Source of the DNA: Rhizobiales bacterium Y(2018)
GTDB taxonomy: Bacteria > Pseudomonadota > Alphaproteobacteria > Rhizobiales > Aestuariivirgaceae
Direction of reading: 5' to 3'
DNA length: 64,000 nucleotides
NCBI GenBank assembly: GCA_005502925.1
Contig: SCPD01000002.1
Location: 496,001 to 560,000 of the forward strand
Shown here: positions 1 through 64,000 of the stretch, one piece after another
Layout of the letters: each line of letters opens with the position of its first letter
How positions within the stretch are numbered: the first letter of the stretch is position 1
Translations under genes and position numbers: made by a program
The notes under the pieces: generated by a model
Databases searched by the model: none
Seen by the model: the letters and a program-made list of their open reading frames with translations, nothing else
What the model was told of the DNA's origin: nothing

Positions 1-300
1 CAACCCGCCTACAATGCCTCGAAGGCCGGCGTGTCGCAGCTCACCAAGTCGCTCGCCGTCGAATGGGCGCCGCATAATATCCGCGTCAATGCGATCGCGC
101 CCGGTTATATCGACACCGCGCTCACCGATGCGGGCAAGGGCCAGGCCGAATGGATCAAGTTCTGGATGAGCATGACGCCGATGAACCGCTTCGGTAAGCC
201 GGAAGAAGTGGCGCCCTTGGCCGCCTTTCTCGCCTCCGATGCCGCGAGCTACATCACCGGCGCCGTCTATCTCATCGATGGCGGCTACACGGTCTGGTAG
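1..300 (+). CDS. Short-chain dehydrogenase/reductase (SDR), C-terminal part
   Basis: The frame is open from base 1, so the gene begins before the window. The visible part starts just before the catalytic YxxxK motif (YNASK, tyrosine at residue 4). It continues with the [14 protein letters not shown] segment and the C-terminal SxYITG...DGGY motif that closes classical NAD(P)-dependent SDRs. The Rossmann nucleotide-binding half is missing here only because of the window edge. It ends 5 nt before the next gene and is probably co-transcribed with the formamidase-like genes. The substrate cannot be told. Confidence 0.85.
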
Positions 301-305
301 GCCCG

Positions 306-608
306 ATGTTCAAGGTGGATCCGAGCCGCATCGATCTGGCACGCGAATTCAGGGCGAAGCCCTTTGGCCGTCACAGCGACGAACTGCAGCGCATCCTCAA
401 TTTCTTCCGCTCCGACCCGGTGGCCCATAATTTCTGCGTGGTCTGCACCAGGCCGCACCAGGAATGGGCGCTGGCCCGTTTCAGGGCGACAAGTCGCGAG
501 CCGGTCGATCTCTTGGGCCCCGTCTATGGCTCGCTCGAAGACGCCGAATGGGACATCTTCAAATTGCGCTGGCGCCGCCATACCGGCCAGGCGTTGGAGA
601 TCGATTGA
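306..608 (+). CDS. N,N-dimethylformamidase small (alpha) subunit-like protein
   Basis: A 100-residue soluble protein. The stretch from PFGRHSDELQRILNFFR through HQEW to the final KLRWRR matches, from memory, the pattern of the small subunit of bacterial N,N-dimethylformamidase (PFG...S..LQR..NYFR...EW...A). The known subunit is longer, about 130 residues, with an N-terminal arm that is shortened here. The identification is supported mainly by the large-subunit homologue that follows at 745. A 137-nt gap holding a 26-bp inverted repeat separates the two genes. The family forms an alpha/beta complex in which the small subunit packs against the iron-containing large one. It could be the subunit of a related amidase with another substrate. 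Confidence 0.65.
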   Translation: MFKVDPSRIDLAREFRAKPFGRHSDELQRILNFFRSDPVAHNFCVVCTRPHQEWALARFRATSREPVDLLGPVYGSLEDAEWDIFKLRWRRHTGQALEID

Positions 609-631
609 TGCACGCGGCCACTCCTCATTTT

Positions 632-733
632 CGTCATCCCGGCGAAAGCCGGGATCCCCTAAATGCGTTCCGAACCAACAGTTGCGCCCGGCTTGCGCCT
701 ATTCAATGGATCCCGGCTTTCGCCGGGATGACG
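632..733. repeat. Palindromic repeat element with 26-bp perfect arms
   Basis: The left arm (632-657) and right arm (708-733) are perfect reverse complements over 26 bp, with the core CCCGGCGAAAGCCGGGAT. Each arm is itself a smaller hairpin (CCCGGC-GAAA-GCCGGG). About 50 nt lie between the arms. The form is typical of dispersed palindromic elements of alphaproteobacteria. It sits in the gap between the two formamidase-like subunit genes, where it could form a stable mRNA structure and uncouple their translation. No other copy was seen in this window. Confidence 0.85.
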
Positions 734-744
734 GGAAAAGGGGC

Positions 745-2919
745 ATGATCGAAATCCTTGGCTATACCGATCGCCTGGCGGTGCGTCCCGGCGAGACCAT
801 CGAATTCAAGGTCAGCCGTGAGACGGGCGCGGGCCCCTATCGCGCCGATATCGTGCGGCTGCGCTGCGGCGACGACCGTCCGGGCGGACCCGGCTTCCAG
901 GAAGAGCTTGTCGCCGACGCCGTGGTGAATGGCGATTATCAGGGCCGCAAGCAGGAGATCAATTGCGGTTCGTATGTCAACGTCCCGCCGACCGCCGCTT
1001 TCAATGCGCTTGCAGGCTTCGAGCTCAGCTGCCTCATCTGGCCGACCTTGCCAGGGGTTGGCGAGCAGACGGTAATGGGAAGATGGTCGGGCGAGTGCGA
1101 TGAGGGCACGGGGTATGCCTTGTCCATCGGCAGCGACGGCAAGCCTTGCTTGCGCTTCGGCGCCAACGGAAGAATCTGGCGGCTGGTCTTTCCGGTTCCG
1201 GTTACCGCGCGGCGCTGGTACCGGCTGACCGCGCGTGTAGATTCGAAGACATCCGAAGCCCGGCTTCTCTGCGTGCCGCTCGAGGAACGCTGGGGCGATC
1301 ATCCGGTCGTCCCTTCCAGCGCCAGATCGTCTATCAAAGTAGTGACGGAAACGGACACACCTTTCACCATCGCGGCGCATCTCATCCGCGACGAAAGACG
1401 AGGCTGGCGCGGAGCCGGGCACTTCAACGGCAAGATCGAAGCGCCGGAGCTGCGTGACGGCGACGACCGTCTCGTTGCGCGCTGGGATTTCGCCCAGGAC
1501 ATTTCCGGCATCGCCATTCGCGATACCGGCCCGCACAGGCTCGACGGCGCCTGCATCAATCTGCCGACCCGCGCGATGACCGGCCATAACTGGACGGCCG
1601 AAGTGATGAACTGGCGCCAGCGGCCCGAGGAATATGCGGCGATCCATTTTCATGAGGACGATCTTTATGACTGCGCCTGGGACACCGATTTCACCTGGAC
1701 CATTCCTCAGACTCTGAAGAGCGGCATCTATGCAGCCCGTCTGTGTACGGGAGCGGCGGAGGATTATGTGCCCTTTTTCGTCCTGCCACCCAAAGGCCAA
1801 GCCACGGCGCCCGTCGCGTTCCTGGCGTCGAGCGCCACCTATCTCGCTTATGCCAATAGTCACGATCACTACGAGGATCCGGTCGCCGAACGCTGCCACG
1901 GTTTGGCGGTCCTGAGCCCGGCCGATCTATTCCTGATGCAGCGGCGTGATTTCGGGCTGTCGACTTATGATCATCACCGCGACGGCAGCGGTTCCTGCTG
2001 GAGCTCGCGCTTGCGCCCGATCCTCAATATCAGGCCCAAACGGGCGCTGTGGTCGCTCAATGCCGATCTCCATATCACCGACTGGCTGGAGGCGACCGGG
2101 CAGGCCTATGACGTCATCGACGACGAGACCTTGCACAAGGAAGGCCTGGCGCTCCTCGCGAATTATTCCTGCATCATCACTGGCACGCATCCCGAATATT
2201 TTTCGACCGCCATGTTGAAAGGCGTCGCGTCCTATCTCGATGCGGGCGGGCGGCTGATGTATCTGGGCGGCAATGGTTTCTACTGGCGTGTCGCCTTCCA
2301 TGAGGAACTGCCGGGCGCCATGGAGATGCGCCGCGGCGAAGCGGGCACCCGTATGTGGACGTCGGAGCCCGGTGAGACGGGGCTCGCCACCACGGCGGAA
2401 CCGAGCGGCATGTGGCGCCATTCAGGCTATGCGCCGCAGCGCCTCGTCGGTGTCGGTTTCATCTCCGAAGGCTTCGACAGCGGCTCCTTCTATCGCCGCC
2501 TGCCGGCGAGCCATGATCCCCGGGCGCATTTCATCTTCGCGGGCGTCGAGGAAGAGATCGTCGGCGATTTCGGCGTCTTCGGTGGCGCCGCGGCGCTCGA
2601 GCTCGATATCGTGAACCCGAAGGTCGGCACGCCGGCGCATGCACTGCGTCTGGCGAGCTCCGAAGGCCACAGCAATGTTTATGTCGTGGCCCAGGGCGAG
2701 GTCGGCGCCAATCATCCCGGCATGGATGGTATCGAATCGCCCTTGGTGCGCGCCGATATGGTGTTCTTCGAGACGCTGAAAGGCGGCGCCGTCTTTTCGA
2801 CCGGTTCGATCGGCTGGGCCGGGAGCCTGGCGCATGACGGATACGACAACAATATTTCGCGCATCACTCGCAATGTGCTCGAGCGTTTCATCGCGCCTGA
2901 GCCTTTCGCGGTGCCTTGA
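745..2919 (+). CDS. N,N-dimethylformamidase large (beta) subunit-like protein
   Basis: A 724-residue protein. The open frame extends upstream to 364, but that part overlaps the small-subunit gene and the inverted repeat, so the ATG at 745 is chosen. An N-terminal beta-rich part is followed by a concanavalin/laminin-G-like region (about residues 85-290) and a C-terminal alpha/beta region (about 350-724). The C-terminal region contains SATYLAYANSHDHY, GTHPEYFS and a closing GSIGWAGSL...NNISRITRNVL segment. This architecture is that of the dimethylformamidase large subunit, a 2-Tyr-1-carboxylate mononuclear iron amidohydrolase that splits N-substituted formamides. Homologues with unknown substrates are common, so the exact substrate is not assigned. 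The gene is followed by an ABC ATPase 13 nt downstream. Confidence 0.78.
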   Translation: MIEILGYTDRLAVRPGETIEFKVSRETGAGPYRADIVRLRCGDDRPGGPGFQEELVADAVVNGDYQGRKQEINCGSYVNVPPTAAFNALAGFELSCLIWPTLPGVGEQTVMGRWSGECDEGTGYALSIGSDGKPCLRFGANGRIWRLVFPVPVTARRWYRLTARVDSKTSEARLLCVPLEERWGDHPVVPSSARSSIKVVTETDTPFTIAAHLIRDERRGWRGAGHFNGKIEAPELRDGDDRLVARWDFAQDISGIAIRDTGPHRLDGACINLPTRAMTGHNWTAEVMNWRQRPEEYAAIHFHEDDLYDCAWDTDFTWTIPQTLKSGIYAARLCTGAAEDYVPFFVLPPKGQATAPVAFLASSATYLAYANSHDHYEDPVAERCHGLAVLSPADLFLMQRRDFGLSTYDHHRDGSGSCWSSRLRPILNIRPKRALWSLNADLHITDWLEATGQAYDVIDDETLHKEGLALLANYSCIITGTHPEYFSTAMLKGVASYLDAGGRLMYLGGNGFYWRVAFHEELPGAMEMRRGEAGTRMWTSEPGETGLATTAEPSGMWRHSGYAPQRLVGVGFISEGFDSGSFYRRLPASHDPRAHFIFAGVEEEIVGDFGVFGGAAALELDIVNPKVGTPAHALRLASSEGHSNVYVVAQGEVGANHPGMDGIESPLVRADMVFFETLKGGAVFSTGSIGWAGSLAHDGYDNNISRITRNVLERFIAPEPFAVP

Positions 2920-2932
2920 AGGGAAACTGCCC

Positions 2933-4000
2933 ATGGCCAGTGTCGACATCTCAGCTATCGCCAAGAATTATGGGCCGGTACGCGTCCTCAAAGGCGTCGA
3001 CATCGCCATTGCCGATGGCGAGTTCATCGTGCTGGTCGGGCCGTCTGGCTGCGGCAAGTCGACCTTGCTGCGCATGATCGCCGGGCTCGAGGAAGTGAGC
3101 GAGGGCACCATCTCCATCGATGGCGCGGTCGTCAACGAGGTCGAGCCGAAGGACCGCGACATCGCCATGGTGTTCCAGTCCTATGCGCTTTATCCGCAGA
3201 TGAAGGTCAAGGACAACATGTCCTTCAGCCTGCGCATGCGTGGCGTGGACAAGCCGCGGATCAAGCAGGAAGTCGCCGCCGCCGCCGGCATCTTGGCGCT
3301 CGACAGTCTGCTCGAGCGTTTTCCACGCCAGCTGTCGGGCGGCCAGCGCCAGCGTGTCGCCATGGGCCGCGCCATCGTGCGCAAGCCGAAAGTGTTCCTG
3401 TTCGATGAGCCGCTCTCCAATCTCGACGCCAAATTGCGTGTCGTGATGCGCAGCGAGATCCGGGCACTGCATCAACGGCTCGGCACCACCGCGGTCTATG
3501 TCACGCACGACCAGCTCGAGGCGATGACGATGGCCGACCGGGTCGTGGTCATGCATGACGGGCGTATCGAGCAGATCGGCCGGCCGCTCGAGCTTTACGA
3601 CCGGCCGATGAATCTCTTCGTCGCCGGTTTCATCGGTTCCCCGACGATGAACTTCATCAGGGGGATTGCAAAGAGTGGTCATGTCGACGCCGAGAGCGTG
3701 AGATTGCCGCTTCCGCCGAGCCTTGCGACAGAAACGGGTCGTCCGGTCGTCTTCGGGATCCGCCCCGAGCATCTCGCCGTCGTGGCGGAAGGCCAGGGCA
3801 TTCCGGCCAAGGTCGAGGTGGCCGAGCCCACCGGGGCGGTCACCTATATCTACGCCCATATCGGCGCGACGCCGGTTTGCGCCGCCTATACGGGCCGCGA
3901 TCTGCCGCGTCCCGGCCAGATGATCGGGCTTTCACCCGAGCCCGATCGCATCCATCTGTTCGACGCCGGCAGTGAGGCGCGCATCGATCAGGCGAGATAG
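2933..4000 (+). CDS. ABC transporter ATP-binding protein, MalK/UgpC type
   Basis: A 355-residue nucleotide-binding protein. Walker A is GPSGCGKST (36-44), Q-loop FQSYALYP (81-88), signature LSGGQRQR (134-141), Walker B VFLFDEP (154-160) and switch histidine THD (192). A C-terminal regulatory domain of OB/TOBE type follows (about 235-350, with FGIRPEHL). This is the CUT1 or polyamine type. The frame opens at 2834, but the ATG at 2933, after the preceding stop codon, is the sensible start. No permease or binding protein is nearby downstream, so the partners are presumably upstream of the window. Its last 13 nt overlap the convergent decarboxylase gene. Confidence 0.93.
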   Translation: MASVDISAIAKNYGPVRVLKGVDIAIADGEFIVLVGPSGCGKSTLLRMIAGLEEVSEGTISIDGAVVNEVEPKDRDIAMVFQSYALYPQMKVKDNMSFSLRMRGVDKPRIKQEVAAAAGILALDSLLERFPRQLSGGQRQRVAMGRAIVRKPKVFLFDEPLSNLDAKLRVVMRSEIRALHQRLGTTAVYVTHDQLEAMTMADRVVVMHDGRIEQIGRPLELYDRPMNLFVAGFIGSPTMNFIRGIAKSGHVDAESVRLPLPPSLATETGRPVVFGIRPEHLAVVAEGQGIPAKVEVAEPTGAVTYIYAHIGATPVCAAYTGRDLPRPGQMIGLSPEPDRIHLFDAGSEARIDQAR

Positions 4001-5619
4001 GCGGCGTCCTCGCGCACCTCGATGAGGGTCGGCTTCTTCTTGGTGAAGGCGCCGGTGATGGCGGCTTGCAGATCGGCGAGGCTTGCGGGCCGCTCGGCAT
4101 CGCAGCCGAAGGACTTGGCGAGGGCGAGAAAATCCGGGTTGCGCGGCTTCACGCTGATGAGCGGCAGGCCGCGCGCCTGCATGAAATCCTTGATCTCGCC
4201 GAGCCCGTCATTATTCCACAGCACGATGGCGAGCGGCAGCTCGAGCTCGACGGCGGTGGCGAGCTCCTGCACGGTGAACAGCAGTCCGCCGTCACCCGCC
4301 AGCACGACGCCGGGACGCTCCGGCGTCGCGAGCTTGGCGCCGATCGCCGCCGGCAGCGCATAACCCATGGTGCCGTAGCCCATCGGGAAGAACCATGTGC
4401 GCGGCTGTTGCGTCTGATAGTGAACGCAGCCCGTATAGGCGATCTGCGTCATGTCGCCGACGACGAAGCCGTCTTGCGGGAGCGCCGCCCGCACCGCGTC
4501 GAGCACCTTGATATGTTTGGCTTCGAGCGGCGTGACGGCCTCGCGCATGCGCCGGCGCAGCTCCGCGATGTCACGGCGTGCCGGCGCTTTTCCAGCCGGC
4601 AACAAAGCGAGAAGGGCGCGCAAGCTCAAGGCGCTGTCGGCGAGAATGCCGAGATCGAGTGGCTGATCGCCGCTGAGGATCGTGGGATCGATGTCGATGC
4701 GGACGAACTTGCCTTTCACCGTCAGCTTGCCATGGACCAGAGCATCGCTGCCGCCCGTCTTCTCGGAATCGGCCGTCACATAAAGATCGGGCTCCGACAA
4801 TTCGCTGCCCAGCACGATGACGAGATCGGCCCCGGCGATGAGCTGGCGCGTCTCCGGCCGCTGCAAGGTGGTGCTGAGCGACAGAGGATGGTCGTCGGCA
4901 ATGACGCCCTTGGCGGCGATCGAGGTGACGACAGGCATCGCGAGACGTTCGGCGAGCTCGACGATCTCAGAGCCGGCATGAAGGGCGCCGCCGCCGGCGA
5001 TGAGAACCGGCTGCCGCGCCGCTTTGATCATCTGCGCCAGCTCGGCGATCTGTTCGGGAGCGGGACCGGGAGGCGACAGCCGCGGCGGCTTCACCGTGCG
5101 GGCAGCGGCGGGCTGCGGCAGGAGATCGAGCGGAAAAGCGATATGATTGGGACGCGGCCGGGTTGAGGTGAACAGCGCGAAAGCCCGCTCGAGCAGGACC
5201 GGCACCTGATCGGGTGAAAAAGCCGTGGCGCTGAGCGCGGTGATCGGCGCGGTCGCGGCGCGCTGGTCGGTCATTTCATGCAGCATGCCGCGGCCCATGC
5301 CGAAATCGCCCATCGCATTCACGCTCGACAGCGCCAGAACGGGGATAGAATCGCTATAGGCCTGGCCGAGAGGGGTGGCGACATTGGTGACGCCCGGTCC
5401 GCTGATGACGAGGCACACGCCGGGACGGCCGGAGGACCGCGCATAGCCGTCGGCCATGAAGCCGGCACCTTGCTCATGGCGCACGCCGACATGCCGGATG
5501 CCCGACTGGTCCATGGCGCGGAAGAATTCCAGCGTATGCACGCCCGGCAGGCCGAAGACGGTATCGACGCCCAGATCCTTGAGAAGGAAGGGCAGGCTTT
5601 CGCCAACAGTGCGGTTCAT
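3988..5619 (-). CDS. Thiamine pyrophosphate-dependent decarboxylase, possibly 5-guanidino-2-oxopentanoate (2-ketoarginine) decarboxylase
   Basis: A 543-residue protein of the acetolactate synthase/pyruvate decarboxylase fold. The N-terminal PYR domain has the conserved catalytic glutamate in VRHEQGAGFMADGYAR (E49). A central Rossmann-like domain lies at about 190-340. The C-terminal PP domain has the TPP/Mg motif GDG (442-444) ending in NN (469-470). The sequence style (LPGVHTLEFFRA at the start, small acidic linkers) resembles AruI-type 2-ketoarginine decarboxylases more than biosynthetic acetolactate synthases, and no small regulatory subunit is present. The link to a ureohydrolase at 7.6 kb through a shared promoter element supports a guanidino-compound role. 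This substrate is an inference; generic TPP enzyme is certain. Confidence 0.88.
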   Translation of the reverse strand: MNRTVGESLPFLLKDLGVDTVFGLPGVHTLEFFRAMDQSGIRHVGVRHEQGAGFMADGYARSSGRPGVCLVISGPGVTNVATPLGQAYSDSIPVLALSSVNAMGDFGMGRGMLHEMTDQRAATAPITALSATAFSPDQVPVLLERAFALFTSTRPRPNHIAFPLDLLPQPAAARTVKPPRLSPPGPAPEQIAELAQMIKAARQPVLIAGGGALHAGSEIVELAERLAMPVVTSIAAKGVIADDHPLSLSTTLQRPETRQLIAGADLVIVLGSELSEPDLYVTADSEKTGGSDALVHGKLTVKGKFVRIDIDPTILSGDQPLDLGILADSALSLRALLALLPAGKAPARRDIAELRRRMREAVTPLEAKHIKVLDAVRAALPQDGFVVGDMTQIAYTGCVHYQTQQPRTWFFPMGYGTMGYALPAAIGAKLATPERPGVVLAGDGGLLFTVQELATAVELELPLAIVLWNNDGLGEIKDFMQARGLPLISVKPRNPDFLALAKSFGCDAERPASLADLQAAITGAFTKKKPTLIEVREDAAYLA

Positions 5620-5635
5620 ACATTATTCCATTATT

Positions 5636-5650
5636 CGAAAGTAATTTCCG
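5636..5650. promoter_or_regulatory. Palindromic operator site A (shared motif)
   Basis: CGAAAGTAATTTCCG is an inverted repeat of CGRAA and TTCCG with a 5-nt centre. Near-copies lie at 8614-8628 and 9610-9624, each 29-33 nt beyond a TTGACA hexamer. It lies between the divergent decarboxylase and FAD-oxidase genes, 17 nt before the decarboxylase start. It is the probable binding site of the IclR-family regulator encoded at 8679-9458. Confidence 0.6.
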
Positions 5651-5657
5651 ATTTATA

Positions 5658-5686
5658 GAATTTCATGCTTGCGCTAGTCTTGTCAA
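5658..5686 (-). promoter_or_regulatory. Putative sigma-70 promoter of the decarboxylase gene
   Basis: On the minus strand a perfect -35 hexamer TTGACA occupies 5686-5681. The expected -10 window, 17-19 nt further on, is AT-rich (AAATTC/ATTCTA, 5663-5656), without a good consensus. The operator site A follows at the expected transcription start. The -35 is clear and the -10 weak. Confidence 0.4.
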
Positions 5687-5709
5687 GTCGTGGCGAAGAC
5701 GAGGACGTG

Positions 5710-7089
5710 ATGCGAGCAAGCGACGCGAACCTGGAAGCCTGTCTGAAGGAGCTCAAAGGCTTGCTGAGCGAGCGCTGCTCGACCGGGCAGAGCGTGCGTG
5801 AGCTGCATGCGCGTGACGAGGGCTGGCATCCGCCGGGCTTGCCCGACGCGGTGTGTTTCCCGCGCGAGGCGACGGAGGTCGCCCGGATCGTGGAGCTTTG
5901 CCGGCGTTACGCGGTGCCGATCATCGCCTTCGGCACCGGCTCCGGCATGGAAGGCCAGATCAATGCGCTGGCGGGTGGCGTCTCCGTCGATCTGGCGCAG
6001 CTCGACCGCATCATCGAGGTGAACGCGGCCGATATGGATTGTTGGGTCGAGGCCGGGGTCCGGCGGATGACGCTCAATACTCACTTGCGCGATACGGGAC
6101 TTTTCTTCCCCGTCGATCCGGGCGCCGATGCGAGCCTCGGCGGCATGGCCGCGACGCGCGCCTCAGGCCCCAATGCGGTGCGTTACGGCACGATGCGCGA
6201 GAATGTCCTGGCGCTCGAAGCGGTGCTCGGTACCGGCGAGATCATCCGCACCGGCGGGCGGGCGCGTAAATCCTCCGCCGGCTACGATCTGACGCGCCTG
6301 CTCATCGGTTCAGAAGGCACGCTCGGCATCATCACCAAGCTATGCCTGCGCCTGCAGCCTGTTCCGGAGGCGCTGCGCACCGCGCGGATCCAGGCCGACG
6401 ACATACAGTCCCTTCTCGATTATTCGATCGCCCTGATGCAGGCGGGACTGGGCATCGCCAAGCTCGAGCTCATGGACGAGGTGGCGATGCGCGCGGTCAA
6501 CCTTCATGCGAAGCTTGGGCTCGTGGAGCAGCCGACTTTGCTGGTCGAGTTCTCAGGATCTGCCGCCGCGATCGATGCGGATATCGCTTTTGCCCTAAGC
6601 TTGGCTGAGGACTTCGCTCTGCCGAAGCCAGTCTGGGCCGCCTCGCCGGAGGACCGCAGCCGCCTGTGGAAGGCGCGCCATGAAGTGGCGCATGCCGAGC
6701 CGTTGCTCCGGCCCGGCGCTCGTATCCTCGTGACCGATGTCTGCGTGCCGGTGTCGCGCATCGCCGACTGCATCCGCGCGACGCGCGCCGATCTCGCCTC
6801 GGTGGATCTCATCGCCTCGATCGTCGGTCACATTGGTGATGGCAATTTTCATGTGAGCCTCCTGATCAACCCTGATGATGAAAACGAGGTCAAGCTCGCC
6901 GAGGCGGCCCATGATCGGCTGGTCGAGCGCGCGCTCGCCATGGACGGCACCTGCACCGGTGAGCATGGCATCGGGCAGGGCAAGATAGCGCATCTCCGCC
7001 GGGAGATGGGCCCGAGCGTCGATCTCATGCGCGCGATCAAGACTCAGTTCGATCCTGCCCTGATCCTCAATCCGGGAAAGATCTTCTGA
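5710..7089 (+). CDS. FAD-binding oxidase/dehydrogenase (GlcD/D-lactate dehydrogenase family)
   Basis: A 459-residue FAD-linked oxidoreductase. An upstream ATG at 5665 exists, but the ATG at 5710 has GAGG at 5701-5704 with good spacing. The N-terminal FAD_binding_4 (PCMH) domain shows FGTGSGMEGQ and the nucleotide loop DPGADASLGGMAATRASG. The C-terminal domain has the GHIGDGNFH and CTGEHGIG motifs used for 2-hydroxyacid binding. Such enzymes oxidise D-2-hydroxy acids (lactate, glycolate, 2-hydroxyglutarate) and pass electrons to quinone or cytochrome. It is divergent from the decarboxylase gene and may share its control region. The substrate is not defined. Confidence 0.9.
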   Translation: MRASDANLEACLKELKGLLSERCSTGQSVRELHARDEGWHPPGLPDAVCFPREATEVARIVELCRRYAVPIIAFGTGSGMEGQINALAGGVSVDLAQLDRIIEVNAADMDCWVEAGVRRMTLNTHLRDTGLFFPVDPGADASLGGMAATRASGPNAVRYGTMRENVLALEAVLGTGEIIRTGGRARKSSAGYDLTRLLIGSEGTLGIITKLCLRLQPVPEALRTARIQADDIQSLLDYSIALMQAGLGIAKLELMDEVAMRAVNLHAKLGLVEQPTLLVEFSGSAAAIDADIAFALSLAEDFALPKPVWAASPEDRSRLWKARHEVAHAEPLLRPGARILVTDVCVPVSRIADCIRATRADLASVDLIASIVGHIGDGNFHVSLLINPDDENEVKLAEAAHDRLVERALAMDGTCTGEHGIGQGKIAHLRREMGPSVDLMRAIKTQFDPALILNPGKIF

Positions 7090-7599
7090 TTATACGGTTT
7101 GCCGGCGCGACGGATCAGCCTGGTGCAGATAGACGGCGAAAGTATCCCAGGGCGGCATGATCGAAAGCTGCGCCAGGATGCGCCCGACCTCGCCGCGGTG
7201 ATAGCCGCCATGGGTGGCGACATGCATCAGCATCTCCTGCCGCGACATGGCGCCCTGATCGCCGTCGGTGAAACGGAAGGCGACTCGTTGTGAGAGCTCT
7301 TCCGGCACCACGCGGTCCAGATAGTCGAGAAACCACTTGTCCGACGCTGTGACCTTGGCGCGCAACTCGGTCAGGGTCGGTGTCTCCGCCGTGTTGCTCG
7401 ACGCATAGCCATGTTGGGCGCCGGTGAGATGGGCCGCGAAGATGCGGCCCACCACATAAGCGTGATTGATCAGCCGGATGGCGCTGTGAAGCTCCGGCGC
7501 CTGCCGGACGGCATCGAGGCCATCCAGCTTGCCGAGCAGATCGTCATTGGCCCAGGCCTGATAGCGGAACAGGGGGCGAAGCAAGTCCAGGCTGGTCAT
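7090..7599 (-). CDS. DinB family protein (putative metal-dependent, four-helix bundle)
   Basis: A 169-residue protein beginning LLRPLFRYQAWAND, the usual DinB opening. Three histidines suitable for the metal triad are seen: one in LINHAYVVGR and two in HVATHGGYHRGEVGRIL. DinB/YfiT proteins are four-helix bundles that often act as thiol or other small-molecule S-transferases. The start is placed at the ATG at 7599 because GGGAG lies 8 nt upstream; the GTG at 7608 would leave no spacer. It ends directly at the stop of the convergent FAD-oxidase gene and starts 33 nt past the ureohydrolase stop, so it is probably transcribed with the ureohydrolase. Confidence 0.85.
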   Translation of the reverse strand: MTSLDLLRPLFRYQAWANDDLLGKLDGLDAVRQAPELHSAIRLINHAYVVGRIFAAHLTGAQHGYASSNTAETPTLTELRAKVTASDKWFLDYLDRVVPEELSQRVAFRFTDGDQGAMSRQEMLMHVATHGGYHRGEVGRILAQLSIMPPWDTFAVYLHQADPSRRQTV

Positions 7600-7632
7600 G
7601 GTCGGCACTCCCTTACGGTTGGAGGATGGCGT

Positions 7633-8601
7633 TCAGCTGCGTTTCGCGCGGCTGTCGGCGATCACGCACAACATCTCGAACAAGAGATTGGCGGCGTTGA
7701 GCGCGGTCTGTCCGGTCGGATCGAAGACCGGCGCCACCTCGCAGATATCGGCGCCGACCAGATGTTTGCCCTGCAGGCTGCGGATCATCACCTGTGCGTC
7801 CCGCACCGAATAGCCGCCGACCTCCGGCACGCCGGTGCCCATCGCATAAACGGCATCGAGCCCGTCGATATCGAAGGTGATATAGGTGCGCCCCGTGCCG
7901 GTGACGCGGTCGATCTCGCGCAGCACCTCGTCGCGGCCGATTTTCTCATATTCGTCCATGGTGATGAGGCGGAAGCCGGCATCGGCGCCCCATTGGATGT
8001 CGTTCTCGCTGAAGCGGGAGCCGCGCAGGCCGATCTGGATCACCCGCTTGGGATCGACCAGGCCTTCCTCGACGGCGCGCCGGAACGTCGTGGCATGATT
8101 GATCTTGGTGCCCATCAGCTCGTCGAGCGTGTCGGCATGTGAATCGAAATGCACCACGCCGACCGGATTGTCCTTGGCGATGACGCGCAGGATGGGCAGC
8201 GGCACGGTGTGATCGCCGCCGATGGCGATCGGCAGCGCGCCGGCCTTGTGGATGTCGTGGAAGAACGCCTCGATGAGGCCGATGCTGGCGGTGGGATCGA
8301 GCGCATTGACGCTGGCATCGCCGACATCGGCGACATTGCACAGGCGGAAGGGCGCGATGCCACTGGTCGGATGGATCTGGCGGATGATGCGCGACGCTTC
8401 GCGCACCGCGGCCGGGCCGTGCCGGGCGCCGGAGCGGAAATTCACGCCCATGTCGAAGGGAACGCCGGCGATGGCGATGTCGATCTCCGAGCTGATCGGC
8501 AGACGCGGCGTGCGCAGGAAGGTGGCGATATCGGCGAAACGTGGGGTTTTGGCGGAGTCGAAGGGCTGGAAGCGGGGGTCGTTCTTCACTGGGTTTTCCA
8601 A
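7633..8601 (-). CDS. Ureohydrolase (agmatinase/guanidinobutyrase family)
   Basis: A 322-residue manganese enzyme that hydrolyses guanidino groups to urea and an amine. The metal-binding motifs are intact: GGDH (128-131), DSHAD (153-157) and FDIDGLDAVYAMGTGVPEVGG (from about 243). The length fits SpeB/GbuA. The reading start is uncertain: codon 1 at 8601 is TTG, and a GTG at 8589 is an alternative that has GGAAA upstream. The shared promoter site links it to the TPP decarboxylase. If that is AruI-like, guanidinobutyrase is the most coherent role, but agmatinase or another guanidino acid cannot be excluded from sequence. Confidence 0.9.
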   Translation of the reverse strand: MENPVKNDPRFQPFDSAKTPRFADIATFLRTPRLPISSEIDIAIAGVPFDMGVNFRSGARHGPAAVREASRIIRQIHPTSGIAPFRLCNVADVGDASVNALDPTASIGLIEAFFHDIHKAGALPIAIGGDHTVPLPILRVIAKDNPVGVVHFDSHADTLDELMGTKINHATTFRRAVEEGLVDPKRVIQIGLRGSRFSENDIQWGADAGFRLITMDEYEKIGRDEVLREIDRVTGTGRTYITFDIDGLDAVYAMGTGVPEVGGYSVRDAQVMIRSLQGKHLVGADICEVAPVFDPTGQTALNAANLLFEMLCVIADSRAKRS

Positions 8602-8613
8602 TATTCCGATTAT

Positions 8614-8628
8614 TGAAAGTAAATTCCG
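8614..8628. promoter_or_regulatory. Palindromic operator site B (shared motif)
   Basis: TGAAAGTAAATTCCG differs from site A by only a few positions and keeps the same half-site spacing. It lies 13 nt upstream of the ureohydrolase start and 29 nt beyond a minus-strand TTGACA (8663-8658). Putative operator of the neighbouring IclR regulator. Confidence 0.6.
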
Positions 8629-8632
8629 GAAT

Positions 8633-8663
8633 ATAAAATGTCGAAATCCGAACCTTCTGTCAA
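8633..8663 (-). promoter_or_regulatory. Putative sigma-70 promoter of the ureohydrolase gene
   Basis: A perfect TTGACA on the minus strand at 8663-8658 is followed after 17-19 nt by an AT-rich stretch (CATTTTAT, 8640-8633) that can serve as -10. Operator site B begins where transcription would start. Confidence 0.45.
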
Positions 8664-8678
8664 TGCGCGACGGAAAGT

Positions 8679-9458
8679 TCAGGTGATGGGTTCGCTGCCG
8701 AGATTGGCCAGCTGCGGTCCGAGACGGTCGGCGATGTCGCCCAGCATCGCCACACTTTCGCGGATGGACAGCGTGTCGAGGAACGCATCGCGCAGGCCCA
8801 GAAGACCGAGGCTGAAGACGACGCCGGCATCACCGGAGCGCACCGGCACCGCAACTGCAAGCGTCGCCTCATCGAGCTCGTCGTCGGAGAGCGCAAAACC
8901 TTTGACGCGCGCCTCTTCGATGGCGCGCCGCACATCCGCCGGCTTGGTCTGCGTGCCGGGGCGGTATTTCCGCATCGGCTGAGCGATGGCACGGCTGATG
9001 ACGTCGTCCGGCTGATGCGCGAAGAGCACGCGCCCGACCGCCGAGGCGTTGATCGGGAAATTCTGGCCGGGATGAACCGAGGTGCGCGCCGCGTCGCGCG
9101 GCATGAAGGTGCAGCACAGGTCGACACGTTCATCGCCGAAGCGGGCGAGATAGGCGGTCAGATCGAAGCGGTCGGCCAGCGCCTGCAGTTCCGGCGCGCA
9201 GATGCCGCGCAGCCTTTCGGTGCCGAGGCTCATCTGGAACATGCGCTGCATCCGGGTGCCCAGGCGATAGCGGGCGCGACGTCCTTCCGTCGCCACGAAA
9301 CCGACATCGACGAGATTGCGCAGCAGTCTGAGCGCCGAGGGCATCGGCAGCCCGACACGTTCGGCGACTTCGCTCAGCGACAGACCGTCCGGCGCCGCGG
9401 CGATGATTTCGAGAATGCGTGCCGCTCTTTGCAGAGGCGTGGAGGCCTGGCCTGTCAT
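8679..9458 (-). CDS. IclR family transcriptional regulator
   Basis: A 259-residue regulator. An N-terminal winged helix (about residues 8-65, RAARILEIIAA...LSLSEVAERVGLPMPSALRLLRNL) is followed by the IclR effector-binding domain (about 75-250, with RICAPELQALAD-like and VAVPVRSG segments). The open frame continues to 9605, but the ATG at 9458 gives the normal length before the helix-turn-helix; 9494 is an alternative. It is divergent from the polyamine-type ABC operon and lies next to the ureohydrolase. IclR proteins bind short palindromes, and the 15-bp sites at 5636, 8614 and 9610 are the natural candidates, making it the likely local regulator of the whole module. Confidence 0.92.
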   Translation of the reverse strand: MTGQASTPLQRAARILEIIAAAPDGLSLSEVAERVGLPMPSALRLLRNLVDVGFVATEGRRARYRLGTRMQRMFQMSLGTERLRGICAPELQALADRFDLTAYLARFGDERVDLCCTFMPRDAARTSVHPGQNFPINASAVGRVLFAHQPDDVISRAIAQPMRKYRPGTQTKPADVRRAIEEARVKGFALSDDELDEATLAVAVPVRSGDAGVVFSLGLLGLRDAFLDTLSIRESVAMLGDIADRLGPQLANLGSEPIT

Positions 9459-9570
9459 CGTCTTGAGAATCCTTGAGCTTCGAGCATGTGCCATAAAAAA
9501 CCGCGCGTCAAAAGAGTGGCCCTTGCCCCCATTCGGGAGCGCCTGAAATAGCCTCCGCAAGAAAAGGCCG

Positions 9571-9600
9571 TTGACAGACCCGGCCTGTCTAGACCAAAAT
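9571..9600 (+). promoter_or_regulatory. Promoter of the polyamine-type ABC operon
   Basis: TTGACA at 9571-9576 and CAAAAT at 9595-9600 are separated by 18 nt. Operator site C lies just downstream at 9610-9624, at the expected transcription start region. This arrangement suits repression. Confidence 0.55.
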
Positions 9601-9609
9601 ATCAAAAAA

Positions 9610-9624
9610 CGGAAGATAATTCCG
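9610..9624. promoter_or_regulatory. Palindromic operator site C (shared motif)
   Basis: CGGAAGATAATTCCG is the most symmetric member of the three-site family (CGGAA, 5-nt centre, TTCCG). It lies between the IclR gene and the ABC operon, 40 nt before the binding-protein start. Confidence 0.65.
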
Positions 9625-9663
9625 AAAAACGAAATTTATGAGTCCAACGGCAGGAGGAAGGAC

Positions 9664-10728
9664 ATGAAGACGATTTTCCGCATTTTTCTGGGTTCGATCG
9701 GGTTTGCCGCATGTGCGGCAGCGGCGCAGGCCGAAGGCACGGTGACGGTCGTGTCCTGGGGCGGCCTCTATACCCAGGTGCAGACCACCTCATTCTACGA
9801 ACCCTTCGGCAAGGCGACCGGCATCACCGTCAAATCGGAAGACTGGAACGGCAATCTCGGCCAGATCCGCGCCCAGGTCGACGCCAAGAATGTGACCTGG
9901 GATGTAGTGATCGGCGATTCCGCTTTCGCCAAGAAAGGCTGCGAGGAGGGCTTCCTCGAAAAGATCGATGCCTCGGTCACGCAAGGCATGGAGAACGACT
10001 TCTTGCCCGGCAGCATCACCGATTGCGGCGTCGCCAGCGTCGTCTGGGGTTATGTCATCGGTTATGACGAGCGCAAGGTGCAAGGCAAGCCGGCCTCGGT
10101 CGCCGACTTCTTCGACCTGCAGAAATTTCCGGGCAAGCGGGCTCTGCCCAAGCGCCCTGAATCGACTCTCGAATTCGCGTTAATGGCCGATGGCGTTCCC
10201 GCCAAGGACGTCTATGCCGTGCTGGCCACGCCGGAGGGCGTCGACCGCGCCTTCAAGAAGCTCGACACGATCAAGAGCGATGTCGTGTGGTGGGAAGCGG
10301 GCGCCCAGCCGCCGCAACTCCTCAATGACGGCGAGGTCACCATGGCGGTCTCCTTCGCCGCCCGTCTCGTCGGGCCCATTCTCGACGACAAGAAGCCCTT
10401 CGGCATTCTCTATGACGGCATGCTCTACGACCTCGACACCTGGATGATTCCCTTGGGCTCGCCGCACAAGAAGGAAGCCCAGGAATTCATCCGCTTCGCC
10501 AGCGCGCCCGAACGTCTCGCCGAGCTCGCCACGCGCGCCGGTTACGCGCCGGCACGGCCTTCCGCCATCGCGCTGGTCGGCAAACATCCGACCGCCAATG
10601 TCGACATGAAGCAATATATGATGACCAATCCGGAGAACCTGACCAACGCGCAGCGCATCGATGCGCAATTCTGGTCGGACAATCTCGACGATCTCAAGGA
10701 ACGCTTCAACGCCTGGCTCGCGCAATAA
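9664..10728 (+). CDS. ABC transporter substrate-binding protein, polyamine (PotD) type
   Basis: A 354-residue periplasmic protein. The signal peptide is MKTIFRIFLGSIGFAACAAAAQA, with cleavage after AQA. The mature part begins with GTVTVVSWGGLYTQVQ, the usual start of PotD/PotF-type binding proteins. It is followed by a type II fold with WWEAGAQPPQLLNDGEV and a C-terminal SAPERLAELATRAGY segment. The ATG at 9664 has a strong AGGAGGAAGG upstream; the longer frame from 9571 has none. This is the first gene of a seven-gene operon. The ligand may be a polyamine or a guanidino compound, given the neighbouring ureohydrolase and decarboxylase. Confidence 0.9.
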   Translation: MKTIFRIFLGSIGFAACAAAAQAEGTVTVVSWGGLYTQVQTTSFYEPFGKATGITVKSEDWNGNLGQIRAQVDAKNVTWDVVIGDSAFAKKGCEEGFLEKIDASVTQGMENDFLPGSITDCGVASVVWGYVIGYDERKVQGKPASVADFFDLQKFPGKRALPKRPESTLEFALMADGVPAKDVYAVLATPEGVDRAFKKLDTIKSDVVWWEAGAQPPQLLNDGEVTMAVSFAARLVGPILDDKKPFGILYDGMLYDLDTWMIPLGSPHKKEAQEFIRFASAPERLAELATRAGYAPARPSAIALVGKHPTANVDMKQYMMTNPENLTNAQRIDAQFWSDNLDDLKERFNAWLAQ

Positions 10729-10740
10729 CCGGGGGCACTG

Positions 10741-10773
10741 CCGTGGCGGCCCCTGCCGCCACGGTTTTTCTTT
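10741..10773 (+). terminator. Rho-independent terminator or attenuator between binding-protein and ATPase genes
   Basis: A 10-bp perfect GC-rich stem (CCGTGGCGGC, loop CCCT, GCCGCCACGG; 10741-10764) is followed by TTTTTCTTT. It sits 12 nt after the binding-protein stop codon and 20 nt before the ATPase gene. It probably lets only part of transcription continue, giving excess binding protein over membrane components. Confidence 0.8.
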
Positions 10774-10793
10774 GATCGGATTTTCAGCAGCAC

Positions 10794-11885
10794 ATGACTT
10801 CACTCGTCTCCCTCCGCGGCATCCAGAAGACCTATGACGGCAAGCAGCTCGTCGTGAAGAATCTCGACCTCGAGGTCAGCGAGGGCGAGTTCCTTACCTT
10901 GCTGGGGCCGTCGGGCTCGGGAAAAACCACGGTCCTGATGATGCTGGCCGGCTTCGAGACGCCGACGACCGGCGAGATCGTCATTGCCGGGCAGCATATG
11001 ACGCGCCTGCCGCCGCAAAAACGCGGCATCGGCATGGTGTTCCAGAATTATGCGCTCTTTCCCAATATGAGCGTGGCGGAGAATCTCGCTTTCCCGCTCG
11101 AAGTGCGCAAGCTTCCCACCGTAGAACTCCGTGACCGGGTCGAGAAATCACTCGCCATGGTGCGGTTGACGCCCTTCGCCGATCGCCGGCCCAGCCAATT
11201 GTCGGGCGGCCAGCAGCAGCGCGTGGCGCTCGCCCGCGCCCTCATTTTCGAACCGCGCCTCGTGCTGATGGACGAACCGCTTGGGGCGCTCGACAAGAAT
11301 CTGCGCGAGCAGATGCAATATGAGATCAAGCAGATCCATGCCCGGCTCGGCGTGACCGTCGTTTATGTCACCCATGATCAGTCCGAGGCTCTGACCATGT
11401 CGGACCGGGTCGCCGTCTTCAATGACGGCATCATCCAGCAGATCTGCCCGCCCAAGGAGCTGTATGAGCGCCCCGGCAATTCCTTCGTCGCAGGTTTCAT
11501 CGGCGAGAACAACCGCTTGTCGGGCGTCGTGCGCAAGATCATCGACGATGAGTGCCTGGTCGAGATCGCGCCGGGCGTGACGGTCAAAGCCCGCAAGGTC
11601 GGCGTCCATGCCACCGCCGAGCCGACGACCTTGTCGATCCGCCCCGAGCGCGTGAAGATCTCGCCCCAGGCGGGAGAGGTCGACACGGTCATCGCCGGCG
11701 AAGTCGAGAGCGTCCTCTATCATGGCGACCACATACGCGCGCATTTGCGCGGGCTGGGGCCGGCCCCTTTCGTCGTCAAGCTTCCCAACACCAATGGCGC
11801 CGCGGCGACACTCGTCGCCGGGGCGTCCGTGTCGATCGGCTGGGCATCGCGGGACTGCCTGGCGCTCGACCTGATGGAGGCCTGA
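10794..11885 (+). CDS. ABC transporter ATP-binding protein, PotA type
   Basis: A 363-residue ATPase with Walker [10 protein letters not shown] (about 39-47), Q-loop FQNYALFPN, signature [15 protein letters not shown], Walker B LVLMDEP and switch histidine VYVTHDQ. A C-terminal TOBE domain (LSIRPERVKISP) follows, as in polyamine and iron importers. The gene abuts the permease gene, with no intergenic base. Confidence 0.94.
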   Translation: MTSLVSLRGIQKTYDGKQLVVKNLDLEVSEGEFLTLLGPSGSGKTTVLMMLAGFETPTTGEIVIAGQHMTRLPPQKRGIGMVFQNYALFPNMSVAENLAFPLEVRKLPTVELRDRVEKSLAMVRLTPFADRRPSQLSGGQQQRVALARALIFEPRLVLMDEPLGALDKNLREQMQYEIKQIHARLGVTVVYVTHDQSEALTMSDRVAVFNDGIIQQICPPKELYERPGNSFVAGFIGENNRLSGVVRKIIDDECLVEIAPGVTVKARKVGVHATAEPTTLSIRPERVKISPQAGEVDTVIAGEVESVLYHGDHIRAHLRGLGPAPFVVKLPNTNGAAATLVAGASVSIGWASRDCLALDLMEA

Positions 11886-13148
11886 ATGTCGGCGCCCCTC
11901 TCCGCCGAGCAGATGGCCGGAGCGAGCCCGACCGCCATGCCGGCCGATATCGAAAAAGCGGCGCGTCGCGTCGAGCGCCGCCAGGCCTTCAGCGCGGCAC
12001 TGCTGGTGCTGCCGCTGATCGTCCTGATCGCTTTCGCCTTTCTCATTCCGGTCGGTCTTCTTCTGTTCAAGAGCATCGACAATCCTGTTGTTGCCGAGGG
12101 CCTGCCGGAGACCTTGACCGCGCTTCAATCCTGGTCGCCGGCCGATGGCCTGCCTTCCGATGCGGCCTATACGGGGCTGAAGCGGGATATCGAGAAGGCC
12201 AAGGCCGAGGGGACATTGGGCGTCATCGGCGCGCGCCTCAATCAGGATACGCCCGGCGCCCGCAGTCTGCTGCAGGCGACGGGCCGCAGGCTCGATGCCA
12301 CAACAGACGCTGATCCGCACCAGGCTTTCATCGCCATCGACAAGCGCTGGGGTGAGCCGGAGATCTTCGGCGCCATCCGCAATGCCGGCGATCGGTATAC
12401 GCTGAACTACTATCTGAATGCGCTCGACCTCACCCGCAACACCGCGGGCGACATCATCGCCAAGCCGGAAGGGCAGCGTCTTCACATCAATCTGTTCATC
12501 CGCACCGTCTGGGTAAGCGCGCTGACCGCGTTCGTCTGCTTCCTGCTGGCCTATCCGATCGCCTATCTGCTCGCGCATCTGCCGGCGCGGCGTGCCAATC
12601 TCTTGATGATCGTCGTGCTCCTGCCGTTCTGGACGTCGATCCTGGTGCGTATCACCAGCTGGATCGCGCTTCTGCAGAAGCAGGGCGTCGTCAATGACGC
12701 GCTGGCGAGCCTGGGCGTGATCGGTGAGGCGGGTAGGCTGGCGCTCATCTACAATATGACCGGCACGATCATCGTCGGCACCCATATTCTCCTGCCCTTC
12801 TTCGTGCTGCCGCTCTACAGCGTGATGAAGACCGTCAATCCCAATCTGGTGCGCGCCGCGACATCTTTGGGGGCGAGCCCGTTCACCGCCTTCAGGCGCG
12901 TCTATTTCCCGCTCACCGTGCCCGGCATCTTCGCCGGCTCGAGCCTCGTCTTCATTCTCTGTACCGGCTATTTCATCACCCCGGCGCTGGTCGGCGGCCA
13001 GAATGGCCAGCTCATCAGCAACATCATCGCCTATCACATGCAGCAGTCGCTCAACTGGGGGCTCGCCGCGGCGTTGAGCACCTTGCTGCTGGTGATGATC
13101 GGCATCGTCTATTTCCTCTATACGCGCCTCGTGCGCGACCAGCGGTGA
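11886..13148 (+). CDS. ABC transporter permease, PotB type, with enlarged first periplasmic loop
   Basis: A 420-residue inner-membrane permease. The first membrane helix is at about residues 35-60. The usual binding-protein-dependent permease core (five further helices, from about 205) includes the ATPase-contact loop with RAATSLGASPFTAFRRVYFPLT. Between them lies a hydrophilic stretch of about 140 residues, much longer than in E. coli PotB, which explains the 420- rather than 275-residue length. The loop is rich in A, D, K and charged helical sequence and shows no known domain that I recognise. Confidence 0.9.
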   Translation: MSAPLSAEQMAGASPTAMPADIEKAARRVERRQAFSAALLVLPLIVLIAFAFLIPVGLLLFKSIDNPVVAEGLPETLTALQSWSPADGLPSDAAYTGLKRDIEKAKAEGTLGVIGARLNQDTPGARSLLQATGRRLDATTDADPHQAFIAIDKRWGEPEIFGAIRNAGDRYTLNYYLNALDLTRNTAGDIIAKPEGQRLHINLFIRTVWVSALTAFVCFLLAYPIAYLLAHLPARRANLLMIVVLLPFWTSILVRITSWIALLQKQGVVNDALASLGVIGEAGRLALIYNMTGTIIVGTHILLPFFVLPLYSVMKTVNPNLVRAATSLGASPFTAFRRVYFPLTVPGIFAGSSLVFILCTGYFITPALVGGQNGQLISNIIAYHMQQSLNWGLAAALSTLLLVMIGIVYFLYTRLVRDQR

Positions 13149-13154
13149 GCTTGC

Positions 13155-14015
13155 ATGTTCCTCCCCATGAGCCCCACCGCTGGCCCGCTTGAAAGACTAT
13201 GGCATGTCGTCTTCTCCGGCCTCTGCCTCGCCATATTCGCCTTCCTCATCTTGCCGCTCGTCATCGTGGTGCCGCTGTCCTTCAACGCGGAAGCCTATTT
13301 CACTTTCACCCGCGAAATGCTGTCACTGTCGCCCGAGGCTTTCTCGCTGCGCTGGTACCGCGAGCTTTTCACCAATCCGCAATGGGCGGCCGCCTTCCGC
13401 AACAGCCTGTTCGTCGCTGTCGGTGCGACCCTCATCGCTACGACGTTGGGCACGGTGGCGGCACTGGGGCTCGCCAAGCTGAAGCCGGCGCTCCGGGCCT
13501 CGGTGATGATCCTGCTGCTCTCGCCGATGATCATCCCGATCGTCATCGTCGCGGCGGCACTTTATTTCTTCTTCACCGCCATTGGTCTCGCCCAGACCCT
13601 GACTGGCCTTATCCTCGCCCATGCGATGCTGGGCGCACCTTTCGTGGTGACGACCGTGCTCGCCACTTTGTCGGGCTTCGACTGGAACCTGGTGCGCGCC
13701 GCCGCGAGCCTGGGCGCCGGGCCGGTCCATACCTTCCGAAAGGTGACCCTGCCGGCGATCGCGCCGGGCGTCATATCGGGCGGGCTTTTCGCCTTCATCA
13801 CCTCGCTCGACGAGGTCGTGGTGGTCATGTTCCTGGCGAGCGTCGACCAGCGCACCGTGCCGCGCCAGATGTGGAGCGGCATCCGCGAGCAATTGAGCCC
13901 CACCATTCTCGCTGCGGCGACACTCCTGATCGTCGCTTCTTTCCTGCTGCTGCTCTTCGCCGAGATGATCCGCCGGCGCAACGAAGCGGCGCGCGCTTCC
14001 ACTCACGAGGACTGA
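13155..14015 (+). CDS. ABC transporter permease, PotC type
   Basis: A 286-residue permease with six predicted membrane segments and the coupling loop RAAASLGAGPVHTFRKVTLPAIAPG. It follows the PotB-like gene by 6 nt. An internal ATG at 13167 is an alternative start. It forms the heterodimeric channel with the preceding permease. Confidence 0.92.
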   Translation: MFLPMSPTAGPLERLWHVVFSGLCLAIFAFLILPLVIVVPLSFNAEAYFTFTREMLSLSPEAFSLRWYRELFTNPQWAAAFRNSLFVAVGATLIATTLGTVAALGLAKLKPALRASVMILLLSPMIIPIVIVAAALYFFFTAIGLAQTLTGLILAHAMLGAPFVVTTVLATLSGFDWNLVRAAASLGAGPVHTFRKVTLPAIAPGVISGGLFAFITSLDEVVVVMFLASVDQRTVPRQMWSGIREQLSPTILAAATLLIVASFLLLLFAEMIRRRNEAARASTHED

Positions 14016-14017
14016 AG

Positions 14018-15229
14018 ATGAATATCGCAGTGAAACCCGATCTCGAAGCCAGGGTCGATCAGGCGCTCGACAGGGACGGCATGATCGCCGCCTGCCAGGA
14101 AGTCATCCGCGTGCCGAGCCTTTCCTATGAGGAGCAGGCGGTCGGCTTGGTCTATGCGGCACATCTGCGCAAGCTCGGTTTCGACGAGGTCGAGATCGAC
14201 GGCAATGGCAATGTCGTCGGCCGCCTGCGCGGCGCCGGCAATGGCCCGTCCCTGATGATCAACGGCCATATCGACCATGTGCCGGCAGGCGAGATGCTGG
14301 ATCCTCATTCCGGCGCCATCGTCGATGCGGCGCGCTGGGGCGAGGCGGGCCAGGCGATCTATGGCCGCGGCACCTGCGACATGAAATGTAATGTCATGGC
14401 GAGCGCCTATGCGGTCGCAGCCATCCGGCAGGCCGGCATCAATCTCAATGGCGACATCGTCTTCGTCGCCGATGTTGCCGAGGAAGTCGATTCACCGACC
14501 GGCGTCGTTTCCGTCATCGAGCGTGGCATCCGTGCCGATTACGGCCTCAACACGGAATCATCGCGCGGCCATGTCCATATCGGCCATCGCGGCAAGATCG
14601 ATGTCGAGCTCGAGGTGCATGGCCGCACCTCGCATGCCTCCGAGCCGGGCAACGGTCTCAACGCCGCCTTCCAGGCGGTGCCTTTGCTGAAAGCGCTCGA
14701 AGCCTATGCCGGCCGCCTCGGCACGGATGAACTTCTAGGCCCCGCCACCGTGACCGTCATTTCGGTGCGCACCACACCCGACAACGGCACCGCCGTCGTG
14801 CCGGACCGCTGCATCGTGCGTGTCGACCGCCGTTATGTGCGGGGCGAAACTGCCGAAAGCTGCGAAGCCGAGCTGCGCATGCTGATTGGCGAGCTTGCAC
14901 AAAGCGTTCCCGGTTTCCACTGCGACTTCCGGCTGATGACGCATTATCCGCTGATGTATGTGGCGCCCGACAACCCTGTCGTCGCCGCAGCACTCGCCGC
15001 GCGGAAGAGCGCCGTCGGAAAGGATGACGCGCCGGCCGCCTGGCGCTTCGGCGTCAACGGCACCTTCATGTGCCGCGCCGGTATTCCGACCGTGGGCCTC
15101 GGTCCCGGCAACGAGAAATGGGCGCACACGCCCGACGAGCACATCCTCATCGAAGATCTGACCGAGACCTGCCAGATCTGGACGCGTTTCATCCTTCGCG
15201 TCTGCGGCATCGCCTCGGCGCCAGCATGA
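14018..15229 (+). CDS. M20 family metallo-amidohydrolase (ArgE/DapE/ACY1 type)
   Basis: A 403-residue zinc hydrolase. Metal-binding motifs: INGHIDHVP (first histidine and catalytic aspartate), GRGTCDMKCNVMA (bridging aspartate), ADVAEEVDSPTG (catalytic base and ligand glutamates) and the dimerisation-domain HGRTSHASEPGNGLNA. The frame extends upstream to 13199, but this overlaps the permease; the ATG at 14018, 2 nt after the permease stop, is clear. The family removes acyl groups from amino acids or related amines. In this operon it may deacylate the imported compound before the aminotransferase acts. Confidence 0.9.
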   Translation: MNIAVKPDLEARVDQALDRDGMIAACQEVIRVPSLSYEEQAVGLVYAAHLRKLGFDEVEIDGNGNVVGRLRGAGNGPSLMINGHIDHVPAGEMLDPHSGAIVDAARWGEAGQAIYGRGTCDMKCNVMASAYAVAAIRQAGINLNGDIVFVADVAEEVDSPTGVVSVIERGIRADYGLNTESSRGHVHIGHRGKIDVELEVHGRTSHASEPGNGLNAAFQAVPLLKALEAYAGRLGTDELLGPATVTVISVRTTPDNGTAVVPDRCIVRVDRRYVRGETAESCEAELRMLIGELAQSVPGFHCDFRLMTHYPLMYVAPDNPVVAAALAARKSAVGKDDAPAAWRFGVNGTFMCRAGIPTVGLGPGNEKWAHTPDEHILIEDLTETCQIWTRFILRVCGIASAPA

Positions 15230-15242
15230 AAGGACATATAGA

Positions 15243-16550
15243 ATGAGCAGACTTCTTCAGACCGGCCTCAATGCCGGCAAGGAACCCTTGGTCAAGGTGG
15301 TGGGCGGCGAGGGCGTGCGCTTCATCCTCGATGACGGCCGCAAGGTCATCGACGGCAGCACCACCGGCGGGCCTTTGGGCCATGCCCATCCCGACATGGT
15401 CGAGGCCATTCACAAGGCGGCCGAGAACCCGGTCATCAATGAAGGCTGGTTCTGGGCCGAGCGCGAGAAGGCGGCCGAGGACCTGATCGATATCGCCTTC
15501 GCGGACGAGAAGAGTTGGGTCGGAGCGGTACGTTTCTTCCTGAGCGGCAGCGAGGCGAATGATCTCGCCCTTACGCTGTCGCAGGCGATGACCGGCCGCA
15601 CGCCGCTCGCCACGCGCGAGCGCGCCTATCATGGCATGGCCGGCCTGGCGCGGCAGATGACGGTGCAGCCGCATTGGCATGGCGGCCTCGCCATTCAGGG
15701 CGGCGGCTCGCGGCCGGTGCCCAATCCGGTGCCGGTGCGTGTCATTCCCGCGCCCCTCAACGCAAAATACGGCATCATCGACGACAAAAGACCTCTGGCC
15801 GAGCGTCTCGCGGGTGTCGAGACGACGCTCTCCGACACGGCGGCGACCCTCATCGATTATACCCAGGGCGGCATCTATTATGATGCGGCCTATCAGGATC
15901 TCGTCGCCGATGCCGCGCGCAAGGCGGGCTCGCTGTGGATCGCCGATGAAGTGGTGACTGGACTTGGCCGCAGCGGCCGCTGGTTCGGCTTCCAGGGCGG
16001 CAAGACCCGGCCCGACATGGTGACGCTCGGCAAATGCCTCGCCGGCGGCTCCTCGCCCGCCGGCGCCGTCGTGCTGTCGAAGGATCTCGTCGCCGAGCTC
16101 AAGGACAAGAGCTGGCAGACCTACAGCACCTTCCGGGCCCATCCGATGGCGGTCTCCTGCATCCGTGCTTATTTGCGAGTGGTTTCGCGCGACAAGCTGC
16201 TCGCCCGTTCGCGCGACATCGCCGAGCGACTCGAGAAGGGCCTGATGGCGGTCGCCCAGAAACATCCGAGCGTCAGCCGCATGGATGGCTTCGGCCTGCA
16301 TTGGACGGTCGAGTTGCATGGGCCCGACTGGCGCAACTGGTATGCCGACACAATCGAGCCGCCGGTCGCCTCGCGCGTTGCGGCGCGGGCCCTGGAAGCG
16401 GGCGCCGTGATCGGCACCAGCGGCGAGCAGACCTCGCTGTTCCTGTGCCCGCCGATGGTGAGCACGGATCGCGACATCGACGACCTGCTGGCCGCGCTCG
16501 ATCACGGTCTCGAGCTTGCCGATGATGAATATGCCCGCGCGGCCGCTTGA
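15243..16550 (+). CDS. Class III (omega) aminotransferase
   Basis: A 435-residue PLP enzyme. Landmarks are the SGSEANDLAL phosphate-binding region (101-110), IADEVVTGLGRSG (PLP-nitrogen aspartate D235) and TLGKCLAGG (Schiff-base lysine K264). This family moves amino groups from omega-amino acids, diamines or polyamines to pyruvate or 2-oxoglutarate. Its position after a polyamine-type importer and an M20 hydrolase suggests it acts on the imported amine. The exact donor is not predictable. Confidence 0.92.
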   Translation: MSRLLQTGLNAGKEPLVKVVGGEGVRFILDDGRKVIDGSTTGGPLGHAHPDMVEAIHKAAENPVINEGWFWAEREKAAEDLIDIAFADEKSWVGAVRFFLSGSEANDLALTLSQAMTGRTPLATRERAYHGMAGLARQMTVQPHWHGGLAIQGGGSRPVPNPVPVRVIPAPLNAKYGIIDDKRPLAERLAGVETTLSDTAATLIDYTQGGIYYDAAYQDLVADAARKAGSLWIADEVVTGLGRSGRWFGFQGGKTRPDMVTLGKCLAGGSSPAGAVVLSKDLVAELKDKSWQTYSTFRAHPMAVSCIRAYLRVVSRDKLLARSRDIAERLEKGLMAVAQKHPSVSRMDGFGLHWTVELHGPDWRNWYADTIEPPVASRVAARALEAGAVIGTSGEQTSLFLCPPMVSTDRDIDDLLAALDHGLELADDEYARAAA

Positions 16551-16565
16551 GGAAAGGTGGTGCAT

Positions 16566-16931
16566 ATGAGCAATGATCTCCGCAAGGCGGTGCAGACCTA
16601 TCTCGATGGGCTCTATCAGGGCGACACGGATCTGTTCCGCGAAGTGTTCCATCCCGAGGCGCGGCTCTTTTCGGCGACGGGCGGTCAGCTGACCTCCCTC
16701 AGCTTCGCGCAATATCTCGACATCGTGCAGGGCCGGCCATCGCCCGCCTCACGCGGCGACACACGCCGGGATGAGATTGTGAGCCTCGTCGAGGCGAGCC
16801 CGACCACCGCGCATGCGCGCTTGCGCAATGCCTATCATCCGAAGTTCTTCACCGACGATCTCACCTTCATCAAGATCGACGGCGCCTGGCGCATCATCGC
16901 CAAGGTCTGGCATTTCGACCTAGCGGCATGA
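16566..16931 (+). CDS. Nuclear transport factor 2-like (SnoaL/lumazine-binding type) protein
   Basis: A 121-residue protein of the cone-shaped NTF2 fold. It starts with a helix, LRKAVQTYLDGLYQGD, and has LFREVFHPEARLF and a C-terminal sheet ending DGAWRIIAKVWHFD. The start is the ATG at 16566, with GGAAAGG at 16551-16557; the GTG at 16557 overlaps that site. It is the last gene of the operon. Members are small-molecule-binding or isomerase-like proteins, and the role here is unknown. Confidence 0.82.
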   Translation: MSNDLRKAVQTYLDGLYQGDTDLFREVFHPEARLFSATGGQLTSLSFAQYLDIVQGRPSPASRGDTRRDEIVSLVEASPTTAHARLRNAYHPKFFTDDLTFIKIDGAWRIIAKVWHFDLAA

Positions 16932-16950
16932 CGGGCGCGTGCTCTGTTAC

Positions 16951-17062
16951 CTCACCCTGAGGTGCGAGCGTAGCGAGCCTCGAAGGGTTCCATCAACAGC
17001 GATACTCTATCCTGATGGATGCTTCGAGGCCCGGCTACGCCGGGCACCTCAGCATGAGGGTG
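16951..17062. repeat. Dispersed palindromic repeat, family A copy 1
   Basis: The left arm contains CTGAGGTGC...GCCTCGAAG and the right arm CTTCGAGGC...GCACCTCAG, with a spacer containing TATCCTGATGGATG. Each arm carries its own small hairpin (GAGCGTAGCGAG; CCCGGCTACGCCGGG). It lies between two convergent genes and may stop transcription from both sides. Other copies are at 23814, 31558 and 47833. Confidence 0.85.
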
Positions 17063-17064
17063 TG

Positions 17065-17544
17065 TTAGAGCGGCACCGGACCGTTCGTCTTGACGTTCTC
17101 CATCGAGACGCAGGTCCGGAAGCTCTTCACATTGCCGCCTTCGAAGAAAAGCGCGCGGGTGAGTTCGGTATATTCCTCCATGTCCCTGACATTCATGATC
17201 AGGATGAAGTCCATATCGCCGGTGACGTAATAACACTGGCGGACCTGCGGGCAGGCGAGGAAACGCTCCTTCATCGTATCGAGGAGGTCGAGCCGCTCAT
17301 TTTCGGTGGTGACCTCGACCACGATGGTCAAAGGCCGGCCGACCGCGGTCTCGTCGAGCACCGCGATGTCGCGCGCGATGACTCCCATTTCGCGTAAATT
17401 CTGCAGCCGGCGCGCCACTGCCGGCGCCGACAGGCCGATGCGTTCGGCGATGATCCGCTGCGGCATCTGATTGTCGAGCTGGACGACATTCAGGATCTTC
17501 AGATCAAAATCGTCGAGCGTCACGGGTTGCGGGTGTCGGGCCAT
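17065..17544 (-). CDS. Lrp/AsnC family transcriptional regulator
   Basis: A 159-residue regulator. The N-terminal helix-turn-helix (LDDFDLKILNVVQLDNQMPQ...SAPAVARRLQNLRE) is followed by the ligand-binding alpha/beta RAM domain (about 75-150). It is divergent from the diaminopropionate ammonia-lyase gene, with 102 nt between. It most likely senses an amino acid and controls that operon. The intergenic region contains spaced AGAGAAT/ATTCTCT inverted halves (17589-17595, 17634-17640). Confidence 0.93.
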   Translation of the reverse strand: MARHPQPVTLDDFDLKILNVVQLDNQMPQRIIAERIGLSAPAVARRLQNLREMGVIARDIAVLDETAVGRPLTIVVEVTTENERLDLLDTMKERFLACPQVRQCYYVTGDMDFILIMNVRDMEEYTELTRALFFEGGNVKSFRTCVSMENVKTNGPVPL

Positions 17545-17646
17545 GCAGGTCTTTCTCGCATCTTGCGGCTTTGACGAGATTTCTTTGCAGAGAATGGCGT
17601 AAAATCAAGCGCAATCCTTGTAAGCTTTGCAATATTCTCTCGCGAC

Positions 17647-18837
17647 ATGATCAATACAGTACATCTCAACACTTTGCCGGCCTTCGGTTCGCCTCTGAGC
17701 GAGGCCGACCGGTTGACTGTCGGCCGCAATGCGCCGGATCTCGTCCGTCCCTATCTGGGCCTCTGGGGCCCGATCGAAGCGACACCGCTCATCGCCTTGC
17801 CGGGGATCGCCGCGGAGACAGGCGTCGGCCAGCTCTTTCTTAAGAACGAGGCGCTGCGCCTGGGCCAGGGCAGCTTCAAGGCGCTGGGCGGCGCCTATGC
17901 GGTGATGGTGCTGTTCAAGCGATTGCTCGAAACCCATCTCGGTGGTGAGGTGCGCGTCGCCCAGCTTCTGTCGCCGACGGCAAGAGAGTTCGCGCGGACC
18001 GTCACGGTCTGCTGCGCTACTGACGGCAACCACGGCAAGTCGGTCGCGGCCGGCGCCCGTTTACTCGGCTGCCGCTCGGTGATCTTCGTGCATCAGGGCG
18101 TATCGGATGCCCGCACCCAGGCGCTGGGTGCCGATGAGATTGTGCGCGTACCCGGCTCCTATGACGATTCAGTCACTGAATCGGAGCGTGCCGCCAAGGA
18201 GAAGGGATGGCATCTCGTCTCCGACACGTCCTGGCCAGGCTATGAGGAAACACCTGCCTTTGTGGGGCAGGGCTACACGATCCTTGGCGATGAGGCGCTC
18301 GGGCAGATGCAGGCGGCACCCACCCATGTCTTCCTGCAGGCAGGTGTCGGCGGTTTCGCCGGCAGCATCGCCGGTTATCTGGCCGACCGTCTCGGCGCGG
18401 CCAAACCCATCACCATCATCGTCGAGCCGGACCGCGCCGCCTGTGTCATCGCCAGCGCCAGAGCGGGCAAGCTGGTCAGCGTCACGCCCGGCGAGCCGAC
18501 GGTGATGGCCATGCTGGAGTGTTTCACGCCGTCGCTCATCGCCTGGCGCATCCTCGAAAAGACCGCCGATGCCTTCATGACCGTCTCGGAAGAGGACGCG
18601 AAACAGGCCATGCGGGCGCTGGCTTTCCCCAAAGCCGGCGATCCGCCGATCGTCGCCGGCGAAAGTGGCGCCGCGGGCCTTGCCGGGCTTCTGGCTATTA
18701 CGCAGGACAAGGAATCCCGCGCGGCGCTCAAGCTCGACAAGGACAGCCGCGTCCTCGTCATCAACACCGAAACCGCCACCGATCCCGCCTCCTATGAAGC
18801 GATCGTGGGCTTCTCTCCCGAAAGGATAGTTCATTGA
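17647..18837 (+). CDS. dpaL: Diaminopropionate ammonia-lyase
   Basis: A 396-residue PLP enzyme of fold type II, the usual length of DpaL/YgeX. It converts 2,3-diaminopropionate to pyruvate and two ammonia. The Schiff-base lysine is in GQGSFKALGGAYA; the cofactor-binding ATDGNHGKSVAAGA and the glycine-rich loop FLQAGVGGFAGSIAGYL are present. The gene overlaps the next by 4 nt. Threonine dehydratase-like relatives are shorter at the N-terminus and lack the GSFKALGGAYA context, so the call is good. Confidence 0.9.
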   Translation: MINTVHLNTLPAFGSPLSEADRLTVGRNAPDLVRPYLGLWGPIEATPLIALPGIAAETGVGQLFLKNEALRLGQGSFKALGGAYAVMVLFKRLLETHLGGEVRVAQLLSPTAREFARTVTVCCATDGNHGKSVAAGARLLGCRSVIFVHQGVSDARTQALGADEIVRVPGSYDDSVTESERAAKEKGWHLVSDTSWPGYEETPAFVGQGYTILGDEALGQMQAAPTHVFLQAGVGGFAGSIAGYLADRLGAAKPITIIVEPDRAACVIASARAGKLVSVTPGEPTVMAMLECFTPSLIAWRILEKTADAFMTVSEEDAKQAMRALAFPKAGDPPIVAGESGAAGLAGLLAITQDKESRAALKLDKDSRVLVINTETATDPASYEAIVGFSPERIVH

Positions 18838-19997
18838 AGATCCCACAGCGCGGCTTCACGGCCGCCGAATTCGAGAAACGTACGGCGCGTGCGCAGAAGA
18901 TCATGGACCGTCATGGCTTCGACGCTTTGCTCCTCACCGCGCCGCCCAATGTGCGTTACTTCACCGGCTTCGATTCGCAGTTCTGGGAGAGTCCGACACG
19001 ACCCTGGTTCGTCGTCGTGCCGCGCGACGGCGCCCCCATCGCGGTGATCCCGGAAATCGGTGCGCCGGAAATGGCGCTCACCTGGATCAAGGACATCCGT
19101 ACCTGGGCGGCGCCGAACCCAGAGGATGACGGCCTGTCGCTCCTCAAATCGACGATCGAAAGTCTGCCGCGCAAGCACGGCAAGGTCGGCGCCGAGATGG
19201 GGCGCGAAATGGCTTTGCGCATGCCGGTCGCCGAGTTCCTGCAACTGCGCGGCAGCTTGAGCCTCAGCCTTGAAAACGGATCGCCCTGCATCTGGGAGAT
19301 CCGCATGGTCAAGACTGAAGCGGAGATCGCTCATATCCATTACATCTGCCAGATCGCCAGCGACGCCTATGAGGCGCTGCCTTCGCAGATTTCGATCGGC
19401 GAAAGCGAACGTGAGATCGTGCGCAAATTGCGCATCGATATTGCGCGCCGCGGTGCGGATTCGACGCCCTTCATGCCGGCCATATCGGGGCCGGGCGGCG
19501 TCGCCCAGATCGTCTGCGGCCCGCATGACCGGCTGATCGAGAATGGCGACATTCTCTTCATCGATACCGGCTCGACCTTCGATGGTTATTTCTGCGACTT
19601 CGACCGCAATTATGCGGTGGGCGAGGTGTCTGACGACGCCAAACGTATACATGAGGCCCTGTGGCTCGCGACCGAGGCGGGCATCGCCGCCGCGGTGCCG
19701 GGCGCCAGGACCGACGATGCCTGGCGCGCCATGGCGACGATCATCGAGGCGGCGGGCGCCATCGGCAACAATGTCGGCCGCCTGGGACATGGCCTCGGCA
19801 TGCAGCTCACCGAGCCGCCCTCGCATCGTTTGGGCGACGGCACCCTGATCGTCGAAAATATGGTTCTCACCATCGAGCCCGGCATGGAATACGCGCCGGG
19901 CAAGATGATCGTGCATGAGGAGAATATCGCGGTGACCAAAGACGGCCCGCGTCTCCTGACCAAGCGGGCGCCGCGCGAGCTGCCGGTCATCCGCTGA
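18834..19997 (+). CDS. M24 family metallopeptidase (Xaa-Pro dipeptidase/creatinase-like)
   Basis: A 387-residue protein. The start is TTG at 18834, inside a TTGA overlap with the preceding stop, with GAAAGGATAG just upstream. An N-terminal creatinase-type domain (1-140) is followed by the pita-bread catalytic domain. All five metal ligands are visible: the aspartates in DTGSTFDGYFCDFDRN, the histidine in LGHGLGMQLTEPP, and the glutamates in TIEPGM and VHEENIAVT. Members are peptidases of proline-containing dipeptides or hydrolases of small substrates such as creatine and ectoine. The neighbours suggest a modified amino acid. Confidence 0.9.
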   Translation: MKIPQRGFTAAEFEKRTARAQKIMDRHGFDALLLTAPPNVRYFTGFDSQFWESPTRPWFVVVPRDGAPIAVIPEIGAPEMALTWIKDIRTWAAPNPEDDGLSLLKSTIESLPRKHGKVGAEMGREMALRMPVAEFLQLRGSLSLSLENGSPCIWEIRMVKTEAEIAHIHYICQIASDAYEALPSQISIGESEREIVRKLRIDIARRGADSTPFMPAISGPGGVAQIVCGPHDRLIENGDILFIDTGSTFDGYFCDFDRNYAVGEVSDDAKRIHEALWLATEAGIAAAVPGARTDDAWRAMATIIEAAGAIGNNVGRLGHGLGMQLTEPPSHRLGDGTLIVENMVLTIEPGMEYAPGKMIVHEENIAVTKDGPRLLTKRAPRELPVIR

Positions 19998-20082
19998 GCA
20001 ACGCGTATCGAGAATGTCAGCGTCCGAGCAATCGGGCGAAGGCGAAGTGCTGCCTGAAATCATAAGAGCAAGGGAGTGAAAG

Positions 20083-20898
20083 ATGAAACGGATGAAGAGT
20101 CTTCTGTGCGCTGCGACATTGCTGCTCGGTATTGCCGGCGCTCACGCGGCCGAACTGGAAACGATCGAAAAGGGCACATTGCTGATCGGCTCCGACCAGG
20201 TCTACCCGCCCTATGACTATATCGAGAATGGCGAGACCAAGGGCCTTGATGCCGATGTCATGGCGCTAATCGCGCCGAAGCTCGGGCTTTCGGTGAAATT
20301 CATCGACACACGTTTCGCCAATCTGATCTCAGGGTTACAGGCGCAACGCTACGACATGATCGCCTCGGCGCTTTATGTGACGCCCGCCCGCGCCAAGGTC
20401 GTCGACTATATCCCCTATGCCAAGACCGGCGGCTCGCTGATGGTGCGGGGCGATGACAGTTTCGCGCCCAAGAAGCCGGAAGAATTGTGCGGCAAAAGGG
20501 TCGGCAATCTGAAGGGCGCCGCCTGGGTGCCGGAGCTTCAGAAAGTGTCGGATGCGAGCTGCGCCTCATCTCCGATCCAGGTGCAGGAATATGCGACCTC
20601 GGCGGAAGCGGTGCAGGCTCTGTTCTCGCGCGGCGTTGATGTCGTCTTCGACGATGCCGGCGTCTCGCAGGCGGCCGTTACCACGGCGGGCGGCGATCGT
20701 TTGCGCATCACTTCCGAGGAGATTCTCTTCCCGGTCGTGATGGGCATTGCGGTCAAGAAGGGTAACAGTGCTCTGGCCGAGCGGGTCGATGCCGAGCTCA
20801 AAGGGCTCATTGCGTCTGGCGACTATGACAAGCTTCTCAGGAAATACAATCTCGCCATGCCGACCCCGGAAGAAATCCAGAAATCTCTGACCGAGTGA
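20083..20898 (+). CDS. Amino-acid ABC transporter substrate-binding protein (family 3)
   Basis: A 271-residue periplasmic protein with signal peptide MKRMKSLLCAATLLLGIAGAHA. The mature protein has the typical GTLLIGSDQVYPPYDYIENGE opening, the DADVMALIAPKLG segment and two lobes with PARAKVVDY. The family binds polar amino acids, opines or ectoines. The preceding 85 nt contain no evident terminator. AGGGAGTGAAAG lies directly before the ATG. Confidence 0.93.
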   Translation: MKRMKSLLCAATLLLGIAGAHAAELETIEKGTLLIGSDQVYPPYDYIENGETKGLDADVMALIAPKLGLSVKFIDTRFANLISGLQAQRYDMIASALYVTPARAKVVDYIPYAKTGGSLMVRGDDSFAPKKPEELCGKRVGNLKGAAWVPELQKVSDASCASSPIQVQEYATSAEAVQALFSRGVDVVFDDAGVSQAAVTTAGGDRLRITSEEILFPVVMGIAVKKGNSALAERVDAELKGLIASGDYDKLLRKYNLAMPTPEEIQKSLTE

Positions 20899-20912
20899 GG
20901 CGCTGAGATCTC

Positions 20913-22403
20913 ATGGAATTCGATTGGACCTATCTGTTGCGGCTCTTCTGGAGCCGCGACTTCTGGAAGGCGACACTGCTCGTCGTCGAATTGAGCCTGG
21001 CCGCCTGGACTCTAAGTGTCGTGCTGGGCTTCCTCGTCGCGCTGGCGCGCCAGTCTCCTTATGCGCCAGTGAGCCGGCTCGCCTCGGCCTATATCTGGTT
21101 CTTCCGCAGCCTGCCGCTGCTGGTGCTCCTGATCTTCGTCTACAACCTGCCGCAGGCCTTCCCCTCGACCGGCGCCTTTCTATCCCTGCCTTTCGTCTCC
21201 GGTCTCATCGCTCTGGTGCTGAGCGAGACAGCCTATATCGCCGAGATCCATCGCGGCGCACTGATGGCGGTCAATCGTGGCCAGTATGAAGCGGGCCGCG
21301 TGCTGGGGCTGGGCAAGCTCGGCATCCAGCGCCTGATCGTCATTCCGCAGGCCTTACGCATCGCGCTGCCGGCACTCGGCAATGAATTCGTCTCGATCGT
21401 CAAATTGACCTCGCTCGTCTCGGTGATCTCGCTGTCGGAGATCCTCCTCGTCGGCCAGCGTTATTACACGCAGAACTTCAAGGTCATGGAGACGATGCTG
21501 GCGGTCGCCTTCTATTATGTGCTGATCGTCACCGTCTTCGACCGGCTGCTCAAGCTTCTGGAGAAGCGTCTCGATTTCTCCAAGAAGGAGGCGGAATTGT
21601 CGACGGCGACCGCCGATGGGCAAGCGGTGGCGGCGACACAATTCACCGCTTCATCGCAGCAGCCGGCCATCAGCCTCGAGCGCGGCGAGAAACGTTTCGG
21701 CGAAAGCACCGTCTTCAGCGATCTCTCGCTGGCAGTGAAGCAGGGCGAGGTGGTGTCGATCATCGGACCGTCGGGCTCCGGCAAGACGACCTTGATCCGC
21801 TCCTTGAATGGTCTTGAAGCCCTCAATCGTGGTGTAGTCCATCTTCACGGCGTCGCCATCCTGGCCGGCAGCGAAGAAAGCCTGAAGCCGCCGAAGCTTA
21901 AGACCGAGATGCTGGAAATCGGCATGGTGTTCCAGAGCTTCAATCTCTTCCCGCACAAGACCGTGCTCGAGAATGTCATGATGGCGCCGCTCTATCACAA
22001 ACGCGGCGGCCGGCCCGAGACTGAGGCGAAAGCGCGTCTGCTGCTCGACCAGGTCGGCATGCTCATGCATGAGAACAAATATCCGCATCAATTGTCGGGC
22101 GGCCAGCAGCAGCGTGTCGCCATTGCCCGGGCGCTCGCCATGGAGCCGCTGGTGCTGCTTTTCGACGAGCCGACCTCGGCGCTCGATCCTGAGACGGTCG
22201 GCGAGGTCCTGCGCATCATCGCCGATCTGGCGAAGTCGGGCCGCACCATGGTCATCGTCACCCATGAGATGAAATTCGCGCTCGACGTCTCCGACCGCGT
22301 CGTCTTCATGGAAAAGGGCCGCATAGCCTTCAATGGGTCACCCGATGAGCTGCGCCGGCAAGTGGCGCAGGGCGACCGGCTGGCCGATTTCGTGCGTTTG
22401 TAG
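20913..22403 (+). CDS. Fused amino-acid ABC transporter permease and ATPase
   Basis: A 496-residue fusion. Residues 1-225 are a HisM/GlnP-type permease with five helices and the coupling motif [34 protein letters not shown]. Residues about 245-496 are a HisP/GlnQ-type ATPase with Walker [10 protein letters not shown], signature [17 protein letters not shown], Walker [16 protein letters not shown] and switch THEMKFA. Two copies presumably form the importer, replacing separate M and P proteins. Such fusions are known in rhizobial and actinobacterial polar amino-acid importers. It works with the binding protein 14 nt upstream. Confidence 0.93.
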
Positions 22404-22414
22404 GAGAATGCCGC

Positions 22415-23641
22415 ATGGCCCTCACCAATCTCACGATCGACCCTGACCGTCTCCTGACCCGCCTCAAGCAGTTGGGCGAGATCGGGCGCGACAGCGACGG
22501 CTGGCTCGTCCGGCTCGCCGCGTCCGATGCCGACAGGCTGGGCCGTGACCAGTTCGTCGCCTGGGCCAAGGCGTCGGGCTTCGCCGTCAAGGTGGACCGC
22601 ATCGGCAATATCTTCGCGCTGTGGAGCGAGCCCGACAACGCACATGAAGCGCCAGTGATGCTGGGTTCGCATATCGACACGGTGATCGATGCCGGCATCT
22701 ATGACGGCTGTTATGGCGTGCTGGCCGGGCTCGAAGTGGTGGCGACCTTGAAGGAGGCGGGCCTCACACCGAAGCGGCCCTTGGTCGTCGCCGCCTTCAC
22801 CAATGAGGAGGGCGTGCGTTTCTCGCCCGATATGCTGGGCTCACTCTGCTTTGCCGGCGGCATAACGCCGAATGAGGCGCTGGCGGCGCGCGGCACCGAC
22901 GGCAATATCCTTGGCGAAGAGCTGGCCCGTATCGGTTATGCGGGCAGCGATGAGGTCGCGCGGCCCGCTGCCTATATCGAACTCCATATCGAGCAGGGCC
23001 CGGTGCTGGAGCGCGAAGGTGTGGCGATCGGCGCGGTCGAGAATCTGCAAGGCATTTCCTGGCAGCGCGTCACGCTCGACGGCGTCGCCAATCATGCCGG
23101 CACGACGCCGATGACGATGCGCCACGACGCCGGCGCCGCGGCCGCGTCGGTAATCACCTTCCTGCAGGCACGTGCCAAGGCGTCGAAGACCGGCACGGTG
23201 GCGACGGTCGGCACCATTGCTTTCGAGCCCAATGCCATCAATGTCATCCCGGCGCGCGCCGTCTTCACCGTCGATCTGCGCGATCCCGACGAGGCGAGCC
23301 TCAAGGCGCATGAAAAAGCGCTGGCCGAATATCTGGCCGGGCTCGAGGGCATCACGGTCACGGTCGAGCGCCTTGCCCGCTTCGAGCCCGTCGCCTTCGA
23401 TCAGGCGCTGGTAAGTGAGATCGAAGCGGCGGCGCAGGCGCGCGGCCATTCGGTGCGCCGCATGACCTCGGGCGCCGGGCATGACGCACAGATGATGTCA
23501 CGCATCGCCCCCGCCGCGATGATCTTCGTGCCGAGTATCGGCGGCATCAGCCACAATCCGAAGGAGCTGACACCCGACGCCGATCTCGTGGCCGGCGCCA
23601 ATGTGCTTCTCGATGTGGTGCGGACCTTGGCTTTTCGGTGA
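22415..23641 (+). CDS. Zn-dependent amidohydrolase, carbamoylase/allantoate amidohydrolase family (M20)
   Basis: A 408-residue enzyme of the HyuC/AllC/beta-ureidopropionase family. Metal-site motifs are LGSHIDTVIDAGIYDGCYGVLAGLE, FTNEEGVRFSPDMLGS (paired glutamates) and ELHIEQGPVLE. The substrate-domain GVANHAGTTPMTMRHDAGAAAA and the C-terminal SGAGHDAQMMSRIAPAAMIFVPS are also present. These enzymes hydrolyse N-carbamoyl amino acids or allantoate to free amino acid, CO2 and ammonia. Being in one operon with DpaL suggests that the product could be diaminopropionate. Confidence 0.9.
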   Translation: MALTNLTIDPDRLLTRLKQLGEIGRDSDGWLVRLAASDADRLGRDQFVAWAKASGFAVKVDRIGNIFALWSEPDNAHEAPVMLGSHIDTVIDAGIYDGCYGVLAGLEVVATLKEAGLTPKRPLVVAAFTNEEGVRFSPDMLGSLCFAGGITPNEALAARGTDGNILGEELARIGYAGSDEVARPAAYIELHIEQGPVLEREGVAIGAVENLQGISWQRVTLDGVANHAGTTPMTMRHDAGAAAASVITFLQARAKASKTGTVATVGTIAFEPNAINVIPARAVFTVDLRDPDEASLKAHEKALAEYLAGLEGITVTVERLARFEPVAFDQALVSEIEAAAQARGHSVRRMTSGAGHDAQMMSRIAPAAMIFVPSIGGISHNPKELTPDADLVAGANVLLDVVRTLAFR

Positions 23642-23643
23642 GA

Positions 23644-23722
23644 GCAGCGGAATAACAGCGGAATTTCTGCAGCGGATTAGCAGGGGAAGAGCAGCGGATC
23701 AGCAGGGATCTGCAGGGAATTT
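23644..23722. repeat. Degenerate tandem array of about 11-nt units
   Basis: Seven consecutive units of 10-13 nt follow GCAGCGGATNA or GCAGGGAAT (for example GCAGCGGATTA, GCAGGGGAAGA, GCAGCGGATCA). The array begins 3 nt after the carbamoylase stop codon. No coding frame uses it. The rest of the 302-nt gap to 23943 holds only an A-rich stretch and repeat family A copy 2. Confidence 0.7.
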
Positions 23723-23813
23723 CAAAAACTCAAAAACAACAGCGGGGCGCGTGGCCCTGGTATTTCCCATCGCACGCGCCCGTCCGTGACTGCAAGAATG
23801 CACTTCTCCAAAC

Positions 23814-23926
23814 CCCTCATGCTGAGGTGCGAGCGCAGCGAGCCTCGAAGCATCCATCAGGATAGAGTGAGTTCGTTGCAAGAGACCCTTCGAGGCCCGG
23901 CTTCGCCGGGCACCTCAGGGTGAAGG
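23814..23926. repeat. Dispersed palindromic repeat, family A copy 2
   Basis: The left arm CTGAGGTGC...GCCTCGAAG (about 23821-23850) pairs with the right arm CTTCGAGGC...GCACCTCAG (about 23888-23918), with spacer ATCCATCAGGATAGAGTGAG. It lies between two convergent genes, like copy 1. Confidence 0.85.
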
Positions 23927-23943
23927 AAATAGACCAGCTCCTC

Positions 23944-24867
23944 TCATCGCCCTCTGGGGCGCCCGCGCGGCAGGACACGCCCGATCGGTTCGTCATATTG
24001 CGGAATCGTCTCGACACGTGGTGAATATTTGCCCTGGTCGATGAGCGTCTTCACATGGGCGGCGATCTCTTCCAAGGGCGCGAACCAGACATCGCCCTGG
24101 GCGACCAGCTTCTCCAGGAACTCGGCAAAGACATGCCAGCGCGCCAGGCGCCCGGTCGCGAAGGGATGGACGACCGGCATCCACAGGCCGCCATATTCAT
24201 AAGCCGCCTCGAATTCCTGCTTGTAGATCTCGAAGCCCTGGCGCGGCGCCCTGACCGGCATCATGTAATGGAGATCGAAGGACTGCACCCATTGCGGCCA
24301 GTCATCGACACCCCAATGCGCAGGCAGTTCGATCAGCGTACGCCCGTCGACCCGGCTCTTGATCACATAGGGAATGTCGTCGCCCATCAAGGAGGCGTCA
24401 TAGACGAAGCCGCGCTCGAGCAGGAGATCGATCGAATTGGCCGAGAAATTGTAAAGCGGCGCCCGCCAGCCGCGCGGTTTCTTGCCGGTGGCGCGTTCGA
24501 TCACCTCGATGCCGGCATCGAGCCAATGCGCCTCGTCGGCGCGCGTCTGCTCGAGGGGATTTTCGTGAATATAGGAGTGATGGCCGATCTCATTGTCGCC
24601 TTTGAGAATGGCTTCGACGGCTTCAGGATATTGCTCGATGCACCAGGCCGGGACGAAGAAGGTCTGGCGGATGCCGAGCTCCTTATAGGTGTCGGTGATG
24701 CGCGGCACCGCGACCGTCGGCCCATAGCGCAGCATGGAGATGGCCGAGACGCGGTTATGGCCGTCGGTCGGATAGTCGACATGGATCAGGCTGTCGGCAT
24801 CCATGTCGAAGGTGAGGCAGGCGGCGCATTTGGCGCCATTGGGCCAGGGAATGGGATTGCGGATCAT
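23944..24867 (-). CDS. Polysaccharide deacetylase-family hydrolase (PuuE/allantoinase-like)
   Basis: A 307-residue NodB-fold protein. The catalytic aspartate and metal aspartate lie in LTFDMDADS, the histidine pair in IGHHSYIHENP and the RGWRAPLYN motif follows. Members with this PuuE-like layout hydrolyse small cyclic or amide compounds rather than polysaccharides. It is the last gene of the minus-strand operon that starts at 30426, 13 nt after the ureohydrolase. The substrate is unknown. Confidence 0.85.
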   Translation of the reverse strand: MIRNPIPWPNGAKCAACLTFDMDADSLIHVDYPTDGHNRVSAISMLRYGPTVAVPRITDTYKELGIRQTFFVPAWCIEQYPEAVEAILKGDNEIGHHSYIHENPLEQTRADEAHWLDAGIEVIERATGKKPRGWRAPLYNFSANSIDLLLERGFVYDASLMGDDIPYVIKSRVDGRTLIELPAHWGVDDWPQWVQSFDLHYMMPVRAPRQGFEIYKQEFEAAYEYGGLWMPVVHPFATGRLARWHVFAEFLEKLVAQGDVWFAPLEEIAAHVKTLIDQGKYSPRVETIPQYDEPIGRVLPRGRPRGR

Positions 24868-24880
24868 CGTGATCGCACCT

Positions 24881-25843
24881 CTATGATTTGAAGCCGGGGC
24901 TGTTCGCCATGACGCAGAGCAGCTCGAACATCATCGTCGCGCCTGCGAGCGCCGTGGCGCCGGTCGGATCGAGCGGCGGTGAGACTTCGACCATGTCGGC
25001 GCCGATAATGTCGATACCGTCCAGCATGCGCACCACGCTTTGCGCCTCGCGCGTGGTGATGCCGCCGATCTCGGGCGTGCCGGTGCCGGGGGCAAAACAG
25101 GGGTCGAGCGCATCGATATCGAAGGTGACATAGGTCGGGCCGCCGCCGACCAGCTCGCGTGCTTCCTTCATCACCGATTTGGGCCCGCGTTCGGCGAATT
25201 CCTCAATGAAGACGATGCGCACGCCGGCCTCGCGGGCGAAATCGTAATTGGCGGCATCCGAGATGGCGCCGCGAATGCCGATCTGGATGAAGCGCTTGGG
25301 ATCGATCAGCCCTTCCTCGATGGCGCGCCGGAACGGCGTGCCGTGATTGAAGCGGCTGCCGAAAAAGCTGTCATAGGTGTCGGAATGGGCGTCGAACTGA
25401 ATCAGGCCGACCGGACCGTCGGCGGCGAGCGCGCGCAGGATCGGCAGGCTGATGAGATGATCGCCGCCCGCCGTCAAAGGCCGTGCGCGGGCCTTGTGGA
25501 TCCCCGCATAGAAGCTGGTGATGCTGTCGAGCGTCGCCATGAGATCGAGCGGGTTGATCGGCGCATCGCCGCAATCGCCGACCTTGACCTTGTCGAAGGG
25601 CGACAGGCCGGTGACGTGATGGACGCGGCGCACTAGGCTCGACTGGCTGCGGACTTCACGCGGGCCATGGCGGGCGCCGGTGCGGTTGGTCGTGCCACCG
25701 TCGAAGGGAATGCCGACCAGCGCGATATCGACCTCCTCGGGACGCGCGATCGGCAGGCGCATGAAGGTCGGCAGACCGGCGAAGCGCGGCACCACGCCTG
25801 AATCGAGCGGCTGGAAATCCGTATTGCTGAGTTTCTTGTTCAT
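24881..25843 (-). CDS. Ureohydrolase (agmatinase family), second copy
   Basis: A 320-residue manganese enzyme. Metal motifs: GGDH (126-129), DAHSD (151-155) and FDIDALDPCFAPGTGTPEIGG. The frame continues to 25984 through a dispersed repeat, so the ATG at 25843 (MNKKLSNTDF) is used. It is clearly related to the ureohydrolase at 7633 (both contain FQPxDS...PRFA near the start) but sits in another operon without the shared palindromic site. Possible substrates are guanidinobutyrate, guanidinopropionate or agmatine. Confidence 0.88.
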   Translation of the reverse strand: MNKKLSNTDFQPLDSGVVPRFAGLPTFMRLPIARPEEVDIALVGIPFDGGTTNRTGARHGPREVRSQSSLVRRVHHVTGLSPFDKVKVGDCGDAPINPLDLMATLDSITSFYAGIHKARARPLTAGGDHLISLPILRALAADGPVGLIQFDAHSDTYDSFFGSRFNHGTPFRRAIEEGLIDPKRFIQIGIRGAISDAANYDFAREAGVRIVFIEEFAERGPKSVMKEARELVGGGPTYVTFDIDALDPCFAPGTGTPEIGGITTREAQSVVRMLDGIDIIGADMVEVSPPLDPTGATALAGATMMFELLCVMANSPGFKS

Positions 25844-25859
25844 TTGCTGTCTCCACTTT

Positions 25860-26009
25860 CCCTTCTCCCGCTTGCGGGAGAAGGTGGCCCAAGGCCGGAT
25901 GAGGGTGTTCGTTCCGCTCGTACTGATCTCGAAGGAGAGACCGGCGTTCGTTGAGCCGACACCCTCATCCGCCCTGTCGGGCACCTTCTCCCGCAGGCGG
26001 GAGAAGGGG
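25860..26009. repeat. Dispersed palindromic repeat, family B copy 1
   Basis: The ends are CCTTCTCCCGC...GCGGGAGAAGG (25861-25885) and a mirrored CACCTTCTCCCGC...GCGGGAGAAGGGG (25982-26009). Inner arms GGATGAGGGTGT and ACACCCTCATCC also pair. It lies inside the minus-strand operon between the SDR and ureohydrolase genes, and may attenuate downstream expression. Confidence 0.82.
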
Positions 26010-26040
26010 AATGACGGAAGGTGTCGTCACGTATCATTAT

Positions 26041-26781
26041 TTAGAACATCGCCGCGCCGCCATTGGGGCTGACGCATTGGCCGGTCATGAAGGTGGAGCC
26101 GGGCCCGGCGAGGAAGAGGGCGGCGGCGGCGATCTCTTCCGGCCGGCCGAGGCGGCCGAGCGGATTGTTCGATTCCTGGGCCAGCGTCTCTGCCGAGGTC
26201 TGCTCGATGCCGAGCATCGGCGTGTCGGTCGGGCCGGGGGCGATCGTGTTGACCAGGATCTTCGGGGCGAATTCGCGTGCCCAGGACCGCGTCATCGACA
26301 GCACGCCGCCTTTCGAGGCGCAATAGAGCGAGCAGTTCTCGCGCCCGAGATAAGCAAGCTCGGAGGAGATGTTGATCACCCGACCACCGCGGTCCTGTGC
26401 CACCATCAGCCGGAGCGCCTCGCGCCCGACCAGGAAGACGCCCTTCAGGTTGACGCCGATCTGCCGGTCGAAATCGGCGACGCTGGTTTCGAGCAGAGGT
26501 TTCTCGATCAGGATGCCAGCGCAGTTGACCAGAATGTCGATACCGCCCGACTTGCCGACCGCGTCGAAGAGCTGGACGACGTCCTTCTCATCCGCGACAT
26601 TGATGCGCCGGCCTTGGGCGCCGTTGCCCGTTGCCTTGACGGCGTCGGCAATGCTTGCCTCGCTCGCATAATCGGCGATCGTGACGGTGCCGCCTTCCTT
26701 CGCGAAGGCGATGGCGATCGCGCGGCCGATGCCGCTGGCGCCGCCGGTGACGACTGCGTGTTTTCCGTTGAGCATACCCAT
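26041..26781 (-). CDS. Short-chain dehydrogenase/reductase (SDR)
   Basis: A 246-residue classical SDR with the NAD(P)-binding TGGASGIGRA, NCAG, the catalytic serine in NISSELAYLG and YCASK, ending in FMTGQCVSPNGGAAMF. Its ATG shares one base with the stop codon of the preceding SDR (TAATG), so translation is coupled. The substrate is unknown. Confidence 0.9.
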   Translation of the reverse strand: MGMLNGKHAVVTGGASGIGRAIAIAFAKEGGTVTIADYASEASIADAVKATGNGAQGRRINVADEKDVVQLFDAVGKSGGIDILVNCAGILIEKPLLETSVADFDRQIGVNLKGVFLVGREALRLMVAQDRGGRVINISSELAYLGRENCSLYCASKGGVLSMTRSWAREFAPKILVNTIAPGPTDTPMLGIEQTSAETLAQESNNPLGRLGRPEEIAAAALFLAGPGSTFMTGQCVSPNGGAAMF

Positions 26782-27557
26782 TACGCCATCACCTCGCCGC
26801 GATCGACATTGACGGCCTGCCCGGTGATGTTCTTCGCCAGGTCGGAGGCCAGAAACAGATAGAGATTGGCGACGTCATCGGGCTCCATGAGACCGGGAAG
26901 CGCCTGGCCGGCCAGGATCTGGCTCAGCATTTCGTCTTCGCTGATCTCTGCATGCGCCGCGACCTCGGTCAGGGAGCGTAGGGCGGCGCGCGTCTTCACC
27001 CAGCCGGGACACACCGCGTTCACCCGGATATTGCGCGGCCCCAGCTCCTTGGCGAGAACGCGCATGAAGCCGAGATTGCCGTGCTTGGATGTCACATAGG
27101 CGGCGAATTCGGGAGCGGCGCTTTTCGACCAGACCGAGCCGGTGATGATGATGTTCGAGCCCGACGGCATCTGGGTCAACGCCTGGCGCGTCACATAATA
27201 GGTGCCGATGAGATTGATCTCGATGATGCGGGCGAAGAGCGCCTCGACCTCATCGCCTTCCTCATACATGGGGGTGAGCCGCTCGAGCCCGGCATTGTTG
27301 ATCAGGATGTCGAGCGGTCCGAGCCCGCCGACCGATTTGCGCACTTGCGCGCGATCGGTGATGTCGCAGATCTCGGCCCTGACCGGCTTGCCGGTGGCCT
27401 TCGTCATCTGCCTGGCGGCTTCCTGGATGTCGGCCGTGCTCGACAGGATCGTCACCTCGGCGCCGGCCCGCACGAAACCTTCAGCCACGGCATAGCCTAT
27501 GCCGTGGCTGGCCCCGGTCACGAGCGCCTTTTTGCCTGTGAAGTCGAAAGCCCCCAT
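26781..27557 (-). CDS. Short-chain dehydrogenase/reductase (SDR)
   Basis: A 258-residue classical SDR with TGASHGIGYA, NNAG, ITGSVWSKSA and YVTSK motifs, and a C-terminal ITGQAVNVDRG. It starts one base after the ATPase gene ends and is coupled to the next SDR. Two different SDRs in one operon suggest two successive oxidations, or a heteromeric pair. Confidence 0.9.
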   Translation of the reverse strand: MGAFDFTGKKALVTGASHGIGYAVAEGFVRAGAEVTILSSTADIQEAARQMTKATGKPVRAEICDITDRAQVRKSVGGLGPLDILINNAGLERLTPMYEEGDEVEALFARIIEINLIGTYYVTRQALTQMPSGSNIIITGSVWSKSAAPEFAAYVTSKHGNLGFMRVLAKELGPRNIRVNAVCPGWVKTRAALRSLTEVAAHAEISEDEMLSQILAGQALPGLMEPDDVANLYLFLASDLAKNITGQAVNVDRGEVMA

Positions 27558-28349
27558 TTATTCTGCTGCCTCCATGCTACGTTCTTCATTGCGGATCAGC
27601 GCCAGCACGTCGCGGCGGATCTTGCGGAAATCGGAATGATCGAGAATGTCGAGCCCGCGCTTCTCGGGCAGCGTGGCGCTGACCGGGATATCGGCGAGAA
27701 TGCGGGCCGGACGTTTCGAGAAGACGACGATGCGGTCGGCGAGCAGCACCGCTTCATCGACATCATGGGTGACGAAGATGACGGTCTTGCGCTCGGCCCG
27801 ACGCAGATCCATGAGCTGGAGCTGCAGGCGCTCGCGGCTCAAGGCATCGAGCGCGCCAAATGGCTCGTCCATCAGCAGCACCAGCGGGTTGGCTGCGAGG
27901 GTGCGGGCGATGGCGACGCGCTGGCGCATGCCGCCCGAGATGCGGTTGATCGTGTAATCGGCGAAAGGCGTCAGCCCGACGAGATCGAGATAGTGGCGGG
28001 CGATCTTCTCTTTCTCGGCCGCCGAGATGTCGCTCCTGTATTTGAGACCGAAGCGGATATTGCCGAGCACGGTGAGCCAGGGGAAGGACGAATAGGACTG
28101 GAACACCATGCCCTTGTCGCGGCTGGGTCCTTCGACGAGCGTGTCTTTGAGATAGATATCGCCCGACGTCGGCGTCTCGAGCCCGCCCACCATGCGCATC
28201 ACGGTGGTCTTGCCGCAGCCCGAAGGCCCGACAAAAACGACGAACTCGCCTTCCTGGATATCGAGCGATAGCGGCCGCACCACCGGAATGCTGCCGCCAT
28301 CGGGTGTGGTGAATTCCTTGGCGACGTCGCTGATACGGATGAAGCTCAT
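27558..28349 (-). CDS. ABC transporter ATP-binding protein, SsuB/TauB type
   Basis: A 263-residue ATPase with Walker A GPSGCGKTT (about 41-49), Q-loop FQSYSSFPWLTV, the signature ISGGMRQRVAIARTL, Walker B LVLLMDEPFGALD and switch THDVDEA. The ISGGM signature and FGALD are usual in nitrate, sulfonate and taurine importers. It is separated from its permease gene by repeat family B copy 2. Confidence 0.93.
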   Translation of the reverse strand: MSFIRISDVAKEFTTPDGGSIPVVRPLSLDIQEGEFVVFVGPSGCGKTTVMRMVGGLETPTSGDIYLKDTLVEGPSRDKGMVFQSYSSFPWLTVLGNIRFGLKYRSDISAAEKEKIARHYLDLVGLTPFADYTINRISGGMRQRVAIARTLAANPLVLLMDEPFGALDALSRERLQLQLMDLRRAERKTVIFVTHDVDEAVLLADRIVVFSKRPARILADIPVSATLPEKRGLDILDHSDFRKIRRDVLALIRNEERSMEAAE

Positions 28350-28380
28350 GCGCGGCCTCGCGGAATAGCAGCCGTCGTTC

Positions 28381-28505
28381 CCCTTCTCCCGCTTGCGGGA
28401 GAAGGTGCCCGAAGGGCGGATGAGGGTGTTGGTTGGGCTTGCACGGTCGGAGCCACACCCTCACCCGGCCTTCGGCCACCCTCTCCCGCAGGGCGGGAGA
28501 GGGGG
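28381..28505. repeat. Dispersed palindromic repeat, family B copy 2
   Basis: It starts CCCTTCTCCCGCTTGCGGG and ends with the mirrored CTCTCCCGC...GCGGGAGAGGGGG. Inner arms GGATGAGGGTGT and ACACCCTCACCC pair. It lies in the 203-nt gap between the ATPase and permease genes of one importer; the rest of this gap holds no gene. Confidence 0.8.
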
Positions 28506-28552
28506 AATATTCGGAGGCAGCTTGCGTGTTGATCCGGCATGTCAGCGCCCCC

Positions 28553-29416
28553 TCATTGCAAATACCGGAACCAGCGCCGGTGCAGAGCGCGGATCGCCTG
28601 GTCGGAAACGAGGCCGATGATGCCGATGGTGAGGATGCCGGCGAAGACTTCCGGTGATTTGCCGTAGCGCCGCGCCGTCCATAATTCGTAACCGACGCCG
28701 GAGCTCGAGGCGACGATCTCGGCGACGATGAGATAGGTCCAGCACCAGCCAAGCGTGATGCGCAGGCTGTCGACCATGTTGGGCAGCATGGCGCGCAGCA
28801 GAACATCTTTCATCAAAGACGAGTCGGAGGCACCGAGCGTGCGTCCGGTCTCGATGAATTCCTTGGGCACCCGCCGCGCATCATCGGCAACGAGCAGGAT
28901 GAGCTGGAAGAACGTGCCGATCCACAGAAGCGTGATCTTGGAGCCTTCGCCGATGCCGAGCCAGATCAAGGTGAGCGGCACCAAAGCGGGCACCGGCAAA
29001 TAGCGCACGAAATCGATGATCGGCTCGAGCAGGGCGGTGATGGCGCGATAGCCGCTCATCAATATGCCGAGCGGGATGGCGATGAGGGCGGAGGCAAGGA
29101 ACGCCGCCCAGACGCGCCCGACGCTGATGCCGATATCGCCGATATAGCCATCGGCGAAGAGCCGGCCCCAGGCCGCCACTACGGCGAAGGGCGACGGCAG
29201 GATCTGCGGCTGGACGAGACCGGTTTCGGCGACGAGCGCCCAGGCGCCCAGCACCGCCAGGAAGGCGGCAATGCTGAGCCATAATTCAAGTCCCGGCTGT
29301 GGCGGCCCGCGGAAGGTGACGACATCGCGCCACGCCGCCCGGCGCGCCGGCGGAGCGGCATTGCGCTCCGCCGCCGGCTTTCTGGCTTCGTCGCTCGCCA
29401 CGGTCACGCTGCTCAC
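28553..29416 (-). CDS. ABC transporter permease, SsuC/TauC type
   Basis: A 287-residue permease. A hydrophilic N-terminus (about 1-40, Arg/Ala-rich) precedes about six membrane helices. The coupling loop is ETGRTLGASDSSLMKDVLLRAMLPNMVDSLR. The start is a GTG in a GTGA overlap with the binding-protein stop codon. Confidence 0.92.
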   Translation of the reverse strand: MSSVTVASDEARKPAAERNAAPPARRAAWRDVVTFRGPPQPGLELWLSIAAFLAVLGAWALVAETGLVQPQILPSPFAVVAAWGRLFADGYIGDIGISVGRVWAAFLASALIAIPLGILMSGYRAITALLEPIIDFVRYLPVPALVPLTLIWLGIGEGSKITLLWIGTFFQLILLVADDARRVPKEFIETGRTLGASDSSLMKDVLLRAMLPNMVDSLRITLGWCWTYLIVAEIVASSSGVGYELWTARRYGKSPEVFAGILTIGIIGLVSDQAIRALHRRWFRYLQ

Positions 29417-30426
29417 TTGATCTGATTGACGATCGTCCGGTCGATATGGTCTTCCGGCAGGAGCTTCACGTCGGAAGAGCCGAATTCGAGATTGAGATCC
29501 ATCGTCTCCTTGAATATCTCATAGACGCGGCCTTCCTTGTCGACCGAGCCGATGAAGTCCTTCGATTCGGCGAGCGGCGTGTAGCGGAAATTCGGCAGCG
29601 TCGCCTTGAAGTCATCAGGCGTGATCGAGAAATGCTTGGCGATGATCGGGATCGCCGCTTCCTGATTGGCGTTGAAATAATCGACGGCGCGATAGACGGC
29701 ACGCAGAAATTTCACGTACTTGTCAGGATTTGTCTTCAGCTCACCGGTATGCGCCATGACGATGTCGAGGATCAGGTCCTTCTGGTCCTTGGACGAGGTC
29801 AGGATATGGGCGCCACGCTCCTTATGCGCGGTGACGACCTGGCTCAGCACCGGCTCATAGGTGCCGATCGCCGCGACCTTGGGATCGCTGAACACGCCGA
29901 TCGCATCGGCCGCCGCGATGTCCGTCAACGTCGTGTCCTTGATCGAGAGATTGCATTCCTTCTTGAGCGCCATCTGCATGATGAGGCGCGCCGGCAGGTT
30001 CGGCTCGACCGCGATGGTCTTGCCCTTGAGGTCGCAGACCGACTTGATCGACTGGTCGGCCGCCCAGCCGTCGCCGCCGGTCGACAGATCGATCGTGCCG
30101 ATGATGATGCCTTGCGTCTCCTTGCGCCGGCCGAGGCCCTGATATTCGCCAACGGTGCGCAGATAGCAGTCGATATCGCCGCGCTCCATGGCTGCGATCG
30201 CATTGGGCATGTCGTCATCAAGGATCTCTTCGACCTCGATGCCTTCTTCCTTGAAGTAGCCGAGCTCATTGGCGAGATGGACCGGCCCGAAGCCGACCCA
30301 GACCGGATACATGCAGGTCACTTTTTGCGGATTGCCGACGCCGGCCTCCGCTGGCGCGCCGGCAAGGCTGGCGGTCGCCAAGGCGGTCCCGAGGCATAAA
30401 ACAAGTGTTCTGAAAGACTTCAGCAT
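29413..30426 (-). CDS. ABC transporter substrate-binding protein, SsuA/TauA/NMT1 type
   Basis: A 337-residue periplasmic protein. The signal peptide is MLKSFRTLVLCLGTALATAS... with AEA/GVG as the likely cleavage region. The mature start VTCMYPVWVGFGPVHLANELGYF and EEILDDDMPNAIAAMERGDIDC are typical of this family. The open frame runs back to 31491 through the LysR gene, which is a shadow; the ATG at 30426 has a good signal peptide. It is the first gene of the operon. The ligand is unknown. Confidence 0.9.
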   Translation of the reverse strand: MLKSFRTLVLCLGTALATASLAGAPAEAGVGNPQKVTCMYPVWVGFGPVHLANELGYFKEEGIEVEEILDDDMPNAIAAMERGDIDCYLRTVGEYQGLGRRKETQGIIIGTIDLSTGGDGWAADQSIKSVCDLKGKTIAVEPNLPARLIMQMALKKECNLSIKDTTLTDIAAADAIGVFSDPKVAAIGTYEPVLSQVVTAHKERGAHILTSSKDQKDLILDIVMAHTGELKTNPDKYVKFLRAVYRAVDYFNANQEAAIPIIAKHFSITPDDFKATLPNFRYTPLAESKDFIGSVDKEGRVYEIFKETMDLNLEFGSSDVKLLPEDHIDRTIVNQIK

Positions 30427-30496
30427 GGTCGTTCTCCCTGTCGAGCGCGGTCTCTGCAGGTTGCCGCGCATTGATAGCCCTCCTGATCTTATTTGC

Positions 30497-30513
30497 TTCC
30501 GAAACAATCGGAA
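30497..30513. promoter_or_regulatory. Palindrome in the LysR/ABC divergent promoter region
   Basis: TTCCGAAACAATCGGAA has 5-bp arms and a 7-nt centre, of the size expected for a LysR-type binding site. A second ATTCGGAAAACGAA lies at 30537-30550. The region (30427-30558) separates the divergent LysR gene and the importer operon. Confidence 0.5.
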
Positions 30514-30558
30514 AAGAGGCAAGATCAGATCATTACATTCGGAAAACGAAAGTATCCC

Positions 30559-31479
30559 ATGCGCCAGCTTCTCGATGTCGATTTGCGGCTCATCCGCATC
30601 TTCCGGGTCATCGCCGAGTCGAAGGGGCTGGCCGGCGCCCAGCTTGTCCTCAATCTCAGCCAGTCGCGCATCTCGACCAGCCTCGCCGAGCTCGAGGCGC
30701 GGCTTGGCGCCAGGCTGTGCCGGCGCGGCCGCTCGGGCTTCGCGCTGACCGAAGCGGGACGCGCCGTCTATGACGCCTCGCATGATCTCTTCGCGGCGGT
30801 CGACCGTTTCTGCAACGAGGCCGGCACGGTGTCGCTCAATCTGCGCCGGGTGGTGAAGCTCGGTGCGGTCGATGCGCTCGCCACCAATGCCGAAATGGCG
30901 CTGGCTCGCGCCGTCGGACATTTCCGCCAGGCCACCCCCTCGGTGCAGATCGATTTCACGATCGCGGGGCCAGAGGAGCTGGAAGGGCAGCTCATCGCCG
31001 GGGCGCGCGACGTCATCATCGTGCCCAGCATCACCAAACGCGCCGATCTCGCTTACCTGCCGGTCTGCGCCGAGAAGCAGTCGCTCTATTGCGCCAAGGG
31101 CCATCCGCTGTTCGGCGTCGAGGAGAAGACCGCGGAGCGCGATCTGCCGCGTCATGCCATCGTGGCGCGCGGTTATCTGCACAGCCAGGACCTGAAGCGG
31201 CTCGGTTATCGCCAGGCCGATGCGACGGTGGAAATGATGGAGGCGCAGCTCATTCTCATCCTGAGCGGCGGCTTCATCGGCTATCTGCCCGCCCATTATG
31301 CACTGCCCTGGGTCGAGCGCGGCGAGCTGCGCTGCCTGTGCGACGACAAATTCGGCTATGAATCGACCTTCTATGCGGTGAGCCAGAGGAGCGCCCGCGA
31401 GAACCCGCTTCTGCGCCGCTTCCTGGCGAGCCTGACGGAAACGAAGCGCCAGCGGGCAGTTCTCGAGCATGTTGATTGA
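30559..31479 (+). CDS. LysR family transcriptional regulator
   Basis: A 306-residue regulator. The N-terminal winged helix (LDVDLRLIRIFRVIAESKGLAGAQLVLNLSQSRISTSLAELEARLGARLC) is followed by a periplasmic-binding-like effector domain. The ATG at 30559 is chosen over 30493, which lies in the promoter. It is divergent from the taurine-type importer operon, which it most likely controls, and upstream of an aminotransferase gene. Confidence 0.93.
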   Translation: MRQLLDVDLRLIRIFRVIAESKGLAGAQLVLNLSQSRISTSLAELEARLGARLCRRGRSGFALTEAGRAVYDASHDLFAAVDRFCNEAGTVSLNLRRVVKLGAVDALATNAEMALARAVGHFRQATPSVQIDFTIAGPEELEGQLIAGARDVIIVPSITKRADLAYLPVCAEKQSLYCAKGHPLFGVEEKTAERDLPRHAIVARGYLHSQDLKRLGYRQADATVEMMEAQLILILSGGFIGYLPAHYALPWVERGELRCLCDDKFGYESTFYAVSQRSARENPLLRRFLASLTETKRQRAVLEHVD

Positions 31480-31491
31480 TCGAACAATCAA
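31472..31491. promoter_or_regulatory. Palindrome overlapping the LysR stop codon (hairpin or operator)
   Basis: TTGATTG and CAATCAA are perfect 7-bp arms around ATCGAA, followed by AATTATT. It can act as a weak terminator of the LysR gene, or as an operator immediately upstream of the aminotransferase promoter. The sequence alone does not decide. Confidence 0.45.
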
Positions 31492-31496
31492 AATTA

Positions 31497-31526
31497 TTGA
31501 CTCGGCCAGACTGGGACGCCTATCCT
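31497..31526 (+). promoter_or_regulatory. Putative promoter of the aminotransferase gene
   Basis: TTGACT (31497-31502), an 18-nt spacer and TATCCT (31521-31526). It is followed by a long leader holding a single-arm copy of repeat family A. Confidence 0.4.
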
Positions 31527-31557
31527 CGGGCTGAATTCAGAAAGAGCCATCAAAAGC

Positions 31558-31620
31558 CCTCATGCTGAGGTGGCCGCGAAGCGGCCCTCGAAGCATCCCT
31601 CAGGATAGAGTGAAGGGTGA
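31558..31620. repeat. Dispersed palindromic repeat, family A, single-arm copy 3
   Basis: Only the left half is present: CTGAGGTGGCCGCGAAGCGG, then CCTCGAAGCATCC and the spacer piece TCAGGATAGAGTGA. The right arm is missing. Unlike the other copies it lies in the 5' leader of a gene rather than after stop codons. Confidence 0.75.
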
Positions 31621-31656
31621 GGATGATGAGTGGCCCGGATCAATAAGAGGAACCTC

Positions 31657-33051
31657 ATGTCCGACACACCTGGCGCGCAATGGAATGCCGGCGAGACCGA
31701 AGCGGATGCGAAATTGCATCTTCTGTCGCCGTCCGAGGAGATGGCGAAACTCGGCCAAGGCATGCGGCCACTGATCGCTTATGGCGAGGGCATCCATGTC
31801 GTCGACGCGCATGGAAGGCGTATCATCGACGGCCCGGCCGGCATGTGGTGCACCCAGATCGGTTATGGCCGCAGAGAGATCGCCGACGCGGTTTCGGCGC
31901 AGGCGCTCAAGCTTTCCTATAATTCGCCCTGGTACACGACCAACTCACCCTCGGCGGAGCTTGCCAGGCGCATCGCCGAGGTGACGCCCGGCGATCTCAA
32001 CCGCGTCTTCTTCACCACCGGCGGTTCGACCGCGGTGGATTCGGCGCTGCGTTTCACCGAATTCTACAACAATGTGCTGGGGCGCCCCGAGAAGAAGCAC
32101 ATCATCGTGCGCCGCGAGGGCTATCACGGCAGCACCAGCCTCACCGCCTCTTGTTCCGGCCGCTCCTTCAACTGGCAGAATTTCGATATCGCGTCGCCGC
32201 GCATCACCTTCATCTCGTGCCCTAATATCCGCCTGGCGCCGGGACTGACGGAAGCCCAGTTCCTCGATCAGCTGGTGCGTGAATTCGAGGACACGGTGGC
32301 GAAGATCGGCCCGGACAAAGTGGCCACCTTCCTGGCCGAGCCGCTGCAAGCTTCCGGCGGCGTCATCATCCCGCCCAAAGGCTATCACGCCCGCATCAAG
32401 GCCATCTGCGAGAAGCACGACATCATCTATATCTCAGACGAGGTGGTGACCGCGTTCGGCCGTTGCGGCGAATGGTTCGCCTCCGAAAAAGTCTTCGGCG
32501 TCGTGCCCGACATCATCACTTTCGCCAAGGGCGTCACCTCGGGTTATGTGCCCCTGGGCGGCTTCGCGGTGTCGGAGCGCCTGATCGCCAAGGTTTCAGG
32601 CGAGAACGCCAAGGGCAGCTATTACAGCAACGGCTATACCTATTCGTCCCATCCGGTGAGCTGCGCCGCGGCGCTGGCCAATATGGATGTGATCGAGAAG
32701 GACGGCATTCTGAAACATGTGCGCGATGTGGCGGTCCATTTCGCCGAAGGCTTGCGCAGCCTCAAAGGTCTGCCCCATGTCGCCGACATAAGGGTCGCAG
32801 GGCTGGTCGGCTGCGTCGAATGCCTGGTCGATACGTCCTCGCCGGAGGTGACGGATCGCGACAAGAAGGTCGGCGGCCGCATCGATACCCATTGCTTCGA
32901 TCTGGGCCTTCTGGTCCGCCCGCTCGGCAATGTCTGCGTCCTGTCGCCGCCGCTCATCATCACCAAGGCGGAGATCGACCAGATGATCGGCATCCTGCGG
33001 CAAGGCATCCTCAAGGCGGCCGCCGACCTCAAGGAGCCGGTCGCCGCTTGA
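31657..33051 (+). CDS. Class III (omega) aminotransferase
   Basis: A 464-residue PLP enzyme. It shows TTGGSTAVDSALRF (121-134), REGYHGST (153-160), ISDEVVTAFGRCGEWF (PLP aspartate D261) and FAKGVTSGYVPLGG (lysine K291). The start at 31657 has AGAGGAA 4 nt upstream; the frame from 31630 lacks one. This subgroup acts on omega-amino acids, beta-alanine, GABA, putrescine or taurine with pyruvate. It is followed by a TetR regulator and sits between two regulators. Confidence 0.92.
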   Translation: MSDTPGAQWNAGETEADAKLHLLSPSEEMAKLGQGMRPLIAYGEGIHVVDAHGRRIIDGPAGMWCTQIGYGRREIADAVSAQALKLSYNSPWYTTNSPSAELARRIAEVTPGDLNRVFFTTGGSTAVDSALRFTEFYNNVLGRPEKKHIIVRREGYHGSTSLTASCSGRSFNWQNFDIASPRITFISCPNIRLAPGLTEAQFLDQLVREFEDTVAKIGPDKVATFLAEPLQASGGVIIPPKGYHARIKAICEKHDIIYISDEVVTAFGRCGEWFASEKVFGVVPDIITFAKGVTSGYVPLGGFAVSERLIAKVSGENAKGSYYSNGYTYSSHPVSCAAALANMDVIEKDGILKHVRDVAVHFAEGLRSLKGLPHVADIRVAGLVGCVECLVDTSSPEVTDRDKKVGGRIDTHCFDLGLLVRPLGNVCVLSPPLIITKAEIDQMIGILRQGILKAAADLKEPVAA

Positions 33052-33055
33052 CGTC

Positions 33056-33102
33056 GAGCAAATCCCGCCAAAGTTGAAGACTTTGGCGATAAGGATTTGC
33101 TC
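33056..33102. repeat. Nested inverted repeat after the aminotransferase gene
   Basis: Two nested pairs of perfect 9-bp arms: GAGCAAATC (33056-33064) with GATTTGCTC (33094-33102), and CGCCAAAGT (33066-33074) with ACTTTGGCG (33080-33088). No T-run follows directly, so this is a hairpin element rather than a classical terminator. Confidence 0.7.
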
Positions 33103-33129
33103 AACTATATATTTGGCGCGAATCCTTTT

Positions 33130-33153
33130 CGGCGAAGTGATTCCACTTCGCCG
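33130..33153. repeat. Perfect hairpin upstream of the TetR gene
   Basis: CGGCGAAGTG, loop ATTC, CACTTCGCCG: a perfect 10-bp stem, 55 nt before the TetR start. It may be a repeat unit or an operator for the TetR protein. Confidence 0.6.
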
Positions 33154-33208
33154 GGATGCGCGTGACCGGGGCCGCATATCCGGAGCCGATCAACAGGATA
33201 GAACGGAA

Positions 33209-33829
33209 GTGGCCGTCAAAGCCCGCATCGCCTCACGCGAGGATCAGGTCCAGGAACGCCGGCGCTCGCTGCTCGACGCCGCGGCGAAAGTGATCGCGCG
33301 CAAGGGCCTCACCGGCATCACCATGAACGACATCGCGCAGGAAGCGGGTTGCAGCTATGGCGTCGCCGCCTTCCATTTCAAGTCCAAGGACGGTCTCATC
33401 CAGGCGGCGCTCGATCACCTTGTCGCCGAATATGACACGGCGCTCAACCGCCCGGGCGCCGAGAACGAAGAGCCCGCCGACCGGCTGAAGGCGATGGTGC
33501 TGCTCGACTTCGACGCCCGGATCTCCAATGCCGAGCATGTGGCGGTATGGAGTGCCTTCTGGGCGGAATCGGCGCGCAATGCCGAGTATCGCCGCCGCCT
33601 GGTCGAGCTCAAGGCGCGTTACCATGCTTTCGTGAAAGTGGAAGTGGCGGCCCTCGCCAAGGCGCGCAAGCTCAAAGTCGATGCGGCGGTGATCGCCAGC
33701 ACGCTGAACGCCATCGTTGACGGCTTCTGGATCGCCAATCAGGTCCAGGCCTCAGGCCTTCTCGGCCAGAAGCAGGCGCGTCATGCCTGCTTCCTCTATC
33801 TCAGGTCGATCTTCCCGGAAGATTTCTAG
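33209..33829 (+). CDS. TetR family transcriptional regulator (BetI-like)
   Basis: A 206-residue regulator. The N-terminal helix-turn-helix is RRSLLDAAAKVIARKGLTGITMNDIAQEAGCSYGVAAFHFKSKDGL. The C-terminal domain contains VWSAFWAESARNAEYRRR and IVDGFWI, as in BetI-type proteins. The GTG at 33209 gives the usual family length; the ATG at 33074 would place the hairpins inside the coding sequence. Its end overlaps the convergent MFS gene by 29 nt. Confidence 0.9.
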   Translation: MAVKARIASREDQVQERRRSLLDAAAKVIARKGLTGITMNDIAQEAGCSYGVAAFHFKSKDGLIQAALDHLVAEYDTALNRPGAENEEPADRLKAMVLLDFDARISNAEHVAVWSAFWAESARNAEYRRRLVELKARYHAFVKVEVAALAKARKLKVDAAVIASTLNAIVDGFWIANQVQASGLLGQKQARHACFLYLRSIFPEDF

Positions 33830-35042
33830 GCTTCGCCACCCAGAGTGCCAAGGCGGCGGCGACGAAACTCACCGCGATGCTGGCGAGGATCGGCACCCGG
33901 TAGCTGTGGTTGATGTCGAAGGCGAAGCCGGCGGCGCTGGGTCCGATCAGCGTGCCGAAGGCGACGCTGGTATAAAGCACGCCGAGAATGCCACCGATAT
34001 GGCGCCCGCCGAAATAATCGGTGGCAACGGAGGGGATGATCGCCACCCAGCCGCCATAGAAGACGCCGAACAGGAAGGCGAACAGCGCCAGCGTCCAGAA
34101 CCCTCCCGCCACCGCCCAGATGATGAGCGACAGAGCGATGCCGGCATGCATGGCGACGAGCGAGGCATGCCGGCCCATCCGGTCGGCAAGGCCGCCCAGG
34201 AAAAATCGTCCGGCCGTGCTGCCGACGCCGATCATGCCGAGCAGCAGCACCGCCGAGGTCGGCGCGATGCCGAGATCGAGCGCATAGGGGACGAGATGGA
34301 CGAAAGGCACGAAGACGCCGAAGGCGCAAGCGAGGCTCGCGGCATAAAGCCCGATGAATTGACGGCTCCGCACCGCTTCGCCGACCTTGGCTCCGGAACG
34401 TGCGCCGGAGGCGGCCGCGGCGGTGAGCGGATCATCGTCGGGGCCCAAGCCCTTGTCGCGCGGGTCATTGACCAGCAGCCATGACATGGCGATGCCGAGC
34501 AGAGCGGCTGTGAGGCCCAGCGTGATATAGGCGTCGCGCCAGCCGATGAGGTGGATCAACCAGGCGGCGAGCGGTGGCATCACCAGCGTGCCGAGGCCGA
34601 TGCCGCTCACCGCGAGGCCCGAGGCGAAGCCACGGCGGCGCACGAACCAGCGCTGCACCGCGCCGACCGCCGGCACATAGGCGCAGCCGACGCCGATGCC
34701 GACACCGAGCCCGTAGGCGACATAGACTTCCATGATGGTGCGGGCGAGGCCGGCGAAGACCAGCCCTGCGCCGACCAGCAGCATGCCGAGCACCGCCATG
34801 GTGCGCGCGCCGTAACGGTCGGCGAGCGGCCCGCTGATGATGCCGAGCGCGAAATAGAGAAAGCCCGCCAGCGAGAAGACGAGCGACACCTCGCCGCGCG
34901 AGGCGCCGAATTCCTGTTCGAGCGGCGTGAGGAAGGCGCTGAACGTATAGGCGCTGCCGAAGCCCAGAAGCGTCACGGCGAAAGCGGCGCCGACGATGGC
35001 CCAGCCATAGAAGAAACGTGTGGGAGCGGAGGTCGGGGTCAT
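33801..35042 (-). CDS. MFS transporter (monocarboxylate/oxalate-formate antiporter-like)
   Basis: A 413-residue membrane protein with about twelve helices. The first begins FFYGWAIVGAAFAVTLLGFGSAYTFS, and the loop motif GPLADRYGARTM between helices 2 and 3 is present. The opening and the large RWFVRRRGFASGLAVSGIGLG segment are typical of the organic-anion group. It is encoded 1 nt after the amidase gene, so the two are co-transcribed, and the carried substrate is probably an amide or its acid. Confidence 0.9.
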   Translation of the reverse strand: MTPTSAPTRFFYGWAIVGAAFAVTLLGFGSAYTFSAFLTPLEQEFGASRGEVSLVFSLAGFLYFALGIISGPLADRYGARTMAVLGMLLVGAGLVFAGLARTIMEVYVAYGLGVGIGVGCAYVPAVGAVQRWFVRRRGFASGLAVSGIGLGTLVMPPLAAWLIHLIGWRDAYITLGLTAALLGIAMSWLLVNDPRDKGLGPDDDPLTAAAASGARSGAKVGEAVRSRQFIGLYAASLACAFGVFVPFVHLVPYALDLGIAPTSAVLLLGMIGVGSTAGRFFLGGLADRMGRHASLVAMHAGIALSLIIWAVAGGFWTLALFAFLFGVFYGGWVAIIPSVATDYFGGRHIGGILGVLYTSVAFGTLIGPSAAGFAFDINHSYRVPILASIAVSFVAAALALWVAKPRNLPGRST

Positions 35043-35043
35043 G

Positions 35044-36429
35044 TCAGGCGATAGGATGTTGTTGATGCCAGGACGTGACCGACTGGAAGGCGGCGCCGGC
35101 GCGCACCAGCCGCGCTTCGCCGAGATGGGGTGCGACGAGCTGGAAGCCCATCGGCAGGCCTTGCACGGTGAAGCCGCCGGGCAGCGTGATTGTCGGATGG
35201 CCGGTCATGTCGAAGGGGCAGGTGTAACGCTGCAATTTTGCAATGAGCTCCGGCTGCGCGCCGAGCGACTGGATATCGGCGAGTGTCAGGGGCGCAAAGG
35301 GCTGAACAGGGGTGAGCATCACGTCGATGGTTGTGAGGAGGGTGTTCACACGGCCGCGGAACTCTGCACGCCGGAGCAGGATCTTCTGATAGTCCGTAGC
35401 AGACAGTGCGCGTCCCGTCTCGATGACGGCGCTGAGGATCGCGCCATACTGATCCTTGTGTTTCGCATAGGTCGCTTCATGCGCGACGGCAGCCTCGATG
35501 GCGCAATGGGGAGACCAGTCGGCGATCGTCTGGGTGACGTCGGGCATGTGGACGGAAATGAATTCGGCGCCGAGCGCGGTGAAGATAGTGATCGCCTTGG
35601 CAATCATGGCCGCCGTTTCATCACTCACATCGGCCGTGTTCCAGTCGGTATCGATGCCGATGCGTAAGCCTTTTACGCCATCATCGGCGAGACTGAGATA
35701 ATCGGGCACCGGTTCCGGCAATGCCGTCGGATCTTGATCGTCGCTGCCGGCGATCACGCCGAGCAGGAGGCCGGCATCCTTGGCGCTGCGCGCCATGGTG
35801 CCGATATGATCGAGCGAGGCGGCGAGCTCGGCGACGCCGTGACGGCTGACCCGGCCCCAGCTGGGTTTCAATCCGGTGACGCCATTGGCGGCGGCGGGCC
35901 AACGGATCGAGCCGCCGGTATCCGACGCGATCGCGCCGTAACAGAGGCCGGCGGCAGTGGCGACGCCGGAGCCCGAGGAGGAGATGCCCGTCCAGTAGTC
36001 GTCATGCCACGGATTGGCGGGCGGCGTGATCGCCGCGTGATGATCGGAATAGGCGCCCTCGCTGAGCTCGGTCTTACCGATGAGCACCGCGCCCGCCTGC
36101 TTGAGGCGGCGCACCAGCGTCGCATCTTCAGTCGCGATCCGGCGCAGGCCAGGGGCCATGCCGGCACCGGTCGGCGCGCCGGCGATCCAGCACAGATCCT
36201 TCACCGCGACGGGAACCCCATGCAGAGGCCTGCGATGGAGGCCGCGCGCGATCTCGGCATCGGCGGCCCGGGCCTGCTCGAGCGCCAGATCTGCCGTCAC
36301 CAGCGCGAAGGCATGAAGCTCTGGCTCGAGCGTCGCGATGCGGGCGAGCAGGGCTTGTGTCGCCTCGAGCGACGAAATTTCGCGCCGGGCGATATGCTGG
36401 CCGACCTCTGTGAGCGTCAGATAATGCAC
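35044..36429 (-). CDS. Amidase (amidase signature family)
   Basis: A 461-residue Ser-Ser-Lys amidase. The catalytic lysine is in VAVKDLC (K77), the cis-serine in the SSSGSG loop (about 150-154) and the nucleophile serine in DTGGSIRWPAA (S174). The start is GTG with AAGGA 6 nt upstream. Family members hydrolyse amides, biurets, allophanate or glutamyl-tRNA. The C-terminus, without GatBC partners, indicates a catabolic amidase. The neighbouring MFS protein probably imports the substrate. Confidence 0.92.
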   Translation of the reverse strand: MHYLTLTEVGQHIARREISSLEATQALLARIATLEPELHAFALVTADLALEQARAADAEIARGLHRRPLHGVPVAVKDLCWIAGAPTGAGMAPGLRRIATEDATLVRRLKQAGAVLIGKTELSEGAYSDHHAAITPPANPWHDDYWTGISSSGSGVATAAGLCYGAIASDTGGSIRWPAAANGVTGLKPSWGRVSRHGVAELAASLDHIGTMARSAKDAGLLLGVIAGSDDQDPTALPEPVPDYLSLADDGVKGLRIGIDTDWNTADVSDETAAMIAKAITIFTALGAEFISVHMPDVTQTIADWSPHCAIEAAVAHEATYAKHKDQYGAILSAVIETGRALSATDYQKILLRRAEFRGRVNTLLTTIDVMLTPVQPFAPLTLADIQSLGAQPELIAKLQRYTCPFDMTGHPTITLPGGFTVQGLPMGFQLVAPHLGEARLVRAGAAFQSVTSWHQQHPIA

Positions 36430-36528
36430 GATTTTTCCTTTAGAATACTTGAGTCATATGGGCGCTGTGTTATCTTTATATTTGCCCGGTAATGGCTAAT
36501 TCAAACCATGATTTCTCTTCTTTTTGAG

Positions 36529-36541
36529 TTAGAATTTCTAA
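36529..36541. promoter_or_regulatory. Palindrome directly upstream of the LysR (GcvA-like) gene
   Basis: TTAGAATTTCTAA is a 13-nt palindrome ending 1 nt before the start codon. A related TTTAGAATACTTGAG is at 36438-36452, near the amidase start. These may be the regulator's own sites for autoregulation and amidase control. Confidence 0.4.
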
Positions 36542-37426
36542 ATGAGTAGATTGCCACCTCTGAACGCGCTCAAGGCTTTCGAAGCGGCCGCCCGGCATCT
36601 TTCGGTCAAGGTGGCGGCCGAGGAATTGTCGGTGACGCCGGGCGCCGTCAGCCAGATGCTCAAGACGCTCGAATTACATCTGGGGCGCCAGCTTTTCGAC
36701 CGCGTCAATCGCGGCATCGTTCTCACTGAAGCGGGGCGCAACTACCTGCCGCCGGTCCGCAACGCCTTCCGGCAGATTGCGGAAGCGTCCCGGCGCGTCG
36801 CCGCGGAGGAGGAAACGGGTGTGCTGACGGTCAGCACGACACCGTTCTTCGCCTCCGCCTGGCTGGTGCCGCGGCTCGGCGCCTTCCGCGCGGCGCATCC
36901 CGACATCGATCTCCGGATCCTCACCGGCAACGGCCTTGCCGATTTCACCCGCGACGGCGTCGATGTCGCCATCCGCCATGGTCTCGGCCGTTATCCGGGT
37001 CTCAAGAGCGATCATGTCCTCGCGGTTGCGATGATTCCAGTGGCCGCCCCTTCGCTCGTCGCGCGTCTGGGGCAACCCGCGCGCCCTGCCGATCTTCTCG
37101 ACTGGCCGCTGGTTCAGGACGCCGATCGCAAAGGCTGGGCCTTGTGGTTCGAGGCGCAGGGCCTCACCGACACGGGACCGACACGCGGTCCTTCCTTCGA
37201 TGATCCGGGACTGCTGCTGCGCGCCATCATCGCCGGCCAGGGTGCGGGTCTCCTGCCGGATGCGATGGTCGAGACGGATGTCAAGGAAGGCCGGCTCGCG
37301 CGGCTCGCCGAAGCGAAGGAGATCGAGGTCTTCGCCTATTATCTCGTCTATCCTGAGCTCGCGCAGGGGCGGGCCAAGATCCAGGCTTTTCGTGAGTGGA
37401 TTCTCGATGCGGCGGGAAAAGCCTAA
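36542..37426 (+). CDS. LysR family transcriptional regulator (GcvA-like)
   Basis: A 294-residue regulator. It starts SRLPPLNALKAFEAAARHLSV, the hallmark opening of the GcvA subgroup, with the helix-turn-helix VKVAAEELSVTPGAVSQMLKTLE, and then the effector domain. It is divergent from the amidase-MFS operon, which it probably controls. Its end overlaps the convergent SMP-30 gene by 4 nt. Confidence 0.93.
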   Translation: MSRLPPLNALKAFEAAARHLSVKVAAEELSVTPGAVSQMLKTLELHLGRQLFDRVNRGIVLTEAGRNYLPPVRNAFRQIAEASRRVAAEEETGVLTVSTTPFFASAWLVPRLGAFRAAHPDIDLRILTGNGLADFTRDGVDVAIRHGLGRYPGLKSDHVLAVAMIPVAAPSLVARLGQPARPADLLDWPLVQDADRKGWALWFEAQGLTDTGPTRGPSFDDPGLLLRAIIAGQGAGLLPDAMVETDVKEGRLARLAEAKEIEVFAYYLVYPELAQGRAKIQAFREWILDAAGKA

Positions 37427-38301
37427 CCCCCGAATCGCGACTCCGGAATTCCCTTGATGCCGAGGCCGGTGATGGCGAAGAGGCTGCCGCGCAGCACGCC
37501 ATCGCCGGGGAAGCGCGGCAGTGGCGGCTTGGCCATCGACGTCACATAAAGAGTGTCGAGCTTCGGGCCGCCGAACATCACGCTCGTCACCTTTTTCACC
37601 GGCATGTCGATGACACGTTCGACCTTGCCATCGGGGGTGTAGCGGATGAGCTTGCCGTCATAGACCTGTGCGTTCCACAAGCAGCCTTCGGCATCGACGG
37701 TCGACCCGTCGGCGGCGCCGCCGGTCGAGGTGTCGAGCTTGGTGAAGGTGCGCCGGTTCGAGACCTGGCCGGTTTTCTTGTCATAGTCATAGGCCCAGAT
37801 CTCGCCCGACCAGGAATCGGCGAAATAGAAGATGCGGTCATCCGGGCTCCAGCACGGGCCGTTCGAAACGATGATTCCCGTATCGACCTTGGTGACGCTG
37901 AAATCCGGATCGAGACGATAGAGGGCGCCATTGGGTCCGGATTCCTGGCTGTCCATCGTACCCGCGAAGAATCTGCCGGCGCGATCCACCTTGCCGTCAT
38001 TGATCCAGTTGGCCGGGCGGTCCGGCTCGATCTCGGCGATGAGCGGACAGTCGCCCGTCGCAAAGTCGAGCGCATGGAAGCCTTTCGCCAGGGAGCAGAT
38101 CGCCCCCTTGCCGTCCTTGCGGATGGCGATCGACCCGACGCGCGAGGGCACATCCCAGGCGCGGATCTCGGTGCCTTGCGCCGTCGCCCGGAAGACCCGC
38201 ATGCCCGGTGCGTCGATCCAATAGAGCCGCTGCTGCTCGACATCCCACAAGGGGCCTTCGCCGAGCGTCGTCTTCACATCGACCAGAACGTCGATCTTCA
38301 T
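37423..38301 (-). CDS. SMP-30/gluconolactonase family lactonase
   Basis: A 292-residue six-bladed beta-propeller. Metal-binding residues are expected from LGEGPLWD (glutamate), WINDGKVDRAGRFFAGTMD (asparagine and aspartate), SNGPCWSPD and DGSTVDAEGCLWNA (aspartate). The start at 38301 has an AGGAGAAAA site; the frame to 38391 reaches into the next gene. It opens sugar lactones to aldonates. It is the distal gene of the sugar operon and a paralogue of the gene just upstream. Confidence 0.92.
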   Translation of the reverse strand: MKIDVLVDVKTTLGEGPLWDVEQQRLYWIDAPGMRVFRATAQGTEIRAWDVPSRVGSIAIRKDGKGAICSLAKGFHALDFATGDCPLIAEIEPDRPANWINDGKVDRAGRFFAGTMDSQESGPNGALYRLDPDFSVTKVDTGIIVSNGPCWSPDDRIFYFADSWSGEIWAYDYDKKTGQVSNRRTFTKLDTSTGGAADGSTVDAEGCLWNAQVYDGKLIRYTPDGKVERVIDMPVKKVTSVMFGGPKLDTLYVTSMAKPPLPRFPGDGVLRGSLFAITGLGIKGIPESRFGG

Positions 38302-38317
38302 GTCGTTTTCTCCTGTG

Positions 38318-39190
38318 TCATCCCTTGAAACGTGGTTCCGGCAGGCCGCGCACGCCGAGGCCATGAATGGCGAAGACGCATCCTGCCTCACGCTCGCGGT
38401 GATATTGGTTGTTGAAAGGCCGCGCCATCGAGGTGACGAAGGCGATGTCGAGATCAGGCCCGCCGAAGATCAGGCTCGTCGTCGACTGCACCGGCAGGCC
38501 GACGATGCGGTCGATGACACCATTGGGATCGAAGCGGATCAAGCGGCCGGAATAGACCTCGGTGCTCCACACATAACCTTCCGCATCGACGGTGGCGCCG
38601 TCGGGCAGGCCGCGCAAATTCTCGAAGCTCGTGAAGACGCGGCGCGAACGGACTTTGCCGGTCTCCGTGTCATAGTCATAGGCATAGATCAGCTTCTTGC
38701 CGGTATCGGCGAAATAGAGCGTCCTGCCATCGGGGCTGAAGCACGGGCCGTTGGAGCAGATGATGCCGTGGTCGAGCTCATGCACCGTGAGATCGGGATC
38801 GAGGCGGAACAACTTCCCGACACCGTTGCGTTCCTCGAAATCCATCGACCCGGCGATGAAGCGGCCCTGACGGTCGACCTTGCCGTCATTGAGGCGCGGT
38901 GTCAGTTCGCCCGACTGCGTCTCGGCGATGAGCGTCACCTCGCCGGTGGCGAAATCGAGTTCATGAAATCCGCTGCGCAGCGAAACGATGGCGCCGCCCT
39001 TCTCGCGCAGAGCGAGCGAGCCGACAGGCTCGGGCAACGGCCAGTGGCGGCGGTCCCCGCCCGTCACATCGGCGGAATAGACGGCGGGACCGTAAGAGTC
39101 GATCCAATAGAGCCGCTGCTCGGCGACATCCCAGAGCGGGCCTTCGCCGAGCGCGTCGCGTTCCGCGCTGAAGATCTCGATGCGCAGCAT
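38318..39190 (-). CDS. SMP-30/gluconolactonase family lactonase, second paralogue
   Basis: A 290-residue beta-propeller with the same landmarks as its neighbour (LGEGPLWD, LNDGKVDRQGRFIAGSMD, SNGPCFSPDG, DGATVDAEGYVWS). The two are alignable along the whole length, which suggests a tandem duplication with later divergence. Two lactonases in one operon may serve two anomeric or ring forms, or two steps. Confidence 0.92.
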   Translation of the reverse strand: MLRIEIFSAERDALGEGPLWDVAEQRLYWIDSYGPAVYSADVTGGDRRHWPLPEPVGSLALREKGGAIVSLRSGFHELDFATGEVTLIAETQSGELTPRLNDGKVDRQGRFIAGSMDFEERNGVGKLFRLDPDLTVHELDHGIICSNGPCFSPDGRTLYFADTGKKLIYAYDYDTETGKVRSRRVFTSFENLRGLPDGATVDAEGYVWSTEVYSGRLIRFDPNGVIDRIVGLPVQSTTSLIFGGPDLDIAFVTSMARPFNNQYHREREAGCVFAIHGLGVRGLPEPRFKG

Positions 39191-39201
39191 GGCCGCTCTC
39201 C

Positions 39202-40140
39202 CTAGAAGGATACTTTGTCGGCGCCCTTGAGCGCGAGGATGTCGCGCGCCTCATCGGGTGTCGCCACCTGCATGCCGAGGCCTTCGATGATCTTGCGTGC
39301 CAGCGCCACCTGCTCGGCATTGGATTTGGCGAGCTTGCCCTTGCCGGCCCACAGGCTGTCTTCGAGACCGACGCGGATATTGCCGCCCAGCGCCGCGGCT
39401 TGCGCCGCGATGCGCAATTGCGCCGCGCCGGCGCCCAGCACCGACCAGCGGAAACTGTCGCCGAACAGACGGTCGGCGGTGCGTTTCATATGGGCGACGT
39501 CTTCCGGATGGCTGCCGATGCCGCCGAGCAGCCCGAACACCGACTGCACGAACAGCGGCGGCTTGACCAGACCGCGATCGAGGAAATGCGCCAGATTATA
39601 GAGATGCGCGATGTCGTAGCATTCGAACTCGAAACGCGTGCCGTTATCGTAGCAGGTTTCGAGGATGAATTCGATGTCCTTGAAGCTGTTGCGGAAGACG
39701 AGATCGCGCGTCGCCTCGAGATGCGGCTTCTCCCAGTCGAATTTGAAGGTCTTGTATTTATCGACCAGGTGATAGAGGCCGAAATTGATCGAGCCCATAT
39801 TGAGGGAGGCGACTTCCGGCTTGAACTGGGCAGCGGGCCTCACCCGCTCCTCGACTTTCATATAGGGGCTGCCGCCGGTGGTGATGTTGATGGCGGCCTT
39901 GGTCGCCTGCTTGATACGCGGCAGGAAGCGGGCGAAGGCCTCCGGCGTCTGGTCGGGCTTGCCGGTTTCGGGATCGCGCGCATGGAGATGCAGGATGGCG
40001 GCGCCGGCTTCCGCCGCGGCGATGGCTTCCTTGGCGATCTCGTCCGGCGTGATCGGCAGATAGGGCGACATGGTCGGCGTATGGATGGCGCCGGTCACCG
40101 CGCAGGTGATGATGACCTTGCCTTTATTGTCTTTCGTCAA
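39202..40140 (-). CDS. Beta-keto acid cleavage enzyme (BKACE/Kce family)
   Basis: A 312-residue TIM-barrel zinc enzyme. The metal motif HLHARDPETGKPDQ lies at residues 51-64. The middle has the NITTGGSP and ASLNMGSINFG segments, and SVLGAGAAQL later. The family condenses a beta-keto acid with acetyl-CoA and cleaves it to acetoacetate and a new CoA ester. The start is a TTG in a TTGA overlap with the dehydrogenase stop codon. Directly after a 3-hydroxy-acid dehydrogenase, the enzyme would receive the 3-keto acid made there. Confidence 0.92.
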   Translation of the reverse strand: MTKDNKGKVIITCAVTGAIHTPTMSPYLPITPDEIAKEAIAAAEAGAAILHLHARDPETGKPDQTPEAFARFLPRIKQATKAAINITTGGSPYMKVEERVRPAAQFKPEVASLNMGSINFGLYHLVDKYKTFKFDWEKPHLEATRDLVFRNSFKDIEFILETCYDNGTRFEFECYDIAHLYNLAHFLDRGLVKPPLFVQSVFGLLGGIGSHPEDVAHMKRTADRLFGDSFRWSVLGAGAAQLRIAAQAAALGGNIRVGLEDSLWAGKGKLAKSNAEQVALARKIIEGLGMQVATPDEARDILALKGADKVSF

Positions 40141-41102
40141 TTTCCGATCTCCTTCGCGGCGCGCTTCTTATGCGCGGCCAATGCCATCAGTCTCTTGTCG
40201 CGCCAGACCTGCCGGTCCTGGAGCTTGTCCTTGCCGACGCGCTTGCGGCGTTCCGGCTCGATCACATTCATGACCTCGCCGGCCCAGTCGACGCGGCGCT
40301 GCATCTGCGGGAACAGGTTTTCATAGATGCCCTGGTAGCGCTCGGCGTAATCGCGCACGCCGCCCGGCGCGTTGAGGTCGATGGTCTCGAACGGGCCCAT
40401 GAAGGACCAGCGCAGCGCCAGGCCGTCGCGGATGCCGATATCGACATCCTCGACGCTGGCATAACCATCGGCCACCAGGCGGAAGGCTTCTTCGAGCAAT
40501 GCGCCCTGCATGCGGTTCATGATGAAGCCGTCGAGCTCCTTCTTCATGACGAGCGGCGCATGGCCGGCCGACAGCAGAAATTGCCGCGTGCGCTCGACCG
40601 TCTCAGGCGAGGTCCAAGGCGCTGGTACCACTTCGGCGGCGGGGATCAGATAGGGCGGGTTGATCGGATGCACGACGATGCAGCGCGCCCGGCCTTTCAG
40701 GCCTTCGGTGAAGCGCGACGGCAGGATCGCCGAGGTGGAGCTCGCCAGCACTGCATCGGGGCTCGATGCGGCATCGAGCGCCTCGAACACCTTGATTTTG
40801 GTGGCGAGCACTTCCGGCGTGTTCTCCTGCACGTGCTGGGCGTCTGCCACGGCTTCCGCGAGCGTCGCGGCAGGCGATATGCGGGCGAGGACCGTTGCCG
40901 GCGCCGCGCCATTGAGAAGATCGTTCTGCGCCAGGTCTTCCAGGACGCCGGCGATATAATCAAACGCCTTCGCGGCGGCACCATCTGCCTGGTCCCACAG
41001 GCGCACCGACGAGCCTGAGCGCGCGAAGCTGATCGCCCAGGCGCGCCCGATAAAGCCCGAGCCGATGACGGCCGTCGCCGGCCGGTCAGAGGGTTTCGAC
41101 AT
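40137..41102 (-). CDS. 3-hydroxyacyl-CoA dehydrogenase family: L-gulonate 3-dehydrogenase/carnitine dehydrogenase-like
   Basis: A 321-residue NAD-dependent dehydrogenase. The N-terminal Rossmann motif is VIGSGFIGRAW (12-22). ASSTSAILPS and HPINPPYLIPAAEVVPAP follow, and the C-terminal helical domain has SFMGPFETIDLNAPGG. This last motif and the length match lambda-crystallin/L-gulonate 3-dehydrogenase and carnitine 3-dehydrogenase rather than true acyl-CoA enzymes. The start at 41102 has GGAG 9 nt upstream. It overlaps the preceding SDR by 17 nt. The product would be a 3-keto (beta-keto) acid, the substrate type of the next enzyme. Confidence 0.88.
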   Translation of the reverse strand: MSKPSDRPATAVIGSGFIGRAWAISFARSGSSVRLWDQADGAAAKAFDYIAGVLEDLAQNDLLNGAAPATVLARISPAATLAEAVADAQHVQENTPEVLATKIKVFEALDAASSPDAVLASSTSAILPSRFTEGLKGRARCIVVHPINPPYLIPAAEVVPAPWTSPETVERTRQFLLSAGHAPLVMKKELDGFIMNRMQGALLEEAFRLVADGYASVEDVDIGIRDGLALRWSFMGPFETIDLNAPGGVRDYAERYQGIYENLFPQMQRRVDWAGEVMNVIEPERRKRVGKDKLQDRQVWRDKRLMALAAHKKRAAKEIGN

Positions 41103-41892
41103 TTCCATCCACTCCAAGTGATTGTCCTGAAACATTGATGCCGGCATCGGAGAGCAGGAAGGCCACCATGCTGGCGACGTCGTAGGGGCTCACCATGCGC
41201 CGGAGCGATACTTTCTCGAGATAGGCTTTTTCCATCTCGGCATGGCTGATGCCGATCTGCTTGGCGCGGTCGCCGATCACCTTGTCGATGCGCGGACCTT
41301 CGACGATGCCGGGCAAGATGGCATTGACGCGGATGCGATGCGGTCCGAGCTCCTTGGCGAGGCTCTGGGTGAAACCGACGACGGCGAATTTGGCCGAGGA
41401 ATAGGGCGTGCGGAACGCATAGCCATGGCGGCCCGCGGCGGAGGACATGTTGACGATGGATCCGCCGCCTGACGCTTTGAGCATCGGCACGGCGAGGCGC
41501 GCGCACAGGAATTGCCCGGTCAGGCAGACATCGATGCAGCGCCGCCAGTCGGCGATGGAGATTTCATCGACGCCGCCGGTCGGCCCGGCAATACCGGCAT
41601 TGTTGATGAGGGCGTCGAGCCCGCCCCATTCCTTGGCGAGGAGAGCGAACATCCGCTCGACATCCTCGTCCTTGGCGACATCGACCTTGGTGGCGAGCGC
41701 GCCGGGGAGGGATTTCTTCGCTTCGGCGATGGCATTGTCGGCAATGTCGCAGATGGCGATACGGGCGCCAAGTGCGGCCAAGGTGCTGGCGATGGCGAAG
41801 CCGATGCCCGAGGCACCGGCGGTGATCAGCACGCGCTGGTCCTTGAGGCCTGACAGGAAATCCGCCGGTGAAGAGGGTGCTTTATTGCTCAT
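41086..41892 (-). CDS. Short-chain dehydrogenase/reductase (SDR)
   Basis: A 268-residue classical SDR with ITAGASGIGFA, NNAGIAG, NMSSAAGRHG and the YSSAK catalytic motif. The C-terminal part (PRIDKVIGDRAKQIGI) resembles SDRs acting on sugars or sugar acids. It starts 8 nt after the permease stop codon, within the sugar operon. It may oxidise the imported sugar to a lactone, feeding the SMP-30 enzymes. Confidence 0.9.
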   Translation of the reverse strand: MSNKAPSSPADFLSGLKDQRVLITAGASGIGFAIASTLAALGARIAICDIADNAIAEAKKSLPGALATKVDVAKDEDVERMFALLAKEWGGLDALINNAGIAGPTGGVDEISIADWRRCIDVCLTGQFLCARLAVPMLKASGGGSIVNMSSAAGRHGYAFRTPYSSAKFAVVGFTQSLAKELGPHRIRVNAILPGIVEGPRIDKVIGDRAKQIGISHAEMEKAYLEKVSLRRMVSPYDVASMVAFLLSDAGINVSGQSLGVDGNVETL

Positions 41893-41900
41893 GGAGTCTC

Positions 41901-43958
41901 CTAACTTCGTCTGTCGCGCAGCGCGATCACGGCGCCCAGGACCACGAGCCCGAACAATATGGCGCGGGTCGCATAGGGCAGTGTCGTGCCGGCGAGGAAG
42001 GTCTGCAAGGCGGTGAGCAGCAGGACGCCGCCCAGCATGCCGAGATAGTGGCCGCGGCCGCCGGTGATGAGGGCGCCGCCGACCACCACGACGGCGATGG
42101 AGGGCAGCAAATAGTCATCGCCCATGCCGAGGCTCGCTTGCCCTGAAAAGCCGGTGAGCAGCACGCCGACGAGACCGGCGCAGAGTGACGACAGGACATA
42201 GACGAGCACCAGATGGCGCCCGACCGCGATGCCGGACAATTGCGCCGCGCGCACGCCATTGCCGATGCCATAGATGCGCCGGCCAAAGGCGGTGCGTCCC
42301 AGGAGCGCCACGGCGAAGATGACGAAGGCGACCATGAACAGAACGACGGGCGTGAAGACCCATATTCGCCCGGTCATGAACCAGCGCAGCATCGGCGAGG
42401 AGAAACCATCGGGCGTGCCGTTGGAATAAAGAAGGGCGACGCCCTGCAGCAGGCCGTTGGTGGCGAGCGTCATCACGATCGGCGACAGCCCCAGAAAGAC
42501 GATGCCGAGGCCGTTGATGAGGCCGATGAGGCAGGCGAGCAGCAGCACGGCCGGCAGCGCATAGAGGAGCGCCGCGTCGGAGCCCTTCACCATTCCGGCG
42601 AGAATGATGCCGCAGAGACCGATGGTCCACGGCACCGAGAGATCGAGCCCTCCGGTGAGGATCACGGTGCCTTGGCCGAGCGCCAGGATCGCCAGGAAGG
42701 ACGACAGCACGATCAGTGAATTCCAGTAACCCGGATTGAGCACCGTATTGCCCAACCAGAATTGCGTCACCAGCACCACCAGTACGAAGCAGATGTAAGC
42801 GGGCAGCGCGTAGCGCAGTGTCTCGGCATTGCGGGTGAGGAAGGACGGCGGCGTTCCCAGCGCAATGGCCTTCGTGGAAGGCGCGAGAGCTAGCCGTCTG
42901 TCCTGCTGCGGCAGTTGCGAGACAAGCGTGCCGGCGCGGCGCGCCTGGAGCCTTGTCTTCAAGGCGCGCAATTGCTGGGCGAGCGTCGAGCTTTCCGAAA
43001 TCGAGCCGGCCAGCACCGCGAGCAGCAGGATGGTCGCCTCCGCGATGGTCGAATAATAGGCCGAGATATTGAGGACGAGCAGGATATTGACGACGATCAT
43101 CAGCACAAAGGCGCCGATGGCGCTGCCGAGCGGCCCGCCGCGTCCGCCGCCAAGCCTGGTGCCGCCGACCACGACGGCAGCGAACATCGACAGCAGCAGC
43201 GGATTGCCGACCAGCGGATCGCCACTGCCGGTCTGGGCGCTGATGAAGACACCGGCGAGACCGTAGCAGCCGCCGGCGATCACATAGACGAGGAACCGCG
43301 TGAGCACGGTTGAAACGCCGACCGCCGCCGCCGCATCCATGTCGCTGCCGACCGCATAGATAGCGGTGCCGAGCCTGGTGTTCTTGAGCCAGGCCCAGGC
43401 GAGCAGCACGACGCCGATCACCGCGATCGGCATTGGCAGGTAGCCGGTGATCGCATCGCCCAGATAGAAAGTGCCAAGCGAGGGCGAAACGAAGCCGCCG
43501 GGCTTGTCCATGATCAGGAGCGTCACGCCCTGGATGATGAACATGGTGGAGAGCGTCACCACGATCGGCTGCAGCCGCAGCACCGCGATGAAGAAGCCGT
43601 TGACGGCGCCGGTCGCCATGCCGATGCCGATGCCGACAGCGGTCCACAGCATTATGCTCGCTTCCATGTCGGCGGGATCCATGGACTGCGCCAGGACCAC
43701 ATTCACGAGCGAGATGACCGCACCCGCCGAAAGATCGAAGCCGCCCGACAGGATGACGATCGTCTGGCCGATGGCGGCCAAGGCCGAAGTGGCGCCACCG
43801 CTCGCCAGGAACGAGATGTCGAAATAGCTCAACGGCCCGGCGCTGATCAGATCGACCACCGCGAGCAGGATGAGGAACACCACCGCCGCGACGGCGACGC
43901 CGCGATGCTGGGCGAGGAAGCGGCGGGCGGGCGCCGCGCTGACGGCCGTCAAACTCAT
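41901..43958 (-). CDS. Fused tandem sugar ABC permease (two RbsC-type domains)
   Basis: A 685-residue membrane protein with two complete permease domains of the ribose/branched-chain type. The first (about 15-335) has GGFDLSAGAVISLVNVVLAQ, and the second (about 385-685) has GGLDLSVPWTIGLCGIILAG. Each also carries a late-domain GGTRLGGGRG or GGALITGGRG signature. The linker (about 340-385, Arg/Gln-rich) is cytoplasmic by prediction. One chain therefore supplies both halves of the channel, which is normally a dimer of separate proteins of about 320 residues. It works with the RbsA-like ATPase and the binding protein upstream. Confidence 0.92.
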   Translation of the reverse strand: MSLTAVSAAPARRFLAQHRGVAVAAVVFLILLAVVDLISAGPLSYFDISFLASGGATSALAAIGQTIVILSGGFDLSAGAVISLVNVVLAQSMDPADMEASIMLWTAVGIGIGMATGAVNGFFIAVLRLQPIVVTLSTMFIIQGVTLLIMDKPGGFVSPSLGTFYLGDAITGYLPMPIAVIGVVLLAWAWLKNTRLGTAIYAVGSDMDAAAAVGVSTVLTRFLVYVIAGGCYGLAGVFISAQTGSGDPLVGNPLLLSMFAAVVVGGTRLGGGRGGPLGSAIGAFVLMIVVNILLVLNISAYYSTIAEATILLLAVLAGSISESSTLAQQLRALKTRLQARRAGTLVSQLPQQDRRLALAPSTKAIALGTPPSFLTRNAETLRYALPAYICFVLVVLVTQFWLGNTVLNPGYWNSLIVLSSFLAILALGQGTVILTGGLDLSVPWTIGLCGIILAGMVKGSDAALLYALPAVLLLACLIGLINGLGIVFLGLSPIVMTLATNGLLQGVALLYSNGTPDGFSSPMLRWFMTGRIWVFTPVVLFMVAFVIFAVALLGRTAFGRRIYGIGNGVRAAQLSGIAVGRHLVLVYVLSSLCAGLVGVLLTGFSGQASLGMGDDYLLPSIAVVVVGGALITGGRGHYLGMLGGVLLLTALQTFLAGTTLPYATRAILFGLVVLGAVIALRDRRS

Positions 43959-44016
43959 GCCGCCGCCCTCGTACTTGCATATGCGGTTTTGGAAGAGACG
44001 AGGTCTCTCCTATATT

Positions 44017-44158
44017 CCCCCTCTCCCGTCCGCAGGATGGGAGAGGGTGCCCGATAGGGCGGGTGAGGGCTCTTCCGATCACGGTGATAGCTCGAGAAAA
44101 GAGCCCTCATCCGGCCTTCGGCCACCTTCTCCCATTGCTTCGCAACGGGCGAAGGGGA
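44017..44158. repeat. Dispersed palindromic repeat, family B copy 3
   Basis: The ends are CCCCCTCTCCCG...GGGAGAGGGTG and CACCTTCTCCC...GGGCGAAGGGG. Inner arms GGTGAGGGCTCTT and AAGAGCCCTCATCC pair. It fills most of the 232-nt gap between ATPase and permease genes, the same kind of place as copy 2. Confidence 0.78.
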
Positions 44159-44190
44159 AACGTGGGGAGACTTCCCGCTTTCACATATAC

Positions 44191-45744
44191 TCATATGCGA
44201 TCACCCCCCGTCGCAGGCTGCTCCTCATGGCCGAGCGCCGGGCGCATGATGGCGCCTTCGCTGAGCTTGTGTCCGTCGATCTCGGCGACGATCCGTCCGC
44301 CGTAGAGCACCAGCACCCGGTCGCAGAGATGGACGAGTTCCGGCACTTCGGTCGAATGGAACAGGATGGCGCCGCCTTTGTTGGTGAAGTCGCGCATCAT
44401 CACATAGAGCTCGTGTTTGGTGCCGACATCGATGCCGCGCGTCGGATCGAAGAGGAGGAGAATGCGGCTCTGCGCCACGAGCCATTTCGAGATGGCGATC
44501 TTCTGCTGGTTGCCGCCGGAAAAGGCGCCGGCCCTGGTCCACAAAGCGCGCTCATTGACCTCGACGGTCGAGAAAGCCTGGCGCACCGCTTCGGCTTCGC
44601 GGGTCTTGTCGATCAGCCCCAGCCGCTGGAAGCGTTCGATCACCGGGATCGAGGCATTGGTGAGCCCCGAAAGCTTGAGGAAGAGGCCTTCCGTCTTGCG
44701 GTCTTCCGGCACGAAGCCGATGGCGATATTGGGCCGCATCGCATCGACGGGCGAGGTGATGCTCGCCTTGCGGCCGTCGACTTCGATGCCGCCGGCCTTG
44801 ATTTCCGCCATGCCGAAACAGGCGAGGAAAAGATCGAGCTGGCCCATTCCCTGCAAGCCGGCAATGCCGAGGATTTCGCCCTGGCGCAGATCGAAGCTCG
44901 CCTCGCTGAGCTTGTCGCCGGCCTTGAGATTGCGCGTCGAGAGGACAGGCGCGCCGAAAGCGGACGGATCGCTCGGCCGTTCGGGGAAAGTCTGGGCGAT
45001 CGAGCGGCCGACGATCTTCTCGATGACGTCATTATCGGAGATGCCGGCGACGGCGCCGGTCATGATGTGCTGGCCGTTGCGCAGGATGGTGAGATGATCG
45101 CAGAAGGCGCGCACCTCGCGCATGCGGTGCGAGATGAAGACGATCGTCTTGCCTTGCGCTTTGAGCTTGGCGATCAGCTCGCCGAGCCAGGTGACATCGG
45201 CGCCGGACAAGGTCGAGGTCGGCTCGTCCAGCAGCAGGATGTCGGGATCGCGATAGGTGGCGCGGGCGATCTCGATCTTCTGCTGCAGAGCGAGGTCGAG
45301 CTCGCCGGTCTCGGCGTCGAGATCGATGGCGAAGCCGATCCTGTCGAGATGGTCTTTGATCTTGGCGCGCGCCGTCTTGCGCCGGATGAGGCCCGAAAAG
45401 CCGGCGGGCGCATAGGGCAGCATCATATTGTCGAGCACCGGGAGGTCCGGCACCAGCGTCATTTCCTGGAACGCCGTCTGGATGCCGTGCCGGTGTGACG
45501 CGCGGGGTGAGGAAAGTTGCGCCGTTCGGCCGGCGATCTCGATATGGCCGGCATCGGGCTGCACGAGGCCCGACAGCAATTTGACCAGCGTCGACTTGCC
45601 GGCGCCATTCTCGCCCAGCAGCGCATGCACGCTGCCGGCCTTAATGGCGAAGGAGACGTCATTGACGGCGACGGTCGGGCCGAAGGCCTTGCGCACGCCT
45701 TTGACGCTGACCGCGAGTTTTTCGCTGTTCATCGGCCCGATCAT
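44191..45744 (-). CDS. Sugar ABC transporter ATP-binding protein (RbsA/MglA type)
   Basis: A 517-residue protein with two tandem ATPase domains. The first has Walker A GENGAGKSTL, a Q-loop in TAFQEMTL, ALQQKIEIARA as a degenerate signature and ILLLDEPTSTL. The second has a degenerate Walker A (GLQGMGQ) but an intact SGGNQQKIAISKWL signature and ILLLFDPTRGIDVG. The asymmetry is normal for the family. The start may be 45744 or the ATG at 45732; neither has a strong ribosome site. Confidence 0.93.
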   Translation of the reverse strand: MIGPMNSEKLAVSVKGVRKAFGPTVAVNDVSFAIKAGSVHALLGENGAGKSTLVKLLSGLVQPDAGHIEIAGRTAQLSSPRASHRHGIQTAFQEMTLVPDLPVLDNMMLPYAPAGFSGLIRRKTARAKIKDHLDRIGFAIDLDAETGELDLALQQKIEIARATYRDPDILLLDEPTSTLSGADVTWLGELIAKLKAQGKTIVFISHRMREVRAFCDHLTILRNGQHIMTGAVAGISDNDVIEKIVGRSIAQTFPERPSDPSAFGAPVLSTRNLKAGDKLSEASFDLRQGEILGIAGLQGMGQLDLFLACFGMAEIKAGGIEVDGRKASITSPVDAMRPNIAIGFVPEDRKTEGLFLKLSGLTNASIPVIERFQRLGLIDKTREAEAVRQAFSTVEVNERALWTRAGAFSGGNQQKIAISKWLVAQSRILLLFDPTRGIDVGTKHELYVMMRDFTNKGGAILFHSTEVPELVHLCDRVLVLYGGRIVAEIDGHKLSEGAIMRPALGHEEQPATGGDRI

Positions 45745-45796
45745 GCTTCGAGGAAAATACCGCGCGGCAGCGTAACACCGCCGCGCGGGAAGACGA

Positions 45797-46927
45797 TCAG
45801 TTTTCGGGCTGGCCGACCAGCGCGGCGTTCAAGCCGATCTCGGGTGTCTCGGCCGAGAAGATCGAGGCGAACCAGCCCGGATTGGAGACGAGCGACGGCA
45901 GGAACACGTTGCAGCCGTCCTTCATTTCCTGCCAGGTGCCTTCCTTGCAGAGTTTCACCGTGTCGTTGGTGACGAGCGGCAAAGGCAGCGTGACCCGCTT
46001 CGGCACGTCCTTGCCTTCGAGCGCCTGCACCGCGAGCTTGAGGGCCAGGCCACCGGAATAGGGGGGCGAGGCATAGGAGATGCGCGGCGCGCCGAGCGGC
46101 GCATAGGGGCTTGCAGCACCCTCGACCTCGGTGCCGGCGGGCAGCATCTGGATGCGGCCGCCATTCGAGCCTTCACCGGCGCAGGGCAGCAATTGCTCGG
46201 CCGTCTTGCCGGCTTCGAGCTGCATCGCATTCGCCGTGTAGCAGCCGGCCTGCATCCACAGGCCGCTGATCTGGTCCCAGCTCCTTGTCGCGGTGATCTT
46301 CGAGAGCTCGGTGCGCGCCACGGCCTGGCTCCACATGCCGACCGCCTCGCCGACGATCTTGATGTCGGGATGTTTGGCGAAGACTTCCTTGGCTGCCTTG
46401 GTGCGCAGATTGTCGACCGAGGTGCCGGGCACGCCGGTGACCAGCACGATATCGCCTTTGCCGTTGAGCTTCTTGACCAGCCATTCGGCGGTCACGCGGC
46501 CGGCCTCTTCCTGGTCGATCGAGATATTATGGGCGCAGGGCTCGGTGATCTCGCCATCATAGGCGAAGACCTTGACGCCCTTGTCGCAGGCATTCTTGAC
46601 CACTTGATTGAGGGCGGTCGGCGAGATCGGGAAGATCACGATGGCCTGGGCGCCGGCCTGCACCATGGCGTTGATCTGCTGGATCTGGCGCTGGGCATTG
46701 GGGCCGGCCACCTGCACCTGCAGGTCGACCTTGTCGGCGAGGCTCTTATGCGCGGCCATCGCCTTGACCATATTGGCGGCTTCCGCCTGCCAGTCATTGC
46801 CGATGAAGCTCATGCTGAGGAAGATCTTGAACTTCTCGGCGGCCTGCGCTCCGCTCGCGCCGGCGATGAGGCCGGCGGCGAGCGCCGTGCCGAGGGCCAG
46901 AGTTTTAAGGCGGGCAGTCATCTTCAT
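45797..46927 (-). CDS. Sugar ABC transporter substrate-binding protein (RbsB/TorT type)
   Basis: A 376-residue periplasmic protein with signal peptide ending ASGAQA/AEKFK. It shows FLSMSFIGNDWQAEAANMVKAMA, the QQINAMVQAGAQAIVIFPIS segment and VFAYDGEITEPCAHNISIDQEEAG. GGGAGG lies upstream of the ATG at 46927. It is the first gene of the eight-gene operon that runs to 37423. It is longer than RbsB by about 80 residues, near the C-terminus. Confidence 0.92.
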   Translation of the reverse strand: MKMTARLKTLALGTALAAGLIAGASGAQAAEKFKIFLSMSFIGNDWQAEAANMVKAMAAHKSLADKVDLQVQVAGPNAQRQIQQINAMVQAGAQAIVIFPISPTALNQVVKNACDKGVKVFAYDGEITEPCAHNISIDQEEAGRVTAEWLVKKLNGKGDIVLVTGVPGTSVDNLRTKAAKEVFAKHPDIKIVGEAVGMWSQAVARTELSKITATRSWDQISGLWMQAGCYTANAMQLEAGKTAEQLLPCAGEGSNGGRIQMLPAGTEVEGAASPYAPLGAPRISYASPPYSGGLALKLAVQALEGKDVPKRVTLPLPLVTNDTVKLCKEGTWQEMKDGCNVFLPSLVSNPGWFASIFSAETPEIGLNAALVGQPEN

Positions 46928-47011
46928 GTCGTTAACCTCCCATGGTTGGTGTGCCGTCTGCGCCCGGTTTGTTGTCTTCTTCCGAGAGCGAGGGCGGATA
47001 ATTTCCTTGTT

Positions 47012-47026
47012 TTGATCAAAGATCAA
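47012..47026. promoter_or_regulatory. Perfect palindrome between sugar operon and GntR gene
   Basis: TTGATCAAAGATCAA has perfect 6-bp arms around AAA. It lies 85 nt before the binding-protein start and 101 nt before the regulator start. It is the candidate binding site for the GntR protein, controlling both directions. The surrounding 46928-47127 region has no gene. Confidence 0.6.
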
Positions 47027-47127
47027 TGATTAATTTTTGAAAGGAGAGTCCCGGGCCCTTGCGGCGCGGCCGATTCAGCTTGAAAGAGCAGGTGAAATCA
47101 CACGCGGCGGGACTTCAGAGACGACGA

Positions 47128-47811
47128 ATGACAGGCGTGCCCAGAAACAAGACCAGCCTGAAAGTGGTGCCGCTCAACCGCGAGACCTTGCAGGACCGCG
47201 TCTATCGCCGGGTCTGCGACTTGATCCTCGACGGCGAGATCGCGCCCGGCCAACTGGTGACCATCCAGTCGCTGGCCGATGCCTGCGAGGTGAGCCACAT
47301 GCCGGTGCGCGAGGCGCTGAAGCGGCTCACCGCCGCCAATGCGCTGACCGTCGTCTCCGGCCGCTCGATCGGCATTCCGCCGCTCAACCGCGCCAGCCTC
47401 ATGGATCTGCGTAACGTGCGCGTCGAGGTCGAGGCGATCGCCGCTGTCTGGGCTTGCCGCAACATCACCGATGCGGAGCTCGAAGACCTGGGCGCGGTCT
47501 ATGATCGTCTATCGGCGGCCAATGCGACGGGTGATGCGCGCGCCTTCCTGCGCGCCAACCACAATTTCCATTTCACCCTCTACCGCGCCGCGCGCTCGGA
47601 AACGCTGCTCACCATCATCGAGAAGCTCTGGCTGCAGATCAGCCCCTATTTCAACCTGCTGCGCGGCTCGGGCAATTACATCGTCTCCAACACCCATCAC
47701 CAGGCCATTGTCGATGCGCTGAACGCCCGCGACGAAAAACGCGTCGCCGACGCGGTGCGCGCCGATATCGACGATGCTTATCTGGTGTTGCTGGATCTGG
47801 TGGCGCCTTAG
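47128..47811 (+). CDS. GntR family transcriptional regulator (FadR/FCD type)
   Basis: A 227-residue regulator. The N-terminal winged helix is TLQDRVYRRVCDLILDGEIAPGQLVTIQSLADACEVSHMPVREALKRLTA. The helical FCD domain (about 90-220) has candidate metal ligands in NHNFHFTLY and NTHHQAIVDAL. The start at 47128 is preferred to 47059 because of family length. It is divergent from the sugar operon, its likely target. Confidence 0.93.
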   Translation: MTGVPRNKTSLKVVPLNRETLQDRVYRRVCDLILDGEIAPGQLVTIQSLADACEVSHMPVREALKRLTAANALTVVSGRSIGIPPLNRASLMDLRNVRVEVEAIAAVWACRNITDAELEDLGAVYDRLSAANATGDARAFLRANHNFHFTLYRAARSETLLTIIEKLWLQISPYFNLLRGSGNYIVSNTHHQAIVDALNARDEKRVADAVRADIDDAYLVLLDLVAP

Positions 47812-47832
47812 GCGACGTTCACTTCTCACTAT

Positions 47833-47949
47833 CCCTCACGCTGAGGTGCTTCGCCGAAGGCGAAGCCTCGAAGCGTCCTTCAGAATAGGGCTGAGTCTGG
47901 TGAGAGAAGCCCTTCGAGGCTCGCTTCGCTCGCACCTCAGGGTGAGGGA
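47833..47949. repeat. Dispersed palindromic repeat, family A copy 4
   Basis: The left arm CTGAGGTGC...GCCTCGAAG (with the inner hairpin CTTCGCCGAAGGCGAAG) pairs with the right arm CTTCGAGGC...GCACCTCAG. Its right end overlaps the last codons and stop codon of nadC by 13 nt. It lies between two convergent genes. Confidence 0.85.
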
Positions 47950-48782
47950 AGAAAATCCAACCCGATATCGAGCGCCGGGGCGCTGTGGGTCAGCCAGCCT
48001 ACAGAAATGAGATCGACGCCGGAGGCGGCGATGGCGGCGACCGTCTCGCGCGTGACGTTCCCTGAAGCCTCGGCGAGGCAGCGGCCCTCGATCATCTTCA
48101 CCGCCGTGCTGAGCATAGCGGGAGACATATTGTCGAGCAGTACGACATCCACCTCGAGGGAGAGAACCTCTTCCAATTGCGTGAGCGTGTCGACCTCGAC
48201 CTCGATCTTGGTGAGATGGCCCGCATGCTGGCGCGCCCTCTCGACCGCCGGACGGATGCCGCCGGCAATGGCGATGTGATTGTCCTTGATCAGCACCGCG
48301 TCATCGAGGCCGAAACGGTGATTGCCGCCACCACCCATGCGCACGGCGTATTTCTCCAGCGCCCGCAGGCCCGGCGTCGTCTTGCGCGTGCAGACGATGC
48401 GCGCTTTGTGGCCGGAGGTCGCGCCGCAGAGATCTGCCGTCGCTGTCGCGATGCCGCTCAGATGGCAGAGGAAATTGAGCGCGGTGCGCTCGGCGGTGAG
48501 CAGAGCGCGGGCCTTGCCGGTGAAGGTCGCGATGGTTTCGCCGGCCGCGATCTTCCTGCCGTCCGGGTGTTCGATCTTCACAGACATGTTCGGATCGAGC
48601 ACGCGGAAAGCATGGATCGCCACGTCGAGCCCTACCACCACGCCGGGCTTGCGCGCGACGAGGGCGGCGCTGGCGGTAAGTGCTTCCGGCACGATGGCGT
48701 CAGTGGTGACATCACCGGCAAGTCCCAGATCCTCCCGCAGGGTGGCGCGGACGAGATCATCGAAGAGCAGGGATGCGGTCAT
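47937..48782 (-). CDS. nadC: Nicotinate-nucleotide pyrophosphorylase (carboxylating), quinolinate phosphoribosyltransferase
   Basis: A 281-residue enzyme converting quinolinate and PRPP to nicotinate mononucleotide, CO2 and pyrophosphate. It shows ALNFLCHLSGIAT, CTRKTTPGLRALEKYAVRMG, GGGNHRFGLDDAVLIKDNHI and the late VDVVLLDNMSP and SVGWLTHSAPALDIGLDF. The gene overlaps nadB by 4 nt (ATGA). Its final codons (LPSP, stop) lie in the arm of a dispersed repeat, so the C-terminus has been rewritten or completed by the element. Confidence 0.97.
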   Translation of the reverse strand: MTASLLFDDLVRATLREDLGLAGDVTTDAIVPEALTASAALVARKPGVVVGLDVAIHAFRVLDPNMSVKIEHPDGRKIAAGETIATFTGKARALLTAERTALNFLCHLSGIATATADLCGATSGHKARIVCTRKTTPGLRALEKYAVRMGGGGNHRFGLDDAVLIKDNHIAIAGGIRPAVERARQHAGHLTKIEVEVDTLTQLEEVLSLEVDVVLLDNMSPAMLSTAVKMIEGRCLAEASGNVTRETVAAIAASGVDLISVGWLTHSAPALDIGLDFLPSP

Positions 48783-50260
48783 GACTGTACCTGACGGGGC
48801 AAAGACGAGGGGGCAAGGACGGATTTTTGCGGGAAGTCGGTGCGGTAATGCGCGCCGCGGCTTTCCTGCCGGGCGAGCGCCGCCTCGGCGATCATCAATC
48901 CGACGAGCGCGGGATCGGCCGCCGCTTCCGAATGGTTTTCGGCGATCGGCTGCAAGGCCGCAATGGCGGCGCGCAATCCCGCATCATCGCGCGTGACGCC
49001 GAGATGTTGCGAGAGAATGGGGCGGACGGCCGTCGGATCAGACGGCTGTGGCAGGTCCTGCATCCGGGGCTTGCGCAATCGCTTGGGTGCACTGCCCGAA
49101 AGGTCTTCGCTGACTCTGAGGCCGGTGATCAGCGCTTCGGTGAGCGAATTGCTGGCGAGGCGGTTGGCGCCATGGAGACCAGTGCAGGCCACTTCGCCCG
49201 CCGCCCACAGGCCGGCGAGCGAACTGCGGCTGGCGCGGTCCACCGCGATGCCGCCCATGTGATAATGCACGGCCGGCCGCACGGGGAGCGGATCGGTCGC
49301 GGGATCGATGCCATTGGCGCGGCAGGCGGCGGTGATCACCGGGAAATGCTCGGCGAAGCTTGCGCCGAGGCACTGGCGCGCATCGAGGAAGACGCGTCTG
49401 CCGTGTTGGAGATGTTTCCAGATGGCGCGCGCCACGACATCGCGCGGTTCGAGCTCGCCGCCGAGGCGTGCACCCGTCTCATCGATCAGGATCGCGCCTT
49501 CGCCGCGCACCGCCTCGCTGATGAGCGGCATCGGCCGGCCCGGTCCATCGAGCGCGGTCGGGTGGAACTGGATGAATTCGAGATCGCAGAGCCGCGCCCC
49601 GGCGCGTGCCGCGAGCGCCAGCCCCTGGCCGAAGCTGCCGAGCGGATTGGTGCTGTCGAGAAAGAGGCCGCCAATGCCGCCGGTCGCGAGGACGACGCGG
49701 TCGGTGACGATATGGACGGCACCATTTGGGCCGTGCGCCAGGATGCCGGTGACGTTGCCGTCCTCGGTGAGGAGCCGGCGTGCTTCCAGCCCTTCCAGCA
49801 CCGTGACCGATGGCGTGTTTCTCACCGTTTCGGCAAGTGCCCGCATCACTTCGCGTCCCGACCCGTCGCCCTGTGCATGGACGATACGGCGGCGGCTATG
49901 CGCGGCTTCGAGGCCGAGACGCAGGCTGCCGTCGGGATTCGCATCGAAGCGGGCGCCATGGCGGGTCAGCATCTCGATCGCCTGCGGCGCTGCCGCGAGA
50001 ATGTCGCGCACGACATGCAGGTCGCACAGGCCGTCGCCGGCGGCGAGCGTATCGGCGACATGAAGATCGACACTGTCATCAGGGCCAAGGCTTGCGGCGA
50101 GGCCGCCTTGCGCCCACACGCTCGAGGCCTCGCGCCCGATCGGGGCTTTCGACAGCAGCAGGACGGGCTCTGGCGCCAGCGCGAGCGCGGTCATCAATCC
50201 GGCGACGCCGCCGCCGATGATGACCGGGCGCCCCGAGAGATGGAAAAGTTCGGCGCTCAT
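48779..50260 (-). CDS. nadB: L-aspartate oxidase
   Basis: A 493-residue flavoprotein oxidising aspartate to iminoaspartate, the first step of quinolinate synthesis. The FAD motif is [15 protein letters not shown] near the N-terminus. The domain has [59 protein letters not shown] and the [23 protein letters not shown] active-site region. It overlaps both nadA and nadC by 4 nt. Confidence 0.96.
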
Positions 50261-51231
50261 ATGGCCAGCATCCTTTCGACCGCGAGGCGGGCTTTGCCGG
50301 CGATAGCGGGATCGATCGTCACCTCATGCCGCTTGTGCTCGAGCGCCTGGCGGATATTCTTGAGCGTGATCCGCTTCATATGCGGGCAGAGATTGCACGG
50401 GCGGACGAACTCGACCTCTGGATTGCTGACGGCGATATTGTCGCTCATCGAGCATTCGGTGAGGAGCGCAACGCGTGGCGGCTTGCGGCTGCTGATAAAG
50501 TCCGACATCACTGCGGTCGAGCCCGAAAAGTCGGCTTCCTTCACCACTTCCGGCGGACATTCGGGATGCGCCAGCACGATGACGCCGGGATGCGCCTCGC
50601 GCACATCGCGCACATCGGCGGCGGTGAAGCGCTCATGCACTTCGCAGCGCCCCTTCCAGGTGATGATCTCGACTTGGGTCTCGGCCGCGATATTGCGGGC
50701 GAGGAACTCGTCGGGGATCATGATCACCCGTTTGACGCCGAGCGACTCGACCACCTTGCGGGCATTGCCGGAGGTGCAGCAGATATCCGATTCCGCTTTG
50801 ACGGCGGCCGACGTGTTCACATAGGTGACGACCGGCACGCCTGGATGAAGCGCGCGCAGGCCGCGCACGTCTTCCGCCGTGATCGATTCGGCGAGCGAGC
50901 AGCCGGCCTCTTGATCGGGGATGAGCACGGTCTTCTCGGGATTGAGGAGCTTTGCCGTCTCGGCCATGAAATGCACGCCGGCCAGCACGATGATGTCGGC
51001 CTCCGTCGTCTGGGCGAGGCGCGCCAGAGCCAGGCTGTCGCCGACCAGATCGGCCACGCAGTGATAGATTTCCGGCGTCTGGTAGTTATGGGCGAGAATC
51101 ACCGCCTTGTATTGCCGCTTGAGGGTGAGGATCGCGTCGATGTCATCGGCGAAAACCGGCCATTCGGCGGCCGGGATGAAGTGGCGGACGCGGTCATGGA
51201 GATGGGCGGTACGGTCTATGGAGAGAGTCAT
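50257..51231 (-). CDS. nadA: Quinolinate synthase A
   Basis: A 324-residue 4Fe-4S enzyme joining iminoaspartate and dihydroxyacetone phosphate. The three cluster cysteines are recognisable as C111 ([10 protein letters not shown]), C196 (WKGRCEVHE) and C282 (NLCPHMK). AHNYQTPEI and [12 protein letters not shown] are further family landmarks. The frame extends to 51255, but those codons lie in the operator, so the ATG at 51231 is used. It is the first gene of nadABC, behind a double palindrome. Confidence 0.97.
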
Positions 51232-51238
51232 CGCTATA

Positions 51239-51255
51239 ATACTCACTTTGAGCAT
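51239..51255. promoter_or_regulatory. Operator 1 of nadABC (probable NadQ site)
   Basis: ATACTCACTTTGAGCAT is a 17-nt near-perfect palindrome (ATRCTCA, three nt, TGAGYAT). It ends 8 nt upstream of the nadA start codon. A second copy lies 26 nt away, centre to centre. Confidence 0.75.
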
Positions 51256-51264
51256 TTATAGCTT

Positions 51265-51281
51265 ATACTTATCCTGAGCAT
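51265..51281. promoter_or_regulatory. Operator 2 of nadABC (probable NadQ site)
   Basis: ATACTTATCCTGAGCAT has the same symmetry as operator 1, and its palindrome extends outwards by CTT...AAG. It covers the -10 region of the predicted nadA promoter. Confidence 0.75.
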
Positions 51282-51293
51282 AAGAAATGTCAA
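51265..51293 (-). promoter_or_regulatory. nadA promoter
   Basis: On the minus strand TTGACA (51293-51288) overlaps the nadQ stop codon. It is followed after 17 nt by AAGTAT (51270-51265). Operator 2 overlaps spacer and -10, and operator 1 the initial transcribed region, so a bound repressor would block initiation. Confidence 0.55.
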
Positions 51294-52240
51294 GGCCTGA
51301 GAAGCGGTAATTTTGTCCCGGCGGCGGCCCGTTCGGCCAGGACCGCCTGGCGGAACCGGAACAATTTGGCTGGCCGGCCGCCGGTCTCGAAGCTGGACAG
51401 GCCGGTTTCCTCGACCAGCTCCTGCTGCTCGATCAGGCGGCGGAAATTCTGCTTGTGCAGCAGCCGGCCCGCCAGGGCCTCGACGCTGCGCTGGAGCTGT
51501 AAAAGCGAGAAGGCGGGCGGCATCAGCTCGAAGACGACCGGGCGGTATTTAATCTTGGCGCGAAGCCTGGCGATGCCGGTGGCGAGGATGCGGCGATGAT
51601 CGGCAAGCATGGCGCGGCCCGGCAGCACCGGTTTCTGACCGCGCTCCGCTTCGGTCACCAGGCCCGCTTCATAAAGAAGCTCGTAGCGCTGCAGCACCAG
51701 CTCTTCGTTCCAGGCGAATTCGTCGAGACCGAAGGTGATGGCGGCACGCTGCCAGCGATCGGCGCGCGCCGCTTTGCCGGGTGCCTCATCGGCCCACTGC
51801 CTGAGGCGCGGCGCCACCACCGCCTCGAAAAGCTCGGGCGTCCCTTTGCGGTGGTCTTCCCAGGGGAAATAATCGTACCAGTCACGCCATTCGGAATCGC
51901 GGGCGTCGGCGCGGCTCTCCTCGCGGGTGAGGCCCAGATAGCTGATCGAGATGGTGCGTTTGTCGGCTTCGCCGCGGTCGCGGTCGGCGAAAGTATAAAG
52001 CTGCTCCATATAGCCGATCGGATGGCCGGTCTGTTGTTCGACCCATTCTCTGAGGCCCGATTGCAGCGACCGGTGGCTCGATTCGAAGGGGCCCGAAGGA
52101 AGCGCCCGCGCGTCGCGGATGGTCATGATATGCGGCGCCTCGCTGATCACCGCGACCAGGACGGCGATGAGCTCGGCGGCGACGCCATGTCCGGCCGGGA
52201 TATGTAGCGGTTCTTTCGTTTCGGTCGTCATTACCGCCAT
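51290..52240 (-). CDS. nadQ: NAD biosynthesis regulator, Nudix-like domain plus winged helix
   Basis: A 316-residue protein of the alphaproteobacterial NadQ type. The N-terminal part (about 15-150) has a Nudix-like fold, with TIRDARALPSGPFESSHRSLQSGLREWVEQQTG and ISISYLGLTRE. No intact Nudix catalytic box (GX5EX7REUXEE) is visible, so it should bind rather than hydrolyse a nicotinamide-type ligand. The C-terminal part (about 240-316) is a winged helix with FRRLIEQQELVEETG. The position directly upstream of nadABC with its double palindrome supports the name. The start may be 52240 or the ATG at 52231, which has GGCGG before it. Confidence 0.8.
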   Translation of the reverse strand: MAVMTTETKEPLHIPAGHGVAAELIAVLVAVISEAPHIMTIRDARALPSGPFESSHRSLQSGLREWVEQQTGHPIGYMEQLYTFADRDRGEADKRTISISYLGLTREESRADARDSEWRDWYDYFPWEDHRKGTPELFEAVVAPRLRQWADEAPGKAARADRWQRAAITFGLDEFAWNEELVLQRYELLYEAGLVTEAERGQKPVLPGRAMLADHRRILATGIARLRAKIKYRPVVFELMPPAFSLLQLQRSVEALAGRLLHKQNFRRLIEQQELVEETGLSSFETGGRPAKLFRFRQAVLAERAAAGTKLPLLRP

Positions 52241-52269
52241 TGCTATAGCATGACGCCGGGAAACGGAAC

Positions 52270-52301
52270 AAAAGAGCGAACCGGATCGCTCCGGTCCGCT
52301 C
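52270..52301 (-). terminator. Rho-independent terminator after the small Tat-signal gene
   Basis: On the minus strand GAGCGGACCGGA, loop GCGA, TCCGGTTCGCTC form a 12-bp stem with one wobble pair, followed by TTTTGTT. It separates the small gene at 52314 from nadQ. Confidence 0.7.
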
Positions 52302-52313
52302 GCCTATGGAATG

Positions 52314-52655
52314 CTAGAAGCCGATCCAGATCCAGATCGGACGTCTACGGCACCGGCGCCGCCAACGGCCATACCGCCAATAGGTCCGGCAGGTCCGCCG
52401 CCATCTCCGCCGCCGCCACCTGCGCCGCCGGCGGCGACGCCAGTGATCCCAGCGGTGCGATGCGAGCTCGACGCCCTCATCGAGGCCGGTTTCCGGATTG
52501 GCCTTGAGCTCCTCGAGATTGGGCAGAACGCTCGAATCCGGCTTCTGGCCGAGGGAAGGAATACCTGCATGCGCTTCGGACTGTGGTAAAACTGCAGCAA
52601 CAGCCGCAGCGCCAGCAAGACCGAAGATGCCCTTGAGCAGCAGTCTTCTATCCAT
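52314..52655 (-). CDS. Small Tat-signal protein with Arg/Trp-rich C-terminus
   Basis: A 113-residue protein of no known function. The N-terminus MDRRLLLKGIFGLAGAAAVAA is a twin-arginine-like signal with the RR at 3-4. A short acidic middle (about 30-65) follows, and then a tail (68-113) of almost pure Arg and Trp: WDHWRRRRRRRWRRRRW and further WR repeats, ending PIWIWIGF. GAGGTG lies 5 nt before the ATG and a terminator follows, so it is a real gene. Similar proteins with Tyr/Arg-rich tails are common in Rhizobiales under names such as protamine-like. Nucleic-acid or membrane binding in the periplasm is conceivable only. Confidence 0.72.
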   Translation of the reverse strand: MDRRLLLKGIFGLAGAAAVAAVLPQSEAHAGIPSLGQKPDSSVLPNLEELKANPETGLDEGVELASHRWDHWRRRRRRRWRRRRWRRTCRTYWRYGRWRRRCRRRPIWIWIGF

Positions 52656-53022
52656 GCTTCACCTCTTTCAGTTGACTAAAGCATTGCCATGGATGCGGAG
52701 CGAAGGCGTCCCGCACTCATGGCAAAGCTATGGCAAAACAACGTTATGGCGAAAGAAAGGTTCCGGTGCGGCATCTCACGGGCAGGTGAAAGCTACGCCG
52801 CGAAACGACGGGCTGGCGAGCCGGCGCCGGGCCCGTGGTCCCCAGGGGCCGCTTCACCCGAGCCAGGGGTGCCCAGGCCTATCCCTGGCGCCGGTGCGGA
52901 CAATAGGCCGCCGGTCACCAATAGCGAACCAATCCCGGCCGGCCGGCGCCCCGGATGGGTGCAGGTGAGGGTTGCGGATGACCGCGCGTCCCTTTAAAAT
53001 TCGCCATCCAATGGGAATGCAC
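52656..53022. other. Intergenic region without a recognisable gene
   Basis: A 367-nt gap between divergent genes. It holds GC-rich imperfect hairpins (about 52815-52900), repeated ATGGCAAA/ATGGCGAA words (52724-52760) and an AT-rich TTTAAAAT (52992-52999) that could be a -10 for the downstream gene. Open frames across it have no ribosome site or family likeness. Confidence 0.6.
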
Positions 53023-53937
53023 ATGAAACCTTGTATCTATATCCACACCAACGAGAAGCAGATCATCGGCGCGCTCGTTTCCAAATATTCCTTCGAGCGC
53101 TTCGCCTCCGACAAGAACGCATTCGACGTCAAGCTCATCCACACCAGGGACTATCCGTTCCTCGATGCGCATGAGGGCGGCAAATATCTGCGCGGCGGCC
53201 TCACCCGCGAATGGGTGAATGACGACCTCCAGTCCTTTACCGTGCTGCGCTTCATGCCGCCCGAGCTGATGGGTTATGAAGGCCGCTCCGTCGTCGTCGA
53301 TCCGGATGTGTTCGCCGTCTCCGACGTCATGCCGCTGCTCAACCGTGAGATGAACGGCACGGCGATCATGGCCAGGAAGCGCGGCGCCTCGACCGCCAAG
53401 GAATTCGCCTCGAGCGTCATGCTGCTCGACAATGGCAAGCTCAAGCACTGGCAGGTCGAGAAGAGCTTCGACGAAATGTTCGCCTTCAAGCGCGATTATT
53501 CCGACTGGGTCAATCTCAAGCTCGAGCCCAAGGACTCGATCGGCGTCCTCGAGCCGGTGTGGAACGACTTCGACACGCTGACCCGCGACACGCGGATGAT
53601 CCACAACACGCATCGCCGCACCCAGCCCTGGAAGACCGGCCTCAAGGTCGACTTCCGTCCGGCCGAGCGCGCCGGGTCCTTCAAGCTGTCGAACATCATT
53701 CACCGCACGCGCCGCGCGCTGTTCGGCGAATATGGACTTCTCGGCAGCTACCACAAGCACCCGGACAACAACCAGGAGCGGCTGTTCTTCGCGCTGCTCA
53801 AGGAATGTGTCGATAAGGGCATCGTGACCCAGGCCATGCTGGACGAGCAGATGAAGCTCAACCATGTGCGCCACGACGCGCGCGATGTGCTGGCACGCAC
53901 CCGCACGCTCGCCGAGCAGCCGCTCTTCGCAGCCTGA
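53023..53937 (+). CDS. Glycosyltransferase-like protein (GT-A, GT8-like)
   Basis: A 304-residue protein. The start ATG at 53023 has GGGA 6 nt upstream; ATGs at 53011 and 53017 are alternatives. It opens KPCIYIHTNEKQIIGALVSKYS. A DxD-like motif follows in SVVVDPDVFAVSDVMPLL, and then SSVMLLDNGKLKHW and VWNDFDTLTRDTRMIHNTHRR. This order resembles GT8-type nucleotide-sugar transferases. The acceptor is unknown. It precedes the ELM1-like gene by 9 nt. Confidence 0.65.
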   Translation: MKPCIYIHTNEKQIIGALVSKYSFERFASDKNAFDVKLIHTRDYPFLDAHEGGKYLRGGLTREWVNDDLQSFTVLRFMPPELMGYEGRSVVVDPDVFAVSDVMPLLNREMNGTAIMARKRGASTAKEFASSVMLLDNGKLKHWQVEKSFDEMFAFKRDYSDWVNLKLEPKDSIGVLEPVWNDFDTLTRDTRMIHNTHRRTQPWKTGLKVDFRPAERAGSFKLSNIIHRTRRALFGEYGLLGSYHKHPDNNQERLFFALLKECVDKGIVTQAMLDEQMKLNHVRHDARDVLARTRTLAEQPLFAA

Positions 53938-53946
53938 CCCATTGCG

Positions 53947-54990
53947 GTGGGCGCGCGGACGGTCTGGATCCTGACGCATAGCCGGTTGGGCGACCGCCAG
54001 CAGATGGAAAAGCTGGCGGCCGCTCTCGGCTGGCCTTTCACTGTGAAACAACTGGTCTTCCGGCCGCCCAATGTGCCGTTCCTAGCGCGCCTGCTGCTCG
54101 ACCGTAGCATTTCCGATTCTCTCGACGCCCCTTGGCCCGATCTCGTTCTGTGCGGCGAGGCGCGTACCAGCGTCATCGCGCGCGATATCAAGCGACGATC
54201 GGGCGGGCGCATCAAGATCGTCTGCCTCGGCCGTCCGGCCGGTGATCCGGCACAATTCGATCTCGTCCTGACTACTGCGCAATATCGCCTGCCGAAAGCG
54301 GCGAATGTCGTCGAGCTGGCTCTGCCGCTGGTGGTGGAGGAGGCTACTCTTCAGCCCGATGCCGGCGGCGGCATGGCGGATATCGCACGGCCGGTGACCA
54401 CGGTTCTGGTCGGCGGCACGGCACTCCCCGAGCGTCTCGACAGCACCGCGGCTTCTTCCTTGGCGCGCGATCTCCTGGCGCATCAGCAAAAGACTGGTGG
54501 CACATTGCTTATCGTCACCAGCCCGCGCACCGGTGCTGCGGCCGGCGAGGCGCTGGCCCGCGCCATTCCGCCGCCGCACATCGTGCATCTGTGGCGCAAA
54601 GGCGAGGACAATCCCTATCGCCGTTTCCTGGCGCTCGCCGACGAGATCGTGGTCACCAGCGACAGCGTCTCCATGGCTGCCGATGCGCTGGCGGCGGGCA
54701 AGCCGGCGTCGGTCTATCGGCTGCCGCGCAAGGCGACGGCCAAAGATGCCGTCGTCGAAGGGTTGTTCGCGCGTGTCTATGGCGAAGCTCCCTGTCCCTT
54801 CTGGCTGAAGCCTGCCAAGTGGCTGTTCGATACGGGCCTTATCGAAGTGCGCGCCGATCGTCCGCGCCTGTTCGAACGGCTCGTCCGGGAGGGCCGTCTC
54901 GGCTGGTTCGGCGCGGCGCGCACGGAAAAGCATTTCGCCGCGCCCGACGAGTTCGACGTGATCCTGCCGCGCATTACGGCGTTGTTCTGA
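53947..54990 (+). CDS. ELM1/GtrOC1-like putative nucleoside-diphosphate-sugar epimerase or glycosyltransferase
   Basis: A 347-residue protein of the ELM1 family, named from plant mitochondrial fission but common in alphaproteobacteria. It begins RTVWILTHSRLGDRQQMEKLAAALG, with FDLVLTTAQYRLP and VTSDSVSMAADALAAGKPA as typical landmarks. The bacterial function is unknown, with a GT-B-like fold. The start is a GTG at 53947 with a poor ribosome site, so an alternative is possible. It overlaps the next gene by one base. Confidence 0.82.
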   Translation: MGARTVWILTHSRLGDRQQMEKLAAALGWPFTVKQLVFRPPNVPFLARLLLDRSISDSLDAPWPDLVLCGEARTSVIARDIKRRSGGRIKIVCLGRPAGDPAQFDLVLTTAQYRLPKAANVVELALPLVVEEATLQPDAGGGMADIARPVTTVLVGGTALPERLDSTAASSLARDLLAHQQKTGGTLLIVTSPRTGAAAGEALARAIPPPHIVHLWRKGEDNPYRRFLALADEIVVTSDSVSMAADALAAGKPASVYRLPRKATAKDAVVEGLFARVYGEAPCPFWLKPAKWLFDTGLIEVRADRPRLFERLVREGRLGWFGAARTEKHFAAPDEFDVILPRITALF

Positions 54991-56537
54991 TGGCGCGCTA
55001 CGACGTTGCGATCGTTGGCGGCGGCTCGGCCGGCGCGTTGCTGACGGCCCGGCTCAGTGAAGATCCGGCGCGCCGCGTGGTGCTGATCGAAGCCGGCGGC
55101 GAGGCCACCGATCCCGACATCTGGAAACCTGCGGCATGGCCTGCCTTGCAGGGCCGCAGCTTTGACTGGGACTATCGCACCGAGCCGCAGGCAGGAACCG
55201 CCGGCCGCATTCATCCCTGGGCGCGTGGCCGTGTCCTCGGCGGCTCGAGCTGCCTCCATGCCATGGGCCATATGCGCGGCCATCCGGCGGATTTCGCCGC
55301 CTGGGAGGAGGCAACCGGTGATGTGCGCTGGAGCTGGCAAGGGCTGCTGCCGGCCTTCATGGGGATCGAGGATCACAGCCTCGGGGGCGACGGCGTGCAT
55401 GGCAAAAGCGGGCCGCTCCCGGTGTATCTGCCGTCCGAGGAAGTGAGCCCCGTCGCGCGCGCCTTCATCGAAGCGGGCGCCGCCCTCGGCCTGCCGCGCC
55501 TTCGCGGCCACAATACCGGCGACATGGTCGGCGTGACGCCGAACTCCCTCACCATCCGCGACGGTCGCCGGGTGACGGTGGCGGATGCCTGGCTGACGCC
55601 CGCGGTGCGCCGGCGCAAAAACCTGACGATCCTCACCGGCCGTTCCGTCCGCCGCCTGAAGCTTCAGGGAAGCCGGGTCACCGCGCTGGACATGCACGGT
55701 TCGGAAGTCACGGCCGACAGTATCATTCTCAGCGCCGGATCGCTCGAAAGCCCGGCCCTTCTGATGCGCTCAGGGATTGGCCCGGAAGATGTCCTGGCCG
55801 GTGCCGGCATCGGTTGTGTGATCGCAGCACCCGATCTCGGCCGCAATTTGCAGGATCACCTGCTGGGTGCCGGCAATCTCTATGCCGCGCGGCGTACCGT
55901 GCCGCCGTCGAGGCTGCAGCACTCCGAATCCATGGCCTATATGCGTGCAGGCGATTTCACCGGCGGCGGCCGGCCGGAGATCGTCGTCGGCTGCGGCATC
56001 GCGCCGATCGTATCAGAGCGTTTCGTGCCGCCGGCGGCCGGTTCCGCCTATTCGCTTCTCTTCGGCGTGACCAATCCGACGAGCCGCGGCAGTCTCCGCG
56101 TCACGGGGCCGGAGCCCGGCGACCGCTTGCGTATTGATCCGGCCTATCTCCAGACCGAGCACGACCGCCGTCTCTTCCGGCAGGCGCTCGCCGCCGCGCG
56201 TGAGATCGGGCGCCGGCCAGAGCTCGCCGACTGGCGCGAGAGCGAGATCCTGCCGGGCCCGCTGCAGACGGAATCGGAGATCGACCGCTTCATCGCTGAA
56301 GCCGCCATCACCCATCATCATCCCTGCGGTACCTGTCGCATGGGACATGATCCACGTTCAGTGGTGGATGCGGATCTGAAGCTGCGCGGGCTCGACAATC
56401 TTCATATCGTTGACGGATCGGTGCTGCCCAGCCTGACCGCGGGCCCGATTCACGCCGCTATTCTGGCGATTGCCGAAACTTTCGCCCGTCAGATGATCTC
56501 ACCGACCATTTCTCCGCCAGCGGTTTGCTCAGGATGA
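54990..56537 (+). CDS. GMC family oxidoreductase (FAD-dependent)
   Basis: A 515-residue flavoenzyme. The FAD motif is VAIVGGGSAGALLTARLSED at the start, then GRVLGGSSCLHAMGHMRGH and LSAGSLESPALLMRSGIGP. The C-terminal HHHPCGTCRMGHDPRSVVD has the catalytic histidine, and NLHIVDGSVLPSLTAGPIHAA follows. The start ATG overlaps the preceding TGA. Relatives oxidise choline, alcohols or sugars. Its 3' end overlaps the convergent gene by 80 nt. Confidence 0.92.
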   Translation: MARYDVAIVGGGSAGALLTARLSEDPARRVVLIEAGGEATDPDIWKPAAWPALQGRSFDWDYRTEPQAGTAGRIHPWARGRVLGGSSCLHAMGHMRGHPADFAAWEEATGDVRWSWQGLLPAFMGIEDHSLGGDGVHGKSGPLPVYLPSEEVSPVARAFIEAGAALGLPRLRGHNTGDMVGVTPNSLTIRDGRRVTVADAWLTPAVRRRKNLTILTGRSVRRLKLQGSRVTALDMHGSEVTADSIILSAGSLESPALLMRSGIGPEDVLAGAGIGCVIAAPDLGRNLQDHLLGAGNLYAARRTVPPSRLQHSESMAYMRAGDFTGGGRPEIVVGCGIAPIVSERFVPPAAGSAYSLLFGVTNPTSRGSLRVTGPEPGDRLRIDPAYLQTEHDRRLFRQALAAAREIGRRPELADWRESEILPGPLQTESEIDRFIAEAAITHHHPCGTCRMGHDPRSVVDADLKLRGLDNLHIVDGSVLPSLTAGPIHAAILAIAETFARQMISPTISPPAVCSG

Positions 56538-57771
56538 CGAGCTCGCCCTCGAAGCGTTCGAGCGTATCGAGAATGAAATCAAGCTCGCTGGTGCGCTCAT
56601 GGACGACGACATAGTCATTGGGCGTCCGCGTATCGCCCGGATAAGCACCCGCCGGGTCCTCGAAGAGATCGATGCCTGAGATCACGAGCCGCTTCGGTTT
56701 GAGCGCCACGGCGACTGCCAGCATCGTCGCGCCATTGGTCGGGCGCACGCCGTCCCAGTCGAGCTGGTCGAGAATCTGCAGTCGTTCCAGCGTGACGAAA
56801 CGCATGTGGCGGCACAGTGGATTGAAGATCTGATGGGTGACGAGCAGCGCCTCGGCGCGCCGTGTCTGGAAGGCGAAGATCGGCCGGCTGCGCAAGGTGA
56901 AGAGCGTGCGCTTCTGCCCGGTGAAGACGACCTGCGGATCGGCATAGAGACCGCGTTTGAGCCAACGGTGATTGACGCGGAACAGGCAGTCATGGCTCTC
57001 CAACGCCAGCGCCGGATCTTCCGAGGACGGACCATTGCCGAGGCAGAGGATCGTTTGGGGATGATTGAGCGTGACGCTGAGGTCGCCGAGTGTCTCGATA
57101 CGCTCGGCGCGCAGTTTCAGGATGCGGCGTCCGGCGGGTTTGTCGAGCCAGCCCGCGACCAGCGCCTGTAGTGGGTTGCGGGCAGGCGGGCGGCGCGCCA
57201 GGAGGAAGTTGAGGCGCTTCATCGTCGCCGACTGCATGTCGAGGGAGGCGGGATCGCTCATCGGCGCCAGCACGATACGGTCCGGCGTGACGCCTCTCGC
57301 CTGTAAGGCCTCCGCGACGGCCGCCGACTGCGCCAGCCACATATCGACGGCGGTGAGCCGCGCCGCGTCGGGCGCTGCGGCATCGGATGTGTCCGCTGCG
57401 ATGAAGGCGACGCCGATTCCCATGAGATAGGCCTCGCGCACCAGGCGCTTCGGCAGTGTGTCGATCCGTCCGGCGCCGATCAGGAGGCGGGCGCGGGACA
57501 TCAGAAGGAAGATCACGCTGCTCGGGCGGTTGTTCCAGGGCGCATCGATCACCGCCTCATCGCCGAAGCGGGTGATCAGCTCCTGCTTCACATCGGGGCT
57601 GCCGGGAAGGAACAGCAGCGACAGCCGCTCGCGGCGCAACGAGGCGAGCAGCGGCTCGATGGTCGCGAGCGCCGGTCTGTCGGCGACCGAAACCAGGATG
57701 GAGCGGTTGGAGGGGACGGGAACCCAGCCGCTGCGCTGGAGCGTCGATCGCGGCTTAAGACGGATGGCCAT
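56458..57771 (-). CDS. Two-domain glycosyltransferase-like protein (KDO-transferase-like N-half, GT29-like C-half)
   Basis: A 437-residue protein. Residues 25-185 resemble the N-terminal domain of 3-deoxy-manno-octulosonate transferases (SLLFLPGSPDVKQELI, MSRARLLIGAGR, LVREAYLMGIGVAFIAAD). Residues 238-437 form a second alpha/beta domain with LCLGNGPSSEDPAL, CLFRVNHRW, TNGATMLAVAVAL and LVISGIDLFEDP, which recalls bacterial GT29/sialyltransferase-like proteins. The start at 57771 has AAGGACATA upstream, and it overlaps the PLD-like gene by 17 nt. A role in surface glycan assembly is inferred only. Confidence 0.6.
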   Translation of the reverse strand: MAIRLKPRSTLQRSGWVPVPSNRSILVSVADRPALATIEPLLASLRRERLSLLFLPGSPDVKQELITRFGDEAVIDAPWNNRPSSVIFLLMSRARLLIGAGRIDTLPKRLVREAYLMGIGVAFIAADTSDAAAPDAARLTAVDMWLAQSAAVAEALQARGVTPDRIVLAPMSDPASLDMQSATMKRLNFLLARRPPARNPLQALVAGWLDKPAGRRILKLRAERIETLGDLSVTLNHPQTILCLGNGPSSEDPALALESHDCLFRVNHRWLKRGLYADPQVVFTGQKRTLFTLRSRPIFAFQTRRAEALLVTHQIFNPLCRHMRFVTLERLQILDQLDWDGVRPTNGATMLAVAVALKPKRLVISGIDLFEDPAGAYPGDTRTPNDYVVVHERTSELDFILDTLERFEGELVILSKPLAEKWSVRSSDGRKFRQSPE

Positions 57772-58798
57772 TATGTCCTTCGGCGTGGGTCCTGAATTGT
57801 CGGGTCTCCGCCAGCATATGCGCGAAGCGCGCTTCGAATGCAGCAAAAATATCGGGCGTATCGTCGAGCGCCACCAAGAGCTCGTTATTGAGGTAGCGTG
57901 AGGTGAGGGTGAGATTCATGCTGCCGAACAGGACGCGCCGAATGCCTGGTGCTTCGAGCAGCATGAACTTGCAATGCATCGGCAAACCTTGCGGATGCGC
58001 ATAGCGGATGAAATCGATGCCTTGCGCCCTGGCGAAGGCTTCGATGCGCTTGGGCACGCGCCGCAGCGTGTCATGGGCGATCACTGTGACGGAGGCGCCG
58101 TCCTTCACCTGGCGGCCGAGCAGCCTTGCGATCGACCTGTCGCGGAAATGCGACGCGGCGATCCGGATGCGGCCAAACTTCCTCTCGCCGATCAAGCGGT
58201 CGACGACGGCATTGTCCCAGCGCGGATAATGGAAGAGGCCGAGCTTGCCGTTTCTGAAATCGGACCGGTTGAAATAAGTGGCGAGGCCTTGCGTGCCGGC
58301 ATGGAGCGACAGCACATGCCGCCTGAGGCTCGCCACGGCGGCGGGGTCGTCGAGTGCGACGAGGCAGTTGTGACCGCGATCCTGGTCGCCGATCCGGCGC
58401 ACCACCTCGGAATCTTCCGGCGTGTTGCCGGACGGATTGAACGAGCCGACGAGGGCGACCGGCTCGGGGTGGCTGAAATAATAGATCTTCTCATGCAGAT
58501 GCGCCGGCAGCAGGTGTTTGACGGGCTTGAAGCCGTCGCCGAGGCCATCAAAGGCAGTGAGGCGCGCCTGCACCGCCTGGTTGGCGGAGGAGAGCTTCGG
58601 CGAGGCCTCGAGGCAGAGCTTGACGGCGACGCCTCTTTGCTTGGCGCGGACAAGCGCCTCGGCGAGAGCGAGATCGCGGAAATAATAGGTCGTCCACAGG
58701 ATCTCGCCGCCTTGCGGCACGGCGTCCACATGGCGGGCCAGCAGATCACGTAAAAAGCCGGATGGCTGATCCGGGCCGCCAAAGAAAACTTGCGTCAT
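57755..58798 (-). CDS. Phospholipase D-like (PLDc) domain protein with altered HKD motifs
   Basis: A 347-residue protein with two PLD repeats. The first is LHEKIYYFSHPEPVALVGSFN and the second MHCKFMLLEAPGIRRVLFGS. In both, His and Lys are kept (HxK), but the aspartate of HxKxxxxD is replaced, by Ser in the first and Glu in the second. Downstream Gly-Ser and Asn residues typical of the family remain. Catalysis may be changed or lost. No signal peptide is visible. Confidence 0.78.
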   Translation of the reverse strand: MTQVFFGGPDQPSGFLRDLLARHVDAVPQGGEILWTTYYFRDLALAEALVRAKQRGVAVKLCLEASPKLSSANQAVQARLTAFDGLGDGFKPVKHLLPAHLHEKIYYFSHPEPVALVGSFNPSGNTPEDSEVVRRIGDQDRGHNCLVALDDPAAVASLRRHVLSLHAGTQGLATYFNRSDFRNGKLGLFHYPRWDNAVVDRLIGERKFGRIRIAASHFRDRSIARLLGRQVKDGASVTVIAHDTLRRVPKRIEAFARAQGIDFIRYAHPQGLPMHCKFMLLEAPGIRRVLFGSMNLTLTSRYLNNELLVALDDTPDIFAAFEARFAHMLAETRQFRTHAEGHNGHPS

Positions 58799-58885
58799 GC
58801 ACCTTGTTGTCCGGGCCGCCTCGGCCGTTGCTGCGCCTATATAGGTGACGGGCTCCGGGCGGGCAAATCCTCGGCGAAGGATTAC

Positions 58886-58901
58886 TTAGAGTCTACTCTA
58901 A
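58886..58901. promoter_or_regulatory. Palindrome upstream of the branched-chain/amide ABC operon
   Basis: TTAGAGT and ACTCTAA are perfect 7-bp arms around CT, about 92 nt before the binding-protein start. AT-rich sequence follows. It is a candidate operator; its regulator is not in the window. Confidence 0.5.
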
Positions 58902-58992
58902 TTGAATATTGTTACTTTCGGATATTTCAAAGGCAAGGCTCCCGCTAGGCTCCGGTCAACAACAAAGAAGCAGATGCAGTCGGGAGGAAAAC

Positions 58993-60312
58993 ATGACTCA
59001 AGCATCAAATGGGCCTGTCGCGTCACGTCGTTCGTTTCTGACCAAAGCCGCGGCCGGTGCCGGCTCGCTGGCCATGCTCGCCGGCCTCAATCAGTCGGTG
59101 CGCGCCCAGGATACATCGCCGGTCATCGTCGGCGGACCTCTGCCCTTGACCGGCGCCGTCGCCGCCGACGGCGTCGAATTCAAGCGCGGCCTCGAAATGG
59201 GGGCAGAGGAGATCAATGCGCTGGGCGGCATTCTGGGCCGCCCGATCCAGCTCGCTTTCGAGGATACCGAATCCAAGGGCGATGACGTCATCATCAGCGC
59301 CGGCCAGCGCCTCATCGACAAGCACAATGCCAATGTCCTGATCTCGGGCTACAATCTGGGCTCGCAGACAGCGCTGCAAGGTGTCGCGTCGGGCGCGTCG
59401 CTCATCTATCTCCACGCCGATACGGCGCGGGCCCATACCGATCTCGTCGCCAAGGAGCCGGACAAATACTGGAGCTGCTTCATGTATTGTCCTTCCGAGC
59501 TCTATTACGGCTTCGCTTATCTCGATTTCGTCAAACATCTCGAAACCTCGGGCCAGCTCAAGCTGCCGAACAGGAAGCTGGCGCTGATCACCGGGCCCAT
59601 CACCTATTCGATCAACATCGCCAAATCCATCGAGGCCAAGGCGGCCGAATATGGTTATGAAGTCTCGCTCTATGAGACCGTGCAGGCGCCGACCTCCGAA
59701 TGGGGGCCGACGCTCGCCAAGCTCCGCGAGAATCCACCGGGCCTGATCGTGGTGACACACTTCTTCCCGCAGGATCAGGCGCAGTTCATGATCCAGTTCC
59801 TCACCAACCCGACCGACAGCCTGGTCTATCTGCAATATGGCGCCTCGCTCGCCGCCTTCCGTGACATCGCCGGCGACGCCTCGCAGGGCGTTCTCTATGC
59901 GACCAATATCGGCGTCCTGCAGGACGAGATCGGTCTCGCCTTCACCAAGAACTATATCGCCCGCAACGATCAGAAGGCCTCGCCCAATGGCGGCGGCCAG
60001 ACCTATTCGGCACTGCATCTCTATGCCGTGGCCGCGGCCCTCGCCGGAGGTCCGGGCACTCCTTATGAGGAAAAGCAGAACCGCAAGATCGCCGCGCGTC
60101 TCAAGGCGATGACCTTCCGTTGTCCGATGGGCGTCATCCGCTTCGACCAGGCAACCCAGGCGGCGCTGTCCTATCCGGTGCAGACCAAGGATCCATCGCT
60201 CGGCATGGCGCATATCTTCAGCCAGATCAAAAACAAGGCGGAGAACGGGCATATCATTTCGCCGTCGCCTTATGACATCGCCAAATTCGAGAAGCCGGCC
60301 TGGATGAAGTGA
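58993..60312 (+). CDS. ABC transporter substrate-binding protein, branched-chain amino acid/amide type, Tat signal
   Basis: A 439-residue protein. The N-terminus carries SRRSFLTKAAAGAGSLAML, a twin-arginine signal ending near VRAQ. The mature protein has VIVGGPLPLTGAVAADGVEFKRGLEMGAEEINALGG and the two-lobed periplasmic fold; the length fits amide or urea binding proteins. The ATG at 58993 has GGGAGG 6 nt upstream. It is the first gene of a five-gene importer operon. Confidence 0.92.
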   Translation: MTQASNGPVASRRSFLTKAAAGAGSLAMLAGLNQSVRAQDTSPVIVGGPLPLTGAVAADGVEFKRGLEMGAEEINALGGILGRPIQLAFEDTESKGDDVIISAGQRLIDKHNANVLISGYNLGSQTALQGVASGASLIYLHADTARAHTDLVAKEPDKYWSCFMYCPSELYYGFAYLDFVKHLETSGQLKLPNRKLALITGPITYSINIAKSIEAKAAEYGYEVSLYETVQAPTSEWGPTLAKLRENPPGLIVVTHFFPQDQAQFMIQFLTNPTDSLVYLQYGASLAAFRDIAGDASQGVLYATNIGVLQDEIGLAFTKNYIARNDQKASPNGGGQTYSALHLYAVAAALAGGPGTPYEEKQNRKIAARLKAMTFRCPMGVIRFDQATQAALSYPVQTKDPSLGMAHIFSQIKNKAENGHIISPSPYDIAKFEKPAWMK

Positions 60313-60325
60313 CGGAGCAGGATCC

Positions 60326-61096
60326 GTGCCCGGCGCTCCGCCTCTTCTCGAATGCCGCAACGTGGCCAAGTATTATGGCGCGCTCGCCGCCGTCGATGGT
60401 GTCGATCTCGCGATCAATCGCGGCGAGACGGTCGGCATTGGAGGTCCCAATGGCGCCGGCAAGACGACCTTCTTCGATCTGATCTCAGGATTGACCAAGG
60501 TCAGCTCGGGCGCTGTGCTCTATCAGGGCGAGGACATCACCGGCAGGGCGCCTTACCTTCTGTTCCATGACGGCATGGCGCGAACCTTTCAGGTGACCAG
60601 CGGTTTCGGCGGGCTCACCGTCCTGCAGAACATGCTGGCCGCCGTCATCTATGGCGGCGGCCGCACCAGGCCCGGACTTCTGATCGGACGCCGTGACCGG
60701 GAAAGGGCGATGGCCTCGCTCGAGAGTTTCGGATTGGCCGGTCTTGCCGGGAAGCGGGTGTCCGACATCACGGTGCTGGCGCGCAAGAAGCTGATGGTCG
60801 CCACGGCGGTCGTGCATGACCCGAAGATCCTGCTGCTTGATGAGCCGGTCGGCGGCCTCTTGCCGACGGAGGTCGATGAATTCATCGATCTGATGAGGAA
60901 GCTCCGCGACCGCGGCATCTCCATCGTTTTCATCGAACATGTGATGCGTTTTCTCACCGCCGTCGCCGATCGCGCTCTGATCATGCATCAGGGCAAGCTC
61001 ATTTATGACGGCGTGCCGCGCGGCCTCGCCAAGGATGCGCAAGTGCGCTCGGTCTATCTCGGCTCGGAAGCGGACAGCATGGAGATGCCGGCATGA
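60326..61096 (+). CDS. Branched-chain/amide ABC transporter ATP-binding protein (LivG type)
   Basis: A 256-residue ATPase. Walker A is GPNGAGKTTFFD, the Q-loop ARTFQVTSGFGGLTVLQN, and Walker B ILLLDEPVGGLLPTE, with IEHVMRFL. The signature is degenerate: DITVLARKKLMVATAVVHDPK stands where LSxGxQ is normally found. The start is GTG. This altered signature, with an intact Walker B, is unusual; the partner ATPase has a normal one. Confidence 0.9.
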   Translation: MPGAPPLLECRNVAKYYGALAAVDGVDLAINRGETVGIGGPNGAGKTTFFDLISGLTKVSSGAVLYQGEDITGRAPYLLFHDGMARTFQVTSGFGGLTVLQNMLAAVIYGGGRTRPGLLIGRRDRERAMASLESFGLAGLAGKRVSDITVLARKKLMVATAVVHDPKILLLDEPVGGLLPTEVDEFIDLMRKLRDRGISIVFIEHVMRFLTAVADRALIMHQGKLIYDGVPRGLAKDAQVRSVYLGSEADSMEMPA

Positions 61097-61806
61097 CCGC
61101 GCTGCTCACCGTCAAGGACCTGACGACCGGCTACCGCCATATCCGCGTCCTGCATGAGGTGAGCTTCACCGTGGAGCAGGGCGGCATCACCGCGATCATC
61201 GGGCCGAACGGCCATGGCAAATCGACCTTGTTGCGCGCCCTTTCCGGGTTGCTGCCGGCCTGGTCGGGAGAGATCGCATTCGACGGCGCGGTTGTTGCGC
61301 AAGGTGCTCCGGGCCGCGCGCGCGCCGGGCTGGTGCTCGTCCCGCAAGGCGACCAGCTCTTCGCCGGCATGACGGTCGAGGAGAATCTGATGATGGGCGG
61401 CTATGTGCGCCAGGACATGACGGAGATCCGCGCGACGCTGGCCGAGATATTCGAGCTGTTTCCGCGCCTCAAGGAGCGCCGCGCCCAGCGCGCCAGCAGC
61501 CTGTCGGGCGGCGAGCGCCGCATGGTCGGCATCGGCCGCGGCCTGATGGCCAAGGCCAAGCTGATGATGATCGACGAACCGTCCCTGGGACTGGCGCCGC
61601 TGATCATCGAGCAGATCTATCAGGCGCTGGCCGAGCTTGCGGCGCGCGGCCAGTCGATCCTGGTCGTCGAGGAGAATCCGGGCCGCGTCGCCAAGGTGGC
61701 GACCGCCTTTCATCTGATGGATGGCGGACGCTTCGCCTGGAGCGGCTCCTCGGCCGACCTCAAACAGTCGGGCCACATTCTCAAAACCTATCTCGGCGGA
61801 CACTGA
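61093..61806 (+). CDS. Branched-chain/amide ABC transporter ATP-binding protein (LivF type)
   Basis: A 237-residue ATPase with Walker A GPNGHGKSTLL, signature LSGGERRMVGIGRGLM and Walker B LMMIDEPSLGLAPL. The last glycine-rich residues of the Walker motif include His instead of Ala, which is seen in other members. It overlaps the LivG-like gene by 4 nt (ATGA). Confidence 0.93.
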   Translation: MTALLTVKDLTTGYRHIRVLHEVSFTVEQGGITAIIGPNGHGKSTLLRALSGLLPAWSGEIAFDGAVVAQGAPGRARAGLVLVPQGDQLFAGMTVEENLMMGGYVRQDMTEIRATLAEIFELFPRLKERRAQRASSLSGGERRMVGIGRGLMAKAKLMMIDEPSLGLAPLIIEQIYQALAELAARGQSILVVEENPGRVAKVATAFHLMDGGRFAWSGSSADLKQSGHILKTYLGGH

Positions 61807-61807
61807 C

Positions 61808-62686
61808 ATGCAGGCCGTTCTCCAGATCCTCATCACCGGCCTCACACTGGGCGCGATGTATGCGCTCGCTTCCGTCGGCCTCGCTTTGACCTATGGCACC
61901 ATGCGCATGTTCAACATGGCGCATGGGGTGTTCATGACGGTCGGCGCCTATGCCACTTATATGGCCGGCTCCCTTTGGGGCCTGCCTTTGCCGCTCGCCT
62001 TCCTGTTCGGCCTCGCCGCCGGCGGCCTGATCGGCGCCGTCATGCATCTCCTCGTCGTCCGCTTCATGCTCGACACTGAAGGCTTCGAGGTCAATATCAT
62101 CGTGGCCACGGCCGGCGTCGCCATCCTGCTGCAGGATCTTCTCCTCAAATATTACGGTGCCTATCCGTTTCGCCAGCCGGCGCAGATCGAGGGTGTGTTC
62201 CGCATCGGCGATATTGCGGTCACCTATCAATCGGTCGGCATCCTGGTCTTGGCGGCGACGCTCATCGGCGGCATCGCCTGGCTCCTGACCCATACACGTT
62301 TCGGTCTCGCCATCCGCGCCACCGCCATGAACCGCGAGGCGGCGCTGCTCATGGGCGTCGAGGCGGGTCGCACTTATCTGCAGGTGCTCATCATCGCCGG
62401 CGTGCTCGCCGCCGCTGCCGGCATCCTCATCTCGTCGCTGGCGACGCTCTCGCCTGACATGGGCGCCAATCCGCTGCTGCGCGCTTTCGTGATCTGCGTG
62501 GTGGCGGGCCTCGGCAGCGTGACCGGCGCCGGCATCGCCGCCCTGGCCCTCGGCCTGTGCGAGGCGGCGATCCAATATTATCTCGGCGTCCGCTACGGAT
62601 TTCCCGTCATGCTCCTTCTCGTCATCATCGTCCTGATCTGGAGGCCCGCCGGTCTGTTCGGCCAGCAGGAGGTCGTCCGCTCATGA
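61808..62686 (+). CDS. Branched-chain/amide ABC transporter permease (LivH type)
   Basis: A 292-residue permease with about eight helices. It starts LQILITGLTLGAMYALASVGLALTYGTMRMFNMAHG, the LivH hallmark, and has RATAMNREAALLMGVEAGRTY as the coupling region. The start is ATG at 61808; the frame to 61721 belongs to the previous gene's antisense or shadow. It overlaps the next gene by 4 nt. Confidence 0.94.
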   Translation: MQAVLQILITGLTLGAMYALASVGLALTYGTMRMFNMAHGVFMTVGAYATYMAGSLWGLPLPLAFLFGLAAGGLIGAVMHLLVVRFMLDTEGFEVNIIVATAGVAILLQDLLLKYYGAYPFRQPAQIEGVFRIGDIAVTYQSVGILVLAATLIGGIAWLLTHTRFGLAIRATAMNREAALLMGVEAGRTYLQVLIIAGVLAAAAGILISSLATLSPDMGANPLLRAFVICVVAGLGSVTGAGIAALALGLCEAAIQYYLGVRYGFPVMLLLVIIVLIWRPAGLFGQQEVVRS

Positions 62687-64000
62687 TGCCGATGCCTGAA
62701 ATGAGCCGGCATCTCCTCGGCGCTGTGTTTCTCCTCGCCGCTCTGTCGGCTCTGCCCTTCCTGGTCACCGAGCGTTACGCCCTGGGCGAGTTCATCACCT
62801 TTCTCATCTGGGCTTCGGTGGCGGTGCAGTGGAACGTGCTGACCGGCCATGCCGGCGTCTTCTCGCTGGGACAAATGCTGTTCTTCGCGATCGGCTCTTA
62901 TTGCGTCGCGATGTTCGCGGTCTATTTCGGCCTGCCGCCTTGGGCGTCCATGCCGGTGGCGGGACTTGCCGCAGGCGTCGCGGCCTTGCTCATCGGCCTT
63001 GCCTGTCTCAGGCTTGCCGCCGCCTATGTGGCGCTCCTCACCTTCGCCATCGCCTATATGGTCTACACGCTCATCATCACCGATTCTGCCTGCTACATCA
63101 CGACAGGCGGCACCTGCACACCCTTCTTCGGCGGCACCAACGGTTTCTCCCAGTTCGTCGATCTCGGTTTCCGCAAACTGCTGAAAGGCAATTGGATCGT
63201 TGGCAACTACTTCTCGGTCCTCGCCGTCTTCGCGCTCTCTTTCGTCGCCTCGATCATCGTGATCCATGGCCGGCTCGGACTGGCTTTCCGCGCCACCAGC
63301 GACAGCGCCATCTATGCCGCGGCACGCGGCATCAACCGGACCAAGTTCCAGATCATCGCCTTCGTCGTCACCGCTTTTTTCACCGGTCTGGCGGGTGCTT
63401 CCTATGCGGCGCATTTCCGCTTTGCAGGCCCCAGCCTGTTCGAGCTCTCGACGCTCATGTTCGTCCTCTCTATGGTGATCGTCGGCGGTCTCAAATCGAC
63501 CTGGGGGCCAATCTTCGGCGCCGCCTTGATGATGATCCTGGTCGAGGTCGGCAAAAGCATGGGCGATGTGCGCAACACCTTGATCGGGCTCGTGCTGGTG
63601 ATTTTCGTGCTGCTTCTGCCGAAGGGTTTGGCGGGGGCCTGGGCTGCGCTGCTGGACAGGCTGCGCCGGTCAAAGGCCGTGTCACCGAGGCTCGAGCCCG
63701 CCATCCCCCCGCATCTCCAGGTGCCGCGCACCCGCCCACTCGCCGCGCCGGAAGGTTTCGTGCCGACGACGCCGTCTTATTCCGCCCGCTTCAGCCCAGA
63801 GGTGACGGCGCTGCCGATGGCGTTCTTCGGCGTGCAGTTCAGCGAACCTTCGCCGGAGAGCGCCAGGGCGATCGCACTCCAGCAGCAGGGTTTTGCGAAG
63901 CCCTTCGGTCCTTCCTTCTGGGACCGCGCCGAATATGTCGATGAGCGGGGATACACCAACAGTATTCTCGTCGGCTATTGGGACGACCGGCAGACCTATG
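62683..64000 (+). CDS. LivM-type permease fused in frame to an aldoxime dehydratase-like domain (incomplete at window end)
   Basis: The frame is open without a stop from the ATG at 62683 (ATGA overlap with LivH) to the end of the window, 439 codons. Residues about 1-331 are a full LivM permease: LTGHAGVFSLGQMLFFAIGSY, FRATSDSAIYAAARGINRTKFQ and a final LLLPKGLAGAW. From about residue 335 the sequence changes: LEPAIPPHLQVPRT, MAFFGVQFSEPSPESARA, FGPSFWDRAEYVDERGYTN and SILVGYWDDRQTY. These match in order, from memory, the N-terminal part of haem-containing phenylacetaldoxime/aliphatic aldoxime dehydratases (aldoxime to nitrile). Possible internal starts are GTGs at 63679 and 63721, but no stop codon separates the parts. 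The C-terminus, with the haem histidine, is outside. Confidence 0.85.
   Translation, partial: MMPMPEMSRHLLGAVFLLAALSALPFLVTERYALGEFITFLIWASVAVQWNVLTGHAGVFSLGQMLFFAIGSYCVAMFAVYFGLPPWASMPVAGLAAGVAALLIGLACLRLAAAYVALLTFAIAYMVYTLIITDSACYITTGGTCTPFFGGTNGFSQFVDLGFRKLLKGNWIVGNYFSVLAVFALSFVASIIVIHGRLGLAFRATSDSAIYAAARGINRTKFQIIAFVVTAFFTGLAGASYAAHFRFAGPSLFELSTLMFVLSMVIVGGLKSTWGPIFGAALMMILVEVGKSMGDVRNTLIGLVLVIFVLLLPKGLAGAWAALLDRLRRSKAVSPRLEPAIPPHLQVPRTRPLAAPEGFVPTTPSYSARFSPEVTALPMAFFGVQFSEPSPESARAIALQQQGFAKPFGPSFWDRAEYVDERGYTNSILVGYWDDRQTY

Follow-up and report, generated by a model that had tools for sequence, protein, structure and literature searches.

Gene organization of the locus

The window, i.e., the whole stretch of 64,000 nucleotides that was analysed (G000:C22:496001-560000), ends inside an operon with the gene order SBP-LivG-LivF-LivH-LivM/Oxd-amidase-nitrile hydratase. 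The first gene of the set (58993..60312, + strand) encodes a substrate-binding protein (Peripla_BP_6; PF13458, 1e-27); its ATG was assigned from the reading of the open frame, and the family search used a frame one codon longer. The SRRSFL sequence at its N-terminus is presumably a twin-arginine-like signal motif. The closest solved chain is 3h5l (545 bits over query residues 32-440), which is named merely "putative", a name that carries no ligand. Next come a LivG-like ATPase gene (60326..61096, +; PF00005, 5.5e-23) and a LivF-like ATPase gene (61093..61806, +; PF00005, 9.1e-31), which overlap by 4 bp; the best NCBIfam models are LivG and LivF, respectively, both under their cut-offs. The LivH-like permease gene (61808..62686, +; PF02653, 1.2e-38; best NCBIfam model UrtB, also under its cut-off) shares 4 bp with the gene that is the subject of this report.

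Translation of the reading frame that opens at 62683 on the + strand runs without a stop to 63999 and beyond the end of the window. The gene ends at position 8737 of the overlapping record L005, which is window-equivalent 64737 or 737 bases past the window, and its product has 684 residues. In a Pfam search of the whole product, BPD_transp_2 (PF02653) covers residues 38-308 and Dehydratase_hem (PF13816) residues 380-677. Hence, residues 1-336 (62683..63690, +) comprise a LivM permease half with a short basic tail or linker, while residues 337-684 comprise a haem aldoxime dehydratase half, the start of which occupies 63691..64000 (+) in the window. A reading of the window from its letters alone (the sequence-only reading) had proposed that a complete LivM permease continues in frame into a dehydratase-like domain, and both the completeness of the permease domain and the stop-free junction hold for the full-length gene. 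The joining of LivM and dehydratase is visible in the sequence; from it, we infer expression of the two as one polypeptide.

Past the window, the fusion gene is adjoined by genes for an amidase (L005 8743-10128; PF01425, 278.1 bits against a cut-off of 27) and for nitrile hydratase alpha (L005 10139-10753; TIGR01323, 296.2 against 249.85), beta (L005 10768-11436; TIGR03888, 211.3 against 152.2), and accessory protein (L005 11423-11806; TIGR03889, 60.7 against 46). These are the kinds of genes that the sequence-only reading had listed as worth looking for downstream. The alpha subunit is nearest to solved cobalt-type enzymes. The Liv/HAAT importer set is complete, as the binding protein is accompanied by two ATPases and by two permeases of PF02653, and so is the set of an aldoxime–nitrile cluster, with nitrile hydratase alpha, beta, and accessory genes and an amidase beside the dehydratase. 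As judged by these family matches, the operon is predicted to encode an importer and an aldoxime–nitrile–amide–acid route.

Compared to importers of the LivFGHM/UrtABCDE type (HAAT), the same five-part set is present in one operon. Here, however, the second permease bears a C-terminal haem-enzyme domain and the listed Liv and Urt scores are all under their cut-offs. Likewise, the clusters of Oxd, nitrile hydratase, and amidase described in the available text of PMC8955678 have the same enzymes in one operon, whereas here the importer lies upstream and is covalently joined, at the level of the reading frame, to the first enzyme.

The permease half and its topology

Against the NCBIfam models, the permease half scored 106.4 of 366 bits for LivM and 87.6 of 296.2 bits for UrtC, i.e., under both cut-offs. 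It is therefore best regarded as a member of the Liv/HAAT family, and not as a named amino acid or urea subunit. The tail that continues past the last membrane stretch, PKGLAGAWAALLDRLRRSKAVSPR, is similar to the native C-termini of this genome's unfused paralogs, e.g., PRGLAGWFDRLRALRTRTPS followed by a stop codon (L136). This similarity suggests that little, if any, of the permease is missing.

Hydropathy analysis gave ten hydrophobic stretches in the permease half, of which the one at 272-290 is barely over the threshold of this crude method. Four stretches follow the basic loop at 195-223, which we take to be the loop that contacts the ATPase, and the tail is basic. If the loop does contact the ATPase, the four stretches after it would place the tail, and with it the enzyme, in the cytoplasm. 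The C-terminus of the permease is thus predicted, by this crude method, to be cytoplasmic.

An AlphaFold model of the fusion from a second species of the genus (G001, locus L036) has a mean pLDDT of 67.8 and a pTM of 0.53. In the enzyme half, which is modelled as an alpha/beta fold, pLDDT from residue 361 onwards lies mostly at 75-96 but dips to 54-62 near residues 501-520. The permease half is nearly all helix with, together with the low-confidence linker, a pLDDT of about 32-66, and just four permease rows were available to the model. The model is accordingly to be read as confident for the enzyme half only; given the low permease pLDDT, the four permease rows, and the pTM, neither the topology nor the relative placing of the two halves is fixed by it.

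The dehydratase half

The part of the dehydratase that lies in the window matches PF13816 with 7.3e-5 and 22.7 bits, under the cut-off of 25. With the gene extended past the window, the full fusion scored 260.3 bits and covers profile positions 1-310 of 310. What the sequence-only reading had recognized as resembling the N-terminus of a haem-containing dehydratase is a full domain, beginning LEPAIPPHL, and the C-terminal haem histidine that it proposed to look for past position 64000 is present, as are the catalytic residues, in an alignment to OxdA (3w08). In this alignment, R178, S219, H299, and H320 of OxdA correspond to R174, S217, H295, and H318 of the domain, and to R510, S553, H631, and H654 in the numbering of the fusion (numbers derived by hand). 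The four residues are invariant across a 12-row alignment. According to the available text of PMC5391958, Arg178, Ser219, and His320 are the catalytic residues of OxdA, and His299 is given as the proximal haem ligand in that of PMC4835899. The fusion gene holds the only PF13816 match in the source genome.

The OxdA equivalog model NF050090 scored 304.6 bits, under its 600-bit cut-off, and the enzyme is best described as a member of the family rather than as an OxdA ortholog. With the known members of the family (PF13816; OxdA, 3w08, and OxdRE, 3a15), it shares the full domain and the aligned haem-ligand and catalytic residues. The match begins at residue 1 of OxdA, yet the fusion has Leu at the position of the OxdA start Met, with the permease ahead of it.

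Conservation within the genus

A dehydratase is present in three of five genomes of the genus (G000, the genome of the window, G001, and G004), and the same in-frame fusion was found in all three, which bears out the comparison with related genomes that had been proposed as a check. Among the three species, pairwise identity is 92-98% for LivM and 82-92% for the dehydratase, with NG86 omega values of 0.05-0.08 and 0.10-0.14, respectively; dS for these halves is 0.3-0.9. For the 41-codon stretch that spans the tail, the linker, and the beginning of the enzyme, omega is 0.11-0.25. These values indicate that both halves are under purifying selection. Moreover, the linker in G004 is longer by two whole codons and the frame is kept; retention of the frame through this indel at such dS values shows that the fusion is not a sequencing accident.

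In all three genomes, the fused copy is the sole close LivM, the next best being 46-48% identical. Four long-frame LivM paralogs of the same genus (L134, L136, L139, and L141) were considered as further fusions and rejected; in these, the additional codons precede the permease and look like the neighbouring upstream gene read in a shifted frame.

Unfused relatives and the origin of the fusion

LivM and dehydratase are encoded by separate genes with a 4-bp overlap in three related operons, from Mesorhizobium, a Hyphomicrobiales MAG, and a conjugative plasmid of Aminobacter (overlap sequences GTGA, TTGA, and GTGA). The sequence-only reading would have had to yield to homologues that always carry two genes; the genes are separate in the out-of-genus relatives whose junction was read, and the fusion is kept in the congeners. 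The Mesorhizobium plurifarium (L038) and Hyphomicrobiales MAG (L039) loci consist of LysR, binding protein, LivG, LivF, LivH, and LivM, 65-74% identical to the proteins here, and the dehydratase gene, which comes after LivM, encodes a protein with 57% (L038) and 53% (L039) identity to that of the fusion. No amidase or nitrile hydratase gene was found within 6 kb downstream in either locus.

The third operon, on plasmid pANY103d of Aminobacter sp. SS-2016 (L125, NZ_AP017990.1), a strain from Lotus, has the binding protein, LivG, LivF, LivH, LivM, Oxd, amidase, nitrile hydratase alpha, beta, and accessory genes in the same order as here. The encoded proteins are 52-75% identical to those of the fusion genome (41% for the accessory protein). 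It differs in that LivM and Oxd are two overlapping genes instead of one, and in that LysR and an M20-type hydrolase are at the upstream end, whereas in the fusion genome they lie downstream. A conjugative plasmid with the complete unfused operon, from importer to acid, is a possible route of spread.

Among the best 80 of 433 dehydratase relatives, the closest free enzyme (65% identity) is from Dactylosporangium sucinum (L037), where it comes after the nitrile hydratase genes. The nitrile hydratase subunits of this actinomycete are 78% and 63% identical to those here, the amidase 36%, and the Liv ATPases 34-38%, the Liv genes being different ones. This similarity suggests transfer between phyla. 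In the same 80 relatives, the position of the OxdA start is occupied by ATG in 74, by GTG in two, and by a leucine codon in four, namely the fused L036 and the unfused L037, L038, and L039.

The span from PKG to LEPAIP (LEEAIP in Aminobacter) is shorter in G000 than in L038, L039, and Aminobacter by 101, 101, and 62 bases, respectively, differences which by manual count are all two modulo three. A net deletion would have taken the stop codon, the overlap, and the N-terminal extension of the enzyme. The fused sequences are monophyletic both in the dehydratase tree (97/97, 24 rows) and in the LivM tree (100/99, 11 rows), and a single origin is accordingly the simplest reading. Since the related operons are unfused and overlapping, the fusion is most simply seen as a derived event in one lineage.

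Distribution of the fusion

A PF13816 match over the cut-off was present in 43 distinct genomes, drawn from the genus, family, order, class, and phylum and from one further family, and judged by open-frame length, three of the 43 carry the fusion. Four other long frames, in G1128, G206, G327, and G1253 (780, 556, 551, and 504 codons), were judged to be read-through in GC-rich sequence ahead of a normal ATG and rejected as fusions, a call that for G1253 rests on the last residues before the start. Such frames show that length by itself would not suffice to establish a fusion. In the scan of species genomes that gave the 433 relatives, one of the 80 best that were kept is fused (L036) and the other 79 have no joined permease; fusions may occur in more distant clades among the remaining 353. 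Plasmid records with a dehydratase numbered 34, and in the one in which the junction was read, that of Aminobacter pANY103d, the genes are unfused.

Transporters joined to enzymes are known, e.g., PnuC-NadR, SulP-carbonic anhydrase, and LplT-Aas, and as predicted here, the carrier is joined to an enzyme acting on its cargo. To our knowledge, no such fusion links the permease of an ABC importer with a haem lyase. In the open-licence literature, we found no report of a dehydratase–permease fusion, no paper on Aestuariivirga with nitrile hydratase, and, among the matches listed, no aldoxime transporter; a term search of the main text of reviews of these dehydratases returned none of "transporter," "permease," "fusion," and "fused." The parts and the pathway are known; we could not find the joined form described.

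Cargo of the importer

Neighbourhoods of related importers were compared in six regions, taken from the 13 plasmid records that carry a relative of the binding protein. In Shinella, such importers adjoin amidase genes, and on plasmid p1 of Aminobacter niigataensis DMFA1 (L130), one adjoins a dimethylformamidase gene, in both cases without an annotated dehydratase. In Pseudosulfitobacter the importer is beside hydantoinase-type genes, and in Roseovarius beside none of these. These neighbours would allow another nitrogen compound as the cargo, and this group of importers may be used for small, amide-like compounds of nitrogen.

In two genomes of another family (G1221 and G1205), dehydratases that are 32-35% identical to the one here are found beside other Liv-type genes. 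G1221 (L155, C8:98000-113000) has a binding protein with the ATPase pair and the permease pair, and G1205 (L156, C61:12000-21603) has a binding protein with two permeases. Both have a carbon–nitrogen hydrolase where the nitrile hydratase stands here. As importer and dehydratase are the shared partners, these loci point to an aldoxime as the cargo, and the linkage between importer and dehydratase may have arisen more than once.

A model for the fusion and alternative explanations

Taken together, we favour an inherited fusion that arose by deletion at the junction and that serves an aldoxime importer by tethering a cytoplasmic dehydratase to it, and we assign this explanation a probability of roughly 0.6. 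In this model, an ABC importer of the Liv type and the breakdown of aldoximes would already have been encoded together in an ancestral operon. A net deletion where livM and oxd overlapped would then have removed the stop codon of the permease and the start of the enzyme, giving one polypeptide. The importer would take up an aldoxime or a close precursor, and the dehydratase, held at the cytoplasmic face by the permease C-terminus, would make the nitrile there. The nitrile hydratase and amidase of the operon would convert the nitrile to the amide and then to the acid, with release of ammonia. The deletion event, the expression as one protein, the cytoplasmic side, the aldoxime cargo, and any gain from proximity are the steps that we infer. 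Weighed against this explanation are the candidate internal starts, i.e., an ATG in G001 and GTG codons shared by the three species (see below), the importers next to amidase and dimethylformamidase genes, L038 and L039, where neither amidase nor nitrile hydratase was found within the 6 kb, the OxdA equivalog score, the hydropathy-based topology, and the low pLDDT of the permease. The most likely role of the operon is predicted to be aldoxime uptake with a membrane-tethered first enzyme.

One alternative is that the dehydratase is released, or also made separately, through an internal start or cleavage of the linker, the permease then having a removable tail. In the three species, a strong ribosome site (-12.3 to -14.1, compared to a background mean of -3.7) precedes the start of the fusion gene itself. 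In G001, an ATG 15 codons ahead of the domain scores -6.6, comparable to free dehydratase genes (-6.1 to -7.6), and free relatives with N-terminal extensions of up to 18 residues indicate that extra residues are tolerated. This ATG has no counterpart in G000, which lacks an ATG at both -15 and -17, and the ATG at -17 in G004 scores just -2.6. A GTG at codon -28/-30 is common to the three species and scores -9.0 to -10.6, but it is inside the last membrane stretch, so an enzyme started there would carry a hydrophobic leader, and the bases at this site are also constrained by the permease sequence. Another common GTG, with scores of -3.3 to -6.6, lies 23 codons past the beginning of the domain and would cost the enzyme its N-terminal 23 residues. 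The second start that the sequence-only reading had offered as an alternative, the in-frame GTG at 63679 (-4.4) or 63721 (-0.7), was rejected, as neither site has a start codon in the remaining two species, and the GTG at 63679 exists in G000 only. No start that the three species share is present from the end of the last membrane stretch to the domain, and no shared start was found from which a soluble enzyme of full length would result. Some of the enzyme may be made free, above all in G001, but release or separate synthesis of the dehydratase is on the whole improbable.

The favoured explanation has also to be set against the view that a junction deletion joined two already overlapping genes into a real fusion, translated as a whole, that has no functional consequence, each half working as before without benefit from tethering. 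One event within a single genus would account for the fused state, the unfused operons have the same two genes as overlapping neighbours, and in one of three species pairs, the short linker changes faster than the halves (omega 0.25). However, the frame is kept in three species through the linker indel, and the fused copy is the sole close LivM in each genome; we consider a neutral fusion the less probable, though quite credible, outcome. It is somewhat unlikely that the importer carries a nitrile, an amide, or another nitrogen compound and that the link to the dehydratase is incidental. Amidase and dimethylformamidase neighbours of related importers and the ligand-free name of 3h5l would fit such a cargo, whereas the dehydratase is the constant partner of the distant Liv-type sets in G1221 and G1205. 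A lost stop codon, which the sequence-only reading had also entertained, has a negligible chance of being a sequencing or assembly error, since the fusion is present in three separate genomes of different species with the dehydratase half 82-92% identical, and a sequencing slip was rejected on this ground.

Beyond tethering, the fusion might act as a machine for vectorial metabolism, in which the permease hands its cargo, at the exit, to the attached haem dehydratase and the aldoxime is trapped as nitrile on entry, a proposal we regard as tentative and rather doubtful. The OxdA family is said to oligomerise in the available text of PMC4835899; if the enzyme half does so, importers would also be tied together. 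If the one-protein reading is true, a few bacteria of this genus would have uptake and the first step of breakdown on a single protein. With this operon there is a concrete candidate for an aldoxime importer, and the fusion is a strong genetic link between this importer and the dehydratase. Moreover, the fused operons and their naturally split close relatives provide natural controls for whether tethering aids flux.

Two further features were observed past the window. A very large glycine-rich repeat protein with a terminal autotransporter beta-domain is encoded from L005 17016 to L006 7911. At L006 8081-10780, a protein of 899 residues is encoded that has a lysozyme-like GH108 domain and, close to its end, a C25 peptidase match below the threshold; after this gene comes one for an LCAT-like hydrolase.
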